A stretch of 64,000 nt of DNA from [Synechococcus] sp. NIES-970 (lineage in GTDB: Bacteria; Cyanobacteriota; Cyanobacteriia; Cyanobacteriales; MRBY01), in the NCBI GenBank assembly GCA_002356215.1, contig AP017959.1, forward strand, positions 930,001-994,000, read 5' to 3'. The notes under the pieces are model-generated. The model had not been told where the DNA came from and did no database searches. It saw only the letters and a list, made by a program, of their open reading frames with translations. The position numbers were made by a program, and so were the translations under genes. Positions 1 through 64,000 of this stretch are shown here, in pieces; the stretch's first letter is position 1, and every line of letters begins with the position of its first letter.

Positions 1-530
1 TTTTCTTCAATCCAAAATTCCTGTTTCGGGACGCCCAAGCAAGTCAAAATCAGTTGGGGCTGTAATTGGGCAAGGGTCGCTTGCCAGGTCACCGCCGTTT
101 CTGGGGTGAGATATCCATGTTGGGTTGTAATTTTCAGCTGGGGAAAACGTTGGAGCCAATTTTCTTTGGCTTGGTCGGCAATGCCCGGTGCCCCCCCAAA
201 AAAGACCACATGCCAATTGTGCACCGCGGCCTGGGCCAGGAGCTGTTCTGCAAGCTCGATCCCAGGCACTCGCCTTTGCTTTTTACCTTTGAGTCTAAGG
301 TAAAGAACAATCCCAGCCCCGTCAGGCACAATCAGATCTGCTTGGCGAATCACCCGGGCGATCGCCGCTTTTTTTTCTGTCATCATGGCGATTTCAGCAT
401 TCAAGGTAACCACATGACAACCTTGACCCTGGTGGATGCGATCCGTCAGCCATTGGCAGTAGTTAGGATGGAGATGCACCAAGACTTTAAAAATAGGCAC
501 ACTAGGCAGGGGAAATCCGGCAGTCAACAT
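1..530 (-). CDS. WecG/TagA/CpsF family glycosyltransferase (GT26), 3' end cut by window edge
   Basis: The minus-strand frame opens at the ATG at 528-530, just after an in-frame stop, and is still open at base 1, so about 176 N-terminal residues are present. The translation has the landmarks of GT26 enzymes: LNAEIAMM near residue 45, PDGAGIVL, RVPGIEL, the FFGGAPG loop, and LGVPKQEFW near the cut end. Members move N-acetylmannosaminuronic acid or a related sugar onto a lipid-linked acceptor in surface polysaccharide synthesis. The exact sugar cannot be told. The fold assignment is firm; the biological role is inferred from the family. Confidence 0.85.
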   Translation of the reverse strand, partial: MLTAGFPLPSVPIFKVLVHLHPNYCQWLTDRIHQGQGCHVVTLNAEIAMMTEKKAAIARVIRQADLIVPDGAGIVLYLRLKGKKQRRVPGIELAEQLLAQAAVHNWHVVFFGGAPGIADQAKENWLQRFPQLKITTQHGYLTPETAVTWQATLAQLQPQLILTCLGVPKQEFWIEE

Positions 531-746
531 AGACAGGTGTCAAACAATTGGGTGAAAGAAAGAGGAGCGATACAGCAGCAGACTTATAGAAAACACTCTA
601 ACAGGCTAGGGATCCTGCTTGATGAAAGTGCCTGAGAAAATTTTTAGGGAAAAGATTTCAGGCGATCGCCACCCATGCGACACTTTGTCCGGGCAGTTAA
701 ACGCTAAAATTCTAACTCAGCTTATCTTTATTCCCCGCCGCCGCTG

Positions 747-3700
747 ATGGTTCACATCAAGCAAATCGAGCTTTCCCACTTTAAATCCTTCGGGGGTACC
801 GTTGCAGTTCCCCTAATGCCGGGTTTTACCGTGGTTTCAGGGCCGAATGGGTCCGGAAAATCTAATATCCTCGACGGCATTTTGTTTTGCTTGGGGTTAG
901 CCAGTTCTAAGGGAATGCGGGCCGAACGTTTGCCAGATCTGATCAACCACAAACACAATCAGGGTAAAAATACTGCTGAAACGGTGGTGTCAGTAACCTT
1001 TGATCTCAGTGATCTTGCCCAGCAGTATGGTGCTGAAGAAGCGGAAACATCAGAACTCCAAGACTTTTTAGCCCAATTTCAAAGCCACGACTGGACAGTG
1101 ACCCGGAAGCTGCGGGTGACGAAAAGCGGTAGTTATTCTTCTACCTATTACATTAATGATGAAGTTTGTAGCGCTACCGAACTCCACGAACAGCTGAATC
1201 GCCTACGCATCTATCCCGAAGGCTATAACGTCGTCCTCCAGGGGGATGTAACGCGGATCATCACCATGAATAACCGGGAGCGGCGGGAAATTATCGACGA
1301 GTTGGCCGGGGTCGCCGAATTTGACCGCAAAATCACCCAAACCCGCGAAACTCTCAATGCGGTTAAAGAACGGGAAGAAAAATGCCATATTATTCGCCAA
1401 GAACTAGAGCGCAATCTAGAAAAACTAGCCGACGATCGCCTCAAGGCCGAGCAGTACCAACGTTTAAAAATTGACCTGGCTAGGCAGCAACAGGAAGAAG
1501 CCCTATTCACTTGGCGATCGCTCCAACTCCAGGAACAAAAACTTCAGCAGGAGTTGGCAGCGGGGGCGACAACCCGGACCCAACTCACCCAGACCCTCAA
1601 TGATTTAGATGGGAGAATTTTTCAGACGGGCCAAACCCTAGATAGTTTAAACGCCAAGGTAAAAGCCCTGGGGGAAGATGAACAGCTTTCGGTCGCCTCA
1701 AAGCTGGCCACCCAAAAGGCAAAACGCCACCAGTGGGTGGAGCGGCAACAGGAGCTCGAGGCAGATCAAAGGCGATCGCTCGATCTGCACCGACAACTTT
1801 CGGACAATGTTCAAGTCAGTCAGCAACAATTGCTCCACCTCGAAGAAGAAAAACTGACCCTCCAGGAAGAGACGCTCCCCCAACAGCAACAGGCCCTCAC
1901 CAACGCGGAAGAACAACTCCAAATCAGTCGCCACCAGGCCGATGCCCTTGCCAGCTCTTCTGAGGCTTGGGTGCAGGAACAGGCGGCACTGAGTAAAGAC
2001 ATTCAAACCCTCCAAGACCAGCTCAACCCCCAACGGACGGAACAGGCGCTACTCCAGGAACGGGTCAGCCAACTGCAGCAGGCGATCGCCTCCCAAGACA
2101 TTCAAATTGCCCAATGCAACAGGGAGATCAGCCAACAGGAAACAGAATTAGACGAAATGCAAACGGCAGGGGCGGCAAAACAAACCCAGATCCAGACCCT
2201 CGCCCAACAGTTCGCCCAACTGGAGGAAAGCCTCAAACTGGATCAAGAGACAGGCGATCGCCTCCAGCGGGAACAGCGAGACAAACAGCGCCAACTAGAC
2301 CAACTCGAAGCCCGGGCCGAAGCCCAACAGGAAGCCCAGGGAACCTACGCCACCAAGGTGATTTTAAATGCCGATTTACCCGGTGTCCATGGCCTCGTCG
2401 CCCAACTGGGTCAGGTGGAAAAAGCCTACCAACGGGCCTTAGAAATTGCCGCTGGGGGACGCTTGGGTTACCTCGTGGTTGAAGATGACCAGACGGCGGC
2501 GACGGGGATTAAACTCCTGAAAAATCAGCGGGCGGGCCGGGCTACATTTTTACCCTTAAATAAAATTCGCGCCCCAAAATTACAGACCAACGTGATCCCC
2601 CGCTATGCCCAGGGTTTCATTGATTTTGCGGTGAACCTGATCCAATGCGATCGCCGTTACCTCGATATTTTTCGCTATGTATTTGGCAATACCGCTGTTT
2701 TTGAAAACCTCGATTTCGCCCGCAACTTCATGGGCCAGACCCGCATCGTCACCCTCGATGGGGAATTGCTCGAAACGACTGGAGCAATGACCGGGGGCAG
2801 TCTTGGGCAAAAATCTACCCTCCACTTCGGCAGCATGGCCACGGGGGATTCGGCGGAAATAGTCGCCTTGCGGGAACGGCTCAAAGAAATTAGCCACCTG
2901 CTACGCTACACCGAAAACGCGATCCTCGATAAGGGCGATCGCCTCCAGGAACTCACCCAGAATTTAAACCAGGCGCGGCAAGTAGAACGGGAAGCCCAGC
3001 TGCACCAGACCCAGCTGGAAAAATCCCTCGCCAAACTCCGCCCCCAACTGGCCCAGGCCCAACAGCAGCAGCACCAGGCCCAAACGGAATTGGCGATCGC
3101 CCAAGGGCAACTGGCCCACCTCGCCGACCAGATTCCCCAGCTCGAACAGCAATTAACCGTTCACCAAAATCACCTAGCCCAGCTCGAAGCCCAACAAACC
3201 CACCGGGAATGGCAAGAAATTCAACAACTGATCAAAACCCAAGAAGGCGATCGCCAAACAGCAGCCCAAACCCTGAGCATTACCCAACAGAGCATTCAAG
3301 ACCATGAGGCCAAACTCGCCCGACTGAACGACAAATTAACCAATGACGAACAGCGCCTCCAGGAAACCCAGACCCACCTCGAAGACCTCCAGGGACAGAT
3401 TGCGGTCATTCAGACCCAGCTCGATCAAATCACCCTTGAAATCCAGAACACAGAAACCTTCCTCGCCGATCTTTCCGAACAAATGGGAGAAAGTAAAAAG
3501 CAGCGCGACCAGACCGAACTCGCCCTAAAAAATCTCCAAAAGCAGCACCAAGAAACCCAGTGGCAGCTTGAAAAGCTCCAAACCCAACAGCAGGAACGGG
3601 CCCAGACCCTCGAAAAGCTCCAACAGCAAATCCAAACCCAAGAAGCAGAACTGCCCTCAGATCTTGCCCCTGAGCACCTCAACCTTGGAGAAATGCCCAG

Positions 3701-4376
3701 CGACCTCAGCCAAGCCCTCGAAGAAATCGCTGAACAGATAGACAAAATCCAACGGGCTAACCGCCGCACCCAAAAGAAAATCGAAGACCTAGAACCAGTG
3801 AATATGCTCGCCCTCAAAGAGTACGAACAGACCCAAGTCCGTTTAGGAGAATTGTCAGAAAAACTAAGTACCCTCGAACAGGAACGCCTCGAAGTTCTCG
3901 CTCGCATCGAACGCTTTACCACCAGACGTTTTCAGGAATTTAAAAAAGCTTTTGATGCGGTAAATGAAAATTTTCAGAAAATCTTTGCGACCCTTTCTGA
4001 CGGGGATGGCTATCTGCAACTGGATAACCCCAATGATCCCTTTGCTGGCGGTCTAAACCTCGTTGCCCATCCCAAGGGAAAACCCGTCCAGCGCCTCAGT
4101 TCCATGTCAGGGGGGGAAAAATCCTTAACGGCCCTTTCGTTTATTTTTTCCCTGCAGCGATACCGGCCATCGCCGTTCTATGCCTTTGATGAAGTGGATA
4201 TGTTTTTAGACGGAGCCAATGTGGAGCGCCTTTCAAAAATGATTAAACAACAGGCCGAGCAAGCACAGTTCCTTGTGGTGAGTTTGCGGCGGCCCATGAT
4301 CGAAGCCTCCCAAAGGACAATCGGTGTGACCCAAGCCCGGGGCGCCCATACCCAAGTGCTAGGTATTCAATTGTGA
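747..4376 (+). CDS. smc: Chromosome segregation protein SMC
   Basis: A full-length SMC ATPase of 1209 residues that compacts and segregates chromosomes as a dimer with ScpA/ScpB. The Walker A loop GPNGSGKS is at residues 32-39. Two long glutamine- and glutamate-rich coiled coils flank a hinge at about 540-680, ending near TGAMTGGS. The C-terminal head has the ABC signature LSSMSGGEKS near 1117 and Walker B with FDEVDMF near 1143. The ATG start leaves only one residue before the conserved HIKQIELSHFKSF beginning. Several HIP1 palindromes lie in the coiled-coil part and encode GDRL or AIA tracts. No scp gene is adjacent. Confidence 0.97.
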   Translation: MVHIKQIELSHFKSFGGTVAVPLMPGFTVVSGPNGSGKSNILDGILFCLGLASSKGMRAERLPDLINHKHNQGKNTAETVVSVTFDLSDLAQQYGAEEAETSELQDFLAQFQSHDWTVTRKLRVTKSGSYSSTYYINDEVCSATELHEQLNRLRIYPEGYNVVLQGDVTRIITMNNRERREIIDELAGVAEFDRKITQTRETLNAVKEREEKCHIIRQELERNLEKLADDRLKAEQYQRLKIDLARQQQEEALFTWRSLQLQEQKLQQELAAGATTRTQLTQTLNDLDGRIFQTGQTLDSLNAKVKALGEDEQLSVASKLATQKAKRHQWVERQQELEADQRRSLDLHRQLSDNVQVSQQQLLHLEEEKLTLQEETLPQQQQALTNAEEQLQISRHQADALASSSEAWVQEQAALSKDIQTLQDQLNPQRTEQALLQERVSQLQQAIASQDIQIAQCNREISQQETELDEMQTAGAAKQTQIQTLAQQFAQLEESLKLDQETGDRLQREQRDKQRQLDQLEARAEAQQEAQGTYATKVILNADLPGVHGLVAQLGQVEKAYQRALEIAAGGRLGYLVVEDDQTAATGIKLLKNQRAGRATFLPLNKIRAPKLQTNVIPRYAQGFIDFAVNLIQCDRRYLDIFRYVFGNTAVFENLDFARNFMGQTRIVTLDGELLETTGAMTGGSLGQKSTLHFGSMATGDSAEIVALRERLKEISHLLRYTENAILDKGDRLQELTQNLNQARQVEREAQLHQTQLEKSLAKLRPQLAQAQQQQHQAQTELAIAQGQLAHLADQIPQLEQQLTVHQNHLAQLEAQQTHREWQEIQQLIKTQEGDRQTAAQTLSITQQSIQDHEAKLARLNDKLTNDEQRLQETQTHLEDLQGQIAVIQTQLDQITLEIQNTETFLADLSEQMGESKKQRDQTELALKNLQKQHQETQWQLEKLQTQQQERAQTLEKLQQQIQTQEAELPSDLAPEHLNLGEMPSDLSQALEEIAEQIDKIQRANRRTQKKIEDLEPVNMLALKEYEQTQVRLGELSEKLSTLEQERLEVLARIERFTTRRFQEFKKAFDAVNENFQKIFATLSDGDGYLQLDNPNDPFAGGLNLVAHPKGKPVQRLSSMSGGEKSLTALSFIFSLQRYRPSPFYAFDEVDMFLDGANVERLSKMIKQQAEQAQFLVVSLRRPMIEASQRTIGVTQARGAHTQVLGIQL

Positions 4377-4831
4377 TGTCCTTGCTTTGTCCTGCTCGTC
4401 CCTCGGCAATTTTGAAGGTCGCTTTTTGCTGCTTTTGAAGTTTTGAGAAACTGAGAAAGTTATAGGGGATTTGCTGGAATATTTCTTTGGAATTTGACAA
4501 ATCCTGATTTAGAAATAGGTATTTAAACTCAATTTAAAAAATAAATCTATCTTTAGCTAGTTGTATTTTTCAGAATATTGCTAAATGTTTTATTTCTGTT
4601 ACGACTTGCAATGATTTTTTGTGAAAAGGGGTTGGGGATCAGGGATTTTAGCAGAAAAACAAAAAATCGATCCCCTAAGGAACCGACCCGAACGAAACAA
4701 ATTTAAAAAGAGTTTTATAGGCTTATTATGTTGGGATCTATATATATCAGGTGATCCCTTGTTATATTTTCTACAAAAGATTATGACGGATCATCGGTAA
4801 TTTGGATAGATCCGTAATGTTTTTTTTATAT
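4377..4831. other. AT-rich intergenic stretch with serial hairpins
   Basis: This 455-base gap lies between smc (plus) and the YqeG-type gene (minus, convergent). No convincing reading frame is present. From about 4634 it holds three inverted repeats built on GATC: GGGGATC/GATCCCC (4634-4640 with 4669-4675), GGGATC/GATCCC (4733-4738 with 4753-4758) and ACGGATC/GATCCGT (4786-4792 with 4809-4815). The last is followed by a T-run to about 4827. It may be the long 3' region of smc or a separate small RNA; see findings. Confidence 0.5.
4786..4828 (+). terminator. Terminator-like hairpin downstream of smc
   Basis: A perfect 7-base stem (ACGGATC/GATCCGT) with a 16-base loop is followed within four bases by a run of eight T on the plus strand. 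It is the last structure before the convergent gene ending at 4832. It could end the smc transcript or a small RNA from the same gap. Confidence 0.5.
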
Positions 4832-5395
4832 TTACTTAGGTTTACTTTTATTGCTCTTTATAAAGGTTTGTTTCATGTCCCCAAGGGAAGCACCGAGAAA
4901 CTTGGAGATCCAAACTTCTACGTTGCGGACGGGATGCTTACGGGTCGCCACTAGGGGATCAATCATCGGTTCTACTAAAATCGTAAATAAACCCAGACGA
5001 TTTCCGGCGAGGACATCGGTAAAGAGGCGATCGCCCACCATGGCCACTTCTTGGGGGCGTAGATCCATCGCATTCATCGCCTTACGGAGTTTTTTGCGGG
5101 AGGGCTTTTTGGCTCCGAGCAGATAGGGCAGTTCTAGGGAGGCCGCAATCCGACCGATGCGTTTTTGACTGAGGTTATTACTGACAAGCCAGATATCAGC
5201 CACCCGTCTCACTTGGGTGATCCACTGCAAAACATCTTCTGAGGCATGACTTTGGCGCATAGAAACCAGGGTGTCATCCACATCGAGAATCAATCCCTTC
5301 AGGCGGTGCTGACGAATAATCTCTGGACTGAGATGGAGGATGGTTTTTCCTAAAATTAAGTCTGGCTCCAGTAAATTGGCATTGAATAGCGCCAT
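4832..5395 (-). CDS. YqeG family HAD IIIA-type phosphatase
   Basis: A 187-residue HAD-superfamily phosphatase. The nucleophile motif DVDDT is at residues 38-42, a motif II segment (LVSNN) lies near 92, and MVGDRLFTDVLAGNRLG near 139 carries the metal-binding acid. There is no cap domain. The family includes Bacillus YqeG and is related to yeast Gep4 and plant PGPP1, which remove phosphate from phosphatidylglycerophosphate to make phosphatidylglycerol, an essential thylakoid lipid. That substrate is inferred from homology. The gene lies 32 bases upstream of the next minus-strand gene's stop and may be co-transcribed with it. Confidence 0.85.
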   Translation of the reverse strand: MALFNANLLEPDLILGKTILHLSPEIIRQHRLKGLILDVDDTLVSMRQSHASEDVLQWITQVRRVADIWLVSNNLSQKRIGRIAASLELPYLLGAKKPSRKKLRKAMNAMDLRPQEVAMVGDRLFTDVLAGNRLGLFTILVEPMIDPLVATRKHPVRNVEVWISKFLGASLGDMKQTFIKSNKSKPK

Positions 5396-5427
5396 AACAC
5401 CTCAGTTGCTGTAAATCTCTCAATCTT

Positions 5428-6072
5428 TTATTCTAGCGGCTCGTTCCCAGGTTTTCGGCTCTGGATCATTTGCAAACTCCCCCCGGCATATTGTTCTTGT
5501 TTCAGGAGCTCAAAGCCAGTGGTGGTCAGTCGTGCCCCAAGATCAGCTTTGATCATTTGCCAGGCGGTATCAGTCTCAAACAGAAACATAAAAGTGTAGA
5601 GACTCGGGATAAATAGGGGATTACTGGGCTGATGCAGATCAATAAAGGTAAAAATGCCGCCGGGTTTGAGGATGCGATAAACTTCCTGAAAAATTTGGGT
5701 CAGTTGCGTCGGGGTCATCTCATGGAGAGCGGCACTGGTATGAACCAGATCAAATTGGTTATCGGGTAGGGGCATTTTTTCTGCGGCACCCACCACATAC
5801 GTCGCTTGGGGGACATTTTTTTTGGCTCGTTCAATGGCGAGAGGAGAAATATCCAGCCCGGTCACTTGATCTGAATAACGCGTCAGAAATTGGGTGGTTT
5901 GACCAGCCCCACAGCAGAGATCGAGGATTTTTATCTGTTTATTCCCAGTCAAACCCTGGAGGGCAAGGTTCCGGAAGCGTGTTTCTCCCCCTACGGTCAG
6001 GGCGGCGAGGCGAGAAATTGTGTCATACAGCCATTGATAGCGATAACTGAGGGTGCGGAGGAAGGTGGCCAT
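5428..6072 (-). CDS. Class I SAM-dependent methyltransferase
   Basis: A 214-residue protein with a Rossmann-type SAM site: ILDLCCGAGQTTQFL (about 49-63) is motif I, GLDISP near 73 ends strand 2, FDLVHTSAALHEM is the post-I/motif II region, and LKPGGIF near 138 is motif III. The pattern matches the methyltransferase 11 group, which includes ubiquinone/menaquinone-type and small-molecule methyltransferases. The substrate cannot be read from the sequence. It sits between the HAD phosphatase and pixD on the same strand. Confidence 0.85.
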   Translation of the reverse strand: MATFLRTLSYRYQWLYDTISRLAALTVGGETRFRNLALQGLTGNKQIKILDLCCGAGQTTQFLTRYSDQVTGLDISPLAIERAKKNVPQATYVVGAAEKMPLPDNQFDLVHTSAALHEMTPTQLTQIFQEVYRILKPGGIFTFIDLHQPSNPLFIPSLYTFMFLFETDTAWQMIKADLGARLTTTGFELLKQEQYAGGSLQMIQSRKPGNEPLE

Positions 6073-6155
6073 GGCGATCGCCTCGGGAAAATATTTTTTT
6101 AACTAAATAACGGTGGGCTCAACCTAGGCTAACAAAGAATGGCGAGGGGAGTTGT

Positions 6156-6593
6156 TTACTGATCCATGGCGCCTTTGTGGTAGAGCTCTGTGATTTCCCG
6201 TAAAAAATTCAGGCTTTGGAGACCCGTCATGGAAATGGGAGAGAAGGTTTCTGTGTGGGAATATTTCAAAATAATATTCCGGACTTCCTCTTGGTTACTC
6301 AATTGCAAGACTTTCATCGACCAGATGGCAAAATCACGGTGGTCAATTTCTGAAAAATCAATGAGTTCAGCATGGGTATGGCGCGGATCAAGGAGAATGC
6401 GGTTGTAGGTCTCACAGATGGCCCGCCGACTTCCTTCTAATACTTGCAAAAACATGGAGTCACCGAACGATAACATCCCCGTCACCCCGGCCCGGCGATT
6501 GTTAAACTCGGACTTTTGCAAAATTTCAATGAGGTCGCGGTATTCCAGCCCAGCGATCGCCTGACTCACATAAATTAAACGATAAAGAGCCAT
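6156..6593 (-). CDS. pixD: BLUF-domain blue-light photoreceptor, PixD type
   Basis: A short BLUF protein of 145 residues. It binds FAD and senses blue light, and in Synechocystis (Slr1694/PixD) it controls phototaxis through the PatA-type partner PixE. All functional residues are at PixD positions: Tyr8, Asn31/Asn32, Gln50, Trp91 and Met93. The domain fills residues 1-95, followed by two C-terminal helices as in PixD. No pixE-like gene is next to it, so partner and output are unknown here. The 5' side faces the divergent tab2 gene. Confidence 0.92.
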   Translation of the reverse strand: MALYRLIYVSQAIAGLEYRDLIEILQKSEFNNRRAGVTGMLSFGDSMFLQVLEGSRRAICETYNRILLDPRHTHAELIDFSEIDHRDFAIWSMKVLQLSNQEEVRNIILKYSHTETFSPISMTGLQSLNFLREITELYHKGAMDQ

Positions 6594-6800
6594 AAGTCTT
6601 TTGTTTTACCTGCAGAATAATGTGTATAAGACTACCAAAAAAACATCCATCACTGCCGGAGTTTTGGGCGATCGCTGGGGAATTTGTTTAGCCAGCGCCA
6701 GCATCCCAAAGATGACTTTGGAAATAGAGTTCCGAGAAACCCCCTTGACTGGAATTGAATAAAGCTGGGCGAATAGGGCAAAATCAGTAGTGCTTTAATT

Positions 6801-7676
6801 GTGTCGTTGAGATTTACCGTGACTATTTGGGAACTTGATTTTTATTCGCGCCCGCTTTTGGATGAGGCTGGCAAAAAGCTCTGGGAAATTCTCATCTGCG
6901 AAACCCCCACCCGTATTCAACAGGATCCGGCAGAGCTCTTCCGCTACAGTGAGTTTTGCGGCAATACCGATGTAAATTCGATCACCCTCAAAAAGGCGAT
7001 CGAAAAGGCGATCGCCACCTCCGGCCAAAGTCCGACAAAAATTCGCTTCTTCCGCCGCCAGATGAACAACATGATTACCAAAGGTTGCGAAGATGCCGGC
7101 ATCCCTGCGGCCCCCTCCCGCCGTACCTACAGCTTGATGCAATGGATTACTGAACGGGAACAGGAAGTCTATCCCCAGGAACCCAACTATGACACTACGG
7201 CAGCCCAGAGCAGTTCGGTACAATACCCCGCCCTCAACGCTGTAGCCCTCCCCGATGCCGTCCGGGGTGACAAGGGGGACAAGTGGGCGATCGTTTCCCT
7301 CGAAGCCGCTGCCTTTGATGATTTTGATGACTGGGAAATCGCCTTTGGGGAACCCTTCCCCCTCAAAAATCTCGATCCCAACACAAAAATTCCTGGTCTC
7401 CTAATCTTTTCTCCCCGGGCTGTGCCTCTGGCTGGCTGGATGTCCGGTTTAGAAATGGGCTTTCTGCATTTACAAAAAAATCCCCGGGCCAGCCTAGTTT
7501 TAGAAACAGGCGTTAGTGATAGTTGGATTGTTGCTGATCTGCCCAATAACCAAACTGTCCAGGAAGCAGAATCCTTTGAGACGGCGAAAAAAGCAGCCCA
7601 AGGGATCCATTTTCTCGCTATCCAGCAAAATCCCAACGACGAAAAATTTGCTGGCCTTTGGATGCTCCAAGAATAG
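6801..7676 (+). CDS. Tab2/Atab2 family RNA-binding protein
   Basis: A 291-residue protein beginning TIWELDFYSRPLLDE, the start typical of the Tab2/Atab2 family (DUF1092). In algae and plants Tab2 binds the psaB leader and promotes its translation during photosystem I assembly. The C-terminal half has the conserved WMSGLEMGFL and DLPN segments. The cyanobacterial function is inferred from chloroplast homologues. It is transcribed divergently from pixD and converges on hslO; its stop codon lies inside a bidirectional hairpin. Confidence 0.85.
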   Translation: MSLRFTVTIWELDFYSRPLLDEAGKKLWEILICETPTRIQQDPAELFRYSEFCGNTDVNSITLKKAIEKAIATSGQSPTKIRFFRRQMNNMITKGCEDAGIPAAPSRRTYSLMQWITEREQEVYPQEPNYDTTAAQSSSVQYPALNAVALPDAVRGDKGDKWAIVSLEAAAFDDFDDWEIAFGEPFPLKNLDPNTKIPGLLIFSPRAVPLAGWMSGLEMGFLHLQKNPRASLVLETGVSDSWIVADLPNNQTVQEAESFETAKKAAQGIHFLAIQQNPNDEKFAGLWMLQE

Positions 7677-7708
7677 CCTCTGGGGAAAATAACCAAAGCC
7701 AGAGGCTA
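7674..7708. terminator. Bidirectional hairpin between tab2-like gene and hslO
   Basis: A perfect 10-base inverted repeat, TAGCCTCTGG/CCAGAGGCTA, with a 15-base loop. Its left arm begins with the TAG stop of the Tab2-like gene, and the structure ends a few bases before the hslO stop codon on the other strand. Long T-runs are lacking, so termination strength is uncertain. Confidence 0.6.
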
Positions 7709-7714
7709 CTAAAA

Positions 7715-8611
7715 CTAATTGGAATGCGCCTGGAGTTCTGCCACCAGTTGACTGAGATGATCCACATCTGCATGGTAGACCTCATTACAAAAATTACAAG
7801 TGGCCTCTGCCCCCCCATCAGTCTCGATCATATCGAGTAATTCATCCTGGCCCAGGAGTTTCAAGGCCCCCATCATCCGCTCAAAGGTACAGCCACAGTC
7901 AAAGCGAACTATCTGAGTCTCCGGAAAAATATGCAGCCCCTCATCCCCCAGCAGATCATGAAAAATGTCGTGGAGAGACTTTCCTTGTTGCAACAGGGGC
8001 GTAAACCCAGATAGCTGACCCAAACGGCTTTCTAGTTTCGTCACCAAGGCTTCATCCCGGGCTGCCTTTGGTAAGACTTGCAATAAAATTCCGCCGGCAG
8101 CGGTTACCCCTTCGGCACCGACAAATACACCGACCAAGAGCGCGGAAGGAGTTTGTTCTGAGGTAGCAAGGTAATGGGTTACATCGTCGCCAATTTCCCC
8201 TGAAACCAGTTCTACCGTACTAGAGTAAGGATAGCCACGACCAAAATCTTTTACCGCATAGAGAAAACCTTTACCGACAGCGCCGCCCACATCGAGCTTT
8301 CCTTTGGCATTGGGGGGCAATTCTACACCAGGATTTTGCACATAACCGCGCACTGTACCATCGGGGCCAGCATCCACAAGCACCCCACCAAGAGGGCCAT
8401 CACCCTTAATGCGGAGATTGAGACGGGCTTCTTGTTTTTTCATACTAGAAGAAATCAACAAAGCCGAGGCCATCGTTCGACCTAGGGCAGCGGTGGCTAC
8501 GTAGGACAATTTATGGCGGCGTCGCGCTTCCTCTGTGAGGTTGGTGGAAACGACACCCACTACACGAATGCCATTGTCAGCGGCGGTGCCACGAATCAAT
8601 TGATCTGCCAT
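7715..8611 (-). CDS. hslO: Redox-regulated chaperone Hsp33
   Basis: Hsp33 is a cytosolic holdase that switches on when oxidants remove zinc from its C-terminal cysteines. The chosen ATG at 8609-8611 gives 298 residues starting MADQLIRGTAADNGIRV, the normal family beginning; the open frame reaches further upstream but without similarity. The four zinc ligands are visible near the C-terminus as CGC (in FDCGCTFER) and CNFC (in TCNFCNEVYH). The internal GPLGGVLVDAGPDGTVRGYV segment is typical. It converges on the Tab2-like gene. Confidence 0.93.
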   Translation of the reverse strand: MADQLIRGTAADNGIRVVGVVSTNLTEEARRRHKLSYVATAALGRTMASALLISSSMKKQEARLNLRIKGDGPLGGVLVDAGPDGTVRGYVQNPGVELPPNAKGKLDVGGAVGKGFLYAVKDFGRGYPYSSTVELVSGEIGDDVTHYLATSEQTPSALLVGVFVGAEGVTAAGGILLQVLPKAARDEALVTKLESRLGQLSGFTPLLQQGKSLHDIFHDLLGDEGLHIFPETQIVRFDCGCTFERMMGALKLLGQDELLDMIETDGGAEATCNFCNEVYHADVDHLSQLVAELQAHSN

Positions 8612-8721
8612 CGGTCTTTTAGAAAATAAATTTTTGTAAATTCTATTATGGCAAGTTTCCCGGCACAAAATTGTGCAGGCCAAGAACTGCAGCAAAGTTC
8701 CAGTGATCATTTGAATGGGTT

Positions 8722-10029
8722 TTATTTGGCAATCCGGGTTGCAAAATTTTCAGCTCGGTTTGGCGAGAGGACCCGGGCTTTAAGGATGGCTGCGGCGAGA
8801 AAGGCATAGGAGAAGACGCCAACCACTGCCAAAAGAATTCCACTAAAAGCACCGACAGTGTTCCAGAGGGCATGCAATACCGATGAGGTCAGACAACCAA
8901 CGATTAAAATTGTCCAGCGTTTGGAGGGTTTGAGGACACTGAGGCCGATGAAATAGCCAAAATAACCGCTGTAGGCCATGTGACCAGCCACGGAACCTAA
9001 GACGCGGGGAATCAATAGTTGCAGCCCCAATAGTTCCCCTGTGCCAGCATCCACTTGGAGGGAAACTTCATTGACGATATTGGGGACGTATTGGCCGAGG
9101 GTTTCAATGAGCGTGAAGCCGACTGCTGATGCTGTGCCGAGCAGGATACCATCGAGGGGTTCACTCACACCCACCCTTTCTCGGCGGGGTGAGGCGAAGC
9201 GATCACCGATCGCCATGGCGCAGAAAATTGGAATTGCTTTCAGGATTTCTTCCATGAGGCCAGCCCCGAAAAACATACCAATAAAGAGATTGATAATGTT
9301 CCCTTCTTCGTCAATGCCCCCTGGGAGAACCACGCGGAAGATAAAAATAAAGAGATCCACCACTGGGGTGATGAGCATCAAAGCGGTGAGGAGTCCAGAG
9401 CCAATGATGATCCACCAGGCTTTGCGTTTGCCACAGAGTTGATAGATATAGTAGTAGGCAGCGCCAGCGATATAGGTGCCCAGTAGGAGGTTGAAAAGAC
9501 CAGGTTCACCGATGGTGGCGAACATTAGGACGACAAAGACCACAGTGAGAATTCCTGGTACCAAGTAGGCTTTTTGGGAGAGGTCTTTGCCCGTGCCGGC
9601 AATGGGAAAAAGTTGGGAGAGGGTCAAATTGGAGTTTGGGTTAGCCTGGGATGCAATTGGCTTGTAGGGATCGGGGTTAGGGAGAGCGGACTGATCGGCA
9701 GACTGAAGCTCAAAGCTAAAACTAGGACCATTGTCGCCGAGGGTGAGGCGATCGCCTGATTGAAGCATTTTCGATCCCTGCAACCGTTGGCCATTGATAA
9801 ATGTGCCGTTAGCACTGCCAAGATCTACCACTTCCCAGCCTTGACCTTGAGGACGAAGCAACACATGACGCCGGGACACAACGGTGTAAAGGTTTGGATT
9901 GAGGGCGATTTGGCAACTGGGTTCGCGGCCAATGAGTATTTCTTGGGAATGATCTAGAGAAACTTCCGAAAGGAGGGGGGCTGGAACGCCGCCTGTAGAG
10001 ATTTGCCGCAGAGTGCCAAAAGCTTGCAT
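8722..10029 (-). CDS. FHA domain fused to PrsW-type intramembrane protease
   Basis: A 435-residue two-part protein. Residues 1-110 form an FHA phosphothreonine-binding domain: IGREPSCQI, SRRHVLL and GSANGTFINGQRL are its standard loops. After a proline/asparagine linker, residues 155-430 are strongly hydrophobic with about eight membrane segments. MEEILKAIP (259-267) matches the EExxK motif of PrsW/CPBP-type metalloproteases, and further conserved histidines occur at GHMAYSGYF and LHALWNT. PrsW starts anti-sigma factor cleavage in Bacillus. The fusion suggests proteolysis or localisation directed by Ser/Thr phosphorylation, which is inference. Confidence 0.85.
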   Translation of the reverse strand: MQAFGTLRQISTGGVPAPLLSEVSLDHSQEILIGREPSCQIALNPNLYTVVSRRHVLLRPQGQGWEVVDLGSANGTFINGQRLQGSKMLQSGDRLTLGDNGPSFSFELQSADQSALPNPDPYKPIASQANPNSNLTLSQLFPIAGTGKDLSQKAYLVPGILTVVFVVLMFATIGEPGLFNLLLGTYIAGAAYYYIYQLCGKRKAWWIIIGSGLLTALMLITPVVDLFIFIFRVVLPGGIDEEGNIINLFIGMFFGAGLMEEILKAIPIFCAMAIGDRFASPRRERVGVSEPLDGILLGTASAVGFTLIETLGQYVPNIVNEVSLQVDAGTGELLGLQLLIPRVLGSVAGHMAYSGYFGYFIGLSVLKPSKRWTILIVGCLTSSVLHALWNTVGAFSGILLAVVGVFSYAFLAAAILKARVLSPNRAENFATRIAK

Positions 10030-10139
10030 CGATTTTCTGTCCCAAAACGCAAAAGACGGAGACTGTTCTCCGCCCCATTGTCTAATTTATAGCGATTGTC
10101 GCAGCAATCTTGAAAATATTTTTAAAGTGCTCGTGATGT

Positions 10140-10346
10140 CTATTCTTGGTTGGCGCGGGTATCTTGTACCGCCCAGAGAAAAGAAACAATGGTTAAAGGC
10201 ACGCTCAGGGCAAGAATAATCATGGTGGTGGTGGTGCCAAAATCCGGTTCACCGGAGCTGAGTTCAAAGACACAACCGACGGCGGCGATCGCAAAGACAC
10301 AACAAAGCAGCAGGAGGATGCCACTTTTTGGGGTCATGGAAACCAT
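10140..10346 (-). CDS. Small two-helix membrane protein, unknown function
   Basis: A 68-residue frame with an ATG at 10344-10346 and a second in-frame ATG three codons later. It has two clear membrane segments, ILLLLCCVFAIAAVGCVF and TMIILALSVPLTIVSFLWAV, separated by a short polar loop, and a charged tail. It lies between lpdA and the FHA-PrsW gene on the same strand. I do not recognise the family. The codon pattern and hydrophobic design make it a likely real gene. Confidence 0.6.
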   Translation of the reverse strand: MVSMTPKSGILLLLCCVFAIAAVGCVFELSSGEPDFGTTTTMIILALSVPLTIVSFLWAVQDTRANQE

Positions 10347-10393
10347 AGCTATTTACTCCAAATCAGGGATGGGCAGGTTCTAGAAATTGTATA

Positions 10394-10436
10394 GAAAAAA
10401 AATTTACCCAGAGGCTTCTGGACCAAGAAACCTCTG
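10394..10436 (-). terminator. lpdA rho-independent terminator
   Basis: Read on the minus strand, CAGAGGTTTCT pairs with AGAAGCCTCTG (one G-U pair) around a six-base loop, followed by a run of T just past GGTAAA. It lies directly downstream of the lpdA stop. Confidence 0.8.
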
Positions 10437-10459
10437 TTTACATGGGTGATTAACCGCGA

Positions 10460-11896
10460 TTAGGCCGTGACCTTGGCCCGCTTGTAGGCCTCATCCAGCA
10501 CTTCCGAAAGGGTCGGGTGGGCATGGACATTAAACGCCAGTTCCTGGACGGGTTTCTTGGCGGCGATCGCATTGGCGGCTTCTTGGATCAAATCAGAAGC
10601 GTGGATCCCCATAATGTGGACACCCAACAATTCGCCGCTGTCTTTGCGGTAAATAATCTTGGCGATCCCATCGGTTTCCTTTTCGGCCAGGGCCTTGGAG
10701 TTGCCTTTAAAGTAGGTTTTCGCCGTGGCGATTTCAAAACCGCCTTTTTCTGCCGCTTCTCGGGCCTGGGGTTCACTCATGCCCACGTAGCTAATTTCTG
10801 GGTGGGTAAAGGCCGCTGCAGGAATTGCCGCATAGTCAACGGTCATCGCATTGCCGATCATATTTTCCACCGCCACAACTCCCTGACCAGAGGCAGCATG
10901 GGCGAGCATCATTTTGCCGGTGGCATCCCCCACGGCCCAGAGGTGGGGCACAGGCTGACCATCCTTGAGCACCTGCATTTTATCGTTCACATCAATGAAG
11001 CCCCGGCGATCGGTTTCTACCCCAACGGTATCGAGACCGAGGTTTTTCGTCGCCGGCACACGCCCTGTCGCCACAAGGCAAGCATCAACTTCAAGATTTT
11101 CGACGACTTCTTTAGTTTTAGCGTCGGTCAATTCAATCTTGACGGGGGAACCGGGGATAATTTTTGTCGCAAAGACCCCCGTGTAGGTTTCGATATCACG
11201 GCTATCAATTAAGGCGCGCTTCGCTAACTTGGCGATTTCTGGATCAAAGCCGGGCATTAGTTCATCGAGGGCTTCAATCATCGTAATTTCGCAACCGAGG
11301 GCGGTATACACATCGGAAAATTCGAGGCCAATGTAACCGCTACCGATGATCGCCACCCACTGGGGCAGGGTTTCTAAACGGACAGCATCATCACTGGTAA
11401 ATACGGTTTTGCCATCGACTTGGATCCCCGGCGGCACGAAGGGCTTTGAGCCGGTAGAAATCATGATGTTTTTGGCGGTGATATTTTTAACGCCGTCTTC
11501 GCCGATGACACAGACTTTCTGGATGCCATCGACTTTACCCCAACCGCGAATAATATCGACATTCAAGCGCTTGAGGCTATTGGTGAGGTCGCTCTGGATT
11601 TTGTTGACTAAATCGGTGGCATGGGCGGCGATCGCCTCCCGACTAAATTCAACGGCACCGACGGCAATTCCCATCTCGCTGAGGTGTTTTTGGTCGCGCA
11701 TTTCCCGCACTTTTCCGGAAGCGGCGAGGAGGGCTTTGGAAGGGATGCAACCCCGGTTCACACAGGTCCCCCCCATGTCGGCGGCTTCGACAATGGCTGT
11801 TTTTAAACCACATTTCACAGCATGGAGCGCTGCACCGTGGCCGCCAACCCCTGCGCCGATGATCACTAAATCATAATCAAACTGTGTTTCACTCAT
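10460..11896 (-). CDS. lpdA: Dihydrolipoamide dehydrogenase (E3)
   Basis: A 478-residue FAD-dependent disulfide oxidoreductase that reoxidises dihydrolipoamide in pyruvate dehydrogenase and in the glycine cleavage system. The FAD loop [13 protein letters not shown] is at 11-23, and the redox-active pair is Cys45/Cys50 in [13 protein letters not shown]. The NAD-binding loop [13 protein letters not shown] lies near 185, the second FAD motif WAVGDATG near 325, and the His-Glu active-site end [12 protein letters not shown] near 460. Full length, with a terminator just downstream. The gene stands alone, as is usual in cyanobacteria. Confidence 0.96.
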
Positions 11897-12041
11897 GAAG
11901 TTTTGATGCTCTCACTGATCCGATTTGCTTTTGTTAGCTTATCCTAATTGCCGTCACCCCCAGCGATTTCCCTTTCAAACGGCCTGGTTTAGATGCTGTG
12001 GTGCGATGTTTTGATTTTTTCTTGCAATTGAGCGTCAAACA

Positions 12042-12515
12042 ATGTTGAATGTCACCCTCAAAAAGGCGATCGCCTGCGGCCTTATTTCAAGTGTATTGTT
12101 GTTCCCCATGGTCCCGGCGGCGATCGCTGCCACCCCAGAGCAATGTGCCCTGCGGGAAGAAAGCTTTGGTTTTACGATTGACGATTATGGCATCGAGCAC
12201 CAAAATACCGCGATCTTAAATATTGCTGTCGATTTCCGTTATGTAGATCAACCCACTGCTCGGCGAGAAAATTATCTTAATTTTGTGCCCATGGCTGCTG
12301 AAATTGATCGTTTTCTCCGGGAGTATCCCAATGAGACAGACTACTGGGAAATCATGAACCGCAACCTAGCGGAATCTCTGTTTGCCCAGAACCCTCAAAT
12401 GGAATCCCTGCGGGTACGCCTCGCCGTGGCAAAAGGCTCTGGAGATGAACCCTTTAATCGCCACAGTGTCGTGTCCTTGACCCGTGACAATGGTTGTCCC
12501 CTCACCCATTCGTAA
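12042..12515 (+). CDS. Secreted protein of unknown function
   Basis: A 157-residue protein with a clear Sec signal: LKKAIACGLISSVLLFPMVPAAIA, cleavage probably after AIA near residue 29. The mature part is acidic with two cysteines (CALREESFGF and DNGCPLTHS), probably forming a disulfide in the periplasm. I do not recognise the family. It is transcribed divergently from lpdA and converges on plsY, whose stop is 19 bases away. Confidence 0.75.
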   Translation: MLNVTLKKAIACGLISSVLLFPMVPAAIAATPEQCALREESFGFTIDDYGIEHQNTAILNIAVDFRYVDQPTARRENYLNFVPMAAEIDRFLREYPNETDYWEIMNRNLAESLFAQNPQMESLRVRLAVAKGSGDEPFNRHSVVSLTRDNGCPLTHS

Positions 12516-12533
12516 GCGCCAGAAATGGCGGGT

Positions 12534-13178
12534 TTAGTTCTGCGCTTTTGTGCCCAGTTTCGGCTCTGTGCCCGCCATAATGCGTTGGATATTGCTGCGG
12601 TGACGCACAATCACATAGAGCCCCGCAAGCATTCCGAACAAAATGTAAGGGAGGGGCTGTTGTAGCACCACCATTAAAATCATGACGGCGATCGCCCCAC
12701 TGATCGAGCTGAGGGAAACAATCTGAGTTAAGCTAATTGCCCCGGCAAAGGCCAGGATCGTCCCGAGGGCCACCACCGGCGCCATAATTAGCAACACACC
12801 AATACTCGTGGCGACGGATTTGCCACCGTTAAACCCAAGAAAAATCGATTTACTATGGCCGAGTACCACCGCTAGGGCCGACCCCATAATCAGCCAGTGG
12901 TAAAGGCCCGCCGGGAGCGTCACCCATTCAGGATGGGCATAGAGCAGTTTGACGATCAGCAGCGCAGTCATGCCCTTGAGAGCATCGAGGAATAGTACCG
13001 TTGCGCCTGCTTTTTTCCCCAAGGTCCGTAATACATTGGTGGCCCCTGTGGAATGGGAACCATATTCACGGATATCAATGCCCTTGAGCCACTTCCCGGC
13101 AAGATAACCCGTCGGAATTGACCCCAGGAAATAGGCCGCCACAATACAGAGAGCGGCGATCGCCACTGACAAATTCAT
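12534..13178 (-). CDS. plsY: Acyl-phosphate:glycerol-3-phosphate acyltransferase PlsY
   Basis: A 214-residue integral membrane enzyme that makes lysophosphatidic acid from acyl-phosphate and glycerol-3-phosphate, the first step of phospholipid synthesis. The three PlsY motifs are present: GSIPTGYLAGKW near residue 19, SHSTGATNVLRTLGKKAG near 41, and GFNGGKSVATSIGV near 118. Several hydrophobic helices fill the rest. The start ATG gives the normal length. It follows the DUF3086 gene on the same strand by 45 bases and may be co-transcribed. Confidence 0.95.
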   Translation of the reverse strand: MNLSVAIAALCIVAAYFLGSIPTGYLAGKWLKGIDIREYGSHSTGATNVLRTLGKKAGATVLFLDALKGMTALLIVKLLYAHPEWVTLPAGLYHWLIMGSALAVVLGHSKSIFLGFNGGKSVATSIGVLLIMAPVVALGTILAFAGAISLTQIVSLSSISGAIAVMILMVVLQQPLPYILFGMLAGLYVIVRHRSNIQRIMAGTEPKLGTKAQN

Positions 13179-13223
13179 AACCCTTACTCCGATGCAGAAA
13201 CTGCGTGCAAACTGTGAAAAATC

Positions 13224-14351
13224 CTAGAAAAAGTAGGAAGAATCAGACTGGGGTTCCGGCGCAAACGCAAGCCACAGCGGGTATTGCAGCAACGACAGAT
13301 TGATGTTGTCCTCAGCCTCATCAATAATGATTAGCGGTAGTCTATCATCTTCTACCAACCGATCTGCTTTTTGCACGAGGGCATCGGGATTTTCAAATAA
13401 AATCACCCCGGAATTAGGCCCAAAGTCACTGCGGGAAATGCCGAGGCAGTCCTGTAAGCCCCGGCGCCATTCTCCCAATCGTTCGGGGGTATTGGCCAAA
13501 ATCAATGCCCGGAGGCGATCGCCATAGATGTTGTAGAGCACAGACAAACTCGCGGAGGCGATCAAGATATTTTGGAGGCGGCTGCCCATACTCCGGATTG
13601 CGCCCCGGCCCCCCTGCTCGAAGAACCATTTCTTGACTCGCTCACTGTGGATTGGCTCAAAGGTGCGCCGCAGTTGCCAGGGGGGACCGTAGTAATCTGG
13701 TGACATCCGGTATTGATCGAGCATTTCCTCGATGCGGCGGGTTTTAGCCGTGAAGCTCTGCTCGGAAAACTGAGGCGGCACCAATTTTTGCGGCGTGGGT
13801 TCAGGTGTCTGAACTGGGGCTGGGGCCGCTTCCCAATCTTGGTCAAAGCGGGGGAGATCGAGTTGTTCGGCGGCGATCGCCAAATCCTGCAGACTCCCGA
13901 TCAGATAATCCTTAAAACCTTGGACACGCACAGCAATATCTTGGGAAGTGCCCGCAAAGGTGGTGCGCATTTCTTCCCGGATTTTGTCCCGTCGTTTTTC
14001 TAACTGAATCACAGAAGCTTGGAGCCGTGCCTGTCTCTCTTCAAGGCTCTGGAGACTTGTCGCCATTAGCTGCTGGAGTTGCGCCTGAAAATCAACCATC
14101 TCCGGCGTTGAGAGGGTTTCTCTTTCGGCTTTGAGAGCAGCGATTTCGGCGATTAATGCATCTTTCTCTGCCCGCAGATCGCTGAGTTCTCCCTGACTGT
14201 CAACAGCGGCGGCGTCCTGCTGCTGTTCTGAAACCACTCCGGGAGTTGCGGCGGCATCCGAGTCTTCGGGGACTGGTGCAAGGTTTAGGGGCTCCTTGGG
14301 GGCAGGTTGGAGATCGAGCTTGGGGCGGTCTTGTTGGGGATCTGAACTCAT
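13224..14351 (-). CDS. DUF3086 family cyanobacterial protein
   Basis: The ATG at 14349-14351 gives 375 residues; a longer TTG-initiated frame exists but looks unlikely. The N-terminal 80 residues are proline/acid-rich and disordered, followed by a coiled coil (about 65-150, Glu/Ala/Leu/Gln heptads). A folded C-terminal part with PDYYGPPWQLRRTFEPIH and GRGAIRSMGSR follows. This layout matches the cyanobacterial DUF3086 family, which has no established function. It lies next to the DUF3119-like gene on the same strand, a pairing I recall from other cyanobacteria. Confidence 0.75.
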   Translation of the reverse strand: MSSDPQQDRPKLDLQPAPKEPLNLAPVPEDSDAAATPGVVSEQQQDAAAVDSQGELSDLRAEKDALIAEIAALKAERETLSTPEMVDFQAQLQQLMATSLQSLEERQARLQASVIQLEKRRDKIREEMRTTFAGTSQDIAVRVQGFKDYLIGSLQDLAIAAEQLDLPRFDQDWEAAPAPVQTPEPTPQKLVPPQFSEQSFTAKTRRIEEMLDQYRMSPDYYGPPWQLRRTFEPIHSERVKKWFFEQGGRGAIRSMGSRLQNILIASASLSVLYNIYGDRLRALILANTPERLGEWRRGLQDCLGISRSDFGPNSGVILFENPDALVQKADRLVEDDRLPLIIIDEAEDNINLSLLQYPLWLAFAPEPQSDSSYFF

Positions 14352-14405
14352 AAATTTTGTCCTAGGGGGCAACGGCAGTGAATGGGTCGATTTTGATCAC
14401 ACTAT

Positions 14406-14810
14406 TTAGTCACGCCGGGTGCAGCGGGCTTCGAGGAGCTGCTGGAGGGTACGGGGGTCGAAAATGATCGGCAAAAAGTGAATACTGTTGATTTCTTTAA
14501 AGTAGAACAGGATGGGAACCCTTGTCCAAAAGATGCGCCAGTTTTGCCACTCACTGTAAGGAAAACGACGAATGCGATCGCCACTGCGGTAAACATCAAG
14601 GTCCGTCGCCGTAAACTGGAGCCGGAGGGTTGCCGCTTGGAACAGTAGAAATAAACCAAACAAGGCAACTCCTGCCCCAACCCAGAGATTTAAAAACCCA
14701 ATGGGAATCCCAGCAACGACGAGCACAAGGGGAATATTGTAGCTGGGGCGCAGTTCTACCAAGGTTGGGGATGGCTCTGTTGGAGAGGGGGTTGGCGAAA
14801 CAGAAGGCAT
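14406..14810 (-). CDS. DUF3119-like membrane protein
   Basis: A 134-residue protein. A proline/serine-rich N-terminus leads to a double membrane hairpin (IPLVLVVAGIPIGFLNLWVG, then GVALFGLFLLFQA), and then a PH-like soluble part with LQFTATDLDVYRSGDRIRRF and the aromatic stretch PYSEWQNWRIFWTRVPILFY. This matches the DUF3119 family of cyanobacteria and plastids. It lies 54 bases upstream of the DUF3086 gene and probably shares its transcript. Function unknown. Confidence 0.7.
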   Translation of the reverse strand: MPSVSPTPSPTEPSPTLVELRPSYNIPLVLVVAGIPIGFLNLWVGAGVALFGLFLLFQAATLRLQFTATDLDVYRSGDRIRRFPYSEWQNWRIFWTRVPILFYFKEINSIHFLPIIFDPRTLQQLLEARCTRRD

Positions 14811-15054
14811 AGCAATTGGGTAAGTCTAAATTTGGCAGGGGTGGACTTCAATTTTACCCCGATCCCCGGCGTCACAAAATTCCTCGGGGATGTAGGACAA
14901 TGTCCCAAGGGGTTTCGTCCAATAATGCCAGGGCTTGTGAGAAAAGCTAATTCGGTAGCGTAATTTTGTATATTTGAATTATCTGTCCCCAGGGATCTTT
15001 CCAATGGGAATGGCTGTCATTGAGAGGAGATCAGTCTTGTTTAAGAAATTTGCA

Positions 15055-15684
15055 ATGGTAAAACAGATGATGTTAACGCGACAGCTTTGGCAAAGATTGG
15101 GGATGGTCGCGGTGGCGATCGCCCTGATGACGGCTTGTCTCCCGGAGCCCGATGACAATAATCCTCCCCCTGTGGGCAATGAACCCCCCATCGAAAATCC
15201 TATTCCTCCAGAGGATGAAACTATCCCGGAGCCGGAACCTGAAGACCCCATTACCCAAGAAATCATCGGCACTGTCTATTGGATCACCGATGCAGGCGAT
15301 CGTCTTGCCCTTGTTCCGACAGAAGTCCCCCTGACCGAAGAAACCCCCACGGCCCAACTAGAAGACCTCTTTGCGCAACTATTGACCGAAACTCCAGATG
15401 CCAACCTGAGCAGTACGATTCCCCCAGGGACTGAACTGTTGAGTCTGATGATCCAAAGCGATGGTATTGTCGTGAATCTCTCCGAAGAATTTCAGTCCGG
15501 TGGTGGTAGTGCTTCGATGGTGGGTCGCGTCGCCCAAGTACTCTACACTGCCACAAGCCTAGACCCTAGTGCACCGATTTGGCTCCAGATTAATGGAGAG
15601 CCCTTAGAGATTCTCGGTGGTGAAGGTTTAGAAATCGCCCAACCCCTAACCCGCGAAATTTTTGATGCTGATTTCGATCTGTAA
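15055..15684 (+). CDS. GerMN-domain lipoprotein
   Basis: From the ATG at 15055 the protein has 209 residues. A basic N-terminus and hydrophobic stretch end in the lipobox LMTAC, so it is a lipoprotein. A proline- and acid-rich linker (about 30-65) precedes a GerMN-like domain with VYWITDAGDRLALVP, then FAQLLTETPDANLSSTIPPG and VNLSEEF, a pattern known from GerM-type sporulation and cell-surface proteins. A TTG at 15037 preceded by GAGAGGAGA is an alternative start that would add six residues. The partner is unknown. Confidence 0.8.
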   Translation: MVKQMMLTRQLWQRLGMVAVAIALMTACLPEPDDNNPPPVGNEPPIENPIPPEDETIPEPEPEDPITQEIIGTVYWITDAGDRLALVPTEVPLTEETPTAQLEDLFAQLLTETPDANLSSTIPPGTELLSLMIQSDGIVVNLSEEFQSGGGSASMVGRVAQVLYTATSLDPSAPIWLQINGEPLEILGGEGLEIAQPLTREIFDADFDL

Positions 15685-15796
15685 AATTTGTTTTGTTAGT
15701 GCAACGTGGTCAACACACAAGCAAAAACGCGAAAAGGGGCATTGTGTTTCGTTAAATCATTCTGCAAATTGACGATCACTTTATGATTAGAGATTA

Positions 15797-16594
15797 TTAT
15801 TCATAATCTTGTGATTTAGTCCACTTAGTTATCTGTTTTTTTAAAATTCGATCAGGAATAACAGATATTATTAATGCTCCTATTCCAACAATTGCTTCAT
15901 CGCTTACATTCTTGTCAGAATTTTTGCTATTAATGGAAGAAACTAAATATGCTAAAAATATAGATACAGTGATTACCAAAATCTTGGCTAGCCAAGCGGC
16001 ACGCATCGATCTGTCATCGATCTTTTTCTGCCTTTTCCCCTCTTGCTCTAAACCTTTTTCTAATTCAGCAATTTTTTTCTGTGAAATTGAGTCTGTGACG
16101 TCAGTTCTTTTGGGGGCTTTACGTATTTTAATAGTCGCTGGATTTGCATTTTTTAAAAAACTAACTGTGCATAAACGTTCTTCATATCCTATTGTTACTG
16201 CCTGACTAGAGTGGTTGTGGATGGCAATCAAAAGCTCACCATCCCAATCAGGATCAACATTGGTCGAAATATGAGATAATCCTTTTGATACTAGCGTCAC
16301 TCTAGAAGTGATTAAACCAGCAAGACTACAATTCTCTGGCATCTTAATATGTTCTAGTGTCAGTATGTTAGCTGTATCTCCGGGTTCAATGACGCAAGGA
16401 CAGTCCTTATTGATATCTTTCTTTTTTCCTGTTTTAAGAGAAAGCCATTCATTCCCAACTCTTAGATCATAACCTAATGCTCCTAATGATTCTTTCGAAA
16501 AGGGATAGATTGATAATTTGGAGATTTCATCCTCACCATTTGGCTTTGCTGGACAAAGAATCTCTTCAATATCTTTGTTGCTTAATAAACACAT
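15797..16594 (-). CDS. Membrane-anchored dCTP deaminase/dUTPase-like protein, active site altered
   Basis: From the ATG at 16592-16594 the protein has 265 residues and starts MCLLSNKDIEEIL, like Dcd enzymes; an upstream TTG gives 281. Residues 1-150 follow the dCTP deaminase fold: GYDLRVG (41-47), ITSRVTLVSKGL, NVDPDWDGELLIAIHN and an IGYEERLCTVSFL end. Aligned by eye with E. coli Dcd, the catalytic glutamate falls on Ala124, and the Ser and Arg of SSLxR fall on Val99 and Ser103. A charged helix (170-198) leads to membrane segments at 201-220 and about 233-248. The gene is clearly more AT-rich than its neighbours, suggesting transfer. Confidence 0.7.
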   Translation of the reverse strand: MCLLSNKDIEEILCPAKPNGEDEISKLSIYPFSKESLGALGYDLRVGNEWLSLKTGKKKDINKDCPCVIEPGDTANILTLEHIKMPENCSLAGLITSRVTLVSKGLSHISTNVDPDWDGELLIAIHNHSSQAVTIGYEERLCTVSFLKNANPATIKIRKAPKRTDVTDSISQKKIAELEKGLEQEGKRQKKIDDRSMRAAWLAKILVITVSIFLAYLVSSINSKNSDKNVSDEAIVGIGALIISVIPDRILKKQITKWTKSQDYE

Positions 16595-16739
16595 ATTTTG
16601 TTCAGTAAAGGTACTCAATAAGTATAGATATTTTGACCTCAATCAATTAGTCGTAATAACCGTCGCTAGTTTCCAAGATTTTTCTACTGGAAGCTAAAAA
16701 CGTTAAGCTATATTACGTACTCATTTTCAGACGGCAGAC

Positions 16740-18245
16740 ATGGCACGGGATTTACGCACATTTATCAAACTGGTAGAAGAACGGGGGCAACTGCGCCGCA
16801 TTAAAGCCCTTGTCGACTCGGATCTAGAGATCGCCGAGATCGCGAACCGGATGTTGCAGGTGGGCGGTCCTGCGTTGTTGTTTGAGAATGTGCGGGGGAC
16901 TTCGGTTCCGGTGGTGGTGAATCTACTGGGGACGGTGGAGCGCATCTGTTGGGCGATGAAAATGGAAAAGCCCGAAGAACTAGAGGATCTTGGCCGGAAG
17001 TTGGCGATGTTGCAGCAGCCGAAACCTCCGAAAAAGATTGCTCAGGCGGTGGATTTCGGTAAGGTACTGTTTGATGTATTGAAGGCGAAACCCGGTGGGA
17101 GTTTTCTGCCTGCCTGTCAGCAAGTGGTGGTCAAAGAAGAGGAACTAGACCTGAATTTGATCCCGATGTTGCGTCCCTATCCCAAGGATGCCGGGAAAAA
17201 TATTACCCTCGGTTTGGTGATTACCAAAGATTGTGAAACGGGTGTGCCGAATGTGGGGGTCTATCGCCTGCAATTGCAATCGAAAACGACGATGACGGTG
17301 CATTGGCTGTCAGTACGGGGTGGGGCGCGTCATCTCCGTAAGGCGGCGGAACAGGGTAAAAAATTGGAAGTGGCGATCGCCGTCGGTATCGACCCCATTT
17401 TAATCATGGCAGCGGCAACCCCGATTCCTGTGGACTTGTCTGAATGGCTATTTGCGGGACTGTATGGCGGTTCGGGCGTGGCATTGACCAAATGTAAGAC
17501 GCTGGATCTGGAAGTGCCTGCTGATGCGGAATTTATCCTCGAAGGCACGATTACCCCCGGTGAAATGTTGCCTGATGGGCCTTTCGGCGATCACATGGGC
17601 TATTACGGCGGCATGGAGGATTCCCCCTTGGTGCGCTTCCACTGCATGACCCATCGCAAAGACCCGATTTATTTGGCAACTTTTAGCGGTCGTCCCCCCA
17701 AAGAAGAAGCGATGATGGCGATCGCCTTGAATCGGATTTATACGCCGATCCTCCGACAGCAAGTGTCGGAAATTGTGGACTTTTTCCTCCCCATGGAAGC
17801 TCTTAGTTATAAGGCTGCAATTATCTCCATTGATAAGGCTTATCCGGGCCAAGCTCGACGGGCTGCCCTCGCATTTTGGAGTGCGTTACCGCAGTTTACC
17901 TATACAAAATTTGTGATTGTTGTAGATAAAGATATTAATATTCGTGATCCGCGCCAAATTGTCTGGGCAATTAGTTCAAAAGTTGACCCGGTGCGCGATG
18001 TGTTTATTTTGCCGGATACGCCCTTTGATACCCTTGATTTTGCCAGTGAAAAAATTGGTATGGGCGGACGTATGGGCATCGATGCCACGACAAAAATTCC
18101 GCCGGAAACCGATCACGAATGGGGCGAAGTTTTAGAGTCTGATCCCGATATTGTCGACAGATGCGATCGCCGTTGGGAAGAATATGGATTAGCCGACATT
18201 GATTTAACAGAAGTAGACCCGAATAAATTTGGCTATGAAATGTAA
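16740..18245 (+). CDS. ubiD: UbiD family decarboxylase
   Basis: A 501-residue UbiD-type decarboxylase, which uses prenylated FMN to remove the carboxyl group of aromatic or alpha,beta-unsaturated acids. Recognisable parts are RDLRTFIKLVEERGQLRRI at the start, NITLGLVITKDCETGVPNVG (about 155-175), DGPFGDHMGYYGG near 280 in the active-site region, and SALPQFTYTKFVIVVDKDIN near 380. In cyanobacteria the natural role is probably 4-hydroxybenzoate decarboxylation in plastoquinone synthesis; substrate is inference. No ubiX is adjacent. Confidence 0.9.
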   Translation: MARDLRTFIKLVEERGQLRRIKALVDSDLEIAEIANRMLQVGGPALLFENVRGTSVPVVVNLLGTVERICWAMKMEKPEELEDLGRKLAMLQQPKPPKKIAQAVDFGKVLFDVLKAKPGGSFLPACQQVVVKEEELDLNLIPMLRPYPKDAGKNITLGLVITKDCETGVPNVGVYRLQLQSKTTMTVHWLSVRGGARHLRKAAEQGKKLEVAIAVGIDPILIMAAATPIPVDLSEWLFAGLYGGSGVALTKCKTLDLEVPADAEFILEGTITPGEMLPDGPFGDHMGYYGGMEDSPLVRFHCMTHRKDPIYLATFSGRPPKEEAMMAIALNRIYTPILRQQVSEIVDFFLPMEALSYKAAIISIDKAYPGQARRAALAFWSALPQFTYTKFVIVVDKDINIRDPRQIVWAISSKVDPVRDVFILPDTPFDTLDFASEKIGMGGRMGIDATTKIPPETDHEWGEVLESDPDIVDRCDRRWEEYGLADIDLTEVDPNKFGYEM

Positions 18246-18249
18246 AACA

Positions 18250-18281
18250 AAGCCCCTGCCTTCATGAAAAAGCAGGGGCTT
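18250..18281. terminator. Bidirectional hairpin between ubiD and ccs1
   Basis: A perfect 10-base stem AAGCCCCTGC/GCAGGGGCTT with a 12-base loop sits between two convergent genes. On the minus strand it is followed by TGTTTTA, on the plus strand by TGTGTATAAA, so it is more terminator-like for ccs1. Confidence 0.7.
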
Positions 18282-18302
18282 GTGTATAAATGGGCCAATG
18301 AT

Positions 18303-19667
18303 TTAAATCTTTGCGCTCTCAGGGGATTTGGCTTCGAGGGTATTAATCATCTCTAACAGTTCCCGTTCAAAAGCGACCTGGGCACGATTCGTTTTGCCAC
18401 CGAAATAAAAGCGATCACCTGCCTGGAGTGCCCACACTTGGGAATAGGAAACATAGCTCATCACCACGCCGATCATCACCAACAGAAAGCCAGTGTAAAC
18501 CACAGGAATGCCTGGATCTGCTTTGATTTGTAACCCGGTGCTGCCGACGAGATCGACTAATTTGAGGCTCAGGCCATCCACATCCAGGCGATCGCCGACC
18601 CGCACCGCGCCAACGAGGTCGCCTTTTTCATCATAGACAATGGCGCTCCCCTGGAGATCTTGCATCAAAATCGAAACCCCCGCACTGAGGTCTGGCTTGA
18701 TAGGGACCCAACTCCCCCAAAGCTTAGCGTCGTTGGTGGTGGGAATTTGGGCGGCGGGCAGTTGAAAGATCGGACTGTTGTTTAGTTGTACCTGTACCCC
18801 GGCGATCGCCCAACTGGTTTGATAAAAAGTAATCCCATCGTAACGGAGAGGATGATTGACCGAAATCGTCTGACGGTCGAGCTCATTGCCCGCTTCGTCT
18901 ACCACCGACAGGTCCGAATAGAATTGGTCAATATCCCCCGTCGGCGTGTAGTCGATCCAAAAGCGATTTACGTTCACCGACCAGGGGCGATCGCTCTCAG
19001 CAAAAATCCCTGCCTTAAAGACATTATTCACTTTGAAATTCATGCCACTGGGGACGAGTTCCTGGGCCATAAACCCCCCAAAAGAGCCCCAGATCGAACC
19101 TAAAAGGGTGACAATCATACCGATGTGGACAATGATCGGCCCAATGCGACCAACGATTCCCTTGCGGGCATAGAGTTTTTCCCCTTCTTGAAAAATTCTG
19201 TAGCGTTTCTGGGCCAAAAGGGGCGCTAAATTTTGTAATGAACCCTGATTGAGCTCTGTACTCAGGGCCAATTTGTTGAACTGGCGGGCCTGACTGTAAT
19301 AGGTCCAATTTTGTGCCGTTTTCAGGGCGGGCAGTTGGCGGCGGAAGGTGCAAGCAGTTAGACTCACCCCAAAAGTCAGGAGCAAAACTAGATACCACCA
19401 GGTGGTGTAGACATGGTCTAGTCCCGCTGCAAGTAGCACTTTCCAAGACAGAAAGCCCAAGAGGGCCGGGTCTTCTGGATAGTTTTCTTGGTAGAAAGTA
19501 ATATCGCTACCCTGTTCAATCACCGTCCCCAAAATACTGAAAATTGCAATCAACAGCAGCAGGGCGATCGCCACCCGCAGATCGGCGATCCATTTCAAGC
19601 TGGTGCGCCATACTTTGCGGGGCAAACTCTGCCATTGAAAATTTGAGGAAGAATCAGAAACTGTCAT
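18303..19667 (-). CDS. ccs1: Cytochrome c biogenesis protein Ccs1/ResB
   Basis: A 454-residue ResB-family protein of the system II cytochrome c maturation pathway, which delivers haem to apocytochromes in the thylakoid lumen together with CcsA. It starts with a soluble stretch, then three membrane helices (about 30-130: [40 protein letters not shown], and [22 protein letters not shown] near 172). A large lumenal domain and a final helix ([19 protein letters not shown] near 400) follow. ccdA lies just upstream on the same strand, so both maturation factors are likely co-expressed. Confidence 0.93.
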
Positions 19668-19733
19668 GGTTTAGGCAATGAAAAATACAGGCGAAACAAT
19701 AAACCTTGATCAACAAGCAACTCCGAAAGAACC

Positions 19734-20474
19734 CTAGGCAAGACCAATGGGTAGGCGAATGAGCAGGGAAAATAAACCAAAGCCCAGTAAGAGAGCACCA
19801 CTGACAGGATTAATCCAACCGGACCATTGACGCAGGGCCAAAAGACGCTTGAGAGAAGCTGTAAAAATACCCGCTACGAGTACCGGCACCACATAACCGA
19901 GGGTGTAGAACAGGAGTAAGCCTGCGCCCAGGGTCAAATTTTGGGTCGTACTCACCCAGGCCAGGAGGGTCGCCAGAACCGGGGTGCTACAGGGGGAAGC
20001 CACCAGGCCGAAGGTCAAACCCACCAGATAAGCCCGTAAAGCTGTGGGGAAATCTTTTTGAATCCAATCTGTCGCCCCCAGGGAAGGGAACTGGAGAGGA
20101 AGAATCTCCAGCAAGTTTAGACCCATCACGATGGCGATCGCACTGACAAAAATCGGTAAACCGATGCCAATTTGGCCGTAAATTTGCCCGAAGCCCGCCG
20201 CCACTAAACCCAACCCAGCCAAAGTGGTGGCCAACCCAAGGCAGAACCAGAGGGACTGGAAAAACGTTTGTAACCGGCTACTGTCTTGGTTGCTGCCGAT
20301 ATAGCCGATGGTAATCGGCAGCATCGATAGGGTGCAGGGGGTGAGACTGGTTAAAAGACCCGCTCCAAAGACGAGAAAGAGGCTCAGCAGGCTCCAATGG
20401 CTCAGCTGCTCCCGCACGAGGGTGTCGCTAAATTGCTGGAGCTGATACAGTTGCAGACTGAGATTTTCCCACAT
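19734..20474 (-). CDS. ccdA: Thiol-disulfide transporter CcdA
   Basis: The ATG at 20472-20474 gives 246 residues; a TTG four codons upstream is less likely. It is a CcdA/DsbD-core protein that passes reducing power across the thylakoid or plasma membrane to keep apocytochrome c cysteines reduced. Six or more hydrophobic helices are visible. The two conserved cysteines are in SLTPCTLSMLPITIGYIG and in VASPCSTPVLATLLAW. It precedes ccs1 by 66 bases on the same strand. Confidence 0.92.
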   Translation of the reverse strand: MWENLSLQLYQLQQFSDTLVREQLSHWSLLSLFLVFGAGLLTSLTPCTLSMLPITIGYIGSNQDSSRLQTFFQSLWFCLGLATTLAGLGLVAAGFGQIYGQIGIGLPIFVSAIAIVMGLNLLEILPLQFPSLGATDWIQKDFPTALRAYLVGLTFGLVASPCSTPVLATLLAWVSTTQNLTLGAGLLLFYTLGYVVPVLVAGIFTASLKRLLALRQWSGWINPVSGALLLGFGLFSLLIRLPIGLA

Positions 20475-20539
20475 GGTGCCGTACAAAAAGACTGTTTGCT
20501 ATTGTATCGGGTTTCTTGGGTCTGCTCCCACAACCGCCC

Positions 20540-21493
20540 CTAGACGAGGGACAGTTCTCCCACCACATCGAGGCGTTTGTAGGGACTGAGAGAGAGAAAT
20601 TGTTCTGCTAAGTTATCGGACACAGCCGGGGTAATCCAACCCAAACGGGTGAGCAGATAGAGGGCAACCGCATATTTCGCCCGTTTTGCACCATCTTTGA
20701 CCTTGATCGCGAGGCCCAAACCTTCCCCGACCCGGCCAATACACTGGATGCCTTCGGCCCCGGATTTACTGACGATTTCCCCTTCAGAGAGGCGCATTAG
20801 TTCGGTATCAAAACCACCCCGCCCGGAGACCATGGTCGGATGGTAGGTCATCGCCCGGACGACCCGCTCCACATCCAGGCGATCGCCTGAGGCCAGGTGA
20901 GCGTAGAGGGTGGCCATTTGGCTCAGTTGCATCAGATAAGTGGGCACACCACAATCATCCCGAGCGCCGATAAATTCCTGGGGGGGCATGTGCAACAGTT
21001 CCGCAATTTTTCCGAGGATCAGCTCCTGGACAGGGTGGGATTTTTCCATGTAGCTGCCCAGGCCCCAGTTGCAATATTTACAGGTCAAAAGCATTCCCGC
21101 ATGTTTGCCAGAGCAGTTGTGTTCGAGGGCGCTGTCTTTGCCATGGGGGATGGGGCATTGGAGCACATCAGATTCTAGATCTGCCTGCCAGAGGATCCGA
21201 AAGACTTGCCGCGCATGTTCCTTCGTCCCCTGGTGGGAACTACAAATCACGGCCAAATCTTTATCGGTGAGCTTGTAATGGTCGAGGGCGCCGGTGCCAA
21301 TGACGGCCAGGGCTTGGAAGGGTTTGAGGGCTGAACGGATAAAAGCAGAACTTTCGGCATCCCCAGCCATGGAGAGGACGCGGCCTTTGGTGTCACAGAC
21401 AACGGCTTCGGCGATGTGGGTAGACTCCTTGAGGCCTTCCCGGAGGAGATTGATTTCGAGGGGGGGAGCTTGGACGCGTTTGCCTCTGGACAT
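20540..21493 (-). CDS. L-asparaginase II family protein
   Basis: The ATG at 21491-21493 yields 317 residues; the upstream TTG extension has no family support. It belongs to the asparaginase II family (Rhizobium AnsA-like), which hydrolyses L-asparagine to aspartate and ammonia. Typical segments are AEAVVCDTKGRVLSMAGD, FIRSALKPFQALAV, ICSSHQGTKEHARQV, HNCSGKHAGMLLTCKYCNW, and IGARDDCGVPTYLMQLSQMA near residue 180. Conserved Cys, Ser-Gly-Lys-His and Asp-Asp-Cys-Gly-Val-Pro motifs are intact. Substrate is inferred from the family. Confidence 0.88.
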   Translation of the reverse strand: MSRGKRVQAPPLEINLLREGLKESTHIAEAVVCDTKGRVLSMAGDAESSAFIRSALKPFQALAVIGTGALDHYKLTDKDLAVICSSHQGTKEHARQVFRILWQADLESDVLQCPIPHGKDSALEHNCSGKHAGMLLTCKYCNWGLGSYMEKSHPVQELILGKIAELLHMPPQEFIGARDDCGVPTYLMQLSQMATLYAHLASGDRLDVERVVRAMTYHPTMVSGRGGFDTELMRLSEGEIVSKSGAEGIQCIGRVGEGLGLAIKVKDGAKRAKYAVALYLLTRLGWITPAVSDNLAEQFLSLSPYKRLDVVGELSLV

Positions 21494-21549
21494 GGTGATT
21501 TTGATGAATGGAATAAACAATGCAGGAGAAAGGGCACGGCGCTGCGGTT

Positions 21550-22050
21550 TTAGAGCAGGTACAGGCCAGCGATGAGACTAGAACTGATCGCCACCACAAT
21601 TAAACCAGTTTGTTGGATGCGACTGAGGATCGGCGCCACTTGGTAAGAAACAATTAGGCGATCGCGTTGGAGCACAGCTTCGGGTTTTTGCCAAATTTGG
21701 CCATCATACCAGCCGGATTCTTCGTAGGTCAGGTTTTCGGTTTGCAGGCGATCGCGAATATAGCGCCAGCCCAGATAGAGGCGGATCAAAATCAAACTTA
21801 GGAGAAACATACCGCCGAGGTTTGCGCTCAAGACCAATTTCACAGGGTAACGGTCGAAGGGGAAACTGGCCCAGGCGATCGGCGTAAAAATCAACGTTGC
21901 CCAGAACCAAACCCAGATCACCTTGCGAATGTAGGTGATCATCTCTGTGCTACCCCAACTAAAAAACCAAGATTCTTTGAGCTGGTCATATTCGTTGAGG
22001 GGTTGTTGCTCCTCGGGGACGGGGCAAAAGGTGGTTTGGAAATCGTTCAT
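21550..22050 (-). CDS. ycf36: Ycf36/CGLD27 family membrane protein (DUF1230)
   Basis: A 166-residue protein with the DUF1230 pattern: NEYDQLKESWFFSW, then IWVWFWATLIFTPIAWASFP (helix 1), a second helix (GGMFLLSLILIRLYLGWRY), the signature YEESGWYDGQIWQKPEAVLQRDRL near 110-133, and a final helix. Ycf36 is encoded in some algal plastids, and its plant form CGLD27 has been connected with iron-deficiency responses in photosynthetic tissue. Its molecular role is not settled. It precedes the asparaginase gene on the same strand. Confidence 0.85.
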   Translation of the reverse strand: MNDFQTTFCPVPEEQQPLNEYDQLKESWFFSWGSTEMITYIRKVIWVWFWATLIFTPIAWASFPFDRYPVKLVLSANLGGMFLLSLILIRLYLGWRYIRDRLQTENLTYEESGWYDGQIWQKPEAVLQRDRLIVSYQVAPILSRIQQTGLIVVAISSSLIAGLYLL

Positions 22051-22143
22051 AATTGGCGCTGGCCCACAGAAAACCTTTGTCCAACAGTGTATCGCTTTTT
22101 TTTGGGGAGGCCCAGGGGCGGGCGATCGCCTGGGAATTTCGAA

Positions 22144-22175
22144 TAAAAAAGTGACCCAAATTAATTTAGGTCACT
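22144..22175 (-). terminator. Terminator of the cyclophilin gene
   Basis: On the minus strand AGTGACCTAAAT pairs with ATTTGGGTCACT (one T-G pair) and is followed by TTTTTTATTC. It lies 54 bases past the stop of the peptidylprolyl isomerase gene. Confidence 0.8.
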
Positions 22176-22228
22176 GGAATTTTGGGGGCTCAAGACTGGG
22201 GAAAACCTCAATCGCCCCAAAGCTATTT

Positions 22229-22990
22229 TTATCGAATGAGGAGATCTTCGCCTTCGATGACCCGGGCCGACTGGATGCGATCGCCCATTTCAATCTGGTC
22301 GAGCACCTCAATACCTTCGGTCACTTGCCCAAACACCGCGTAGTTGCCGTTGAGGAACTCGTTGGGGGCGAGGGAAAAATAAAACTGAGAAGAAGCTGAA
22401 TTGGGCGCCTGGGAACGGGCCATGGCGATCGCCCCTTTACTGTGGGGAAGCACCACCTTCGTCGGATCTAACTCCCCTTGACCGTAAATCGGCTCCGCTT
22501 CCCCTTCAAGTTTGATTTCTAAGGGTACATCCCGGCGAATTCCTGTATCTGGATCCGTAAATCCGCCCCGACCAAGAGCATTAAGAGGAACCTGGGCATC
22601 TTTACTTAGGGGATCTCCCCCTTGAACCACAAAGGGCTCTGGGCTACGAATCACCCGGTGAAAAGCCGTTCCGTCATAAACCCCGCGACTGACCAAATCA
22701 ACAAAGTTGCCCGCAGTCACCGGCGCTTCAGCACCATTGAGTTCGATACGGATAGTTTGGCCATTGACTTCTGGGGAAGCACTTTGAAAAACCATCTCCA
22801 CAACGGCTACACAGGGAGCTGCGGCTTCTTCTGCCTCTGCAGTGGCAGGACAGTCCAAACGGGGCCGGTAAGCTTCTGCGGCAGTGGTCGTTGGGTTCTC
22901 GGTAGATGTTTCTGGGGCTGGGGCACAACTCCCCAGGGTTAAGCTGCTCACCAAAAGCGCCAGACATAACAGTTTCCAGGATCGTTCCAT
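22229..22990 (-). CDS. Cyclophilin-type peptidylprolyl isomerase, lipoprotein
   Basis: From the ATG at 22988-22990 the product has 253 residues and a lipoprotein signal, MERSWKLLCLALLVSSLTLG, with Cys in TLGSC. An ATG at 23026 would lengthen the N-terminus by 12. The mature part is a cyclophilin domain: VTAGNFVDLVSRGVYDGTAFHRV carries the family's catalytic Arg, with FVVQGGDP, NSASSQFYFSL and FAVFGQV-like (NYAVFGQVTEG) segments following. It catalyses cis-trans proline isomerisation during folding of exported proteins. Terminator downstream. Confidence 0.92.
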   Translation of the reverse strand: MERSWKLLCLALLVSSLTLGSCAPAPETSTENPTTTAAEAYRPRLDCPATAEAEEAAAPCVAVVEMVFQSASPEVNGQTIRIELNGAEAPVTAGNFVDLVSRGVYDGTAFHRVIRSPEPFVVQGGDPLSKDAQVPLNALGRGGFTDPDTGIRRDVPLEIKLEGEAEPIYGQGELDPTKVVLPHSKGAIAMARSQAPNSASSQFYFSLAPNEFLNGNYAVFGQVTEGIEVLDQIEMGDRIQSARVIEGEDLLIR

Positions 22991-23078
22991 AGGAATGGGT
23001 TGCAATTTTTGGGTTTGTAAAATCATGAAAAAATTATAAGAAGTCAGTAGGGCGATCGCCCACCGATCTCCATTATGC

Positions 23079-23645
23079 CTAGAGACCTTCGAGGGGAATC
23101 GTCAGAAAGCGAGCCAATTCCGCCCCTTGGTTTTCTAGTTCAGCTAAGGGAATCGGCTCCCCTACGCGATTGAGAGGAATGTCACCGCGATTTTTTACCC
23201 GCAAATACAATACCCGGCGAGGATTTAAACCCTCTTTAATTTCGGCCCGAATCGACAAAATATCTTTTAGGGAATACTGAAAATTAATAATTCGATTTTT
23301 ACCCACAAAACCGTAGCGGAAAATGGTGACCTTACCCGTTTCCTTGTTGAATTCGTTGTAGCCACCGCCGACATTCAAGAAAAATACAAACCAGAGATAG
23401 GCCGACAGCAGCGTTCCCGCTACCCCATAAAACGTTAGGGCAGCCCCCTGGGGAATGAACTGAATATCACTGGGGTCACTGACCAAGAGAAAATTCTGGT
23501 GAAAATAGCTCGAGAGACCCGCCAATAAAAAGCCAATGCCGCCGATGGCAGAAACACTGGCCCAAAGCATGTTACTGAAACGCCGGGAGCCTAAGATCGG
23601 CTGTCGTAAAATGCTATCCGTTGAAGTTGTCACCTGTGCTGCCAT
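23079..23645 (-). CDS. ycf4: Photosystem I assembly protein Ycf4
   Basis: A 188-residue Ycf4 protein, a thylakoid membrane factor for photosystem I assembly. The first 25 residues are polar and include ILGSRRFSNMLWA, followed by a membrane hairpin (ASVSAIGGIGFLLAGLSSYF and LTFYGVAGTLLSAYLWFVFF). The soluble part contains the conserved NVGGGYNEFNKETGKVTIFRYGF and ends with LPL/ELEN...LARFLTIPLEGL. Length and motifs match other cyanobacterial Ycf4 proteins. Located 49 bases downstream of sdhB's neighbour on the same strand. Confidence 0.95.
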   Translation of the reverse strand: MAAQVTTSTDSILRQPILGSRRFSNMLWASVSAIGGIGFLLAGLSSYFHQNFLLVSDPSDIQFIPQGAALTFYGVAGTLLSAYLWFVFFLNVGGGYNEFNKETGKVTIFRYGFVGKNRIINFQYSLKDILSIRAEIKEGLNPRRVLYLRVKNRGDIPLNRVGEPIPLAELENQGAELARFLTIPLEGL

Positions 23646-23693
23646 AAAAGTTTTTTTAGAAAAATTCAGAAAATTTATTTCATTTAATCTTCT

Positions 23694-24698
23694 TTATTTT
23701 ACCGGATGATCTGGCGCTCCCTTGCCTCCGGCCATCACCTCGGCCATGAGAGCGGCCACCGAGGCTGTCCCCATTGACGGCTCAAAGGTGATCGGAAACT
23801 TACCATGCCACAACATTCGCCACCCCAGGGGGAAAATTTCAGGACTACTCTGGAGACCAAACACCATTAGGGCAAAACGCCGTTCATCGACCCAGCCCCC
23901 TGCTTGAACGAGTTGGAGGAGGGTTTTTCGATGACGCACAGCCCGGCTTGTATTGGGGTCTTTTTGTTGGAGAAGGGTACTTTTGATGGCGGTAATGCGG
24001 TCTAGGGGATCGACCCCCTGGGGACAAACATAGTTACATTGATAGCAACGGGTACAGTCCCAGACGCCAGCGGTCGGTTGATGGTATTTGTCTAGGCGGG
24101 CGGCGGTGATACCATCGCGGGAATCATTCAAAAGGCGATCGCCTTTTGCCAAGGCATGAGGACCAAAAAAGTCTGGATTAACGGCCACAGCATTACATTC
24201 ACTGTAACAAGCACCACAGAGAATACAGTTCCCAGCCTGATTCAAGGCCTCGCGCTCTGTGGGAGACTGACGAAATTCCCGCTCCGGTAGATCCTGGGGA
24301 GATTGTCGCTGCACAGCAGGGCCAATGCTTTCGAGTTGTTGCCAAAAGGACTGTAAATCTACCACCAGATCCTTAATCACAGGCAGATTTTTTAGGGGGG
24401 TAATCGTTAATTGAGGAATTGCCCCATTGTCCCGGTGCAACCCTCGCCAACGGTTAACTTCTTCGCCTACATTTTCTTTGCATGCCAGGGCTGCCCGGCC
24501 ATTAATCCCCATCCCACAACTGCCACAGATAGTATTGCGACAATTCTTGCGAAAAGCTAAGCTTCCATCCTGCTGCCATTTGATTTGATTTAAACAATCT
24601 AAAACCGTTGTACTTTCTGGGACAGAAAGATGATAAGTCAAGAATTCCGGTGCGACATTCCGCTGCCGTTGGCGCAGAATTTTCAAGGCGATGTCCAT
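23694..24698 (-). CDS. sdhB: Succinate dehydrogenase/fumarate reductase iron-sulfur subunit
   Basis: The ATG at 24696-24698 gives 334 residues; an upstream TTG is unlikely. SdhB passes electrons from succinate to quinone. The [2Fe-2S] ligands are in CRNTICGSCGMGINGRAALAC near residue 60. The [4Fe-4S]/[3Fe-4S] ferredoxin part has CILCGACYSEC and CTRCYQCNYVCPQGVDP. At about 330 residues it is longer than the bacterial 240-260, with a C-terminal extension as in other cyanobacterial SdhB. No sdhA lies beside it, so the complex is encoded at dispersed sites. Confidence 0.92.
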   Translation of the reverse strand: MDIALKILRQRQRNVAPEFLTYHLSVPESTTVLDCLNQIKWQQDGSLAFRKNCRNTICGSCGMGINGRAALACKENVGEEVNRWRGLHRDNGAIPQLTITPLKNLPVIKDLVVDLQSFWQQLESIGPAVQRQSPQDLPEREFRQSPTEREALNQAGNCILCGACYSECNAVAVNPDFFGPHALAKGDRLLNDSRDGITAARLDKYHQPTAGVWDCTRCYQCNYVCPQGVDPLDRITAIKSTLLQQKDPNTSRAVRHRKTLLQLVQAGGWVDERRFALMVFGLQSSPEIFPLGWRMLWHGKFPITFEPSMGTASVAALMAEVMAGGKGAPDHPVK

Positions 24699-24950
24699 TT
24701 CCCAGCCCTTATTTTGCCACAAACTTCTTTTTCTTAGTCTATAAGGAGAGACTTCATCGTTGTCCCCATCGTCGACAAAGTTAACAAATAATCCTTAGGA
24801 CTGTGGCAATTTAGAAAAAATATTGCTGCACTTTTCAAAAAACTTTTTAAATAAACTGCACAAAAGGGAATTTTTGCAGTTATATTTACAAATGTGGTAA
24901 GTTTATTGCCGACAAAAAAATAGACTCAAAAAAACAAGCGTTTTAGAAAT

Positions 24951-25319
24951 ATGAGTGACATCCCGACAACTCCTTTAAAAGGAAAGGCTCTGCTGAGTAA
25001 AGTCAAGGAATTATCCCATTTGCCCCGACGAGAAACCGCAAAACTTTGTGGCTATAGCAGTACAAAAAATGGCTCAACTCGTGTCAATTTGACAGGTTTT
25101 TATGATGCTGTCCTCGAAGCAAAAGGACTTCCCTTGGATCCTGGTGGTAGTCAAGATGGTCGTGGGAGAGAACCCACCTACCGTGTGAGTGTCCACAAAA
25201 ATGGCCAAATTGTGATTGGTTCTACCTACACAAATCAAATGAACCTGAAGCCTGGGGATGAATTCGAAATTAAAATTGGCTACAAGCACATTCATCTCAA
25301 GCAAGTCAACGAAGCCTAA
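24951..25319 (+). CDS. cyAbrB-type transcriptional regulator
   Basis: A 122-residue cyanobacterial AbrB-like protein. The conserved N-terminal part has LKGKALLSKVKELSHLPRRE and AKLCGYSSTKNGSTRVNLTG. The C-terminal AbrB-type DNA-binding half has YRVSVHKNGQIVIGSTYT, then LKPGDEFEIKIGYKHIHL. In Synechocystis the two cyAbrB paralogues control nitrogen and carbon genes, hydrogenase and cell size. Which paralogue this is cannot be settled here. It has its own 250-base AT-rich upstream region, diverging from sdhB. Confidence 0.9.
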   Translation: MSDIPTTPLKGKALLSKVKELSHLPRRETAKLCGYSSTKNGSTRVNLTGFYDAVLEAKGLPLDPGGSQDGRGREPTYRVSVHKNGQIVIGSTYTNQMNLKPGDEFEIKIGYKHIHLKQVNEA

Positions 25320-25336
25320 AAGCATCGTTTAAGTCA

Positions 25337-25375
25337 AGTCCTGTCAATGATTAAGATTTCTTTTGTGACAGGACT
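25337..25375. other. Hairpin downstream of cyabrB
   Basis: A perfect 10-base inverted repeat, AGTCCTGTCA/TGACAGGACT, with a 19-base loop starts 18 bases after the cyabrB stop. No T-run follows on the plus strand, so it may stabilise the mRNA end rather than end transcription. Confidence 0.5.
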
Positions 25376-25540
25376 AAGCTTGTCTAGAGGTTTATTTTCC
25401 TAAGAGCTTTCTCTCAAAAGAGATATCTGGTCAGGTCACCATCATTGCAAAAAATTCATCATTTGCTGCTCGCTAGACGAGGAATAGACTGCTAGATTTT
25501 TTAGAGAATTTTCTAAACTAATTTTTAATGGGGGTCATGG

Positions 25541-25558
25541 GAGCCATGGCTCTTTTTT
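25541..25558 (+). terminator. Short terminator-like hairpin upstream of the carbonic anhydrase gene
   Basis: GAGCCATGGCTC is a perfect palindrome followed directly by six T. It lies 24 bases before the carbonic anhydrase start codon, so it could end readthrough from cyabrB or act as an attenuator for the downstream gene. Confidence 0.5.
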
Positions 25559-25582
25559 GTTGCTTAAAAAAATTGAGGAGCA

Positions 25583-26392
25583 ATGGAAAAAAAAGTTTGG
25601 GCGATCGCCTTAATTGTGGTGCTAGGGATTTGTGGTCTTTTGGGGATGCTAGCTCGGTCTAACATCACTCAACAACAGATCAATGCTTTCCCGCGTTGGA
25701 ACTATGGAGAGCAGGGACCTCAATGGTGGGGCCAACTGGATATCGCCTTTCAACAATGTGCGATTGGCCAAGCTCAATCTCCCCTTAATTTATCCCGTCC
25801 ACTGGCTGCTTTACTTCTGCCAGAACAGCCGATCCAATGGCATTATCGACCTAGCTTCGGCATTATTCAAGACCTAGGTACGACCCTACAAATTCGGCCT
25901 GCCGGAGAAAATTACTTCCAGCTTGGCAGTGACATTTATGCCCTCCAACAGATTCATTTTCATCATCCCAGTGAGCATCTCATAGAGGGGCAAGCCTATG
26001 CCATGGAAGTTCATTTGGTACATCAAAATTCAACTGGGGCGACCACCGTTGTTGCAGTCTTGGTTAAAACAGACATGGCAAATGGCACTTTTACTCATCT
26101 GCTGCAGCGGTTTCCCCGGCCCTTTCCGCACCCAGGGACAATTGTTGCCCTTGATGTCGCCGATTTTTTACCGAAGCAGCCAGACAACCACATGAGCTAT
26201 TGGGGTTCTTTAACTACACCTCCCTGTACCGAAGGTGTTCGCTGGATTGTGTTGTCTGAGCCGATCACGTTTGCGCCAGAACAAATAGCTGCCTATCAAA
26301 CTCACTATCTGCCCAATGCTCGCCCGGTGCAGATACGGCCTGTTCCTCTAGAGGAGCAGGCGATCGCTGACCCCCTATCTAAGCAACTTTAA
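25583..26392 (+). CDS. ecaA: Alpha-type carbonic anhydrase, exported
   Basis: A 269-residue alpha carbonic anhydrase that interconverts CO2 and bicarbonate. The N-terminus (KKVWAIALIVVLGICGLLGML) is a signal peptide or anchor, so the enzyme acts outside the plasma membrane. The core begins WNYGEQGPQWWG. Zinc ligands are the two His of QIHFHHPSEH and the His of MEVHLVHQN, and SYWGSLTTPPCTEGVRWIV is the substrate-pocket segment. Cysteines in FQQCAIGQ and PPCTEG fit the usual disulfide. This is the EcaA type of cyanobacteria. The 3' end overlaps the convergent Rieske gene by 14 bases. Confidence 0.92.
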   Translation: MEKKVWAIALIVVLGICGLLGMLARSNITQQQINAFPRWNYGEQGPQWWGQLDIAFQQCAIGQAQSPLNLSRPLAALLLPEQPIQWHYRPSFGIIQDLGTTLQIRPAGENYFQLGSDIYALQQIHFHHPSEHLIEGQAYAMEVHLVHQNSTGATTVVAVLVKTDMANGTFTHLLQRFPRPFPHPGTIVALDVADFLPKQPDNHMSYWGSLTTPPCTEGVRWIVLSEPITFAPEQIAAYQTHYLPNARPVQIRPVPLEEQAIADPLSKQL

Positions 26393-26789
26393 CCAGAATA
26401 TTATCTCCCTCTTGGCGGACTTCATAGCGGGACAAACCTGCCGTTGCTGGCCCCTGAAGTAAGCTGCCATCGAGGGCAAAGCGTGAGCCATGGCAGTCAC
26501 AAACTAAATCATTGCCCGCGAGTTCTGCTGGACAACCCCGATGATTACAGGTGGGGTCTAGGGCGATGAGGCTTTGGTCATCAGGGTTGCGGAAAATATA
26601 GACGCTTTTGCCGTTAACTTCCGTAGAAAATACGCCGTTGCCATCGAGTTCGCCCACAGTACCCACGGTGGTAAATTCCCCAGCAGCGTCTTCCGGGTTT
26701 GAATTTGCAGAACAGGCAGCTAATATCGTGGGCAAGGAGCTCGCGAGTAACCCTAGGCCGAATAGGCCAACAAATTGACGGCGTTCCAT
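26379..26789 (-). CDS. Rieske [2Fe-2S] lipoprotein with Tat-like signal
   Basis: A 136-residue small Rieske protein. The N-terminus MERRQFVGLFGLGLLAS is a twin-arginine signal (RRQF) and runs into a lipobox-like ILAAC, suggesting a folded export via Tat and lipid anchoring. The cluster ligands are CNHRGC (Cys, His) and CDCHGSRF (Cys, His). The domain lacks the cytochrome b6f membrane helix of PetC, so it is an independent periplasmic electron-transfer or sensing protein. Partner unknown. It overlaps the carbonic anhydrase gene tail to tail by 14 bases. Confidence 0.85.
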   Translation of the reverse strand: MERRQFVGLFGLGLLASSLPTILAACSANSNPEDAAGEFTTVGTVGELDGNGVFSTEVNGKSVYIFRNPDDQSLIALDPTCNHRGCPAELAGNDLVCDCHGSRFALDGSLLQGPATAGLSRYEVRQEGDNILVKVA

Positions 26790-26927
26790 AATAATTTTTT
26801 TCAGGATTTTGCAAGGATGTTTTGATCCTTATAACGAATTTCAACAGCTTTTTGGGGAGTTGTATGGATTTTCTGAGAAATGGCTGATTTTATTAGGGGC
26901 AATTCATGGGCGATCGCCATTGTCAAT

Positions 26928-28292
26928 TTAATTCGCCTCACAACTCAGTGCTTGTCGTTGGGCTTTGGCTTTCTGTAACGATTCGGCCCATTCTTGCTCT
27001 GGATCACTATCGGCAACAATCCCTGCCCCCACTTGACCGTAAACCGTTGCTGGCCCATGCGGTGTTGGTACATATAACAAAGTCCGGATCAAAATATTCA
27101 AATCCAGGTCGCCCCGCTGATCTAGGTAGCCGCAGGAGCCATAAAATAAATTGCGGCGCACGGGCTCTAGGGCCTCGATAATTTCCATACAGCGCACCTT
27201 TGGGCAGCCTGTAATTGTTCCCCCGGGGAACATGGCCCGAATGAGGTCCACGGCATCATAGTTGGGGTCTAATTCTCCGGTGACATTACTCACTAAGTGC
27301 ATTACATGGCTATAACGTTCGAGCACAAATTGCTCATCCACCTGCACTGTGCCCCAGGTACAGGCGCGGCCCAGATCATTTCGTTCCAAATCCACCAGCA
27401 TCGTGTGTTCAGCCCGCTCCTTGGCATTACGTCGCAATTCTTCGCCTAGGGCTTGGTCTGCTTTTGGGGTTTTGCCCCGGGGTCTGGTGCCACCGATGGG
27501 GCGAGTTTGGGCAAATCGACCTTGTTTTTGTACTAAACGTTCGGGGGAGCAGCTAATTAGATCTCCCCAGGGCGATCGCCAATAGCTGGCAAAGGGAGAG
27601 GGGTTGATGCGATGTAGATGTTGGTAGACCTCCCAACTGCGACGATTGGTTTGGGTGTGAAAGCGTAGGGAAAGATTTGTCTGAAAAATGTCCCCTGCTT
27701 GGATGTGCGTTTTTGCCTGGCGGACAGCATCGGTATAGGCTTGGCGATCGCTTAAAAAATTTGTAGGAAAGGATGCCGATTGTTCCTCTAGGTCCCCCTG
27801 GGAGGGCTGTACTGGTGCAATTAACTGGGCTTCGAGTTGGTCTAGGGCTTGGGTATCAGCCGCAGCTAACCAAAGTACCTGCTGTCCATGATCTAGCACC
27901 GCAAAAGAATCAGGCTGATACCAATAGGCCACCGGAAAAGGCAAAGGATCTGTATTGTAGGTGGGTAAAGTTTCAATTTCCCAAGCAAAATCATAGCCCA
28001 ACCAACCCAGATAGCCGCCGGTAAAAGGCAAATGGGCGATCGCCGGGGACGGTTCAACCGGGTTAGCCAAAAGTTTCTTTAGGCAGGCAGTAATCTCCCC
28101 AAGGGAGGGCGTCAAGAGCTGCTTATCCCGGGGTTCTCCGGCGCAGATAGAGTAGCGAGACAGTTGGGGATAATCCTTGGGTGTGGGGTAGGGACTTTCC
28201 AGGAGGGTGGCGATCGTCATTTGACCATAGAGTCTCGTGAAAATCTCTGAACCGGTGCGTTGTGCAAGGGGTTGCGATCGCCAATGCCACAT
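26928..28292 (-). CDS. pabB: Chorismate-binding synthase component I, PabB/TrpE family
   Basis: A 454-residue chorismate-utilising enzyme. Signature parts are SCSPERLVQ, PIGGTRPRGKTP near 267, LVDLERNDLGRAC, FPGGTITGCPKVRCMEIIEALE near 353, YGSCGYLDQRGDLDLNILIRTL and GAGIVADSDPEQEW. The DLNI-IRT form and short N-terminal part favour aminodeoxychorismate synthase (folate) over anthranilate synthase. The lysine of the typical PabB PIKGT motif is Gly here, so TrpE-type activity remains possible. No trpG/pabA neighbour is present to decide. Confidence 0.8.
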   Translation of the reverse strand: MWHWRSQPLAQRTGSEIFTRLYGQMTIATLLESPYPTPKDYPQLSRYSICAGEPRDKQLLTPSLGEITACLKKLLANPVEPSPAIAHLPFTGGYLGWLGYDFAWEIETLPTYNTDPLPFPVAYWYQPDSFAVLDHGQQVLWLAAADTQALDQLEAQLIAPVQPSQGDLEEQSASFPTNFLSDRQAYTDAVRQAKTHIQAGDIFQTNLSLRFHTQTNRRSWEVYQHLHRINPSPFASYWRSPWGDLISCSPERLVQKQGRFAQTRPIGGTRPRGKTPKADQALGEELRRNAKERAEHTMLVDLERNDLGRACTWGTVQVDEQFVLERYSHVMHLVSNVTGELDPNYDAVDLIRAMFPGGTITGCPKVRCMEIIEALEPVRRNLFYGSCGYLDQRGDLDLNILIRTLLYVPTPHGPATVYGQVGAGIVADSDPEQEWAESLQKAKAQRQALSCEAN

Positions 28293-28383
28293 AAAATCAT
28301 TTCCAGATGAAAGCTTTCTAGGATTGTGACATATGGCCGCCTGCCATGATTTGAATCAGCCCAACTTCTGCTAGAAATTAAGC

Positions 28384-28414
28384 AAAAAAAAATCCCCCAA
28401 GGTTATTGGAGGAT
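28384..28414 (-). terminator. pnp rho-independent terminator
   Basis: On the minus strand ATCCTCCAA pairs with TTGGGGGAT (one U-G pair) around a five-base loop, followed by a run of about nine T. It lies 40 bases downstream of the pnp stop. Confidence 0.85.
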
Positions 28415-28454
28415 CGAGCACAACTAGAGATTTCATACTCTACATTGGCTTAAA

Positions 28455-30599
28455 TTAATGGGCAGTCGAGCGAGCCGCAGTGGCTTCATCGGGATGAATA
28501 CCCAAGCGAGTCAGGTTAATCCGGCCTTTGTTATCAATTTCACGGATTTTCACAACCACTTCATCGCCCACAGCAACTTCATCTTCCACTTTGCCGACAC
28601 GACCTTCTGCCAATTGGGAGATGTGAATCATGCCTTCTTTACCAGGCATAATTTCCACAAAAGCACCGATTTGAATGATGCGGGTCACCTTGCCGAAGTA
28701 AACATCCCCTTCATTTAACTTGCGGGTCATATTCACGATCAAACGCTTGGCTTTCTCGGCATTTTCAGATTCCGAAGAAGAAATCGTTACGGTGCCATCA
28801 TCATCGATGTCCACCTTGGCGCGGGTTTGTTCCGTAATACCTTTAATGGTTTTACCACCAGGGCCAATCACCATCCCGATCAGATCGGGGTCAATTTTGA
28901 TCGTCAAGAGTCGTGGTGCAGAGGGAGAAAGCTCCTTGGGTTCTGAAATCACCTCGGTCATCTTTTCGAGGATATGTAGACGGGCAGGGAGGGCTTTATT
29001 AATTGCTTCTGCAACCACATCAACGGAAAGCCCAGTGATCTTCATGTCCATTTGGAGGGCAGTAATCCCATCGGCGGTTCCGGCCACCTTGAAATCCATA
29101 TCCCCAAGGAAATCTTCAATCCCTTGGATATCGGTCAAAATGCGCACTTCTTCCCCTTCTTTGATCAAGCCCATTGCGGCGCCACTGACGGGTTTTGTGA
29201 TGGGAACCCCAGCATCCATTAATGCGAGGGTAGAACCACAAACGGAACCCATGGAAGTAGAACCGTTAGAGGACAAGACTTCGGAAACGACCCGAATCAC
29301 ATAGGGAAATTCGTCCTTCGGCGGCAATACAGGTAAAAGGGCACGTTCGGCGAGGGCACCATGGCCAATTTCACGGCGGCCAGGCGATCGCATCGGGCGA
29401 GTTTCCCCCACGGAATAGGGAGGAAAATTGTAGTGGTGCAGATAACGTTTTTCGTCGGAGGGGTGAAGATCGTCCATTTCCTGGGCATCTCCAGGGGTTC
29501 CCAGGGTGGCGATCGACAGAACTTGGGTCAGACCGCGATTAAATAGGCCACTGCCATGAACTGCCCTGGGTAACACCGCCGTCCGACAGGAAATTGGGCG
29601 CACCTGATCCAATTGGCGGCCATCAACCCGTACGCCATCTTCAATGATTTGAGCCCGCATCAATTTCTTCGTGAGGGCCTTAAAAGTATTGTCAATGAGC
29701 TTCGGTTCTTCGGCTGTTTTAACCCTTAGGGGAGCATCTTCAGGCAGGGCTTCAATGGCAGCAACAACTTCCGTTGCTTTAATTTCATCGAGGGCCGTGT
29801 CACGGGCTTTTTTATCAAAATCAAAGTGGCTCAAAACTTGTTTGATTTTTTCCCGGGCGCGATCGCTAATGAACGCTTCTACTTCTTCATCCTTAGCCGG
29901 GGGTTCAGCGGTGACAATTTCTAACCCCAATTCTTGCAAGAGGGAACGTTGCGCTTCGATGAGCTCTTGGATTGCTTCGTACGCAAAATCAATCGCCTCG
30001 ATCATGTCCGCTTCTGGCAACTGATTTGCCCCAGCTTCTACCATAATCACCCCGTCTGGCGTCCCCGCAACGATCAGATCGAGATCACCATTAATCATTT
30101 CCCGGTAGGTGGGATTAAGAATAAAATGCTCCCCAACGAGGCCAACGCGCACAGCCGCCATCGGGCCATAGAAAGGCAAACCCGCCAACAATGTCGCCAC
30201 AGAAGCCCCAGTAACAGCTAGGACATCCGGCGGTACTTCTTCATCCAAAGAAAGCGTAGTAGCCACAATTTGGATATCATCTCGTATCCACTGGGGAAAA
30301 AGGGGACGCATCGGTCGGTCAATCAACCGAGAAATCAGTGTAGCCCGCTCAGGAGGACGGCCTTCTCGCCGTAAAAAACCACCAGGAATTCGTCCTGCTG
30401 CATATAGACGTTCTTCGTAATCTACTAGTAAAGGTAAAAAATCGATCCCTTGTCTGCCGGGGGCTGTCGTTGCACTGACTAAAACCGCTGTCTCACCCGA
30501 TTCGATTAAAACAGACCCACCGGCCTGAGGCGCAAATAAACCTGTTTTTAGTCGAATTTCTCTTCCATCGAAAGAAATCGACTTGATATGTTCTTGCAT
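28455..30599 (-). CDS. pnp: Polynucleotide phosphorylase
   Basis: A 714-residue PNPase, the trimeric 3'-5' phosphorolytic exoribonuclease that also adds heteropolymeric tails in cyanobacteria. Two RNase PH-like cores are visible: [20 protein letters not shown]...[21 protein letters not shown] at the start, and [19 protein letters not shown] with [12 protein letters not shown] and [23 protein letters not shown] in the second. The KH domain carries [14 protein letters not shown] near 580, and the S1 domain has [24 protein letters not shown] near 645. Full length. A hairpin lies about 96 bases upstream in the leader. Confidence 0.97.
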
Positions 30600-30694
30600 T
30601 ATCGCGTGTTGTCCTTTTGTGTATAATCACTTTTCTTCGTTCTGTGGCAATCGTAACACTTTATGCTGGCTCCAGAAGTGGCTAATTTCTTAAC

Positions 30695-30730
30695 AAAAAA
30701 GCCTACGGAAGGATCACGCAAGGCTTTTTT
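30695..30730. terminator. Bidirectional terminator-like hairpin in the pnp leader
   Basis: AAAAAAGCCT and AGGCTTTTTT form a perfect 10-base stem with a 16-base loop. Because the outer arm is A/T-run, both strands end in six T. It stands 96 bases ahead of the pnp start codon and could attenuate pnp or stop stray transcription. Confidence 0.65.
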
Positions 30731-31002
30731 GTCAAAGTTTTCTGATATTTTTCTTGCCAAAGCCCCCTCCTTCCATTTACAATGGCTGCCTGTGGCTAAA
30801 TGTAACCAGTTATACGAAGCTTGCCTTAAAGAAAGCATTGGGATCAAATCAAGATGCGATGATCAGCGCTTTCAGGTCTTAGAACAACTTCCCTAACAGT
30901 TTCTTTACAGCCGCAATTCCCCCTGCAGTTACAGCAAGATACTGGGGCGATCGCCTTAAGTCTTGGGTAAAACGTAGCATCACTACCTGTAGGCAAAAGT
31001 TT

Positions 31003-31074
31003 TCAGAGCAATAAAACACTCTGAATATCTCAGAGTAGAAGACAAGAACCACAATCCCTATCGGGACGGTTCCC
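31003..31074 (+). promoter_or_regulatory. Leader with competing hairpins before rplC
   Basis: TCAGAG (31003-31008), CTCTGA (31019-31024) and TCAGAG (31030-31035) allow the middle arm to pair with either neighbour but not both. TCCC (31055-31058), GGGA (31063-31066) and TCCC (31071-31074) repeat the same logic 20 bases on. Placed 56-127 bases before the rplC start, this could be a control element of the ribosomal block; function is inference. Confidence 0.45.
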
Positions 31075-31129
31075 ACTATTTCTACTCGCCTTTTAATGTT
31101 GTCTATTAGTAGATAGAGGTCTCTGTTCC

Positions 31130-31771
31130 GTGTCACTCGGTATCCTCGGTACTAAACTCGGTATGACCCAAATCTTCGACAACGAAACGGGAACTGCGAT
31201 TCCTGTCACCGTTGTCCAAGCAGGGCCTTGTACCGTTACCCAAATCAAAACGCCCGAAACAGATGGCTATACCTCCGTACAAATCGGCTACGGAGACGTT
31301 AAGGAAAAGAACTTAACGAAGCCTCAATTGGGACATCTCAAAAAAGCAGAAGCAGAACCCTTGCGCCACCTCAAGGAATACCGCGTTAATGATGCCTCCA
31401 GTTATGAACTGGGTCAGGCCATTACCGCCAACATCTTTGAAGCAGGTCAAATCGTCGATGTTTCTGGTAACACCATTGGTCGTGGTTTCGCTGGCTATCA
31501 AAAACGCCATAACTTCAAGCGAGGCAATATGACCCACGGTTCCAAAAATCACCGCCTTCCCGGTTCTACCGGTGCAGGGACGACACCCGGTCGCGTTTAT
31601 CCCGGTAAGCGTATGGCTGGTCGTTATGGTGGAACCAAAATCACCGTCCGTAAACTCGAAGTTGTTCGTGTTGACGAAGAAAGAAATCTATTGCTGATCA
31701 AGGGTGCAATTCCTGGGAAAGCAGGCAATCTTTTAAGTATTGCTCCGAGCAATATTGTGGGTCAAAACTAA
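31130..31771 (+). CDS. rplC: 50S ribosomal protein L3
   Basis: L3, 213 residues, an early-assembly protein near the peptidyl transferase centre. The start is GTG, giving [20 protein letters not shown], the normal beginning. The [20 protein letters not shown] segment near 125 and the [20 protein letters not shown] loop that reaches the centre are intact. It is the first gene of the long ribosomal block; rpsJ, which precedes L3 in Escherichia coli, is absent, as is common in cyanobacteria where it follows tuf. Confidence 0.97.
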
Positions 31772-31871
31772 GCAGCAAATTTCTGAATTTTTCAGGAACT
31801 ATGTCGCCCACGTCACCCACAGCTCTATTTATTTCATTAGCTGATAACCGATAATCCGATACTTCATCACT

Positions 31872-32504
31872 ATGGTTAACTGCGCAGTAAAAAATTGGCA
31901 GGGAGAAGATGTTGGCCAAGCCAGCCTCGACTTCAAAGTCGCCAAAGAAGAAAATGCCGCACATATTGTTCACCGCGCCCTTGTCCGTCAGTTGAACAAC
32001 GCCCGTCAGGGAACTTCTTCCACGAAAACCCGCGCAGAAGTGCGTGGTGGTGGTCGCAAGCCTTGGCGCCAAAAGGGTACTGGCCGCGCCAGAGCTGGCT
32101 CCATCCGTTCTCCATTATGGAAAGGCGGCGGGGTGATCTTTGGCCCTAAACCCAAAGAATACAATCTCAAAATGAACCGCAAAGAGCGTCGTTTAGCGCT
32201 TCGAACCGCATTCCAAAGCCGGAACGAAGATCTGATCGTCGTCAAAAACTTTGCTCAGGAATTCACCGCTCCTAAAACCAAAGAATTAGTCAATGCGATG
32301 TCCCGTTGGGGCGTAGCTACAGGTGAAAAGGTACTCCTTGTTCTCGCTGAAATGACAGACAATGTGTATCTTTCTGCCCGTAATGTTGCTTCTGTGAAAA
32401 CGGTTCCTGCTGATGGTTTGAATATCTTTGATATTCTCAACGCTGGCAAGATTGTTGTCACTGATGAAGCACTGGCAAAAATCCAGGAGGTTTACAATGA
32501 CTAG
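31872..32504 (+). CDS. rplD: 50S ribosomal protein L4
   Basis: L4, 210 residues, which lines the exit tunnel. The central loop has [20 protein letters not shown] and [18 protein letters not shown], the tunnel extension. The ATG at 31872 starts 100 bases after rplC. Its last eight bases overlap the rplW start, implying coupled translation. In E. coli L4 also represses its own operon; whether it does so here is unknown, but the rplC leader has candidate structures. Confidence 0.97.
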
Positions 32505-32820
32505 TAGAATGCCTACTGCGAGCCGCGTGCCAACCCGTGACCTCGCTGATTTAATTCTCAAGCCCATTGTTAGTGAAAAGGCGACAATTCTGCTTGAAGA
32601 CAACAAGTATGTGTTTGATGTTGCCCTAAAAGCAACCAAAATTGATGTTAAGGCGGCGATCGAAAGCTTATTTAATGTCAAGGTCGTCAAGGTGAATACC
32701 AGCAGACCGCCCCGTAAGAAGAAGCGTGTTGGTCGCTTTGTGGGCTTTAAGCCTCAGTACAAGCGGGCTGTTGTCACCTTGGCCCAAGGGGATACAATCA
32801 CATTGTTCCCAGAAGTATAG
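32497..32820 (+). CDS. rplW: 50S ribosomal protein L23
   Basis: L23, 107 residues, at the tunnel exit where trigger factor and SRP dock. The ATG at 32497 is preceded by CCAGGAGG at good spacing, so it is preferred over longer in-frame starts. [20 protein letters not shown] and [20 protein letters not shown] are typical. It overlaps the end of rplD by eight bases. Confidence 0.96.
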
Positions 32821-32842
32821 TCGTCATTCACTTGAATAAATC

Positions 32843-33670
32843 ATGGGTATTCGTTCATTTAGACCATATACTCCGGGAACTCGTCAGGCTACGGTCTCTG
32901 ACTTTTCGGAGATTACTAAATCCAAACCGGAAAAATCTCTCACTAAGTATAAGCACCGCAAAAAAGGTCGTAACAACCGTGGTGTAATTACCTGTCGTCA
33001 CCGTGGTGGCGGTCATAAGCGCCTTTACCGTTTGATCGACTTCCGTCGTGACAAGCGGGACATGGCCGCCCAGGTTATCGCCATTGAATATGATCCGAAC
33101 CGTAATGCTCGGATTGCCCTAGTGCAGTATGAAGATGGCGAAAAACGCTACATTCTTCAGCCTGCGGGTCTAGGGGTTGGTGACACCATTGTTGCGGGAG
33201 AAGAAGCGCCCTACGAAATTGGGAATGCTTTACCTCTGCACAAAATTCCCCTTGGTACGGAAATCCATAATATTGAGCTCTACAAGGGTCGGGGTGGCCA
33301 GATGGTTCGCTCGGCTGGTGCTTTCGCTCAGTTGGTCGCAAAAGATGGTGACTATGTCACGATCAAGTTGCCCTCCAAGGAAGTCCGGATGGTTCGCAAA
33401 GAATGCTATGCCACGATTGGCAAAGTTGGTAATGCTGAAGCGCGGAACCTCAAACTCGGAAAAGCGGGAAGAACACGGCACCTTGGTCGTCGTCCCCAGG
33501 TTCGCGGTAGTGTGATGAACCCGGTAGATCACCCCCACGGTGGTGGTGAGGGTAGAGCACCCATCGGTCGCAGTGGCCCTGTGACACCTTGGGGTAAGCC
33601 AGCCCTCGGGAAGAAGACCCGCAAGAAGAAGAAGCAAAGTAGCTCTTTGATTGTGCGCCGTCGCCGCTAA
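32843..33670 (+). CDS. rplB: 50S ribosomal protein L2
   Basis: L2, 275 residues, needed for subunit joining and peptidyl transfer. [21 protein letters not shown] begins it. [20 protein letters not shown] near 50 and the catalytic-centre segment [19 protein letters not shown] near 225, with its conserved histidine, are intact. A basic tail ([20 protein letters not shown]) follows. Twenty-two bases after rplW. Confidence 0.98.
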
Positions 33671-33706
33671 TCGTCTATTTTTGTTCATTACACGCTGTAA
33701 GAAACT

Positions 33707-33985
33707 ATGGGTCGTTCACTGAAAAAGGGTCCGTTTATCGCGGACAGCCTCCTCAAAAAAATCGAGAAGCTCAACGCTTCTGGTGACAAACAAGTGATTA
33801 AAACTTGGTCACGGGCATCCACAATTTTGCCTCAGATGGTGGGTCACACGATCGCCGTTCATAACGGTCGTCAACATGTGCCTGTCTTTGTTTCTGAGCA
33901 AATGGTTGGTCACAAGTTAGGAGAATTTGCTCCGACTCGGACCTTCAAGGGCCATGCCAAGAGTGATAAGAAAGCACGTCGATAA
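33707..33985 (+). CDS. rpsS: 30S ribosomal protein S19
   Basis: S19, 92 residues, in the 30S head contacting S13 and the A-site. It starts [20 protein letters not shown] and has [20 protein letters not shown] and [18 protein letters not shown] in the standard order. It lies 36 bases after rplB and 15 before rplV within the block. Confidence 0.97.
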
Positions 33986-34000
33986 GGGTTAAAGAAAACA

Positions 34001-34360
34001 ATGACTATCGATACTCAAACTGAAGTCAAGGCGATCGCCCGTTATATCCGGATGTCTCCGATTAAAGTCAGACGGGTACTCGATCAAATTCGCGGTCGTA
34101 GTTACCGTGAAGCCTTGATCATTCTCGAATTTATGCCCTATCGTGCCTGTGAACCTGTACTGAAAGTTTTACGGTCTGCCGTTGCCAACGCGGAGCACAA
34201 TGAAGGCTTAGATCCCGCCAATCTAGTTGTCAGCACCGCCTTTGCTGATGCTGGCCCCGTATTGAAGCGGTTTCGCCCCCGTGCCCAAGGACGTGCCTAT
34301 CAAATCCGCAAGCCCACCTGTCACATCACCGTTGCTGTGGCCCCTGGCGCTGCTGAATAG
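34001..34360 (+). CDS. rplV: 50S ribosomal protein L22
   Basis: L22, 119 residues, whose beta-hairpin lines the exit tunnel. [21 protein letters not shown] near 12 is the family start, and the hairpin [20 protein letters not shown] followed by THICHITV-like (PTCHITVAV) is intact. One HIP1 site encodes the AIA near residue 11. Confidence 0.97.
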
Positions 34361-34404
34361 CACCCCTAACTTGTCGTAGATCGTAAACATCAAAGGAACA
34401 AACC

Positions 34405-35127
34405 GTGGGACAGAAAATTCATCCAGTTGGTTTCCGTTTGGGGATTACAAAAGAACACCTTTCCCGGTGGTACGCTGACCCCAAACAATATCCTGCCCTT
34501 GTACAGGAAGACTACAAAATTCGTCAGTATGTTGAAGCAAACCTCAACAACGCTGGCATTTCCAAAGTCCAAATTGAACGAAAAGCCGATCAAGTAGACT
34601 TAGAAATTCACACTGCCCGCCCCGGCGTTGTCGTCGGTCGTGGGGGTTCCGGGATTGAATCCCTAAGAACTGGTCTCCAATCTGTTTTAGGTGACCAACG
34701 TCAAATCCGCATCAACGTTATCGAGGTAACAAGAGTTGATGCTGATGCCGCCCTGATCGCTGAATACATTGTTCAGCAGTTAGAACGCCGGGTCTCTTTC
34801 CGCCGCGTGGTTCGTCAAGCCATTCAGCGGGCCCAAAGAGCGGAAGTGCAAGGCATCAAAATCCAGGTCAGTGGCCGCTTGAACGGTGCAGAAATCGCCC
34901 GGACAGAGTGGGTACGTGAAGGTCGGGTTCCCCTGCATACCCTCCGTGCTGACATTGACTATTCCTACAAGACTGCCCAAACCATCTACGGAATTCTTGG
35001 GATTAAGGTTTGGATCTTCAAAGGCGAAATCATTCCGGGTCAAGAAGAAACTTCTACCGCCAGTGCTGCCCCTCTGCCCCGCCGTAAGTCTCGGCGTCAG
35101 CAGTTTGAAGACCGTAGCGAACAATAA
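34405..35127 (+). CDS. rpsC: 30S ribosomal protein S3
   Basis: S3, 240 residues, at the mRNA entrance, with helicase-like function. The start is GTG, preceded by [28 protein letters not shown] begins it. The KH type 2 loop [13 protein letters not shown] is near 75, and the C-terminal domain has [13 protein letters not shown] and the tail ends in a short basic stretch RRKSRRQQF. Forty-four bases after rplV. Confidence 0.97.
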
Positions 35128-35185
35128 ATTGCACCCCAGGCGCAATTTAATTTTTCCACAATCACTGTTTACCCTTTAGGAAACA

Positions 35186-35605
35186 ATGCTAAGTCCAAAA
35201 CGTACAAAATTCCGGAAGCAGCACCGCGGTCGTATGCGGGGAATGGCGTATCGCGGCAATGATATTCAGTTTGGTGATTACGCCCTCCAAGCAATTGAAC
35301 CCAGCTGGATTACTGCCCGGCAAATCGAAGCCGCCCGTCGTGCGATGACCCGTTATATCAAACGGGGTGGTAAGATTTGGATCCGAATTTTCCCCGATAA
35401 ACCCATTACCATGCGTCCGGCAGAAACCCGTATGGGTTCTGGTAAAGGTAACCCTGAATTTTGGGTTGCCGTGGTTAAACCTGGTCGGATTATGTTTGAG
35501 ATGAATGGGGTTGCCGAGCCGATCGCCCGTGAAGCTATGCGCCTTGCGGCCCAGAAGCTACCGATCAAAACCAAGTTCATCACCCGCAACGAGGAGTATA
35601 TCTAA
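35186..35605 (+). CDS. rplP: 50S ribosomal protein L16
   Basis: L16, 139 residues, contacting the A-site tRNA elbow. [20 protein letters not shown] and the [20 protein letters not shown] loop, then [21 protein letters not shown], are diagnostic. It lies 58 bases after rpsC and only 3 bases before rpmC. Confidence 0.98.
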
Positions 35606-35608
35606 ATC

Positions 35609-35815
35609 ATGCCTTTACCCAAGATTGAAGATGCTCACAAGCTCAATGACCAAGAGCTTGCTGATGAAATCGTTGCCGTTAAGAAACAGTTGTTTGAACT
35701 CCGTCTCCAAAAAGGCACTGGTCGCCTCGAAAAGACCCATGAGATCAAGCATGCTCGTCACCGTCTGTCTCAGCTGATGACGGTTGAGCGTCAAAGACAA
35801 CTCCAAGCTCAATAA
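35609..35815 (+). CDS. rpmC: 50S ribosomal protein L29
   Basis: L29, 68 residues, a two-helix protein next to L23 at the tunnel exit. MPLPKIEDAHKLNDQELADE, LFELRLQKGTGRLEKTHEIK and the closing RHRLSQLMTVERQRQL match the family. It is packed 3 bases after rplP and 21 before rpsQ. Confidence 0.95.
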   Translation: MPLPKIEDAHKLNDQELADEIVAVKKQLFELRLQKGTGRLEKTHEIKHARHRLSQLMTVERQRQLQAQ

Positions 35816-35836
35816 AAGTAGGAGATAAGACCTCGT

Positions 35837-36076
35837 ATGGCTACGAAAGAAAGAGTGGGAATGGTCGTCAGCGACAAAATGGATAAAACCGTCGTCGTCG
35901 CTGTAGAAAACCGCTCCCCCCACCCCAAATACAAAAAAATCGTGGTAAAAACTAAGCGGTTCAAAGCCCACGATGAGGATAATCAGTGCAAGGTTGGCGA
36001 TCGCGTTCGTATTCGCGAGACCCCACCGACCAGCAAAACCAAACGTTGGACTGTCGCTGAAATCCTCGACCAATAG
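35837..36076 (+). CDS. rpsQ: 30S ribosomal protein S17
   Basis: S17, 79 residues, an OB-fold 16S rRNA-binding protein. [20 protein letters not shown], the [20 protein letters not shown] core and [19 protein letters not shown] are the family landmarks. A HIP1 site encodes the VGDRVR segment. Confidence 0.96.
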
Positions 36077-36130
36077 TTTTTCTCATAAACTGCTGGTTTT
36101 CCTTATTTTCTTTACCCTTACCGTAAAGCC

Positions 36131-36499
36131 GTGATTCAACAACAAACCTATCTAAATGTTGCCGATAACAGCGGTGCTCGTAAGCTAATGTGCTTACGTG
36201 TTCTGAGTACAGGGAATTGTCGCTATGGTGGCATTGGTGATCAAATTATCGCCGTCGTCAAAGAAGCAATTCCAAACATGGGTGTCAAAAAATCTGATGT
36301 TGTGCGTGCTGTTATTGTACGGACGCGTCAACCGCTCCGTCGCGCCAGTGGCATGAGCATTCGCTTTGATGACAATGCTGCTGTAATTATCAATGCAGAA
36401 GGCAACCCGAAAGGTACTCGCGTTTTTGGCCCTGTTGCCCGTGAGTTACGGGATAAAAACTTCACCAAGATCGTTTCCCTTGCACCGGAGGTCATCTAA
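36131..36499 (+). CDS. rplN: 50S ribosomal protein L14
   Basis: L14, 122 residues, at the 30S interface. The start is GTG ([20 protein letters not shown]). [20 protein letters not shown] and [20 protein letters not shown] are typical. Its stop TAA overlaps the rplX ATG by one base, so the two are translationally coupled. Confidence 0.97.
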
Positions 36500-36849
36500 T
36501 GACAGGACGTAAAAGTTCCACCCCCGCACGCCATAAAATGCATGTGAAAAAGGGTGACATGGTTCAAGTCATCTCTGGTCGTGACAAAGGCAAAGTCGGC
36601 GAAGTACTCAAAACATTGCCGAAATCCAGCAAAGTCGTAATCAAAGATGTTAACGTGCGCACCAAGCATGTTAAGCCTCAGCAAGAGGGTGAATCGGGTC
36701 AAATTCAGACCTTTGAAGCACCGATCCACAGCTCTAATGTGATGCACTATTCCGAAAAAGAAAAAGTTGCTAGTCGCATCGGCTACCAAGTCACTGAGGA
36801 TGGCCGCAAAGTTCGTGTATTAAAGAAAACAGGCGAAGTCATCGACTAA
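36499..36849 (+). CDS. rplX: 50S ribosomal protein L24
   Basis: L24, 116 residues, an assembly initiator. The KOW motif is visible as [20 protein letters not shown] near 18, followed by [20 protein letters not shown] and [20 protein letters not shown]. It overlaps rplN by one base. The gene order L14-L24-L5 is conserved. Confidence 0.96.
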
Positions 36850-36922
36850 TCTAGTTTTCTTGCATTTTCTATCTACATTTAGTTTTTCCCTGACCAAGCC
36901 CAGGGAAGTTAAAGGTAATCCT

Positions 36923-37468
36923 ATGTCCCAAAGACTCAAAACCCTTTATCAAGACGCAATTGTTCCTAAATTAACAGAGCAATTTGGGTACACCAACGTC
37001 CACGAAGTGCCTAAGCTCGTCAAGGTGTCTGTAAACCGAGGCCTTGGGGAAGCGGCAACTAATGCCAAAGCAATGGAATCTTCCCTCAAAGAGCTGGCAA
37101 TTATCACTGGTCAACGTCCTGTTATTACCCGGGCGAAGAAGGCGATCGCCGGCTTCAAAATTCGGGAAGGCATGCCTGTTGGTGTAATGGCTACCCTGCG
37201 TTCCGAAAAAATGTATTCTTTCTTGGATCGTCTCATCAGCTTAGCGCTGCCCCGTATCCGTGACTTCCGTGGCATTAGTCCTAAGAGTTTCGATGGGCGC
37301 GGTAACTACAGTCTCGGGATTCGCGAGCAACTGATTTTCCCTGAAATTGACTACGATTCCATTGATCAAATCCGAGGAATGGACATTTCCATCATCACCA
37401 CCGCGAGAACCGATGAAGAAGGTCGTGCGCTGTTGAAAGAAATGGGTATGCCCTTCCGTGAAAGCTAA
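36923..37468 (+). CDS. rplE: 50S ribosomal protein L5
   Basis: L5, 181 residues from the ATG at 36923; an upstream frame extension lacks similarity. It binds 5S rRNA and contacts P-site t[43 protein letters not shown] and [20 protein letters not shown] are landmarks. The next gene is rpsH: S14, which separates L5 and S8 in E. coli, is absent here. Confidence 0.97.
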
Positions 37469-37493
37469 ATCCTAGGAGAGATTAAAGGTAATA

Positions 37494-37895
37494 ATGGCGG
37501 CTAACGATACCATTTCCGATATGCTCACCCGCATTCGTAATGCGTGCATGGTGCAGCATGACAACACAAAAGTCCCGATGACTCGCATGACCCGTAACAT
37601 TGCTGAGGTTCTAAAGGACGAAGGTTTCATTGAAAACTACACCGAAGCAGGTGAAGGGGTCGAGAAACACCTGATTATTTCTTTGAAATATAAAGGTCGC
37701 GATCGCCAACCGATCATCCAAAAGCTCCAACGGGTGAGCAAGCCAGGGCTTCGGGTATACAGTAACCACAAAGAACTCCCCCGTGTACTCGGTGGGATCG
37801 GCATCGCAATCATTTCAACTTCCAAAGGCGTGATGACAGATCGCCAAGCCCGTAAAGAAGGCATTGGTGGTGAAATTCTTTGCTACGTCTGGTAA
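37494..37895 (+). CDS. rpsH: 30S ribosomal protein S8
   Basis: S8, 133 residues, a central-domain assembly protein. [20 protein letters not shown] begins it, and the 16S-binding C-terminus has [20 protein letters not shown] and [20 protein letters not shown]. It lies 25 bases after rplE with an AGGAGA upstream. In E. coli S8 represses the spc operon; no comparable site was identified. Confidence 0.97.
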
Positions 37896-37928
37896 TCGTG
37901 GTTGAAGTTGATATCAGGAGAAAAACAA

Positions 37929-38471
37929 ATGTCTCGTATTGGTAAACGACCAATTCCCATCCCCGACAAAGTAACCGTTACCCTCTCTGGCTCCACCGTA
38001 TCCGTCAAAGGACCCAAAGGCTCCCTAGAACGGACACTGCCCGAAAAAGTAACCGTTGCTCAAGAAGACAACACCATCGTTGTCTCCCCCGTTGATAACT
38101 CCCGCACCGCGCGGGAACGCCATGGCCTCTGCCGCACCCTCGTGGCAAATATGGTCGAAGGCGTCGCCCAGGGCTACACCAAGCATCTAGAAATTGTTGG
38201 TGTAGGTTATCGGGCCCAGGTACAGGGGAATAAGCTCACCCTTAATGTGGGCTACAGTAAACCTGTAGAAATGGAAATGCCCGAAGGTGTTACTGCTGCA
38301 ATGGGTGAAAAAAATACCCAAGTAAGCATCTCTGGCATTGACAAAGAGGTTGTGGGCAACACAGCTGCTAAAGTCCGTGCTGTCAGACCCCCCGAACCTT
38401 ACAAAGGTAAAGGTATTCGCTACCAAGGTGAATACATCAGACGTAAAGCTGGTAAGACAGGGAAGAAATAA
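37929..38471 (+). CDS. rplF: 50S ribosomal protein L6
   Basis: L6, 180 residues from the ATG at 37929, with CAGGAG 13 bases upstream. [20 protein letters not shown] starts the protein, and the two repeat domains end in [20 protein letters not shown], the near-universal C-terminal motif. It sits near the GTPase-associated centre. Three bases separate it from rplR. Confidence 0.97.
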
Positions 38472-38474
38472 GAG

Positions 38475-38837
38475 ATGAAAGCAAGCCGCAAACAACTCAC
38501 GGAGCGTCGTCATTTCCGCATTCGTCGTCGTGTCGAAGGCACTGGCGATCGCCCCCGTTTAGCAGTGTTCCGTTCCCACAAGCATATCTATGCCCAGGTG
38601 ATTGACGACGAAAAACAACATACCCTGGTCGCTGCCTCTACCCTAGACAAAGACCTCAAGGGAGAACTCGCCTCTGGTGGTAACATCTCAGCCTCCACCG
38701 CAGTTGGTGCTCTCATTGCCAAACGTGCCCTCGAACAAGGCATCACTCAAGTTGTTTTTGACCGCGGTGGTAACCTTTACCATGGCCGAGTCAAAGCCCT
38801 AGCAGATGCCGCAAGAGAAGCTGGTTTGGACTTTTAA
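38475..38837 (+). CDS. rplR: 50S ribosomal protein L18
   Basis: L18, 120 residues, a 5S rRNA-binding protein. [35 protein letters not shown] and [20 protein letters not shown] are family motifs. A HIP1 site encodes part of GDRPR. Confidence 0.97.
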
Positions 38838-38867
38838 GCTGTTGATGGAATCATTAGGAAAATAACC

Positions 38868-39389
38868 ATGGCAAAGCGTCGTAAATCCGCAAAAAGCAAA
38901 GAAAAAGAAACAAATTGGCAGGAACGCGTCATCCAAATCCGTCGCGTCAGCAAAGTTGTCAAAGGTGGTAAGAAACTCAGTTTTCGCGCCATCGTTGTGA
39001 TTGGCAATGAGACCGGGAAGGTCGGCGTTGGCGTCGGTAAAGCAGGTGATGTAATCGGTGCCGTCCGTAAAGGCGTTTCCGATGCCAAAAAACACGTTGT
39101 TGACGTACCACTCACCAAGACCAACACCATTACCCACCGCATCAATGGTGCGGCTGGCGGTGCTCGAGTCATGATGCGCCCCGCTGCTCCCGGTACCGGT
39201 GTAATTGCCGGTGGTGCAGTCCGAACTGTACTCGAGCTCGCTGGTGTGAAAAACATTTTGGCAAAACAACTTGGCTCCAGCAGTCCTCTGAATAACGCAC
39301 GGGCAACCGTGGATGCTCTAGGAAACCTCCGGAGCTTCTCCTCCGTGGCCCAAGAGCGCGGCGTTTCTATCGAACGGATCTATGCCTAA
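38868..39389 (+). CDS. rpsE: 30S ribosomal protein S5
   Basis: S5, 173 residues, important for decoding accuracy. A basic N-terminus leads into the double-stranded RNA-binding-like part [20 protein letters not shown] and [20 protein letters not shown]. The C-terminal part has [20 protein letters not shown] and ends in the typical [15 protein letters not shown] region. rplO follows directly: L30 (rpmD) is absent, as usual in cyanobacteria. Confidence 0.97.
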
Positions 39390-39441
39390 ATCCTGGTTGA
39401 CAGGTCAAGGACATTAGTAAAACGTTTAACCCAAAAAAACT

Positions 39442-39882
39442 ATGAAGCTATCCGATTTATCCCCCAAAGCAGGCTCAAAAAAACGCCGCCGTCGCGTTGG
39501 CCGCGGCATCGCTGCCGGGCAAGGCGCTAGTTGTGGTTTCGGTATGCGGGGTCAAAAGTCCCGTTCTGGTACTGGCACCAAAGCTGGATTTGAAGGGGGC
39601 CAAATGCCCCTCTATCGCCGTGTCCCCAAACTAAAGCACTTCACGATTGTGAACCCCAAAAATTTCACCGTTGTGAATATTTCCCAACTCGCAGCATTGC
39701 CTGCTAACAGTGAAGTAACCCTCGACAGCTTGATTGCAGCGGGGATTGTTACCACCAATGATGGCCCTTTGAAAATTCTGGGCGATGGTGAATTATCCGT
39801 TGCCTTGAAAGTTAAAGCGGCAGGATTCTCAGCCAGTGCAAAAGCAAAAATCGAGGCGGCCGGCGGTAGTTGTGACGTCTAG
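39442..39882 (+). CDS. rplO: 50S ribosomal protein L15
   Basis: L15, 146 residues, a late-assembly protein. [20 protein letters not shown], then [20 protein letters not shown] and [19 protein letters not shown] are diagnostic, with the C-terminal [20 protein letters not shown]. It is followed by 97 bases before secY. Confidence 0.97.
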
Positions 39883-39979
39883 AAAAATTCGGGAACAAAG
39901 CACTAAGTTAGAATTTATCAAGGTTGCTTAATACTTCTTAGAATTGTTCATTACGTAAACTCCCGAAGAGAACATCACT

Positions 39980-41299
39980 ATGGTTGTCAGTCGCGAAAAA
40001 ACACCAACCGCCCAAGAAACTTTCATGCAGATGGCGCAAGCTGCTGGCCTCCGCGGTCGCTTACTTGTCACCCTTGGCCTGTTGGTTTTGGTTCGGTTTG
40101 GTGTTTTTATTCCTATTCCCGGCATTGATCGGGCTGCCCTGAGTGAGGGGATTGCTAATTCTCCACTTTTGGGTTTTCTAGATGTGTTTGCCGGTGGTGG
40201 TTTATCCGCTGTCGGCATTTTTGCCTTGGGAATTCTTCCTTATATCAATGCTTCAATTATCATGCAGCTCATGACGGCAGCCATTCCTGCCCTTGAGGAT
40301 ATGCAAAAAAATGATGGAGAAGCAGGACGTCGGAAAATTTCCCAAATTATTCGTTATGTGACAGTGGGTTGGGCCGCTTTACAGAGTTTTGGTATTACGC
40401 TCCAAATTCTGCGTCCCTATGCCATTGACGGTGGTTTTGCCTTTGTATTGGAAACAACTTTGGCGTTAACTGCTGGTTCTGTGTTTGTAATGTGGATCTC
40501 GGAGCTAATCACAGAGAAAGGCCTTGGCAATGGTGCTTCTCTCTTGATTTTCGTCAACATTGTTGCTGTTTTGCCGACAACCCTAGGCAACACCATTGAG
40601 TTTGCGCAAACAGGTGGTCGAGCCGTGATTGCACGGGTCATTTTGCTGTTGGTTGTCTTTTTGGTGATGATTGTTGGCATCGTCTTTGTCCAAGAAGGAA
40701 CAAGACGGATTCCGATCATTTCTGCCCGTCGTCAGGTGGGTCGCAAACTCTACCGTGAACGTACAAGTTATCTGCCGCTACGCCTAAACCAGGGCGGAGT
40801 AATGCCGATCATTTTTGCTTCGGCAGTGCTGATCTTGCCTTCTTCTTTGGCTGGTCTAGCTGGTTCTGGAGAAGGGGTATTTGGCCAAATTATCGGCACG
40901 ATTTCTACGGCGCTGCAGCCGGGTAGAATTCCCTATGTGCTCGTTTATTTGGGATTGATCTTATTTTTCAGTTATTTTTACGCCTCCTTAATTGTCAATC
41001 CGGTGGATATGGCCCAAAACTTGAAAAAGATGGGTTCTAGTATTCCTGGGATTCGTCCGGGCCGGGCAACGAGTGAATATCTGGAAAAGGTGATTAACCG
41101 ATTAACACTGCTAGGGGCAATTTTCCTTGGTTTAGTAGCGACTGTGCCAACTTTTGTAGAGGGTGCGACAGGGGTCACAACCTTACGGGGTTTTGGAGCG
41201 ACTTCTCTCTTGATTTTGGTGGGGGTTGCTATTGACACGGCGAAACAAATTCAGACCTATGTCATTTCCCAGCGCTATGAGGGCATGGTTAAGCAGTAG
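39980..41299 (+). CDS. secY: Protein translocase subunit SecY
   Basis: SecY, 439 residues, the ten-helix channel of the Sec translocon in plasma and thylakoid membranes. The N-terminal helix LLVTLGLLVLVRFGVFIPIPG is followed by the plug region, and later by NASIIMQLMTAAIPALEDMQ, RRIPIISARRQVGRK in the cytosolic loop that binds SecA and ribosomes, and a polar C-terminus. It keeps its classic place after L15 and before adk. Confidence 0.97.
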   Translation: MVVSREKTPTAQETFMQMAQAAGLRGRLLVTLGLLVLVRFGVFIPIPGIDRAALSEGIANSPLLGFLDVFAGGGLSAVGIFALGILPYINASIIMQLMTAAIPALEDMQKNDGEAGRRKISQIIRYVTVGWAALQSFGITLQILRPYAIDGGFAFVLETTLALTAGSVFVMWISELITEKGLGNGASLLIFVNIVAVLPTTLGNTIEFAQTGGRAVIARVILLLVVFLVMIVGIVFVQEGTRRIPIISARRQVGRKLYRERTSYLPLRLNQGGVMPIIFASAVLILPSSLAGLAGSGEGVFGQIIGTISTALQPGRIPYVLVYLGLILFFSYFYASLIVNPVDMAQNLKKMGSSIPGIRPGRATSEYLEKVINRLTLLGAIFLGLVATVPTFVEGATGVTTLRGFGATSLLILVGVAIDTAKQIQTYVISQRYEGMVKQ

Positions 41300-41389
41300 T
41301 TTTTGGATAATTTAAGGATTGGGTATTGGCTGGAATATCTAATCTTTCTTGTTGATTTAGTAAGCAATTCGGACAGGGGTAAGGGAGAG

Positions 41390-41953
41390 ATGGTGCAAAG
41401 TATAAGATTGATTTTTCTGGGCCCTCCTGGTGCGGGGAAAGGCACTCAAGCTCAGATTTTGGCGGAGTCCCATGGCATTCCCCATATTTCTACGGGAGAG
41501 ATTTTGCGGGCGGCGATCGCCAACGAAACGGAATTAGGTCAACAGGCCCAAGGCTTTGTTGACCGGGGGGAATTGGTTCCCGATAGCCTAATTTTGGACT
41601 TGATCCGCGAAAGACTCCAACAGCCAGATGCCCAACAGGGATGGATTTTGGACGGCTTTCCACGGAATGTTAGTCAGGCGGCGTTTCTGAACACCCTCCT
41701 TGCCGAGCTCAGTCAACAATGCAATGTGGCCCTTAATTTGGAGGTTCCTGACAGCACACTGATAGAGCGTCTTCTGAGCCGTGGCCGTAAGGATGATAAC
41801 CAAGAAACGATTCGGCGTCGCCTAGAAGTCTATCGGGAACAGACAGCACCGGTAATTGATTTCTATCAAAAGCAAGGTTCTCTCCAATCTGTGAATGGCG
41901 ATCGCCTCCCCGAAGAAGTGACTGCCGCCCTTAAAGATGCGATCGCATCATAG
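41390..41953 (+). CDS. adk: Adenylate kinase
   Basis: Adenylate kinase, 187 residues from the ATG at 41390, with AAGGGAGAG just before it; the longer frame upstream is unlike the family. It converts ATP and AMP to two ADP. The P-loop [10 protein letters not shown] is at 11-20, HISTGEILR near 36 binds AMP, LDGFPRN near 86 is intact, and [13 protein letters not shown] follows a short lid. The short lid without cysteines matches the small cyanobacterial form. The map gene usually next to adk is missing. Confidence 0.96.
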
Positions 41954-42015
41954 TCTTTTTCCCTATCCCCCAACCCGTTACTGACTAATGCAACTTATTA
42001 GGAGATCTATTTGTT

Positions 42016-42240
42016 TTGTCTAAACAAGATCTAATTGAAATGGAAGGAACCGTCACGGAATCCCTTCCTAATGCTATGTTCCGAGTCGATCTCGACAATG
42101 GTTTTAATGTCTTAGCCCACATTTCCGGAAAAATTCGCCGCAATTACATCAAAATTTTGCCCGGCGATCGCGTCAAAGTAGAGCTGACCCCCTATGACCT
42201 CACCAAAGGGCGGATTACCTACCGACTCCGGAAAAAATAA
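42016..42240 (+). CDS. infA: Translation initiation factor IF-1
   Basis: IF-1, 74 residues, an S1/OB-fold protein that occupies the A-site. The start is TTG at 42016 ([20 protein letters not shown]), with AGGAGATCT upstream at suitable distance; no ATG or GTG is placed better. [20 protein letters not shown] and [20 protein letters not shown] are near-invariant. Confidence 0.96.
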
Positions 42241-42380
42241 AAGACGCATCTCCTATGCTTAGTATTCATAGACAAAAAAACTTGCTATGATGATAAGCTT
42301 GCGGAGTTTTGTGCTAATCACCCAATCGGTTCATAGCAGAATCAATATATAGAAAATTGCTAAATCTAACCTGAAAATCT

Positions 42381-42494
42381 ATGAAAGTTCGAGCATCCGT
42401 CAAAAAAATGTGTGATAAATGTCGCGTGATACGTCGTCGCGGTCGTGTCATGGTGATCTGTGCTAACCCCAAGCATAAACAACGCCAAGGGTAG
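42381..42494 (+). CDS. rpmJ: 50S ribosomal protein L36
   Basis: A 37-residue gene: ATG at 42381, stop TAG at 42492-42494. The protein begins [20 protein letters not shown] and ends NPKHKQRQG. It keeps the zinc ligands CDKC, a third Cys in VICANP and the His of PKH, so it is the zinc-binding form. Its place between infA and rpsM is standard. It is too short for many gene finders. Confidence 0.97.
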
Positions 42495-42567
42495 ATTTTA
42501 TAAAAATCACTCAGACATTTATTTCGTAATTAAACTATTGAAATTGTTCATTTAGGGAGAAAAAATC

Positions 42568-42945
42568 GTGGCACGAATTGCAGGTGTTGATCTTCCCCGC
42601 GATAAACGCATTGAAATTGCCCTGACCTACGTGTATGGCATTGGTTTATCGAGAGCCCAAGAGATCATCGCAAAGACAGGAGTAAACCCCGACATCCGAG
42701 TAAGAGACCTCTCCGACGAAGATGCCCTTAAACTCCGTTCCTACGTCACCGACAACTATCAAGTGGAAGGGGACCTCAGACGTTTAGAGTCCATGAACAT
42801 CAAGCGTCTGGTTGACATTGGCACCTACCGCGGTCGCCGTCATCGTCAAGGCTTACCCGTACGTGGTCAAAGAACCCGGACCAATGCTCGCACCCGCCGT
42901 GGTCGTCGCGTCACTGTTGCCGGTAAGAAGAAAGCACCGCGTTAA
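42568..42945 (+). CDS. rpsM: 30S ribosomal protein S13
   Basis: S13, 125 residues, at the top of the 30S head contacting the P-site tRNA and L5. The start is GTG with GGGAGA upstream: [40 protein letters not shown] is the helix-turn part, and the tail [20 protein letters not shown] is the tRNA-contact extension. Confidence 0.97.
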
Positions 42946-43010
42946 TCCCCTGAGGTGAGTTTTACCTCACAAAGCTACGCACTTAACTCTATCTTCTAAA
43001 AACTAGAATT

Positions 43011-43400
43011 ATGGCACGACAAAAAAAAGGCAGCCCCAAAAAGGTCAAAAAAAATATTCCCAACGGCGTTGCCCACATCCAATCAACTTTCAACAACACC
43101 ATTGTGACAATTTCTGACACAAAAGGAGACTCTGTATCCTGGTCTTCTGCTGGTGCCAGTGGTTTCAAAGGCGCTAAAAAAGGGACTCCCTTTGCTGCCC
43201 AGACCGCAGCTGACAACGCTGCTCGTCGCGCAATGGAGCAGGGTATGCGTCAGATTGAAGTAATGGTCAGCGGCCCTGGTGCTGGGCGCGAAACAGCAAT
43301 TCGTGCTTTGCAAGCCGCTGGTTTAGAAATTACTCTAATCCGTGATGTTACTCCAATCCCCCACAACGGTTGTCGTCCGCCCAAGCGCAGACGGGTCTAA
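43011..43400 (+). CDS. rpsK: 30S ribosomal protein S11
   Basis: S11, 129 residues, on the 30S platform. A lysine-rich N-terminus precedes [20 protein letters not shown], followed by [20 protein letters not shown] and [20 protein letters not shown]. It ends [15 protein letters not shown] as in nearly all bacteria. rpsD, often next, is not here. Confidence 0.97.
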
Positions 43401-43500
43401 ACATCCTTGACTTGCCTTGGGTAAGTTTCGGGTGAAATCAATCTTGTCTGAAGGCTTGGTGCCTGGCTCAGATCGCGAAAAATGGGAGATCAGAAAAAGC

Positions 43501-44442
43501 GTGACACAGTTTCAAATCGAGTGTGTAGAAAGTAAAACACACAAAAATCAAAGCCAGTATGGCAAGTTTGTCTTCGAGCCTCTTGACCGAGGTCAGGGAA
43601 CTACCCTAGGGAACTCCCTTAGACGAATCTTGTTATCTAATTTAGAAGGAACCGCTGTAACGGCCCTAAGAATTGGTGGTGTAAACCATGAGTTTGCCAC
43701 GATTCCCGGTGTGCGGGAGGATGCCCTTGAAATTATCCTTAATATGAAGGAAATCATTCTTAAGAGCTACACTCACCAGCCCCAGATTGGTCGTTTGGTT
43801 GCGAGTGGCCCTGGTCAGGTAACTGCGGCTCAGTTTGATCTGCCATCAGAGGTAGAAGTTGTAGATCCGAGCCAGTATATTGCGACCCTCGCCGATGGTG
43901 CGAAGCTCGAAATGGAGTTTCGGATCGAAAAAGGGAAAAGCTACCGAGCGATTCAACGCAATCGTGATGAGTCTACTGCTCTGGACTTCTTGCAGATCGA
44001 CGCGGTGTTTATGCCTGTTACTAAGGTAAATTACACTGTCGAAAGCATCCATAGTGAAGGAGATGCGGTCCGCGATCGCCTGATCCTTGAAATTTGGACT
44101 GACGGCAGTATGAAGCCCGAAGAAGCTCTGTCTCAAGCAGCGGCAATCGCCGTTGAGCTGTTCAATCCCCTCAAAGATCTCACCCTCGAAGCTATTCAGG
44201 ATGAATACCAAGAGGACGAAGACCCCACCAGCCAAATTCCCATCGAAGAATTGCAGCTGTCTGTGCGGGCCTATAACTGTCTCAAGCGGGCACAAATTAA
44301 TTCCGTTGCTGATCTCCTCGACTACAGTCAAGAAGATTTGCTCGAAATCAAGAATTTCGGCCAAAAATCAGCAGAAGAAGTCATCGATGCCCTCAAAACT
44401 CGATTAGGCATTACTTTACCGGAAGAAAAAACAGCGAAATAA
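43501..44442 (+). CDS. rpoA: RNA polymerase alpha subunit
   Basis: RpoA, 313 residues from the GTG at 43501 (VTQFQIECVESKT), which matches the usual cyanobacterial beginning. An in-frame upstream start would add 28 residues without family support. The dimerisation domain has FEPLDRGQGTTLGNSLRRIL and the C-terminal DNA-contacting domain has LQLSVRAYNCLKRAQINSVA and LLEIKNFGQKSAEEVIDALK. rpsK, rpoA and rplQ keep the alpha-operon order. Confidence 0.95.
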   Translation: MTQFQIECVESKTHKNQSQYGKFVFEPLDRGQGTTLGNSLRRILLSNLEGTAVTALRIGGVNHEFATIPGVREDALEIILNMKEIILKSYTHQPQIGRLVASGPGQVTAAQFDLPSEVEVVDPSQYIATLADGAKLEMEFRIEKGKSYRAIQRNRDESTALDFLQIDAVFMPVTKVNYTVESIHSEGDAVRDRLILEIWTDGSMKPEEALSQAAAIAVELFNPLKDLTLEAIQDEYQEDEDPTSQIPIEELQLSVRAYNCLKRAQINSVADLLDYSQEDLLEIKNFGQKSAEEVIDALKTRLGITLPEEKTAK

Positions 44443-44504
44443 CTTTCCTGTTATCCAATTTTTTTCATTTAGTTCACTGTTTATATCCTAGGGAGGAATA
44501 AAAA

Positions 44505-44855
44505 ATGCGTCATGGTTGTCGCGTTCCCGAATTGGGGAGACCGGCGGATCAACGGAAGGCCCTTCTGCGTGCCCTTACCACCCAGCTTATCCGCCATGGT
44601 CAAGTTAAAACCACAAAGGCCCGAGCCAAAGCCGTCCGCTCTGAAGTTGATCGGATGATCACCCTGGCAAAAGATGGTTCCCTGGCTGCTCGTCGCCGGG
44701 CTTTGGGTTATCTCTACGACAAAGACTTGGTTCATGCATTGTTCGCTCAAGCACAAGAGCGCTATGGCGATCGCCAAGGGGGTTATAGCCGCGTCGTACG
44801 AACCATACGTCGCCGGGGTGATAACGCAGAAATGGCCATTATCGAATTAGTTTAA
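44505..44855 (+). CDS. rplQ: 50S ribosomal protein L17
   Basis: L17, 116 residues, near the tunnel exit. [40 protein letters not shown] and [19 protein letters not shown] are family motifs; the end [20 protein letters not shown] is typical. A strong AGGGAGGA lies 11 bases before the ATG. Confidence 0.97.
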
Positions 44856-44883
44856 TTCGACTAATCACGCCAGCCTACTGTCC

Positions 44884-45708
44884 ATGCCAGAGTCCCTCGC
44901 CAGCCCCAAAAAACGCATCGCGTTAGTTGTTCAATACATTGGCACTCACTTTTGTGGTTGGCAGCGACAAACCGCCGAAAGAACAGTCCAAGCCGTCCTT
45001 GAAGAAACCATTTCCCGGGTGGTCGGTCAAAAAATCACCATTCATGGTGCTGGTCGTACCGATAGCGGTGTCCATGCCGCCGGACAATTCGCCCACTTTG
45101 AATGTGACAGTTTAATCCCTGGATATAAATGGGCCAAAATCCTGAATGATCGCCTGCCTCCCGATATCAATATCCGTGGTGCTTGCGAAGTCCCCCAGGA
45201 TTGGCATGCGCAGTTTTCTGCCCTGTGGCGACGATATCGCTACACCATTTACACCCACCCAACCCCCAATCTGTTTATTCAGCCCTACACTTGGCATTAT
45301 TATCAGGCCCCCCTCGATGAAACCCTCATCCAGGCAGCCCTGACACCCTTGTTGGGTGAACACCACCTTGCTGCATTTCAACGGACTGGTTCCAAACGAA
45401 CCCATGCTTGGGTCAACGTACAAGCAGCAGAGTGTTTTCGCCGAGGCTCCTTCATTCACATAGAGATTCAAGCCAATGGTTTTTTGTATGGGATGGTCCG
45501 CTTACTCGTTGGGATGCTAGTGGACGTTGGACAAGGTAAACTTTCTTTAGCACAGTTCCAAGATATTTGGAAAAACGAGAGACGACACCTTGTAAAATAT
45601 TCGGCCCCAGCAAAAGGCTTATGTTTACTTAGGGTTGGTTATCCTGAGCCTTTGTTTCCCCCCCATATTTGGTTTGACACCCAGCCAACTTTTCTACTAA
45701 CTCATTAG
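44884..45708 (+). CDS. truA: tRNA pseudouridine(38-40) synthase TruA
   Basis: TruA, 274 residues, makes pseudouridine at tRNA positions 38-40. The catalytic aspartate is Asp60 in GAGRTDSGVHAAGQ. LNDRLPPDINIRGA and FLYGMVRLLVGMLVDVGQGK are the other conserved parts. It sits between the alpha operon and rplM, 28 bases after rplQ, an order shared with many bacteria. Confidence 0.96.
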   Translation: MPESLASPKKRIALVVQYIGTHFCGWQRQTAERTVQAVLEETISRVVGQKITIHGAGRTDSGVHAAGQFAHFECDSLIPGYKWAKILNDRLPPDINIRGACEVPQDWHAQFSALWRRYRYTIYTHPTPNLFIQPYTWHYYQAPLDETLIQAALTPLLGEHHLAAFQRTGSKRTHAWVNVQAAECFRRGSFIHIEIQANGFLYGMVRLLVGMLVDVGQGKLSLAQFQDIWKNERRHLVKYSAPAKGLCLLRVGYPEPLFPPHIWFDTQPTFLLTH

Positions 45709-45742
45709 TTGAATTCTTTATGCTTATCTAAGCGAAACTTCT

Positions 45743-46198
45743 ATGATTAAGACACCTTTACCAACACAAGAAACCCTCAACCAGAAATGGTATGTGGTCG
45801 ATGCTGCTGACCAACGCTTGGGTCGTTTGGCCACCGAAGTGGCAAAAGTCCTCCGGGGCAAAAATAAACCAGAATATACTCCCCACATTGATACTGGGGA
45901 TTTCGTCATTATCGTGAATGCCGATAAGGTCGTTGTGACAGGCCGCAAGCCGGAACAAAAACTCTATCGTCGCCATTCTGGTCGTCCTGGTGGGATGAAG
46001 GTCGAAACCTTTAATCAGCTCCAAGATCGGATTCCCGAGCGCATTATTGAGAAAGCCGTGAAGGGGATGTTGCCGAAAAATGCTCTTGGCCGCCGTCTTT
46101 TCACAAAGCTCAAGGTCTATGCCAGCGCGGATCACCCCCATGGTGCCCAGCAACCTGAAGTACTCACCATCAATACCATTCCCGGAGGAGATAACTAA
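45743..46198 (+). CDS. rplM: 50S ribosomal protein L13
   Basis: L13, 151 residues. [20 protein letters not shown], then [20 protein letters not shown] and [20 protein letters not shown] are diagnostic; the end [11 protein letters not shown] is typical. Its stop overlaps the rpsI start by one base (TAATG), so the pair is translationally coupled. Confidence 0.97.
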
Positions 46199-46611
46199 TG
46201 AACGCAACTGCAACCCAAGACCGTGCTGTTTACTGGGGCACTGGTCGTCGTAAATCGTCTATTGCGCGGGTACGTCTTGTCCCTGGCTCTGGTAATGTCG
46301 TGGTCAACAACCGCTCCGGAGAAGACTATTTCAATCGGATTCCAGGTTATATTGTGGCCCTTAAGTCTCCCTTAGAAACCCTCGGTTTGGAAAGCGAGTA
46401 TGACATCCTCGTCAATGCCCATGGTGGGGGATTGACAGGTCAAGCCGATGCGGTCAAGCTCGGTGTTGCTCGAGCGCTGTGCCAATTGGATCCTGATAAC
46501 CGTCAGCCCTTGAAGATCGAAGGTTATCTAACTCGTGATCCCCGTTGTAAAGAACGGAAAAAGTATGGTTTACACAAGGCGCGCAAAGCCCCCCAGTTCT
46601 CCAAGCGTTAA
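46198..46611 (+). CDS. rpsI: 30S ribosomal protein S9
   Basis: S9, 137 residues, whose C-terminal tail touches the P-site t[23 protein letters not shown] begins the core, [20 protein letters not shown] is the central motif, and the tail ends [10 protein letters not shown]. The ATG overlaps the rplM stop by one base. A HIP1-based hairpin follows the gene. Confidence 0.97.
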
Positions 46612-46621
46612 TTTTCTTGGT

Positions 46622-46654
46622 GGGCGATCGCTATTTTTATGGTGGCGATCGCCC
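46622..46654. repeat. Inverted pair of HIP1 palindromes after rpsI
   Basis: GGGCGATCGC at 46622-46631 and GCGATCGCCC at 46645-46654 form a perfect 10-base stem with a 13-base loop. Each arm contains a complete HIP1 octamer. It lies in the 87-base gap between rpsI and rpmE and could partly end the rpsI transcript; no T-run follows directly. Confidence 0.75.
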
Positions 46655-46698
46655 CGCTTATCTATCTTTTTAAACTAATCTGCTAGAGAGTAATTTCC

Positions 46699-46929
46699 AT
46701 GCCTAAAGCTGATATTCACCCCGAATGGTATCCAGAAGCAAAGGTCATCTGTAACGGTGAAGTTGTGATGACCGTTGGCTCTACCCAACCTGAAATCAAC
46801 GTCGACGTCTGGTCAGGTAACCACCCCTTTTATACTGGGACCCAAAAAATGATTGACACCGAAGGTCGTGTAGACCGCTTCCTTCGTAAGTACGGCATGC
46901 TAAGCAGCACCTCTGACGATCAGAAGTAA
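46699..46929 (+). CDS. rpmE: 50S ribosomal protein L31
   Basis: L31, 76 residues. It starts MPKADIHPEWYPEAKVICNG and has the family motif VWSGNHPFYTGTQKMIDTEG. Only one of the four zinc-binding cysteines of the zinc form remains (in VICNG), with the CxxC replaced by SGNH, so this is the zinc-independent form. A terminator-like hairpin follows. Confidence 0.95.
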   Translation: MPKADIHPEWYPEAKVICNGEVVMTVGSTQPEINVDVWSGNHPFYTGTQKMIDTEGRVDRFLRKYGMLSSTSDDQK

Positions 46930-46950
46930 CTGCTTTCTTGCGTTTTTTTG

Positions 46951-46984
46951 ACCCGGCAGATTTCTGCTGGGTTACTTGTTTTTT
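46951..46984 (+). terminator. Hairpin with T-run between rpmE and prfA
   Basis: ACCCGGCAGA pairs with TCTGCTGGGT (one G-U pair), followed by TACTTGTTTTTT. It ends 36 bases before the prfA start, so prfA depends on readthrough or its own promoter. Confidence 0.7.
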
Positions 46985-47020
46985 AGGGATCACCCTTTTT
47001 TTGGCATTAACATTGGAATT

Positions 47021-48112
47021 ATGGCTGAAGCATATTTACTCGACAAACTGAAATCCGTAGAAGAAACATTTCAGGAAATGACCCGCCGCTTAGGGGATCC
47101 AGACATTGCCACTAATCCCGACGAGCTCCAGCGGGTTGCCAAAATTCGTGCATCCCTAGAAGAAACAGTGCTTACCTACGAAGAATGGAAAGAAGCACAA
47201 ACTCAGCTGCTGGAAGCCAAAGAAATTCTCAAAGAATCAGCCAGTGACCCAGAAATGCGCGACATGGCCGCCCTAGAGGTAGAGGAGCTCGTTGCGAAAA
47301 TCGATGCCCTTGAGCTGCGCTTGAAATTACTATTGGTGCCTAAAGACCCCAATGATGAAAAAAATATCATGTTGGAAATCCGCGCAGGTACTGGAGGTGA
47401 TGAAGCCAGTATTTGGGCGGGAGACTTATTACGAATGTATTCTCGCTATTCAGAATCACAAAATTGGCGAATTAAATTACTCAGTGAGTCGGCAGCGGAT
47501 ATGGGGGGTTTTAAATCGGTAATCCTTGAAATCCAAGGAGAACAAGTTTATAGCAAACTCAAATATGAGGCAGGCGTCCATCGGGTACAACGGGTTCCTC
47601 TGACTGAGGCAGGGGGCAGGGTGCATACCTCAACGGCAACGGTGGCGATCATGCCAGAGGTAGATGAGGTAGAAGTCCAGATTGATCCTAAAGATATTGA
47701 AATTACAACAGCCCGTTCCGGTGGTGCGGGGGGACAAAACGTCAACAAAGTAGAAACAGCGGTTGACCTAATCCACAAGCCCACAGGAATCCGTGTCTTT
47801 TGTACAGAAGAGCGATCGCAGTTAAAAAACCGTGAGCGGGCGATGCAGATTTTGCGCGCGAAATTATATGAAATTCAGCTGCAAGAGCGAAATGAAGCGA
47901 TTAGTTCCATGCGGAAATCTCAGGTGGGAACAGGCTCGCGCTCTGAAAAAATTCGCACTTATAATTACAAGGATAATCGCGTAACAGATCACCGCCTTGG
48001 GGAAAACTTTTCCCTAGCTCCTGCACTTGAGGGTAATATTGACGATATCATTCAATCTTGTATTTCCCAAGACCAACAAGCTCAACTTGAGCAACTCGCC
48101 GCGGAAGGCTAA
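47021..48112 (+). CDS. prfA: Peptide chain release factor 1
   Basis: RF1, 363 residues from the ATG at 47021; an in-frame upstream extension is unlikely. It ends translation at UAA and UAG. The GGQ motif that triggers peptide release is at 237-239 in [31 protein letters not shown] near 112 and [10 protein letters not shown]-like [20 protein letters not shown] near 187 are further landmarks, and the end has [12 protein letters not shown] strong terminator follows. Confidence 0.96.
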
Positions 48113-48120
48113 ATCTGTCG

Positions 48121-48152
48121 AAAAAAGGAAGGGCGATCGCCCTTCCTTTTTT
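48121..48152. terminator. prfA terminator built around a HIP1 palindrome
   Basis: A perfect 32-base palindrome. Each half begins with six A, then GGAAGGG, and the centre is GCGATCGC; the other half ends in six T. It starts eight bases after the prfA stop and works as a terminator in both directions. Confidence 0.85.
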
Positions 48153-48297
48153 AATGCTCGTATCTACTGTAGAGCTACCCACAAAGTGCTGCTTCTGATA
48201 TGAATTGTGCCCCTGCTTCCCCAGTGCCACCCCTGGGGGGAGTATCCAAGATAAAAGATGTTCTCTCCTAAGAAGAACGCCGGAAGCAGGAAAAGAA

Positions 48298-48627
48298 TTA
48301 AGAAGGTTGAATTTCACTACAGACTTGGTAAAAATCTGTTTCTGGTGGTTCCGCAAACAGAGGATTCATTTCTGCCATAATTTTCTGGCCAAGCTCCGTT
48401 TGATTTTTATCCATATCCTCAATATTGTCCCAAAGGATCATCGCAATGCCTTGGTCACTGTCTGGATCCATTTTTTGCAGCAAAAAAGCACCTCGAAATC
48501 CATCCGAATAACCAGACACTACTTTTTCGTAGAGAGTTTGGGCCTGGGTAAAACGTCCCGGTTTAAACTTTCCAATCGCCACATAAGCGACTTTATGTCT
48601 TAGGCAGTCATTTAGTCCTTGCATCAT
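48298..48627 (-). CDS. ABM-like dimeric alpha/beta barrel protein
   Basis: A 109-residue protein with an alternating strand-helix pattern: KVAYVAIGKFKPGRFTQAQT, GFRGAFLLQKMDPDSDQGIA and MILWDNIEDMDKNQTELGQK. This resembles antibiotic biosynthesis monooxygenase-type ferredoxin-like barrels. No active-site residue can be named. The start has two adjacent ATGs. It faces prfA tail to tail, with a 438-base gap on its 5' side. Confidence 0.65.
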   Translation of the reverse strand: MMQGLNDCLRHKVAYVAIGKFKPGRFTQAQTLYEKVVSGYSDGFRGAFLLQKMDPDSDQGIAMILWDNIEDMDKNQTELGQKIMAEMNPLFAEPPETDFYQVCSEIQPS

Positions 48628-49065
48628 CGAAATTTTCCATCCTTAAAAACCAAGTTTTCCGGAGGCCACTCCATGTAGCTCCCGTAATCTCACTGTAGCG
48701 GGGGAAGTTCAGTTCCTGATGATTTTGCGAGGTTTCTTAACTGCCCCTTGATTGTTGAATCTTTTGTCCGCTACGGAAGCAGAGACAAGGGCAATGGGTC
48801 ACCCATAGTAGCAACCTTGAAATTAACCTGCCATTAATCTGACATCAAAGCCCTATTAATCATCCTTTGCTTAACTGGGAATGCACTAACACCTAAATCA
48901 ACAAGTATCCAACTTTACTAATCTTGAAAGTTGTCCACTTGCGGTGCTATACTGCCAAGCGATGTTTTGCTAATAATTTGCAGCAACGTCTATGCTTGCA
49001 CAGAGCATGATTGCCCAAATTCAGAAACAAATTTATATCTCAGGTGTGAGGTTCATTCGAAAATT
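48628..49065. promoter_or_regulatory. Upstream region of the porin gene
   Basis: A 438-base gap without a convincing gene. It carries the porin promoter at 48923-48952 and, about 100 bases further up, two 7-base direct repeats TTAACCT (48823-48829) and TTAATCT (48834-48840) spaced 11 bases apart, a PhoB-box-like arrangement. Expression of the porin and of the divergent ABM-like gene must both be set here. Confidence 0.5.
48923..48952 (+). promoter_or_regulatory. Predicted sigma-70 promoter of the porin gene
   Basis: TTGAAA (48923-48928) and TATACT (48947-48952) with an 18-base spacer and an extended -10 TGC before TATACT. It predicts a leader of about 107 bases before the ATG at 49066. Confidence 0.6.
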
Positions 49066-50664
49066 ATGTCTAAAGCAATGAGAAATCTTCTCAGTGGTGC
49101 AACCGTTGCTCTCGGTGCAACTGTTGCTTTTTCTGGCGCAGCGATCGCCGAAGAAAACCAAGCCGTCCTCGACCAGATCAGTCAATACAGCACTGATAAC
49201 TCCGTTGCTCAGGTCAACAGCGTTTTCCAGCTCAGCGACGTTTCCCCTTCCGATTGGGCTTTTGACGCGCTCCGCAACTTGGTTGAAAACTACAACTGTA
49301 TCGTTGGTTATCCTGATGGTACTTTCCGTGGCACTCGCCCCCTCAGCCGTTATGAGTTCGCCGCAGGTCTGAATGCTTGTTTGCAACAGATCGAACGGAT
49401 GCTCGAAGGTGGCGGTGAAGTAACCCAAGAAGATCTCGCAGCCCTCCGTCGTCTGCTCAACGAATTTGAAGCAGAACTAGCTACCCTCGGCGCTCGTGTT
49501 GATGACCTTGATGGCCGTGTTGAGTTCCTTGAAGACAATCAGTTCTCCACCACCACCAAACTGAATGGGGAAGTTATCTTCAACCTTGGTGGCGCTTTTG
49601 GCGATAGCAGAGCTGATGGTCCTGGCCCAATCGATGATGAGTTCACATTCAGCAATCGTGTTCGTCTGAACCTAGACACTAGCTTCACTGGTCGCGATCG
49701 CCTCCGCACTCGTCTTGAAGCTGGCAATATCACTCGCTTAGACCGTGCAACTGGTGTAGATGCAGCCCGTCTCGGCTTTGACACTAACAACGGTAATGAT
49801 GTTGAAATTGGGAAATTGTTCTACCGCTTCCCTGTAGGTGACAACATTACTGCCTATGTCGGTGCCGTTGGCCTAGGTCTTGATGACATATTTGATGTAA
49901 CCAACCCATATTTTGAGAGCAGCGGTAATGGTGCCCTCTCTCGTTTCGGTCGTTTTAACCCCATCTACCGTGGCCCCGATGGTGCTGGTGCTGGTTTTAA
50001 CTTCGATCTTGGTGAAAGAGTTACCTTCTCCGCAGCTTACCTTGCGGATGATGGTGGTGCTAGCAGCCCTGTCTCGAAGAATGGCCTGTTCAATGGCAAC
50101 TACACTGCGGGTGCTCAGCTCGATTTTGCTCCCTCTGACAACATCATGCTGTCTGCCGTTTATACCCGTCGCTACCAACAGGGTGGCGATGTCAACCTGA
50201 GCGGTAGCACTGGTAGTGATTTTGCTGCAGATCCTTTTGGTTTTGCTGCTTCTTCCAACAACTTCGGCTTACAAGGTAGCTGGTTGATCGGTGAAAAATT
50301 CAACCTTGGTGGCTGGGTCGGCTACACCAATGCTGATCTCAAAGATCCTGTTGTCACCGGTAACGCTGATGTTTGGAACTGGGCTGTTAACGCCGCTCTA
50401 CTTGATGTCGGCGGCGAAGGTAACACCCTGGGCTTCATCTTTGGTCAACCCCCCAAACTGACTGAAGCTGATATTGATTTTGGTGGTGGTCCGATTACCT
50501 TTGACGGCAGTGACAGCACCTATCTTGCTGAACTGCAATACCGTTACAAAGTCAACAACAACATCACCATTACCCCTGGTGCTTATGTTCTTTGGAACCC
50601 CAATCAAAATGATGCTAATGACACCATTGTTGTGGGGACTGTGCGGACTACCTTCAGTTTCTAA
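49066..50664 (+). CDS. Major outer-membrane porin with SLH domain (SomA/OprB type)
   Basis: A 532-residue protein from the ATG at 49066. The signal peptide ends AAIAEE (cleavage after Ala28). An SLH domain at about 52-115 (SPSDWAFDALRNLVENYNCI, then GYPDGTFRGTRPLSRYEFAA) binds cell-wall polymer. A coiled-coil segment (about 120-165) leads to an OprB-type beta-barrel ending VVVGTVRTTFSF with the C-terminal aromatic. This layout is the main porin type of cyanobacteria, proposed to pass small solutes and inorganic ions, in some cases iron. Selectivity is unknown. Confidence 0.93.
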   Translation: MSKAMRNLLSGATVALGATVAFSGAAIAEENQAVLDQISQYSTDNSVAQVNSVFQLSDVSPSDWAFDALRNLVENYNCIVGYPDGTFRGTRPLSRYEFAAGLNACLQQIERMLEGGGEVTQEDLAALRRLLNEFEAELATLGARVDDLDGRVEFLEDNQFSTTTKLNGEVIFNLGGAFGDSRADGPGPIDDEFTFSNRVRLNLDTSFTGRDRLRTRLEAGNITRLDRATGVDAARLGFDTNNGNDVEIGKLFYRFPVGDNITAYVGAVGLGLDDIFDVTNPYFESSGNGALSRFGRFNPIYRGPDGAGAGFNFDLGERVTFSAAYLADDGGASSPVSKNGLFNGNYTAGAQLDFAPSDNIMLSAVYTRRYQQGGDVNLSGSTGSDFAADPFGFAASSNNFGLQGSWLIGEKFNLGGWVGYTNADLKDPVVTGNADVWNWAVNAALLDVGGEGNTLGFIFGQPPKLTEADIDFGGGPITFDGSDSTYLAELQYRYKVNNNITITPGAYVLWNPNQNDANDTIVVGTVRTTFSF

Positions 50665-50732
50665 AAAAGCTGAATTTCAAGTCTGATTCTTTCACTTAAA
50701 GCAAATCTAAACTTGAGAAATTAGTGTTTAAA

Positions 50733-50759
50733 GTGGGCCAAAATTTGGCTCACTTTTTT
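50733..50759 (+). terminator. Porin gene terminator
   Basis: GTGGGCCAAA pairs with TTTGGCTCAC (one G-T pair) and is followed by six T. It lies 68 bases after the porin stop. Confidence 0.85.
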
Positions 50760-50797
50760 CTATTATCGGCGAGTCCATTGGGAAACTTGCGTTTATT

Positions 50798-50826
50798 TTG
50801 ACTTTAGGTTGTATTGTCCATATACT
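50798..50826 (+). promoter_or_regulatory. Consensus-like sigma-70 promoter of rplS
   Basis: TTGACT (50798-50803) and TATACT (50821-50826) with an exact 17-base spacer. The ATG of rplS is 28 bases downstream, so the leader is very short. Confidence 0.75.
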
Positions 50827-50853
50827 AGTAAATTGTGAGTTTTTTGAAAAACC

Positions 50854-51216
50854 ATGAACGCAGAAGCAATTATTCGCTCCATCGAAGCGGAACAGCTCAA
50901 GGGTGATCTGCCGATCATCCACGTGGGCGATACCGTTCGAGTCGGAGTTAAAATCAAAGAAGGGACAAAAGAGCGGGTTCAGCCCTATGAAGGCACCGTG
51001 ATCGCGATGCGCAATGGTGGGATTAACGAAACCATCACTGTGCGTAAGATCTTCCAAGGAGTTGGCGTAGAGCGGGTCTTCCTGCTTCACTCTCCCTTGG
51101 TCGACAACATCAAGGTTATCCGTCGGGGTAGAGTCCGTCGGGCCAAGCTTTATTACTTGCGCGATCGCGTAGGTAAGGCAACCCGCATCAAACAGCGCTT
51201 CGATCGCCCGATTTAG
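50854..51216 (+). CDS. rplS: 50S ribosomal protein L19
   Basis: L19, 120 residues, at the 30S-50S interface. [40 protein letters not shown] and the end [20 protein letters not shown] are family motifs. It has its own consensus-like promoter and is followed by tRNA-Trp and the secE-nusG-rplKAJL genes, an order conserved in cyanobacteria. Confidence 0.97.
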
Positions 51217-51251
51217 GCCCACTGTAATGCATTTGATTCACCCAAAATGTT

Positions 51252-51281
51252 TTGCATAAAGCCGGCCACCTGTGCTAAGAT
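51252..51281 (+). promoter_or_regulatory. Predicted promoter of tRNA-Trp
   Basis: TTGCAT (51252-51257) and TAAGAT (51276-51281) with an 18-base spacer and an extended -10 TGC. The tRNA starts 30 bases downstream. Confidence 0.55.
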
Positions 51282-51311
51282 TGCTAAGGCTTATTAAGCG
51301 TAAGCCCATGA

Positions 51312-51384
51312 GCGTCCTTAGTTCAGTTGGTAGAACGCAGGTCTCCAAAACCTGATGTCGGGGGTTCGAGTCCTCCAGGGCGCG
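51312..51384 (+). tRNA. trnW-CCA: tRNA-Trp (anticodon CCA)
   Basis: A 73-base cloverleaf. The acceptor GCGTCCT pairs with AGGGCGC (one U-G pair). The D-loop contains AGTTGGTAGA, the anticodon loop CTCCAAA reads CCA, and the T-arm is GGGGGTTCGAGTCCTCC. The 3' CCA is not encoded. It lies ahead of secE. Confidence 0.95.
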
Positions 51385-51445
51385 TTTCAATATAGATTAA
51401 ACTTTAGTTGAAGTATTGCAGTAGCTCTGGGAGGAGTTTCTGATT

Positions 51446-51673
51446 GTGGCCAAAACAAAGAAGATAGTCGACACTGAAGTCAACAAGCCAGAAGGTTTTG
51501 ACGTTACAAAATACGCAAATGAAACAAAAGAAGAGCTTGCTAAAGTTGTCTGGCCATCTCGCCAGCAGCTTATTAGTGAGTCCGCCGCTGTTATTTTGAT
51601 GGTGATCCTTGTTGCGACTATCGTTTACGTCGTAGACAACATTTTTGTTTTTGTTTCAGGCGCCGTGTTTTAA
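51446..51673 (+). CDS. secE: Protein translocase subunit SecE
   Basis: SecE, 75 residues, which clamps SecY. The start is GTG with GGGAGGAG upstream. The single C-terminal membrane helix is AAVILMVILVATIVYVVDNI, preceded by the conserved amphipathic segment ETKEELAKVVWPSRQQLISE. nusG follows after 18 bases, the usual pairing. Confidence 0.95.
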   Translation: MAKTKKIVDTEVNKPEGFDVTKYANETKEELAKVVWPSRQQLISESAAVILMVILVATIVYVVDNIFVFVSGAVF

Positions 51674-51691
51674 CAGACTCTTTAACTTTTT

Positions 51692-52294
51692 ATGGAACAT
51701 TCAGAAGAATACACAGAAACGCAAACAGGGCCGAAGCCACGCTGGTATGCTGTCCAAGTTGCATCTGGGTGCGAAAAAAGAGTCAAAGCAAACCTCGAAC
51801 AACGTATCCATACCCTTGATGTGGCGGATCGAATCTTCCAAGTGCAGATCCCCCAGACGCCAACGGTGAAAATCCGCAAAGATGGCAGTCGGCAACATGG
51901 CGAAGAAAAGGTTTTTCCGGGTTATGTTTTGATTCAGATGAACCTTGATGATGAAGCTTGGCAGGTTATCAAAAATACGCCCCATGTAATCAACTTTGTT
52001 GGTGCAGAACAGAAGCGTAGTTATGGCAGAGGCCGGGGACATGTTAAGCCCATGCCTCTCAATCGGTCTGAGGTAGAGCGTATCTTTAAACAGGCTCAGG
52101 TCGTCGAACCGACCGTTAAAGTCGATATGACTATCGGTGATAAAATCCTTGTCCTTTCGGGGCCCTTCAAAGATTTTGAAGGCGAAATCATCGAAGTCAG
52201 CCCTGAGCGCAGCAAACTGAAAGCTCTATTGTCGATCTTTGGTCGAGATACGCCAGTAGAACTTGAATTTAATCAAGTGGAAAAACAGAGCTAG
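51692..52294 (+). CDS. nusG: Transcription antitermination factor NusG
   Basis: NusG, 200 residues, which couples RNA polymerase to ribosomes and affects pausing. The NGN domain has [36 protein letters not shown] and [11 protein letters not shown]; the KOW domain has [20 protein letters not shown] near 152. The next gene, rplK, starts 2 bases after its stop. Confidence 0.96.
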
Positions 52295-52296
52295 CA

Positions 52297-52722
52297 ATGG
52301 CAAAAAAAGTTGTTACGGTAATTAAATTGGCTTTGCCTGCGGGCAAAGCAAACCCTGCACCCCCTGTTGGTCCGGCCTTGGGTCAACATGGTGTCAATAT
52401 CATGGCTTTCTGTAAGGAGTACAACGCCAAGACTTCTGACCAGGCAGGCATGATCATTCCTGTGGAAATTTCGGTCTATGAAGACCGGAGCTTCACTTTC
52501 ATTCTCAAAACACCCCCTGCTTCCGTACTTATCCGCAAAGCAGCCGGTGTTGAAAGAGGTTCTGCCCAGCCGAATAAGCAAAAAGCAGGTTCGATTACCC
52601 GGGCCCAGCTCCAGGAAATTGCCCAAACTAAAATGCCTGATTTGAATGCGAACGATATTGAAGCAGCAATGAAAATTGTTGAAGGTACCGCACGTAACAT
52701 GGGTGTAACGGTTACAGACTAG
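52297..52722 (+). CDS. rplK: 50S ribosomal protein L11
   Basis: L11, 141 residues, in the GTPase-associated centre. [20 protein letters not shown], then [17 protein letters not shown] and the RNA-binding C-terminus with [20 protein letters not shown] are typical. It follows nusG by two bases and precedes rplA by 91. Confidence 0.97.
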
Positions 52723-52813
52723 CTTTTGGTTTGGACTGGAATTTAACAGTTAAGTTTTTGATCTTTATGTTTGGGGAGAGGCGTGTGTCTCGCTAGGAAC
52801 CCAAGGAGTAAAT

Positions 52814-53530
52814 ATGGCAAAAAAATTATCTCGTCGGCTGCGCGAGGCTCTTGAAAAAGTTGAAGACAGAGCCTATGAGCCTCTGGAGGCGTTAAAGCTT
52901 CTCAAAGAAACGGCTACTGCAAAATTTGATGAAACGGCAGAAGCACACATTCGTTTGGGCATTGACCCGAAATATACCGATCAGCAGTTACGGACTACGG
53001 TTGGTTTTCCGAAAGGGACGGGCCAGTCTGTCCGGGTAGCGGTCATCACCAGTGGTGAACAGGTGAAAGTTGCACAGGAATCTGGCGCTGATTTGGTTGG
53101 TTCTGAAGAGCTGATCGAGGATATTCAAAAGGGCATGATGGATTTTGAGGTCCTGATTGCTACCCCTGATATGATGCCGAAGATCGCCCGCCTAGGTCGT
53201 CAACTTGGCCCCCGTGGTCTGATGCCTTCGCCCAAAGGTGGTACGGTAACCACTGATGTGGCTGCGGCGATCGCCGAGTTTAAAGCTGGGAAACAGGAGT
53301 TCCGGGCTGACCGTGCTGGGATTGTCCACGTACTTTTTGGAAAATCCTCTTTCGCGGCGGAAGATCTTCTGGTAAACTTGAAGGCTCTTCAAGAAACCAT
53401 CGACCGGAACCGTCCCTCTGGTGCCAAGGGTCGTTACTGGCGGAGTATTTATGTCTCTGCTTCCATGGGACCTTCAATCCAAGTGGACATTAATGCCCTC
53501 CGGGATCTTTCTATCGAAGAAAAAGCCTAA
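52814..53530 (+). CDS. rplA: 50S ribosomal protein L1
   Basis: L1, 238 residues, forming the mobile stalk by the E-site. [39 protein letters not shown] (conserved RNA-contact loop) and [12 protein letters not shown]-like ([14 protein letters not shown]) parts are present. CCAAGGAG lies upstream of the ATG. In E. coli L1 represses this operon; a site here was not established. Confidence 0.97.
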
Positions 53531-53666
53531 GCCTTCCTTAGGCCAGACAAAAAAATAGATTTGTACTTATGCCAGAGACAGCAGGGGCGATCGCTTAAAC
53601 ATCCTGCCGAGGTAACACGCTACAAGACCTAACAAGTTTTTCCAAATTTTATTGGAAAGAAAGCGT

Positions 53667-53699
53667 GACCCTGGCATTCCCGCTGGGGTCTATTTTTTG
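53667..53699 (+). promoter_or_regulatory. Attenuator-like hairpin in the rplJ leader
   Basis: GACCC (53667-53671) pairs with GGGTC (53686-53690) and is followed at once by TATTTTTTG. It lies about 45 bases before the rplJ start in the 211-base rplA-rplJ gap, the place where L10 leader control elements sit in other bacteria. Confidence 0.5.
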
Positions 53700-53741
53700 T
53701 CCCTACTAATAACCTTTCCCCAAAAAGGAGGTGAGAACAGA

Positions 53742-54269
53742 ATGGGAAAATCGCTAGCCGAAAAGCAAGAGCTGGTCGCTGAGATCAAAGATTTGCTGAA
53801 GGATGCACAACTGACTTTTGTGATTGATTACAAAGGACTGACCGTTTCAGAGATCACCGATCTCCGAAACCGCCTTCGTCCCGCTGGGGCATATTGCAAA
53901 ATTGCGAAAAATACGCTGATGCATATTGCCGTTGACGGTGACGAAACATGGCAGCCGGTGCAATCTTTCTTGAAAGATTCGTCTGCGTTTTTAATCGCGG
54001 GTGAAGATGTTGCCTCCGCCGTTAAAGCTTATAAGGAATTCCGCAAAGCAACGAAGAAAACAGAACTTCGTGGCGGCGTTATGGAAGGACAAGCCTTAAC
54101 CAGCGACCAGATCGAAGCCCTGGGTGATTTGCCGACCAAAGACCAACTCTATGGTCAAATTGCCGGTGCAATCAACGCGGTTACTGCCAAAATCGCCATC
54201 GGCATCAACGAAGTGCCTGGTTCTTTGGCCAGATCCATCAAGGCTGTTTCCGAAAAAGAAGCAGCTTAA
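53742..54269 (+). CDS. rplJ: 50S ribosomal protein L10
   Basis: L10, 175 residues from the ATG at 53742, with an almost perfect AAGGAGGTGA just upstream; a longer frame starting at 53652 runs through the leader and is rejected. It anchors the L7/L12 stalk. TFVIDYKGLTVSEITDLRNR and RPAGAYCKIAKNTLMHIAVD are the RNA-binding part, and the C-terminal helix carries L12 dimers. rplL follows after 91 bases. Confidence 0.96.
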   Translation: MGKSLAEKQELVAEIKDLLKDAQLTFVIDYKGLTVSEITDLRNRLRPAGAYCKIAKNTLMHIAVDGDETWQPVQSFLKDSSAFLIAGEDVASAVKAYKEFRKATKKTELRGGVMEGQALTSDQIEALGDLPTKDQLYGQIAGAINAVTAKIAIGINEVPGSLARSIKAVSEKEAA

Positions 54270-54360
54270 GTTTGAGCGTCGCATGATGATAACTTTGACT
54301 GCGGCCTGACTATTTTCGTTGTTCTAAACGTAAATTTTATTCACTAAGGAGATAGATTAA

Positions 54361-54747
54361 ATGTCTGCTAATACTGACGAAATCTTGGAGAAGCTAAAAT
54401 CTCTGACCCTACTCGAAGCTGCTGACCTTGTTAAGCAAATTGAAGAAGCTTTTGGTGTAAGTGCCGCTGCTCCCGTTGGTGGCATGATGATGGCTGCTCC
54501 TGCTGCCGCTGCTGCTGAGGAAGCTGAAGAGAAAACTGAATTTGACGTTATTCTCGAAGAAGTTCCTGCTGACAAGAAAATTGCTGTTCTTAAGGTTGTT
54601 CGTGGCATCACCGGCCTCGGTCTGAAAGAAGCTAAAGAAATGGTTGAATCTGCGCCCAAGCCCATCAAAGAAGGCACTGGCAAAGAAGATGCTGAAGCTG
54701 TTAAGAAGCAACTCGAAGAAGCTGGTGCAAAAGCAAGCGTCAAGTAA
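54361..54747 (+). CDS. rplL: 50S ribosomal protein L7/L12
   Basis: L7/L12, 128 residues, the flexible stalk protein that recruits translation GTPases. The N-terminal dimer part ([20 protein letters not shown]), an alanine-rich hinge (about 38-55), and the globular C-terminal domain ([20 protein letters not shown]) are clear. A strong terminator follows, so rpoB is not part of this unit. Confidence 0.97.
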
Positions 54748-54800
54748 CTTTCTTCAGTTGGCTGATGGCTAACTAAACTAAATTTTTTTTAATTTTATTG

Positions 54801-54832
54801 GCGAACAGAGTTTTCTGTTCGCTTCTTTTTTT
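54801..54832 (+). terminator. Terminator of the rplL unit
   Basis: GCGAACAGA and TCTGTTCGC form a perfect 9-base stem with loop GTTT, followed by TTCTTTTTTT. Confidence 0.9.
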
Positions 54833-54850
54833 AAGCGCAATTGTTGCAGT

Positions 54851-54884
54851 AAAAATCCCCTATACCACTAGGGGCAAGGGGATT
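54851..54884 (-). terminator. gatA terminator
   Basis: On the minus strand AATCCCCT pairs with AGGGGATT around a 15-base loop and is followed by TTTAC. It is 38 bases past the gatA stop and back to back with the rplL terminator. Confidence 0.75.
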
Positions 54885-54922
54885 AGTTCTCTAATGACTT
54901 GTTCTGTTCTACAAGGGCAAAA

Positions 54923-56380
54923 TTAAAGTTTGGGTTGTTGTTTATGCCATTCGGTTGCTTGTTCGTAGGCATAAGCTGCCTGGAGTAGGAGATCTTCTCT
55001 AAGTACATTGCCAATAAGTTGCATCCCGATGGGTAGCCCTTGGGTATCAAAACCACAAGGCAGGCTCAAGGCCGGCAGGCCAGCGAGATTAACGGGGATT
55101 GTCATCAGGTCAGATAGGTACATGCTGAGGGGATCATCTGTTTTTTCGCCAGCTTTAAAGGCAGTGCTGGGGGAAGTGGGGCAGATAAGGAGGTCAACTT
55201 TTGCAAAGGCATTGTCAAAATCTTCTTTGATTAAAGTTCGCACCTTTTGAGCTTTGAGGTAATAGGCATCGTAATAGCCGGCGGAGAGGGTATAAGTCCC
55301 TAGCATGATCCGCCGTTTTACCTCAGGACCAAAGCCTGCTGCCCGGGTTTGGGTATACATATCCACCAGGTTATTGGCAGAATCACTACGGCGCCCGTAT
55401 TTCACTGCATCGTAGCGGGCGAGGTTTGCCGAGGCTTCGGAGGGAGCAATGATGTAGTAGGCGGGCAGGCCATAGCGGAATCGGGGACAGGAGATGGTTT
55501 CAATTTCAACGCCTAGGGCTTGAAATTGGGCGATCGCCTGTTGGACTGCCGCTGCCACTTCTGGCTCAAGACCTTCCCCAAAGGTTTCCTGGATAATGCC
55601 AATTTTTAGGGGTTTATCCTTAGGCAGGTCCGTCTGGAGCAGTTGGCTATACTGGGGAATTTCGACATCTAAGCTAGTGGAATCTTTCGGGTCATAGCCA
55701 GCGATCGCCTCCAACAAAATTGCCGTATCCTCTACGGTGCGGGCAAAGGGGCCAATCTGATCTAGCGAAGAAGCATAGGCCACCAGACCAAAGCGAGAAA
55801 CAAGGCCATAGGTTGGCTTCAAACCCACAACACCGCACAAAGAGGCTGGCTGACGAATGGATCCCCCCGTATCCGAACCCAGGGCGATCGGCGCTTCCCC
55901 TGCCGCCACTGCTGCCGCCGATCCCCCAGAAGAGCCCCCTGGAACCCTGGTCACATCCCAGGGATTGCCTGTTACTTGGTAGCCAGAATTTTCTGTAGAG
56001 CTACCCATGGCGAACTCATCAAGATTTGTTTTACCGACCATAATCGCCCCTGCTTCCCGGAGCTTCTGGGTTACTGTCGATTCGTAGGTGGGCACAAAAC
56101 CTTCAAGAATCCGTGATGCACAGGTGGTCTGAATGCCTTTGGTACAGAGATTGTCTTTAATTGCGATTGGAATTCCTTCCAGGAGGCCAATGGTTTCCCC
56201 CCGCGCAATTTTTTCATCCACCTGCGCCGCTTGGGTTAGAGCCTGATCTTTAGTCAATGTCAAAAAGGCCTTAACCTTAGGTTCCACCGCTTCGATATGG
56301 GCAAAGGTTGCCGTCAAAATTTCAACAGCAGAACGTTCCTTTGTGATGAGTTGTTGGTGTAGCGTGCGGATGGCTGACAT
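54923..56380 (-). CDS. gatA: Glutamyl/aspartyl-tRNA amidotransferase subunit A
   Basis: GatA, 485 residues, the amidase that releases ammonia from glutamine for making Gln-tRNA(Gln) in bacteria lacking GlnRS. The Ser-cisSer-Lys triad falls at Lys75 (PIAIKDN), Ser150 and Ser174 ([15 protein letters not shown] and [13 protein letters not shown]). Full length; terminator downstream. gatB and gatC are not adjacent. Confidence 0.96.
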
Positions 56381-56627
56381 GCTTTATATATTCTCTGAAA
56401 TACCCCAATCAGTTTATCTACTTGCCTTCCTCCCTGACAATCACCCCCCAAAATAATTTTCAGGCGATCGCCCCGGAAGGGAACCCCCATCCGATACAAT
56501 AAATTCCAGCTTATGTTAATTTAATAAATCTGTTTTTAGTCAGCACAACAAAATGCTAAATTTATGAGCGCTCATATTCTTAAACAAAATGTGAGAATCG
56601 CTCCGGTAGACTTTTTAGGAATCATCA

Positions 56628-56873
56628 ATGAACCAGGAAATTTTCGACAAAATTAAAAACATCATCGTTGATCAGCTAGATGTCGATGCTGACGCCGTAA
56701 CCGCCGACTCAAATTTTATCAGTGACCTTGACGCTGATTCCCTTGATACAGTTGAGCTGGTCATGGCTTTTGAAGAAGAGTTCGATATCGATATTCCCGA
56801 TGATGTCGCTGAAAAAATCACTACGGTGGGAGAAGCAGTTAACATCATTGCTGAGAAAACGGGTCAAAATTAA
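56628..56873 (+). CDS. acpP: Acyl carrier protein
   Basis: ACP, 81 residues, the acyl shuttle of type II fatty acid synthesis. The phosphopantetheine serine is Ser38 in [20 protein letters not shown]. The strongly acidic four-helix design is clear. fabF follows on the same strand after 145 bases, the common acpP-fabF pairing. Confidence 0.97.
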
Positions 56874-57018
56874 TTCTTTCGATCTCACCAACTGAACCGT
56901 GACCTTTAGAGCTGCGAACTTTTTACAGTTATCGCGGCTTTCTCGCTAGTTTTTACAATCATTGCTTCCCCCGGACGCCCAACCTTTTTCCCCCACTGCA
57001 AAAACACTTACATCAGCC

Positions 57019-58275
57019 ATGGCAAACTCATCCCCGTATCGCGTTGTAATCACCGGTTTAGGTGCGATCACCCCGATTGGCAATACCCTACAAGAGTATT
57101 GGGAAGGACTCATGACCGGTCGCAATGGGATTGATGTTGTGACCGCCTTTGATGCTTCTCAGCACACTTGTCGCATTGCTGGTGAAGTCAAAGGCTTTGA
57201 TCCGCTGGATTTTATTCCCAAAAAAGAAGCCAAACGGATGGATCGATTTTCCCAATTTGCCGTGGCTGCCAGCAAACAAGCCCTGGCTGATGCGGGATTA
57301 GAAATCAATCCAGAAAATGCGCCAGATATCGGTGTGATGATTGGGACAGGGGTCGGTGGCATCAAGGTCATGGAAGACCAGCAGGAAATTTATTTAGAAA
57401 AGGGCCCAAGCCGTTGTAGCCCCTTTATGATCCCCATGATGATCGCCAATATGGCGGCGGGTTTGACGGCGATCCACACCGGTGCCCAGGGACCAAATAG
57501 CTGTACGGTGACGGCCTGTGCGGCTGGTTCTAATGCTGTCGGAGAGGCATTTCGGCTCGTGCAACAGGGCTATGCTAAAGCCATGATCTCCGGTGGTACA
57601 GAAGCAGCGATTACCCCCCTAAGTTTTGCTGGGTTTGCCTCAGCTCGGGCCCTTTCGACTCGCAATGACGATCCGAAGCATGCCTGTCGTCCTTTCGATC
57701 AAGACCGGGATGGTTTTGTAATGGGTGAAGGAGCGGGTATTTTGATCCTCGAAGAACTAGAACATGCCTTAGCCCGAGGCGCGAAGATCTACGGCGAAAT
57801 CGTCGGCTATGGCATGACCTGTGATGCCTACCACATGACGGCGCCGACCCCCGATGGGGCTGGGGCGACCCGGGCAATCGAACTGGCCCTCAAGGATGCG
57901 GGTCTAGCGCCCAATCAGGTGAGCTATGTCAATGCCCACGGTACCAGTACCCCAGCCAATGACATTACCGAAACCAAGGCGATCAAAAAAGCCCTCGGTG
58001 ATCAGGCTTACAAAATTCTCGTTAGCTCGACCAAATCGATGACGGGTCACCTCCTGGGTGGTTCCGGTGGCATCGAAGCGGTGGCTACGGTGATGGCGAT
58101 CGCCAACGACCGCGTCCCCCCAACAATTAATCTGGAAAACCCCCAGGAAGGTTGTGATTTGGACTATGTGGCCAATGAGAGCCGGGCGCATTTAGTTGAA
58201 GTTGCCCTGTCTAATTCTTTCGGTTTTGGCGGCCACAATGTCACCCTTGCCTTTAGGAAATATCGCCCCGAATAA
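57019..58275 (+). CDS. fabF: Beta-ketoacyl-ACP synthase II
   Basis: FabF, 418 residues from the ATG at 57019 (MANSSPYRVVITGLGAIT); an in-frame upstream start adds 19 residues without similarity. It condenses malonyl-ACP with acyl-ACP. The active-site cysteine lies in TVTACAAGSNAVGEA, and the two histidines are in NAHGTSTPANDITE and SMTGHLLGGSGGIEAV. The C-terminal SNSFGFGGHNVTLAF is complete. Part of the acpP-fabF unit. Confidence 0.97.
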   Translation: MANSSPYRVVITGLGAITPIGNTLQEYWEGLMTGRNGIDVVTAFDASQHTCRIAGEVKGFDPLDFIPKKEAKRMDRFSQFAVAASKQALADAGLEINPENAPDIGVMIGTGVGGIKVMEDQQEIYLEKGPSRCSPFMIPMMIANMAAGLTAIHTGAQGPNSCTVTACAAGSNAVGEAFRLVQQGYAKAMISGGTEAAITPLSFAGFASARALSTRNDDPKHACRPFDQDRDGFVMGEGAGILILEELEHALARGAKIYGEIVGYGMTCDAYHMTAPTPDGAGATRAIELALKDAGLAPNQVSYVNAHGTSTPANDITETKAIKKALGDQAYKILVSSTKSMTGHLLGGSGGIEAVATVMAIANDRVPPTINLENPQEGCDLDYVANESRAHLVEVALSNSFGFGGHNVTLAFRKYRPE

Positions 58276-58428
58276 ATGTTAGCGATTTGACAGAATCATT
58301 CTTGCCCAGGGATCCTAACAGTGGGATGATGGGGGGGATTTTGAGGAGGACGGCTTGTTCTCCTAAGACCGTCTAATAACTCCCTATAGTTTTTCTTTAT
58401 TTGTCGTTTACTGTCAGAAACTTTCACT

Positions 58429-60435
58429 ATGACCGTTGCAACCCAATCCGTAGATCAACTCTGTATTAATGCGATTCGCTTTTTGGCGATCGATGGCGTC
58501 GAAAAGGCAAAGTCTGGTCACCCCGGTCTCCCGATGGGCGCGGCTCCCATGGCTTACACCCTCTGGGATAAGTTCATGCGCTTTAATCCCAAAAATCCCC
58601 ACTGGGTTAACCGTGATCGCTTTGTGCTGTCGGCGGGTCATGGTTCCATGCTGCAATACGCCTTGATGTATTTGGCAGGCTATGACAGTGTTAGCCTCGA
58701 TGATATTAAACAGTTCCGTCAGTGGAAGTCCAACACCCCTGGCCACCCCGAAAACTTCGTTACTCCTGGTGTCGAAGTTACCACTGGTCCCCTCGGTCAA
58801 GGGATTGCTAACGCTGTCGGCTTGGCTCTTGCTGAAGCGCACCTGGCTGCCCGTTTCAACAAACCCGATGCAACTTTGTTTGACCATTATACCTATGTGA
58901 TCATGGGGGATGGCTGCAACATGGAAGGGATTTCTGGGGAAGCGGCTTCCATTGCTGGCCACTGGGGTCTTGGGAAGTTGATCGCCCTCTACGATGACAA
59001 CCACATTTCCATTGATGGTTCCACTGATATCGCTTTCACCGAAGATGTGTGCAAGCGCTACGAGTCCTACGGTTGGCATGTGCTCCATGTGGAAGATGGC
59101 AACAATGACATTGGGGCGATCGCCAAAGCTATCGAAGCAGCAAAGGCAGTAACCGACAAACCTTCTCTAATTAAAATCACGACCACCATCGGTTATGGTT
59201 CCCCCAACAAAGCTGATACCGCTGGTGTTCACGGTGCAGCCCTGGGGACTGATGAAATTGAACTGACCCGCAAGGCCCTCGACTGGAACTATGGCCCCTT
59301 TGAAGTACCGGAAGAAGCCCTGAGCCACTTCCGCAAAGCTGTTGACCGTGGTGCCAGTGCCGAAGCGGAGTGGAACCAAGTTTGGGCCACCTACAAAACC
59401 AAATATGCCGCAGAAGCTACCGAATTAGAGCGGATGCTCTCCGGTAAGCCCCCCGCTAACTGGGCTGATGTTCTCCCCACCGCTACCCCCGCTGACAAGG
59501 GTCTTGCCACCCGGAAGCATTCTGAAATCACCCTCAATGCGATCGCCCCGGTACTGCCCGAGCTGATCGGTGGTTCGGCGGACTTGACCCACTCCAACCT
59601 GACAGAAATTCACGTTTCCGGCGATTTCCAAAAAGGCGCTTATGAAAACCGTAACGTCCACTTCGGTGTGCGGGAACATGCCATGGGTGCTATCTGTAAC
59701 GGGATGGCTCTCCACGGCACTGGTCTGATTCCCTACGGCGCAACTTTCTTGGTGTTCTCCGACTACATGCGGAATTCCATTCGTCTGTCTGCCCTGTCTG
59801 AAACCCGGGTGATTTGGGTGATGACCCACGATTCCATCGCCCTTGGGGAAGATGGCCCGACCCACCAACCGATCGAGCATGTCGCTTCCCTGCGAGCAAT
59901 GCCGAACCTCTATGTGTATCGTCCCGCCGATACCAATGAAACCTCTGGCGCTTACAAAGTGGCAGTAGAAAGTGCAAAAACGCCGACTCTCCTGGCTCTC
60001 ACCCGCCAAGGTTTACCCAACCTTGAAGGTAGTTCGATCGCCAATGCAGAAAAGGGTGGTTATATCCTCTCTGACAGCGAAGGCACTCCCGATATCATCT
60101 TGATCGGTACCGGCAGTGAAGTGCATCTCTGTGTAGAGGCGGCGAAGGAATTGCGCGCTGCTGGCAGAAAGGTCCGCGTCGTTTCTATGCCTTGCGTAGA
60201 GCGTTTTGAAGAACAAGATGCCGCTTACCAAGAATCCGTACTACCAAAATCTGTCACCAAGCGGGTGGCCGTTGAAGCCGGTCACACCATGTGCTGGTAC
60301 AAGTACGTTGGCTTCGAAGGGGCCGTAATTGGGATCGACACTTATGGTGCCTCTGCCCCTGGTGACGTCGTCATGAAAGAATTCGGCTTCACTGTCGAGA
60401 ACGTTGTTAACACTGCCAAGGCAGTTTTGGGCTAA
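58429..60435 (+). CDS. tktA: Transketolase
   Basis: Transketolase, 668 residues, transfers two-carbon units in the Calvin cycle and pentose phosphate pathway. [17 protein letters not shown] begins the N-terminal domain, and the thiamine-diphosphate motif runs from [20 protein letters not shown] to [13 protein letters not shown]. The pyrimidine domain has [19 protein letters not shown], and [19 protein letters not shown] is intact. A strong terminator follows. 154 bases separate it from fabF. Confidence 0.97.
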
Positions 60436-60478
60436 AGCCAAGTCTGGTTATTATCTGACGTAAATTGATTAGTTGATT

Positions 60479-60509
60479 AGAGGCAGATTTATACTCTGCC
60501 TCTTTTTTT
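60479..60509 (+). terminator. Transketolase gene terminator
   Basis: AGAGGCAGA and TCTGCCTCT form a perfect 9-base stem with a 7-base loop, followed by TTTTTT. It begins 43 bases after the tktA stop. Confidence 0.9.
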
Positions 60510-60669
60510 ATCCCTAGGGCATCCATTACAGGTCATGCAATGGAACGGACAATTTAATTTTTCCAAGGCTTTCACTTTGATCTCCAGTGGCGCGATGCTC
60601 CCTATGCAAAAAATTCATCCTTGCTAAAGCAATTATGTCGAACAAAGTAAAAAGCCCATCAAAAGCCAC

Positions 60670-61806
60670 TTAGCCCGTACGCCAAATAATGGTTCCCGCC
60701 GCCACCAAACCCAGAATGTTTGGAAACCAAGCTCCTAAAAATGGCGTAACCGTACCCCAAACCCCGATGGAACTGGAAATTACAGAAATCATGTAATAGG
60801 CAAATACAATGGCGACAGAAAGGCCAACGCTGGTAGCTCGACTAGAATTTTGGGGACGGAGGCCAATGGCACTACCCACCATCGCGAAGACAATGCAGAC
60901 AAATGGCACAGAGAATTTTTCTTGTTTTTTCACCTGGAGGGTACGGATACGCCGTTCGTTGCGACTTAATCGCAAGCTTTCGAGGCACAGATCAATCACA
61001 GGTAGGGTCATTTCATTGGGCTGTTGACACTGGGTCGCCAACACAAGGGGCGCATCAGAAAGTTTAAAGAAACTTGTTTCGAACTTTTCGATGTCACTAA
61101 AGGAGCCATTTGCGGCAATCTGATAGATACTACCCTCACGCATTTGCCACCCTTCTTGGGCTGGGTTCCACTGGGCAGCAAGGGCGGTGATAATTCGTTG
61201 GGTGTCTGTGGTAGCTCGATCGAGAATTGTGAGGTTGTTCATTTGTTTGCCGTCAAAATTCTCGGCATAAAAAAGGGTTTTCAAAATTTCTCGATTTCCG
61301 GTGTCACCTTGGAGACGTTGATATTCAGGATAAATAATATTTTTCTCTTGGTAGTCACTGCTTGCCTCCCCCTTCGCAATTTCGGTGATCTTGGTTGCTT
61401 GTCTGAGTGTGCCAGGAACAATCCAGTCGTTTAGGCTAAAGGTGAACCCTGTAATCAAAAGACCGAGAATCAGACCAGGCAGCATCAGGCGCAGGGGTGA
61501 GACCCCGGCACTCCGGAGGGCAATAATTTCACTAAAAGAGGAAAGGTTGCTGTAGGCAGTGAGGGTCCCTAAAAGGGTCGCCATGGGTAAGCCTAAAACC
61601 AGAAATTCGGGTAAGCGAAGCGCTAAGATCTGGAAGGCGATCGCCCAGGTGATTTCGTTGGCAACGACGTTTCGTAGTACCTCAAAAAGAACCCCAATGG
61701 TGAGGCCGAGACTCGTGAAAATTCCTAACCCAAACAGGAAAGGCCCCACGAGTTGCGCCATAATATAGCGATCTAACAGTGAAAATACCCTTAAATTTCT
61801 CGACAT
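60670..61806 (-). CDS. LptF/LptG family permease (YjgP/YjgQ)
   Basis: A 378-residue membrane protein with three N-terminal helices (YIMAQLVGPFLFGLGIFTSLG, LGLPMATLLGTLTAYSNLSS, and LMLPGLILGLLITGFTF), a long periplasmic domain (about 135-290), then three C-terminal helices. This is the LptF/LptG design that extracts lipopolysaccharide with LptB. The conserved AYSNLSSFSEIIALRSAGVS coupling region matches. Cyanobacteria often encode one such permease, which may serve as a homodimer; that is inference. Start ATG at 61804-61806. Confidence 0.9.
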   Translation of the reverse strand: MSRNLRVFSLLDRYIMAQLVGPFLFGLGIFTSLGLTIGVLFEVLRNVVANEITWAIAFQILALRLPEFLVLGLPMATLLGTLTAYSNLSSFSEIIALRSAGVSPLRLMLPGLILGLLITGFTFSLNDWIVPGTLRQATKITEIAKGEASSDYQEKNIIYPEYQRLQGDTGNREILKTLFYAENFDGKQMNNLTILDRATTDTQRIITALAAQWNPAQEGWQMREGSIYQIAANGSFSDIEKFETSFFKLSDAPLVLATQCQQPNEMTLPVIDLCLESLRLSRNERRIRTLQVKKQEKFSVPFVCIVFAMVGSAIGLRPQNSSRATSVGLSVAIVFAYYMISVISSSIGVWGTVTPFLGAWFPNILGLVAAGTIIWRTG

Positions 61807-62010
61807 TGTAGTCTAGTCTGAGTGAAGCAGAAAAAATGGGCTGCATCTTTGTCCATAGCCCATCATGCCAAACAAGCTGAGTCTTTGGTTGAAATTGGGG
61901 CCACTGATTTATGGCGGATCTTCTCTATAATCGGGAACTCTAAGCCCTAATTGTGATTCAGTGCCATTGCCCTTCGGTTTATTTCAAATTTTATTTTTTT
62001 GATAGAGTTT

Positions 62011-63483
62011 ATGTTTGACCTGTTTGCTTCCTTGCTAATTGCCCAAGAGTCTGCCCCATTATTGGTGGCCCAGGAGAACAGGCCAACGGAACAATTACTC
62101 CCTCACCAAGCCCCGAGACTGGGGGAAGATCGTCAATCTCCCCTGGAGCGATCGCCCGCCCCAATCATCACGGAATATCAAGAAATTCGCCCGTTACCGG
62201 GAAGTTTGAACCAGGTGCCCGTCTTCAATAGCAATAGCCCCGAGGTCATCGCCCAGGAAGGGATTTTATTATCGACTTTCCCGAAATCAGGGAAAGCCCA
62301 GGCGATCGCTCACCTCGATACGCCCCTAGAAGGCCGCTTTGATATTTTTACCCACCATATTTCTCGACCCGCCGGAGAACCACGGACCCTTTATCAAGGC
62401 TTATTGGTTAATAATCCCACGGGTACGACTCGCACCTTGAGAGTCCTTCAGGGCATCAGTTATCTCAACAGTCAAGATGCACCGTTTCGGGAGTTGTTGC
62501 CCCTAGTCAATGACCCCCATGGCCATGTTTTTTCTGGCCCTGGTTCTCGCCTGGTCAGTGATGTCCTTCGAGGAAAAAATCAAACTCAATTCCCCTCAGT
62601 CCTGCGGATTCCTCCCTATAGCACCGTCGTCCTAGCGACATTGCCAATTCCGGCCAGTGGCGCCCGTTCTACCTACCTCCAGGTAGAGACCGATGGCAAT
62701 GTTTATCTTGCAAATTTGGCGAAGTATGAAGTCCGCGAAGAAGCACTGGTTACCCGCATCAATGAGCGGGGCGCCATTGTTGAAGGAAAAACAACTCGCT
62801 CACGTCCCCCCAATCTCAATGAATGGCGATCGCTGCTGACCCAAGGACGACTGGCTGCCCCCCGTGATATCCCTCCAGTGCCAACCAGGGATCCCAGCCG
62901 TATTGTTTATGGCCGGGTTGCAGGTATTTCTGAGGGAAATCAATGGGAAGCGACGGTGACAGATCCCGATGCCGATACTTTAAAGATCCCCGCAGCAGGA
63001 TCTGCTATCTCTTTTCCGATTAGCACCACCACCACAGGAACTTTTGGTACCGATCAAATTCAAAGTGCAACAATGCTGACCCGTTATCCAGACACAGCAC
63101 TCCAAGGCCATGGCAACTATTTGGTGAACTACAAGCTGACTTTTCCTTTAGAAAATCCTACGGATCAAACCCAGCGTACAGCGTTGATTTTTCAGACGCC
63201 GATCAAGGATGATCTCCATAACGATCGCCTGACATTTTTTGAAACGCCCCCAGACCGGATCTTCTATCGGGGCACAGTGCGTATCACCTACCCGGATGAA
63301 TACCGCCGTGAAACGACCCGTTACATTCACCTTGTGCAAAATCGAGGCCAGCAAGCAGAGCCATTAGCCGTTATCGAGATTCCCGCAGGGACGCGACGCA
63401 CCGCAGAAATCGACTTTTTCTATCCCCCTGATGCAACCCCACCGCAGGTCATCACGGTGGAAACATTCCCGACCACAGAATAA
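62011..63483 (+). CDS. DUF3370 family cyanobacterial exported protein
   Basis: A 490-residue protein from the ATG at 62011; an in-frame TTG at 61999 is less likely. A short hydrophobic N-terminus (FDLFASLLIAQES) may be a weak export signal. The body has PLPGSLNQVPVFNSNSPEVI, FTHHISRPAGEPRTLYQGLL and NPTGTTRTLRVLQGISYLNS, followed by a beta-rich part with many Thr/Pro residues. This matches the DUF3370 family of cyanobacteria, whose function is unknown; a cell-surface role is inference. It diverges from the LptF/LptG-type gene. Confidence 0.8.
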   Translation: MFDLFASLLIAQESAPLLVAQENRPTEQLLPHQAPRLGEDRQSPLERSPAPIITEYQEIRPLPGSLNQVPVFNSNSPEVIAQEGILLSTFPKSGKAQAIAHLDTPLEGRFDIFTHHISRPAGEPRTLYQGLLVNNPTGTTRTLRVLQGISYLNSQDAPFRELLPLVNDPHGHVFSGPGSRLVSDVLRGKNQTQFPSVLRIPPYSTVVLATLPIPASGARSTYLQVETDGNVYLANLAKYEVREEALVTRINERGAIVEGKTTRSRPPNLNEWRSLLTQGRLAAPRDIPPVPTRDPSRIVYGRVAGISEGNQWEATVTDPDADTLKIPAAGSAISFPISTTTTGTFGTDQIQSATMLTRYPDTALQGHGNYLVNYKLTFPLENPTDQTQRTALIFQTPIKDDLHNDRLTFFETPPDRIFYRGTVRITYPDEYRRETTRYIHLVQNRGQQAEPLAVIEIPAGTRRTAEIDFFYPPDATPPQVITVETFPTTE

Positions 63484-63507
63484 TAGTTCTTTGGTTTAAA
63501 CATAAGT

Positions 63508-64000
63508 TCAAGGCAAGCGTCGGGGCGGAAACAACTGTCCTAGGGGGAAACCCCAACAGGCAAAATCCCGGCGGACACTCACGGTTGGATGGGGGTCAAT
63601 TTCTTGGACTGTTTTTTCAGAAATCAGCAATGCAGGTAAAAGAGTGAGGGGAATTTGAAATAGTACATTGCTAAAGAAAAACAGCACAATTGCCGCCCCA
63701 AAACCCAGGATGTGCCACTGGGGAAGCATCGCCGCTACACCAATCGCCAAGGGGGCGTAGTGAGCCACTTGCCACAGCAAAATGACCATGGCGATCGCCC
63801 CAAGCACATTAAAGACAGGCTGCCTTGTCCCCTGGACGAGGCGGAGGATTTGTCGCTGCCGCTCATCAAGCTGCTCTGGGGGAATTTGCAAAAATGCCAG
63901 ACCAAAGGGTTGCCAGGGCCGTAAAATTTGCAGGATCCACACTGGCATCCCCCCCAAAAGAATGATTAGGCCCAACTCTAGGTTTGCAACGGGAAAGGGA
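63508..64000 (-). CDS. Multi-pass membrane protein, 5' end cut by window edge
   Basis: The minus frame is open to the right edge, so the N-terminus is missing; at least 163 residues are present. Membrane segments include LGLIILLGGMPVWILQILRP, FNVLGAIAMVILLWQVAHYA and HILGFGAAIVLFFFSNVLFQ. A PEQLDERQRQILRLVQ stretch and a SNVLFQIPLTLLPALL tail resemble the cyanobacterial low-complexity tail membrane proteins, but I am not sure of that assignment. It converges on the DUF3370 gene. Confidence 0.6.
   Translation of the reverse strand, partial: PFPVANLELGLIILLGGMPVWILQILRPWQPFGLAFLQIPPEQLDERQRQILRLVQGTRQPVFNVLGAIAMVILLWQVAHYAPLAIGVAAMLPQWHILGFGAAIVLFFFSNVLFQIPLTLLPALLISEKTVQEIDPHPTVSVRRDFACWGFPLGQLFPPRRLP

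Follow-up and report, generated by a model that had tools for sequence, protein, structure and literature searches.

The protein encoded at 15797-16594 in a 64,000-nucleotide stretch of the [Synechococcus] sp. NIES-970 genome (contig AP017959.1, positions 930,001 to 994,000; here referred to as the window) has, as judged from its sequence, a dCTP deaminase (Dcd)-type fold, has lost deaminase residues, and carries a predicted hydrophobic tail. It belongs to a cyanobacterial branch of relatives whose genes, by the same kind of evidence, are linked to those for dTMP synthesis, whether dUMP comes from Dcd, dCMP deaminase, or dUTPase and whether ThyA or ThyX makes dTMP. We regard as evenly poised the reading that the window protein is a noncatalytic, membrane-tethered Dcd-fold sensor or regulator of dTMP synthesis that was gained horizontally. 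In the usual view, soluble enzymes under allosteric control set the dNTP balance; a Glu-less, membrane-tailed Dcd that neighbors thymidylate genes in 14 families, among enzyme sets that differ, suggests a possible regulatory layer at the membrane.

The gene lies in an intact open reading frame (ORF) on the minus strand (15797-16642 in the ORF listing of the window). The original prediction began it at a TTG at 16642, adding 16 residues that are absent from aligned homologues; because homologues begin at the residue that matches an internal ATG at 16594, the likely start, the protein is most likely 265 amino acids long. Its features are as follows.

15797..16594, minus strand: pseudo-Dcd membrane protein gene, 265 amino acids, ATG start (homologue alignment)
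16133..16519, minus strand: Dcd/dUTPase-fold domain, residues 26-154 (Pfam, TIGRFAM, HMMER alignment, AlphaFold2, VIA-align)
16223..16225, minus strand: Ala124 codon GCC, at the place of the Dcd catalytic Glu138 (HMMER alignment)
15998..16081, minus strand: charged helix, residues 172-199 (AlphaFold2, low confidence)
15941..15997, minus strand: hydrophobic segment 1, residues 200-218 (Kyte-Doolittle 2.21)
15842..15898, minus strand: hydrophobic segment 2, residues 233-251 (Kyte-Doolittle 1.68)

The Dcd/dUTPase fold claimed in the original prediction is borne out by the Pfam DCD score and by structural matching. The DCD profile (PF22769) matches with an E value of 1.2e-10 and 42.1 bits, above its gathering cutoff of 27; the dUTPase profile (PF00692) matches residues 65-170 (28.1 bits, cutoff 22) and overlaps the better-scoring DCD match; and the PHROG dCTP deaminase match has an E value of 1.1e-17. 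The score falls below the TIGR02274 dCTP_deam equivalog cutoff (64.3 bits versus 92.8), and in a search of the host genome this model gave 62.6 for the window protein and 121.3 for the true Dcd of the host. An AlphaFold2 monomer model from a 4-row alignment (mean pLDDT 59.6, pTM 0.44) serves for the domain fold only, with block means of pLDDT of 63-88 across residues 41-150. In this low-confidence model, the fold is closest to 8y1w (VIA-align Z 16.0, rmsd 3.1 across 123 residues), and the superposition on E. coli Dcd that had been proposed as a check gave a Z of 14.3 with the E138A-dTTP entry 2j4q. The charged helix and two membrane segments that had been read after the domain also reappear: Kyte-Doolittle analysis places hydrophobic segments at 200-218 and 233-251, and the model has helices at 172-222, 233-245, and 248-260, in a part of low confidence.

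Three substitutions had been proposed by eye, in which Ala replaces the catalytic Glu, Val the active-site Ser, and Ser the Arg of SSLxR. All three hold when the window protein is aligned with E. coli Dcd (1xs1) by HMMER; its residue numbers were counted by hand from this alignment. E138, S111, and R115 of the E. coli protein become A124, V99, and S103; T100 stands at S112, and R110 and D128 are kept as R98 and D114. The description of the active site as dismantled is apt in that Glu, Ser, and Arg are lost. It calls for caution as to the Glu, whose loss alone does not mean a dead protein because Glu-less solved relatives carry dUTPase titles (8y1w, 9ln0, and 9ln3). In these three PDB entries, which have Met at the Glu position, the chain records name a dCTP deaminase and the titles a dUTPase. 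The Ser, Arg, and Gln that they keep are also gone in the window protein (V, S, and T), with V99 where P45 has its motif-2 Ser and T143 where P45 has its motif-4 Gln. The glycine-rich motif 5 that dUTPases are generally known to have is likewise absent from its sequence. Glu-to-Ala entries of E. coli Dcd still hold a nucleotide according to their PDB titles (dCTP in 1xs4, dTTP in 2j4q). Simple misannotation of an ordinary Dcd is ruled out by the TIGR02274 score below cutoff, the three lost catalytic-site residues, and the true Dcd in the host; pseudogene status is ruled out by the intact ORF and a residue pattern common to relatives. We caution against annotating genes of this Glu-less, membrane-tailed kind (here, Dcd-TM) as dCTP deaminases.

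A search for the same layout in other genomes, as the original prediction had suggested, found a Dcd domain with a hydrophobic tail in all 69 aligned proteins, and this recurrence argues that the architecture of the window protein is more than chance. All 69 family members have a hydrophobic segment after the domain, as against 0 of 19 neighboring true Dcds, and the catalytic column holds Glu or Asp in none of the 69 and Glu in all 19. We took 68 regions, in which 66 family ORFs were recognized (none in L127 and L130); the 69 proteins are these ORFs minus four short or broken ones, plus the window protein, three plasmid proteins, and three viral proteins. The single locus from the genome-contig scan proved, once examined, not to be a Dcd relative. 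Sequence matches occur in 30 of 386 genomes of the phylum, a count that includes the window's own genome and at least two true Dcds (L030 and L031). Profile matches occur in 77 of 388 genomes of the order, of which eleven, all weak (E 6e-7 to 3e-4), were left out. Since 311 of the 388 have no match, the protein is accessory, and thymidylate synthesis works without it. Short or broken gene copies in L059, L100, L126, and L133, still beside thymidylate genes, indicate that the gene can be lost. Spread outside the phylum is known from plasmid and viral records. Searches of open-licence papers turned up no earlier description of a Glu-less, membrane-tailed Dcd, and one may exist.

The altered domain is itself conserved across the core clade, which speaks for a retained function over decay. 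All 54 core-clade rows have T79 and P115, V99 is present in 51 and H108 in 44, and all four are unlike the 19 neighboring true Dcds. E81, T111, and N127, invariant in core clade and true Dcds alike, may be merely structural. Elsewhere, S103 is found in 40 of the 54 rows, Lys or Arg at the R110 place in only 31, and Gln at the T143 position in none; the D114 position holds Asp in 32 and Asn in 21. A pocket that is altered yet conserved suggests a new function more than it does decay.

At least one of six thymidylate-pathway genes lies within 1.5 kb in all 54 loci of the cyanobacterial branch, which span 14 families, and in 49 of them such a gene is on the same strand within 150 bp; over all recognized family ORFs, the linkage is 54 of 66. 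The branch is taken to be cyanobacterial because a PsbA-like ORF lies close to L050, in a genome from the same order. Because many loci are related, with 25 of the 54 in one family, the 14 families are the safer count, and the six reference genes were picked after the neighborhoods had been seen. Within 2 kb, ThyA or ThyX is encoded in 50 of the 54 loci, a dUMP-producing enzyme in 53, dUTPase in 15, and Dcd in 17. The commonest layout within 2 kb is ThyA-DUF4346 / NDT-like / dCMP deaminase (24 loci), followed by ThyA / Dcd and ThyA / dCMP deaminase (6 each) and Dcd / ThyX / dUTPase and Dcd / ThyA / dUTPase (4 each), with other layouts making up the remainder. Pfam identified example neighbors as thymidylate synthase with PterinBD-DUF4346, dCMP deaminase, Thy1, and dUTPase; the Nuc_deoxyrib_tr match of the NDT-like neighbor is under the cutoff. 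A true Dcd gene lies directly upstream on the same strand, 16-72 bp away, in L032-L035, L096, and L101. That Dcd-TM is constant among changing partners follows by design, as loci were chosen for holding it; the information in the linkage is that the partners belong to one pathway.

Twelve of the 66 family ORFs fall outside this 54-locus count. L047, L049, L124, and L125 have MazG-type, HMUDK_hel-type, and DUF1643-type neighbors, and L054, L055, L057, and L119-L123 lack the reference genes, some being on short contigs. L042, L044, and the four broken copies count among the 54 linkage loci but not among the 54 rows used for conservation, a different set that takes in the window, plasmid, and viral rows.

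The window copy has the Glu-less Dcd domain and C-terminal hydrophobic segment of the Dcd-TM branch and groups with it in the tree, inside the 54-row clade (support 94/90, not starred). Its nearest relative is L104, from another family, at 48% identity (90/76), and together they are sister to the Dcd-adjacent group (92/87). This position is moderately supported and on a long end branch, and the tree tool warned of long branches. The original prediction described the gene as alone among core genes, and its direct neighbors are indeed a Germane-domain lipoprotein gene and a ubiD-like gene. No thymidylate-pathway gene lies within 1.5 kb of the window copy, and the operon argument therefore reaches it only through kinship. 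In the host genome, Dcd and ThyX genes are at C1:126-129 kb, dUTPase at 182 kb, and the window gene at 945.8 kb. A joined query of that genome returned no NDT and no dCMP deaminase, and ThyA-DUF4346 only as a weak match to the DUF4346 end (E 1.6e-5). The host ThyX gene itself (L138, ORF 1504-3399 on the minus strand; G000:C1:126016-128121), which adjoins Dcd, is interrupted in frame, giving a 631-amino-acid ORF whose insert has, by eye, intein-like ends and an HNH-like stretch. Another in-frame interruption, probably an intein, follows STYAR in a 582-amino-acid true Dcd ORF at L041:6680-8428.

AT-richness and horizontal gain, both proposed originally, are supported. The window gene has a GC content of 0.349 and a GC3 of 0.27, far below the means of the other 48 mechanically called window ORFs (0.506, standard deviation 0.022, and 0.520, standard deviation 0.056); its GC resembles the 0.26-0.37 of 27 other ORFs that were examined alongside for hydrophobicity. 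A true Dcd is present in 6 of 6 genomes of the genus, and none of the five other genomes has the window gene. Among three congeners with a ubiD match there is no clean empty site: the sequence just upstream of ubiD differs, AT-rich ORFs occur there in two congeners, and the lipoprotein gene lies at another place. This difference points to a variable slot for insertions in front of the ubiD-like gene (window 15685-16740; L156, L157, and L158). AT-richness, absence from congeners, and the differing slot together support horizontal gain of a dispensable gene, to which the distance of its nearest relative can be added. A search for flanking repeats found only short, chance-like ones. The window has a second AT-rich dip at 24500-25500 (GC 0.38-0.42), mostly without a long ORF.

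Relatives on mobile and viral sequences have other company. On two Bacillota plasmids the Dcd-TM gene is followed by dut, and in Peribacillus (L060) a SIR2 candidate defense gene (PDC-S25, E 3.2e-159) lies 30 bp upstream of it. A Sinorhizobium plasmid (L063:2748-6770) has, in a row, genes for a phospholipase (PDLC00755, E 4.3e-164), a CBASS cyclase (PDLC00788, E 3.3e-124), Dcd-TM, a MazG-like protein that scores under its cutoff, and an FMN-oxidoreductase-like protein; in a Rhizobium relative, 69.5% identical to the Sinorhizobium one, AAA ATPase and UvrD-like genes take the upstream place. In L047, PtuA of Septu adjoins Dcd-TM on the other strand. L047 (7465-13175), L049, L124, and L125 share a conserved cluster of HMUDK_hel-type, DUF1643-type, MazG/MazG_C-type, and Dcd-TM genes. 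Uracil-DNA glycosylase genes lie near Dcd-TM on the alphaproteobacterial plasmids L168-L170, one of which also has MazG, and L168 and L170 have ImmA/IrrE and C1-peptidase genes too. By eye, the plasmid relatives L165, L166, and L168-L170 are Glu-less and carry one or two hydrophobic segments; that of L169 lacks its N-terminus. A scan of 2.9 million viral contigs with the single protein found none, and a profile scan found four loci, two with the same match figures. Viral loci L134, L136, and L137 have the hydrophobic tail, and the contigs of the last two were recovered in a further search. On two viral contigs the Dcd-TM gene directly precedes a dUTPase gene, and on a third it is followed by a cytidylyltransferase-like gene. 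We rejected a phage gene as the origin: the 19 matching phage records each cover no more than 58% of the query, and those annotated are mostly dCTP deaminase or dUTPase. No PADLOC 2.0 family matches the window protein at E values up to 1, and PADLOC gave no match for the Dcd-TM proteins of L060, L063, and L047 or for the MazG_C and HMUDK_hel proteins of L047.

With catalysis removed, the fold kept, and a membrane segment attached, a subunit that senses or tunes the dUTP/dTTP/dCTP balance is plausible. Such a protein would form a trimer, as other superfamily members do, with a pyrimidine deoxynucleotide (dTTP, dUTP, or dCTP) still able to occupy the pockets between subunits. The helix would relay binding to partner enzymes or the membrane, and the pools would thereby be read or tuned, not converted. 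The window's organism would have received the single gene by horizontal transfer, away from the host Dcd-ThyX pair. The intact host Dcd means that the window protein is not needed for deamination. The main weakness of the sensor reading is that phosphate binding may differ with Ser111 and Arg115 gone; given these losses and Lys or Arg at the R110 place in only 31 of 54 rows, the protein may bind nucleotides weakly or take a different ligand. More tentatively, and with some doubt, many cyanobacteria might have a membrane-embedded dead Dcd as a so far unrecognized regulatory subunit of dTMP synthesis. Its trimer would read the dUTP/dTTP/dCTP balance and signal it to the membrane or to the enzymes, whichever these are, that produce dUMP and dTMP, and mobile and defense loci might have taken up the same sensor with imbalance as the alarm for infection. 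Recurrence beside CBASS, SIR2, and Septu genes would then tie housekeeping dNTP sensing to dNTP sensing in phage defense.

Instead of sensing a ligand, the domain could act as a scaffold, joining true Dcd, dUTPase, or thymidylate synthase in mixed trimers or docking them, and so hold these enzymes at the membrane. The true Dcd genes 16-72 bp upstream in the sister group of the window protein and L104 favor this; however, the partners vary among ThyA, ThyX, dCMP deaminase, and dUTPase, which have different folds and thus make one docking surface for all improbable, and the window copy is unlinked. We consider a scaffold unlikely. A device that senses dUTP/dTTP or a phage dUTPase or Dcd and damages the membrane on infection would account for a patchy, AT-rich, horizontally moved gene and for the same architecture beside CBASS, SIR2, and PtuA of Septu and near uracil-DNA glycosylase genes on three plasmids, two with ImmA/IrrE and one with MazG. 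PMC13092281 (2026) lists dUTPase, MazG, and aGPT-Pplase as predicted, unvalidated defense domains and thymidylate synthase and 5-hydroxymethyluracil kinase among domains newly validated in defense. Yet neither the window protein nor the L060, L063, and L047 relatives match PADLOC, the window's own branch keeps company with biosynthetic genes, and both direct neighbors of the window gene are nondefense genes, and we accordingly rate an antiphage device as rather improbable. The decoy in phage conflict that was originally proposed fares no better: some distant relatives do sit in defense neighborhoods, but the closer ones accompany thymidylate-synthesis genes and PADLOC finds no match, which makes a decoy the less likely role for the window's branch. 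There is, finally, a slim chance of a membrane-bound enzyme still at work, of the dUTPase or another nucleotide-hydrolase type. The closest solved relatives are archaeal-type Glu-less proteins titled dUTPase, the Pfam dUTPase score exceeds its cutoff, and D114 preserves the Asp of dUTPase motif 3. That Asp is nevertheless Asn in 21 of the 54 core-clade rows; the motif-2 Ser, SSLxR Arg, and motif-4 Gln of dUTPases are replaced in the window protein, the Gln in all 54 rows; motif 5 is missing; and a real dUTPase or Dcd is often encoded within 2 kb already.

The preferred reading, a noncatalytic sensor or regulator, sets the window protein beside several known systems. It shares with E. coli dCTP deaminase (1xs1) the fold, a DPxWxG-like core, E81, and N127, and E. 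coli Dcd entries match the window model with Z scores of 12.4-14.3; that enzyme, in contrast, has the catalytic Glu, Ser111, and Arg115 and no hydrophobic tail. Closest in sequence (phmmer E 1.4e-20) are 8y1w, from Thermococcus pacificus, and 9ln0/9ln3 (P45), which are also Glu-less but retain both RSS..R and the motif-4 Gln, in chains of only 155-156 amino acids. Phage-defense dCTP deaminases are active enzymes that have Dcd ancestry in common with the window protein, which is without a PADLOC match. As for control by nucleotides, PMC4827122 describes feedback regulation of true Dcds by dTTP, which binds in the trimer's active site, and PMC5519681 describes a Dcd:dut enzyme as inhibited by dTTP. 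The predicted, unvalidated defense systems of PMC13092281 have dUTPase, MazG, and aGPT-Pplase domains; distant Dcd-TM relatives resemble them in having MazG, MazG_C, HMUDK_hel, or UDG genes alongside, whereas the window's branch accompanies thymidylate genes.
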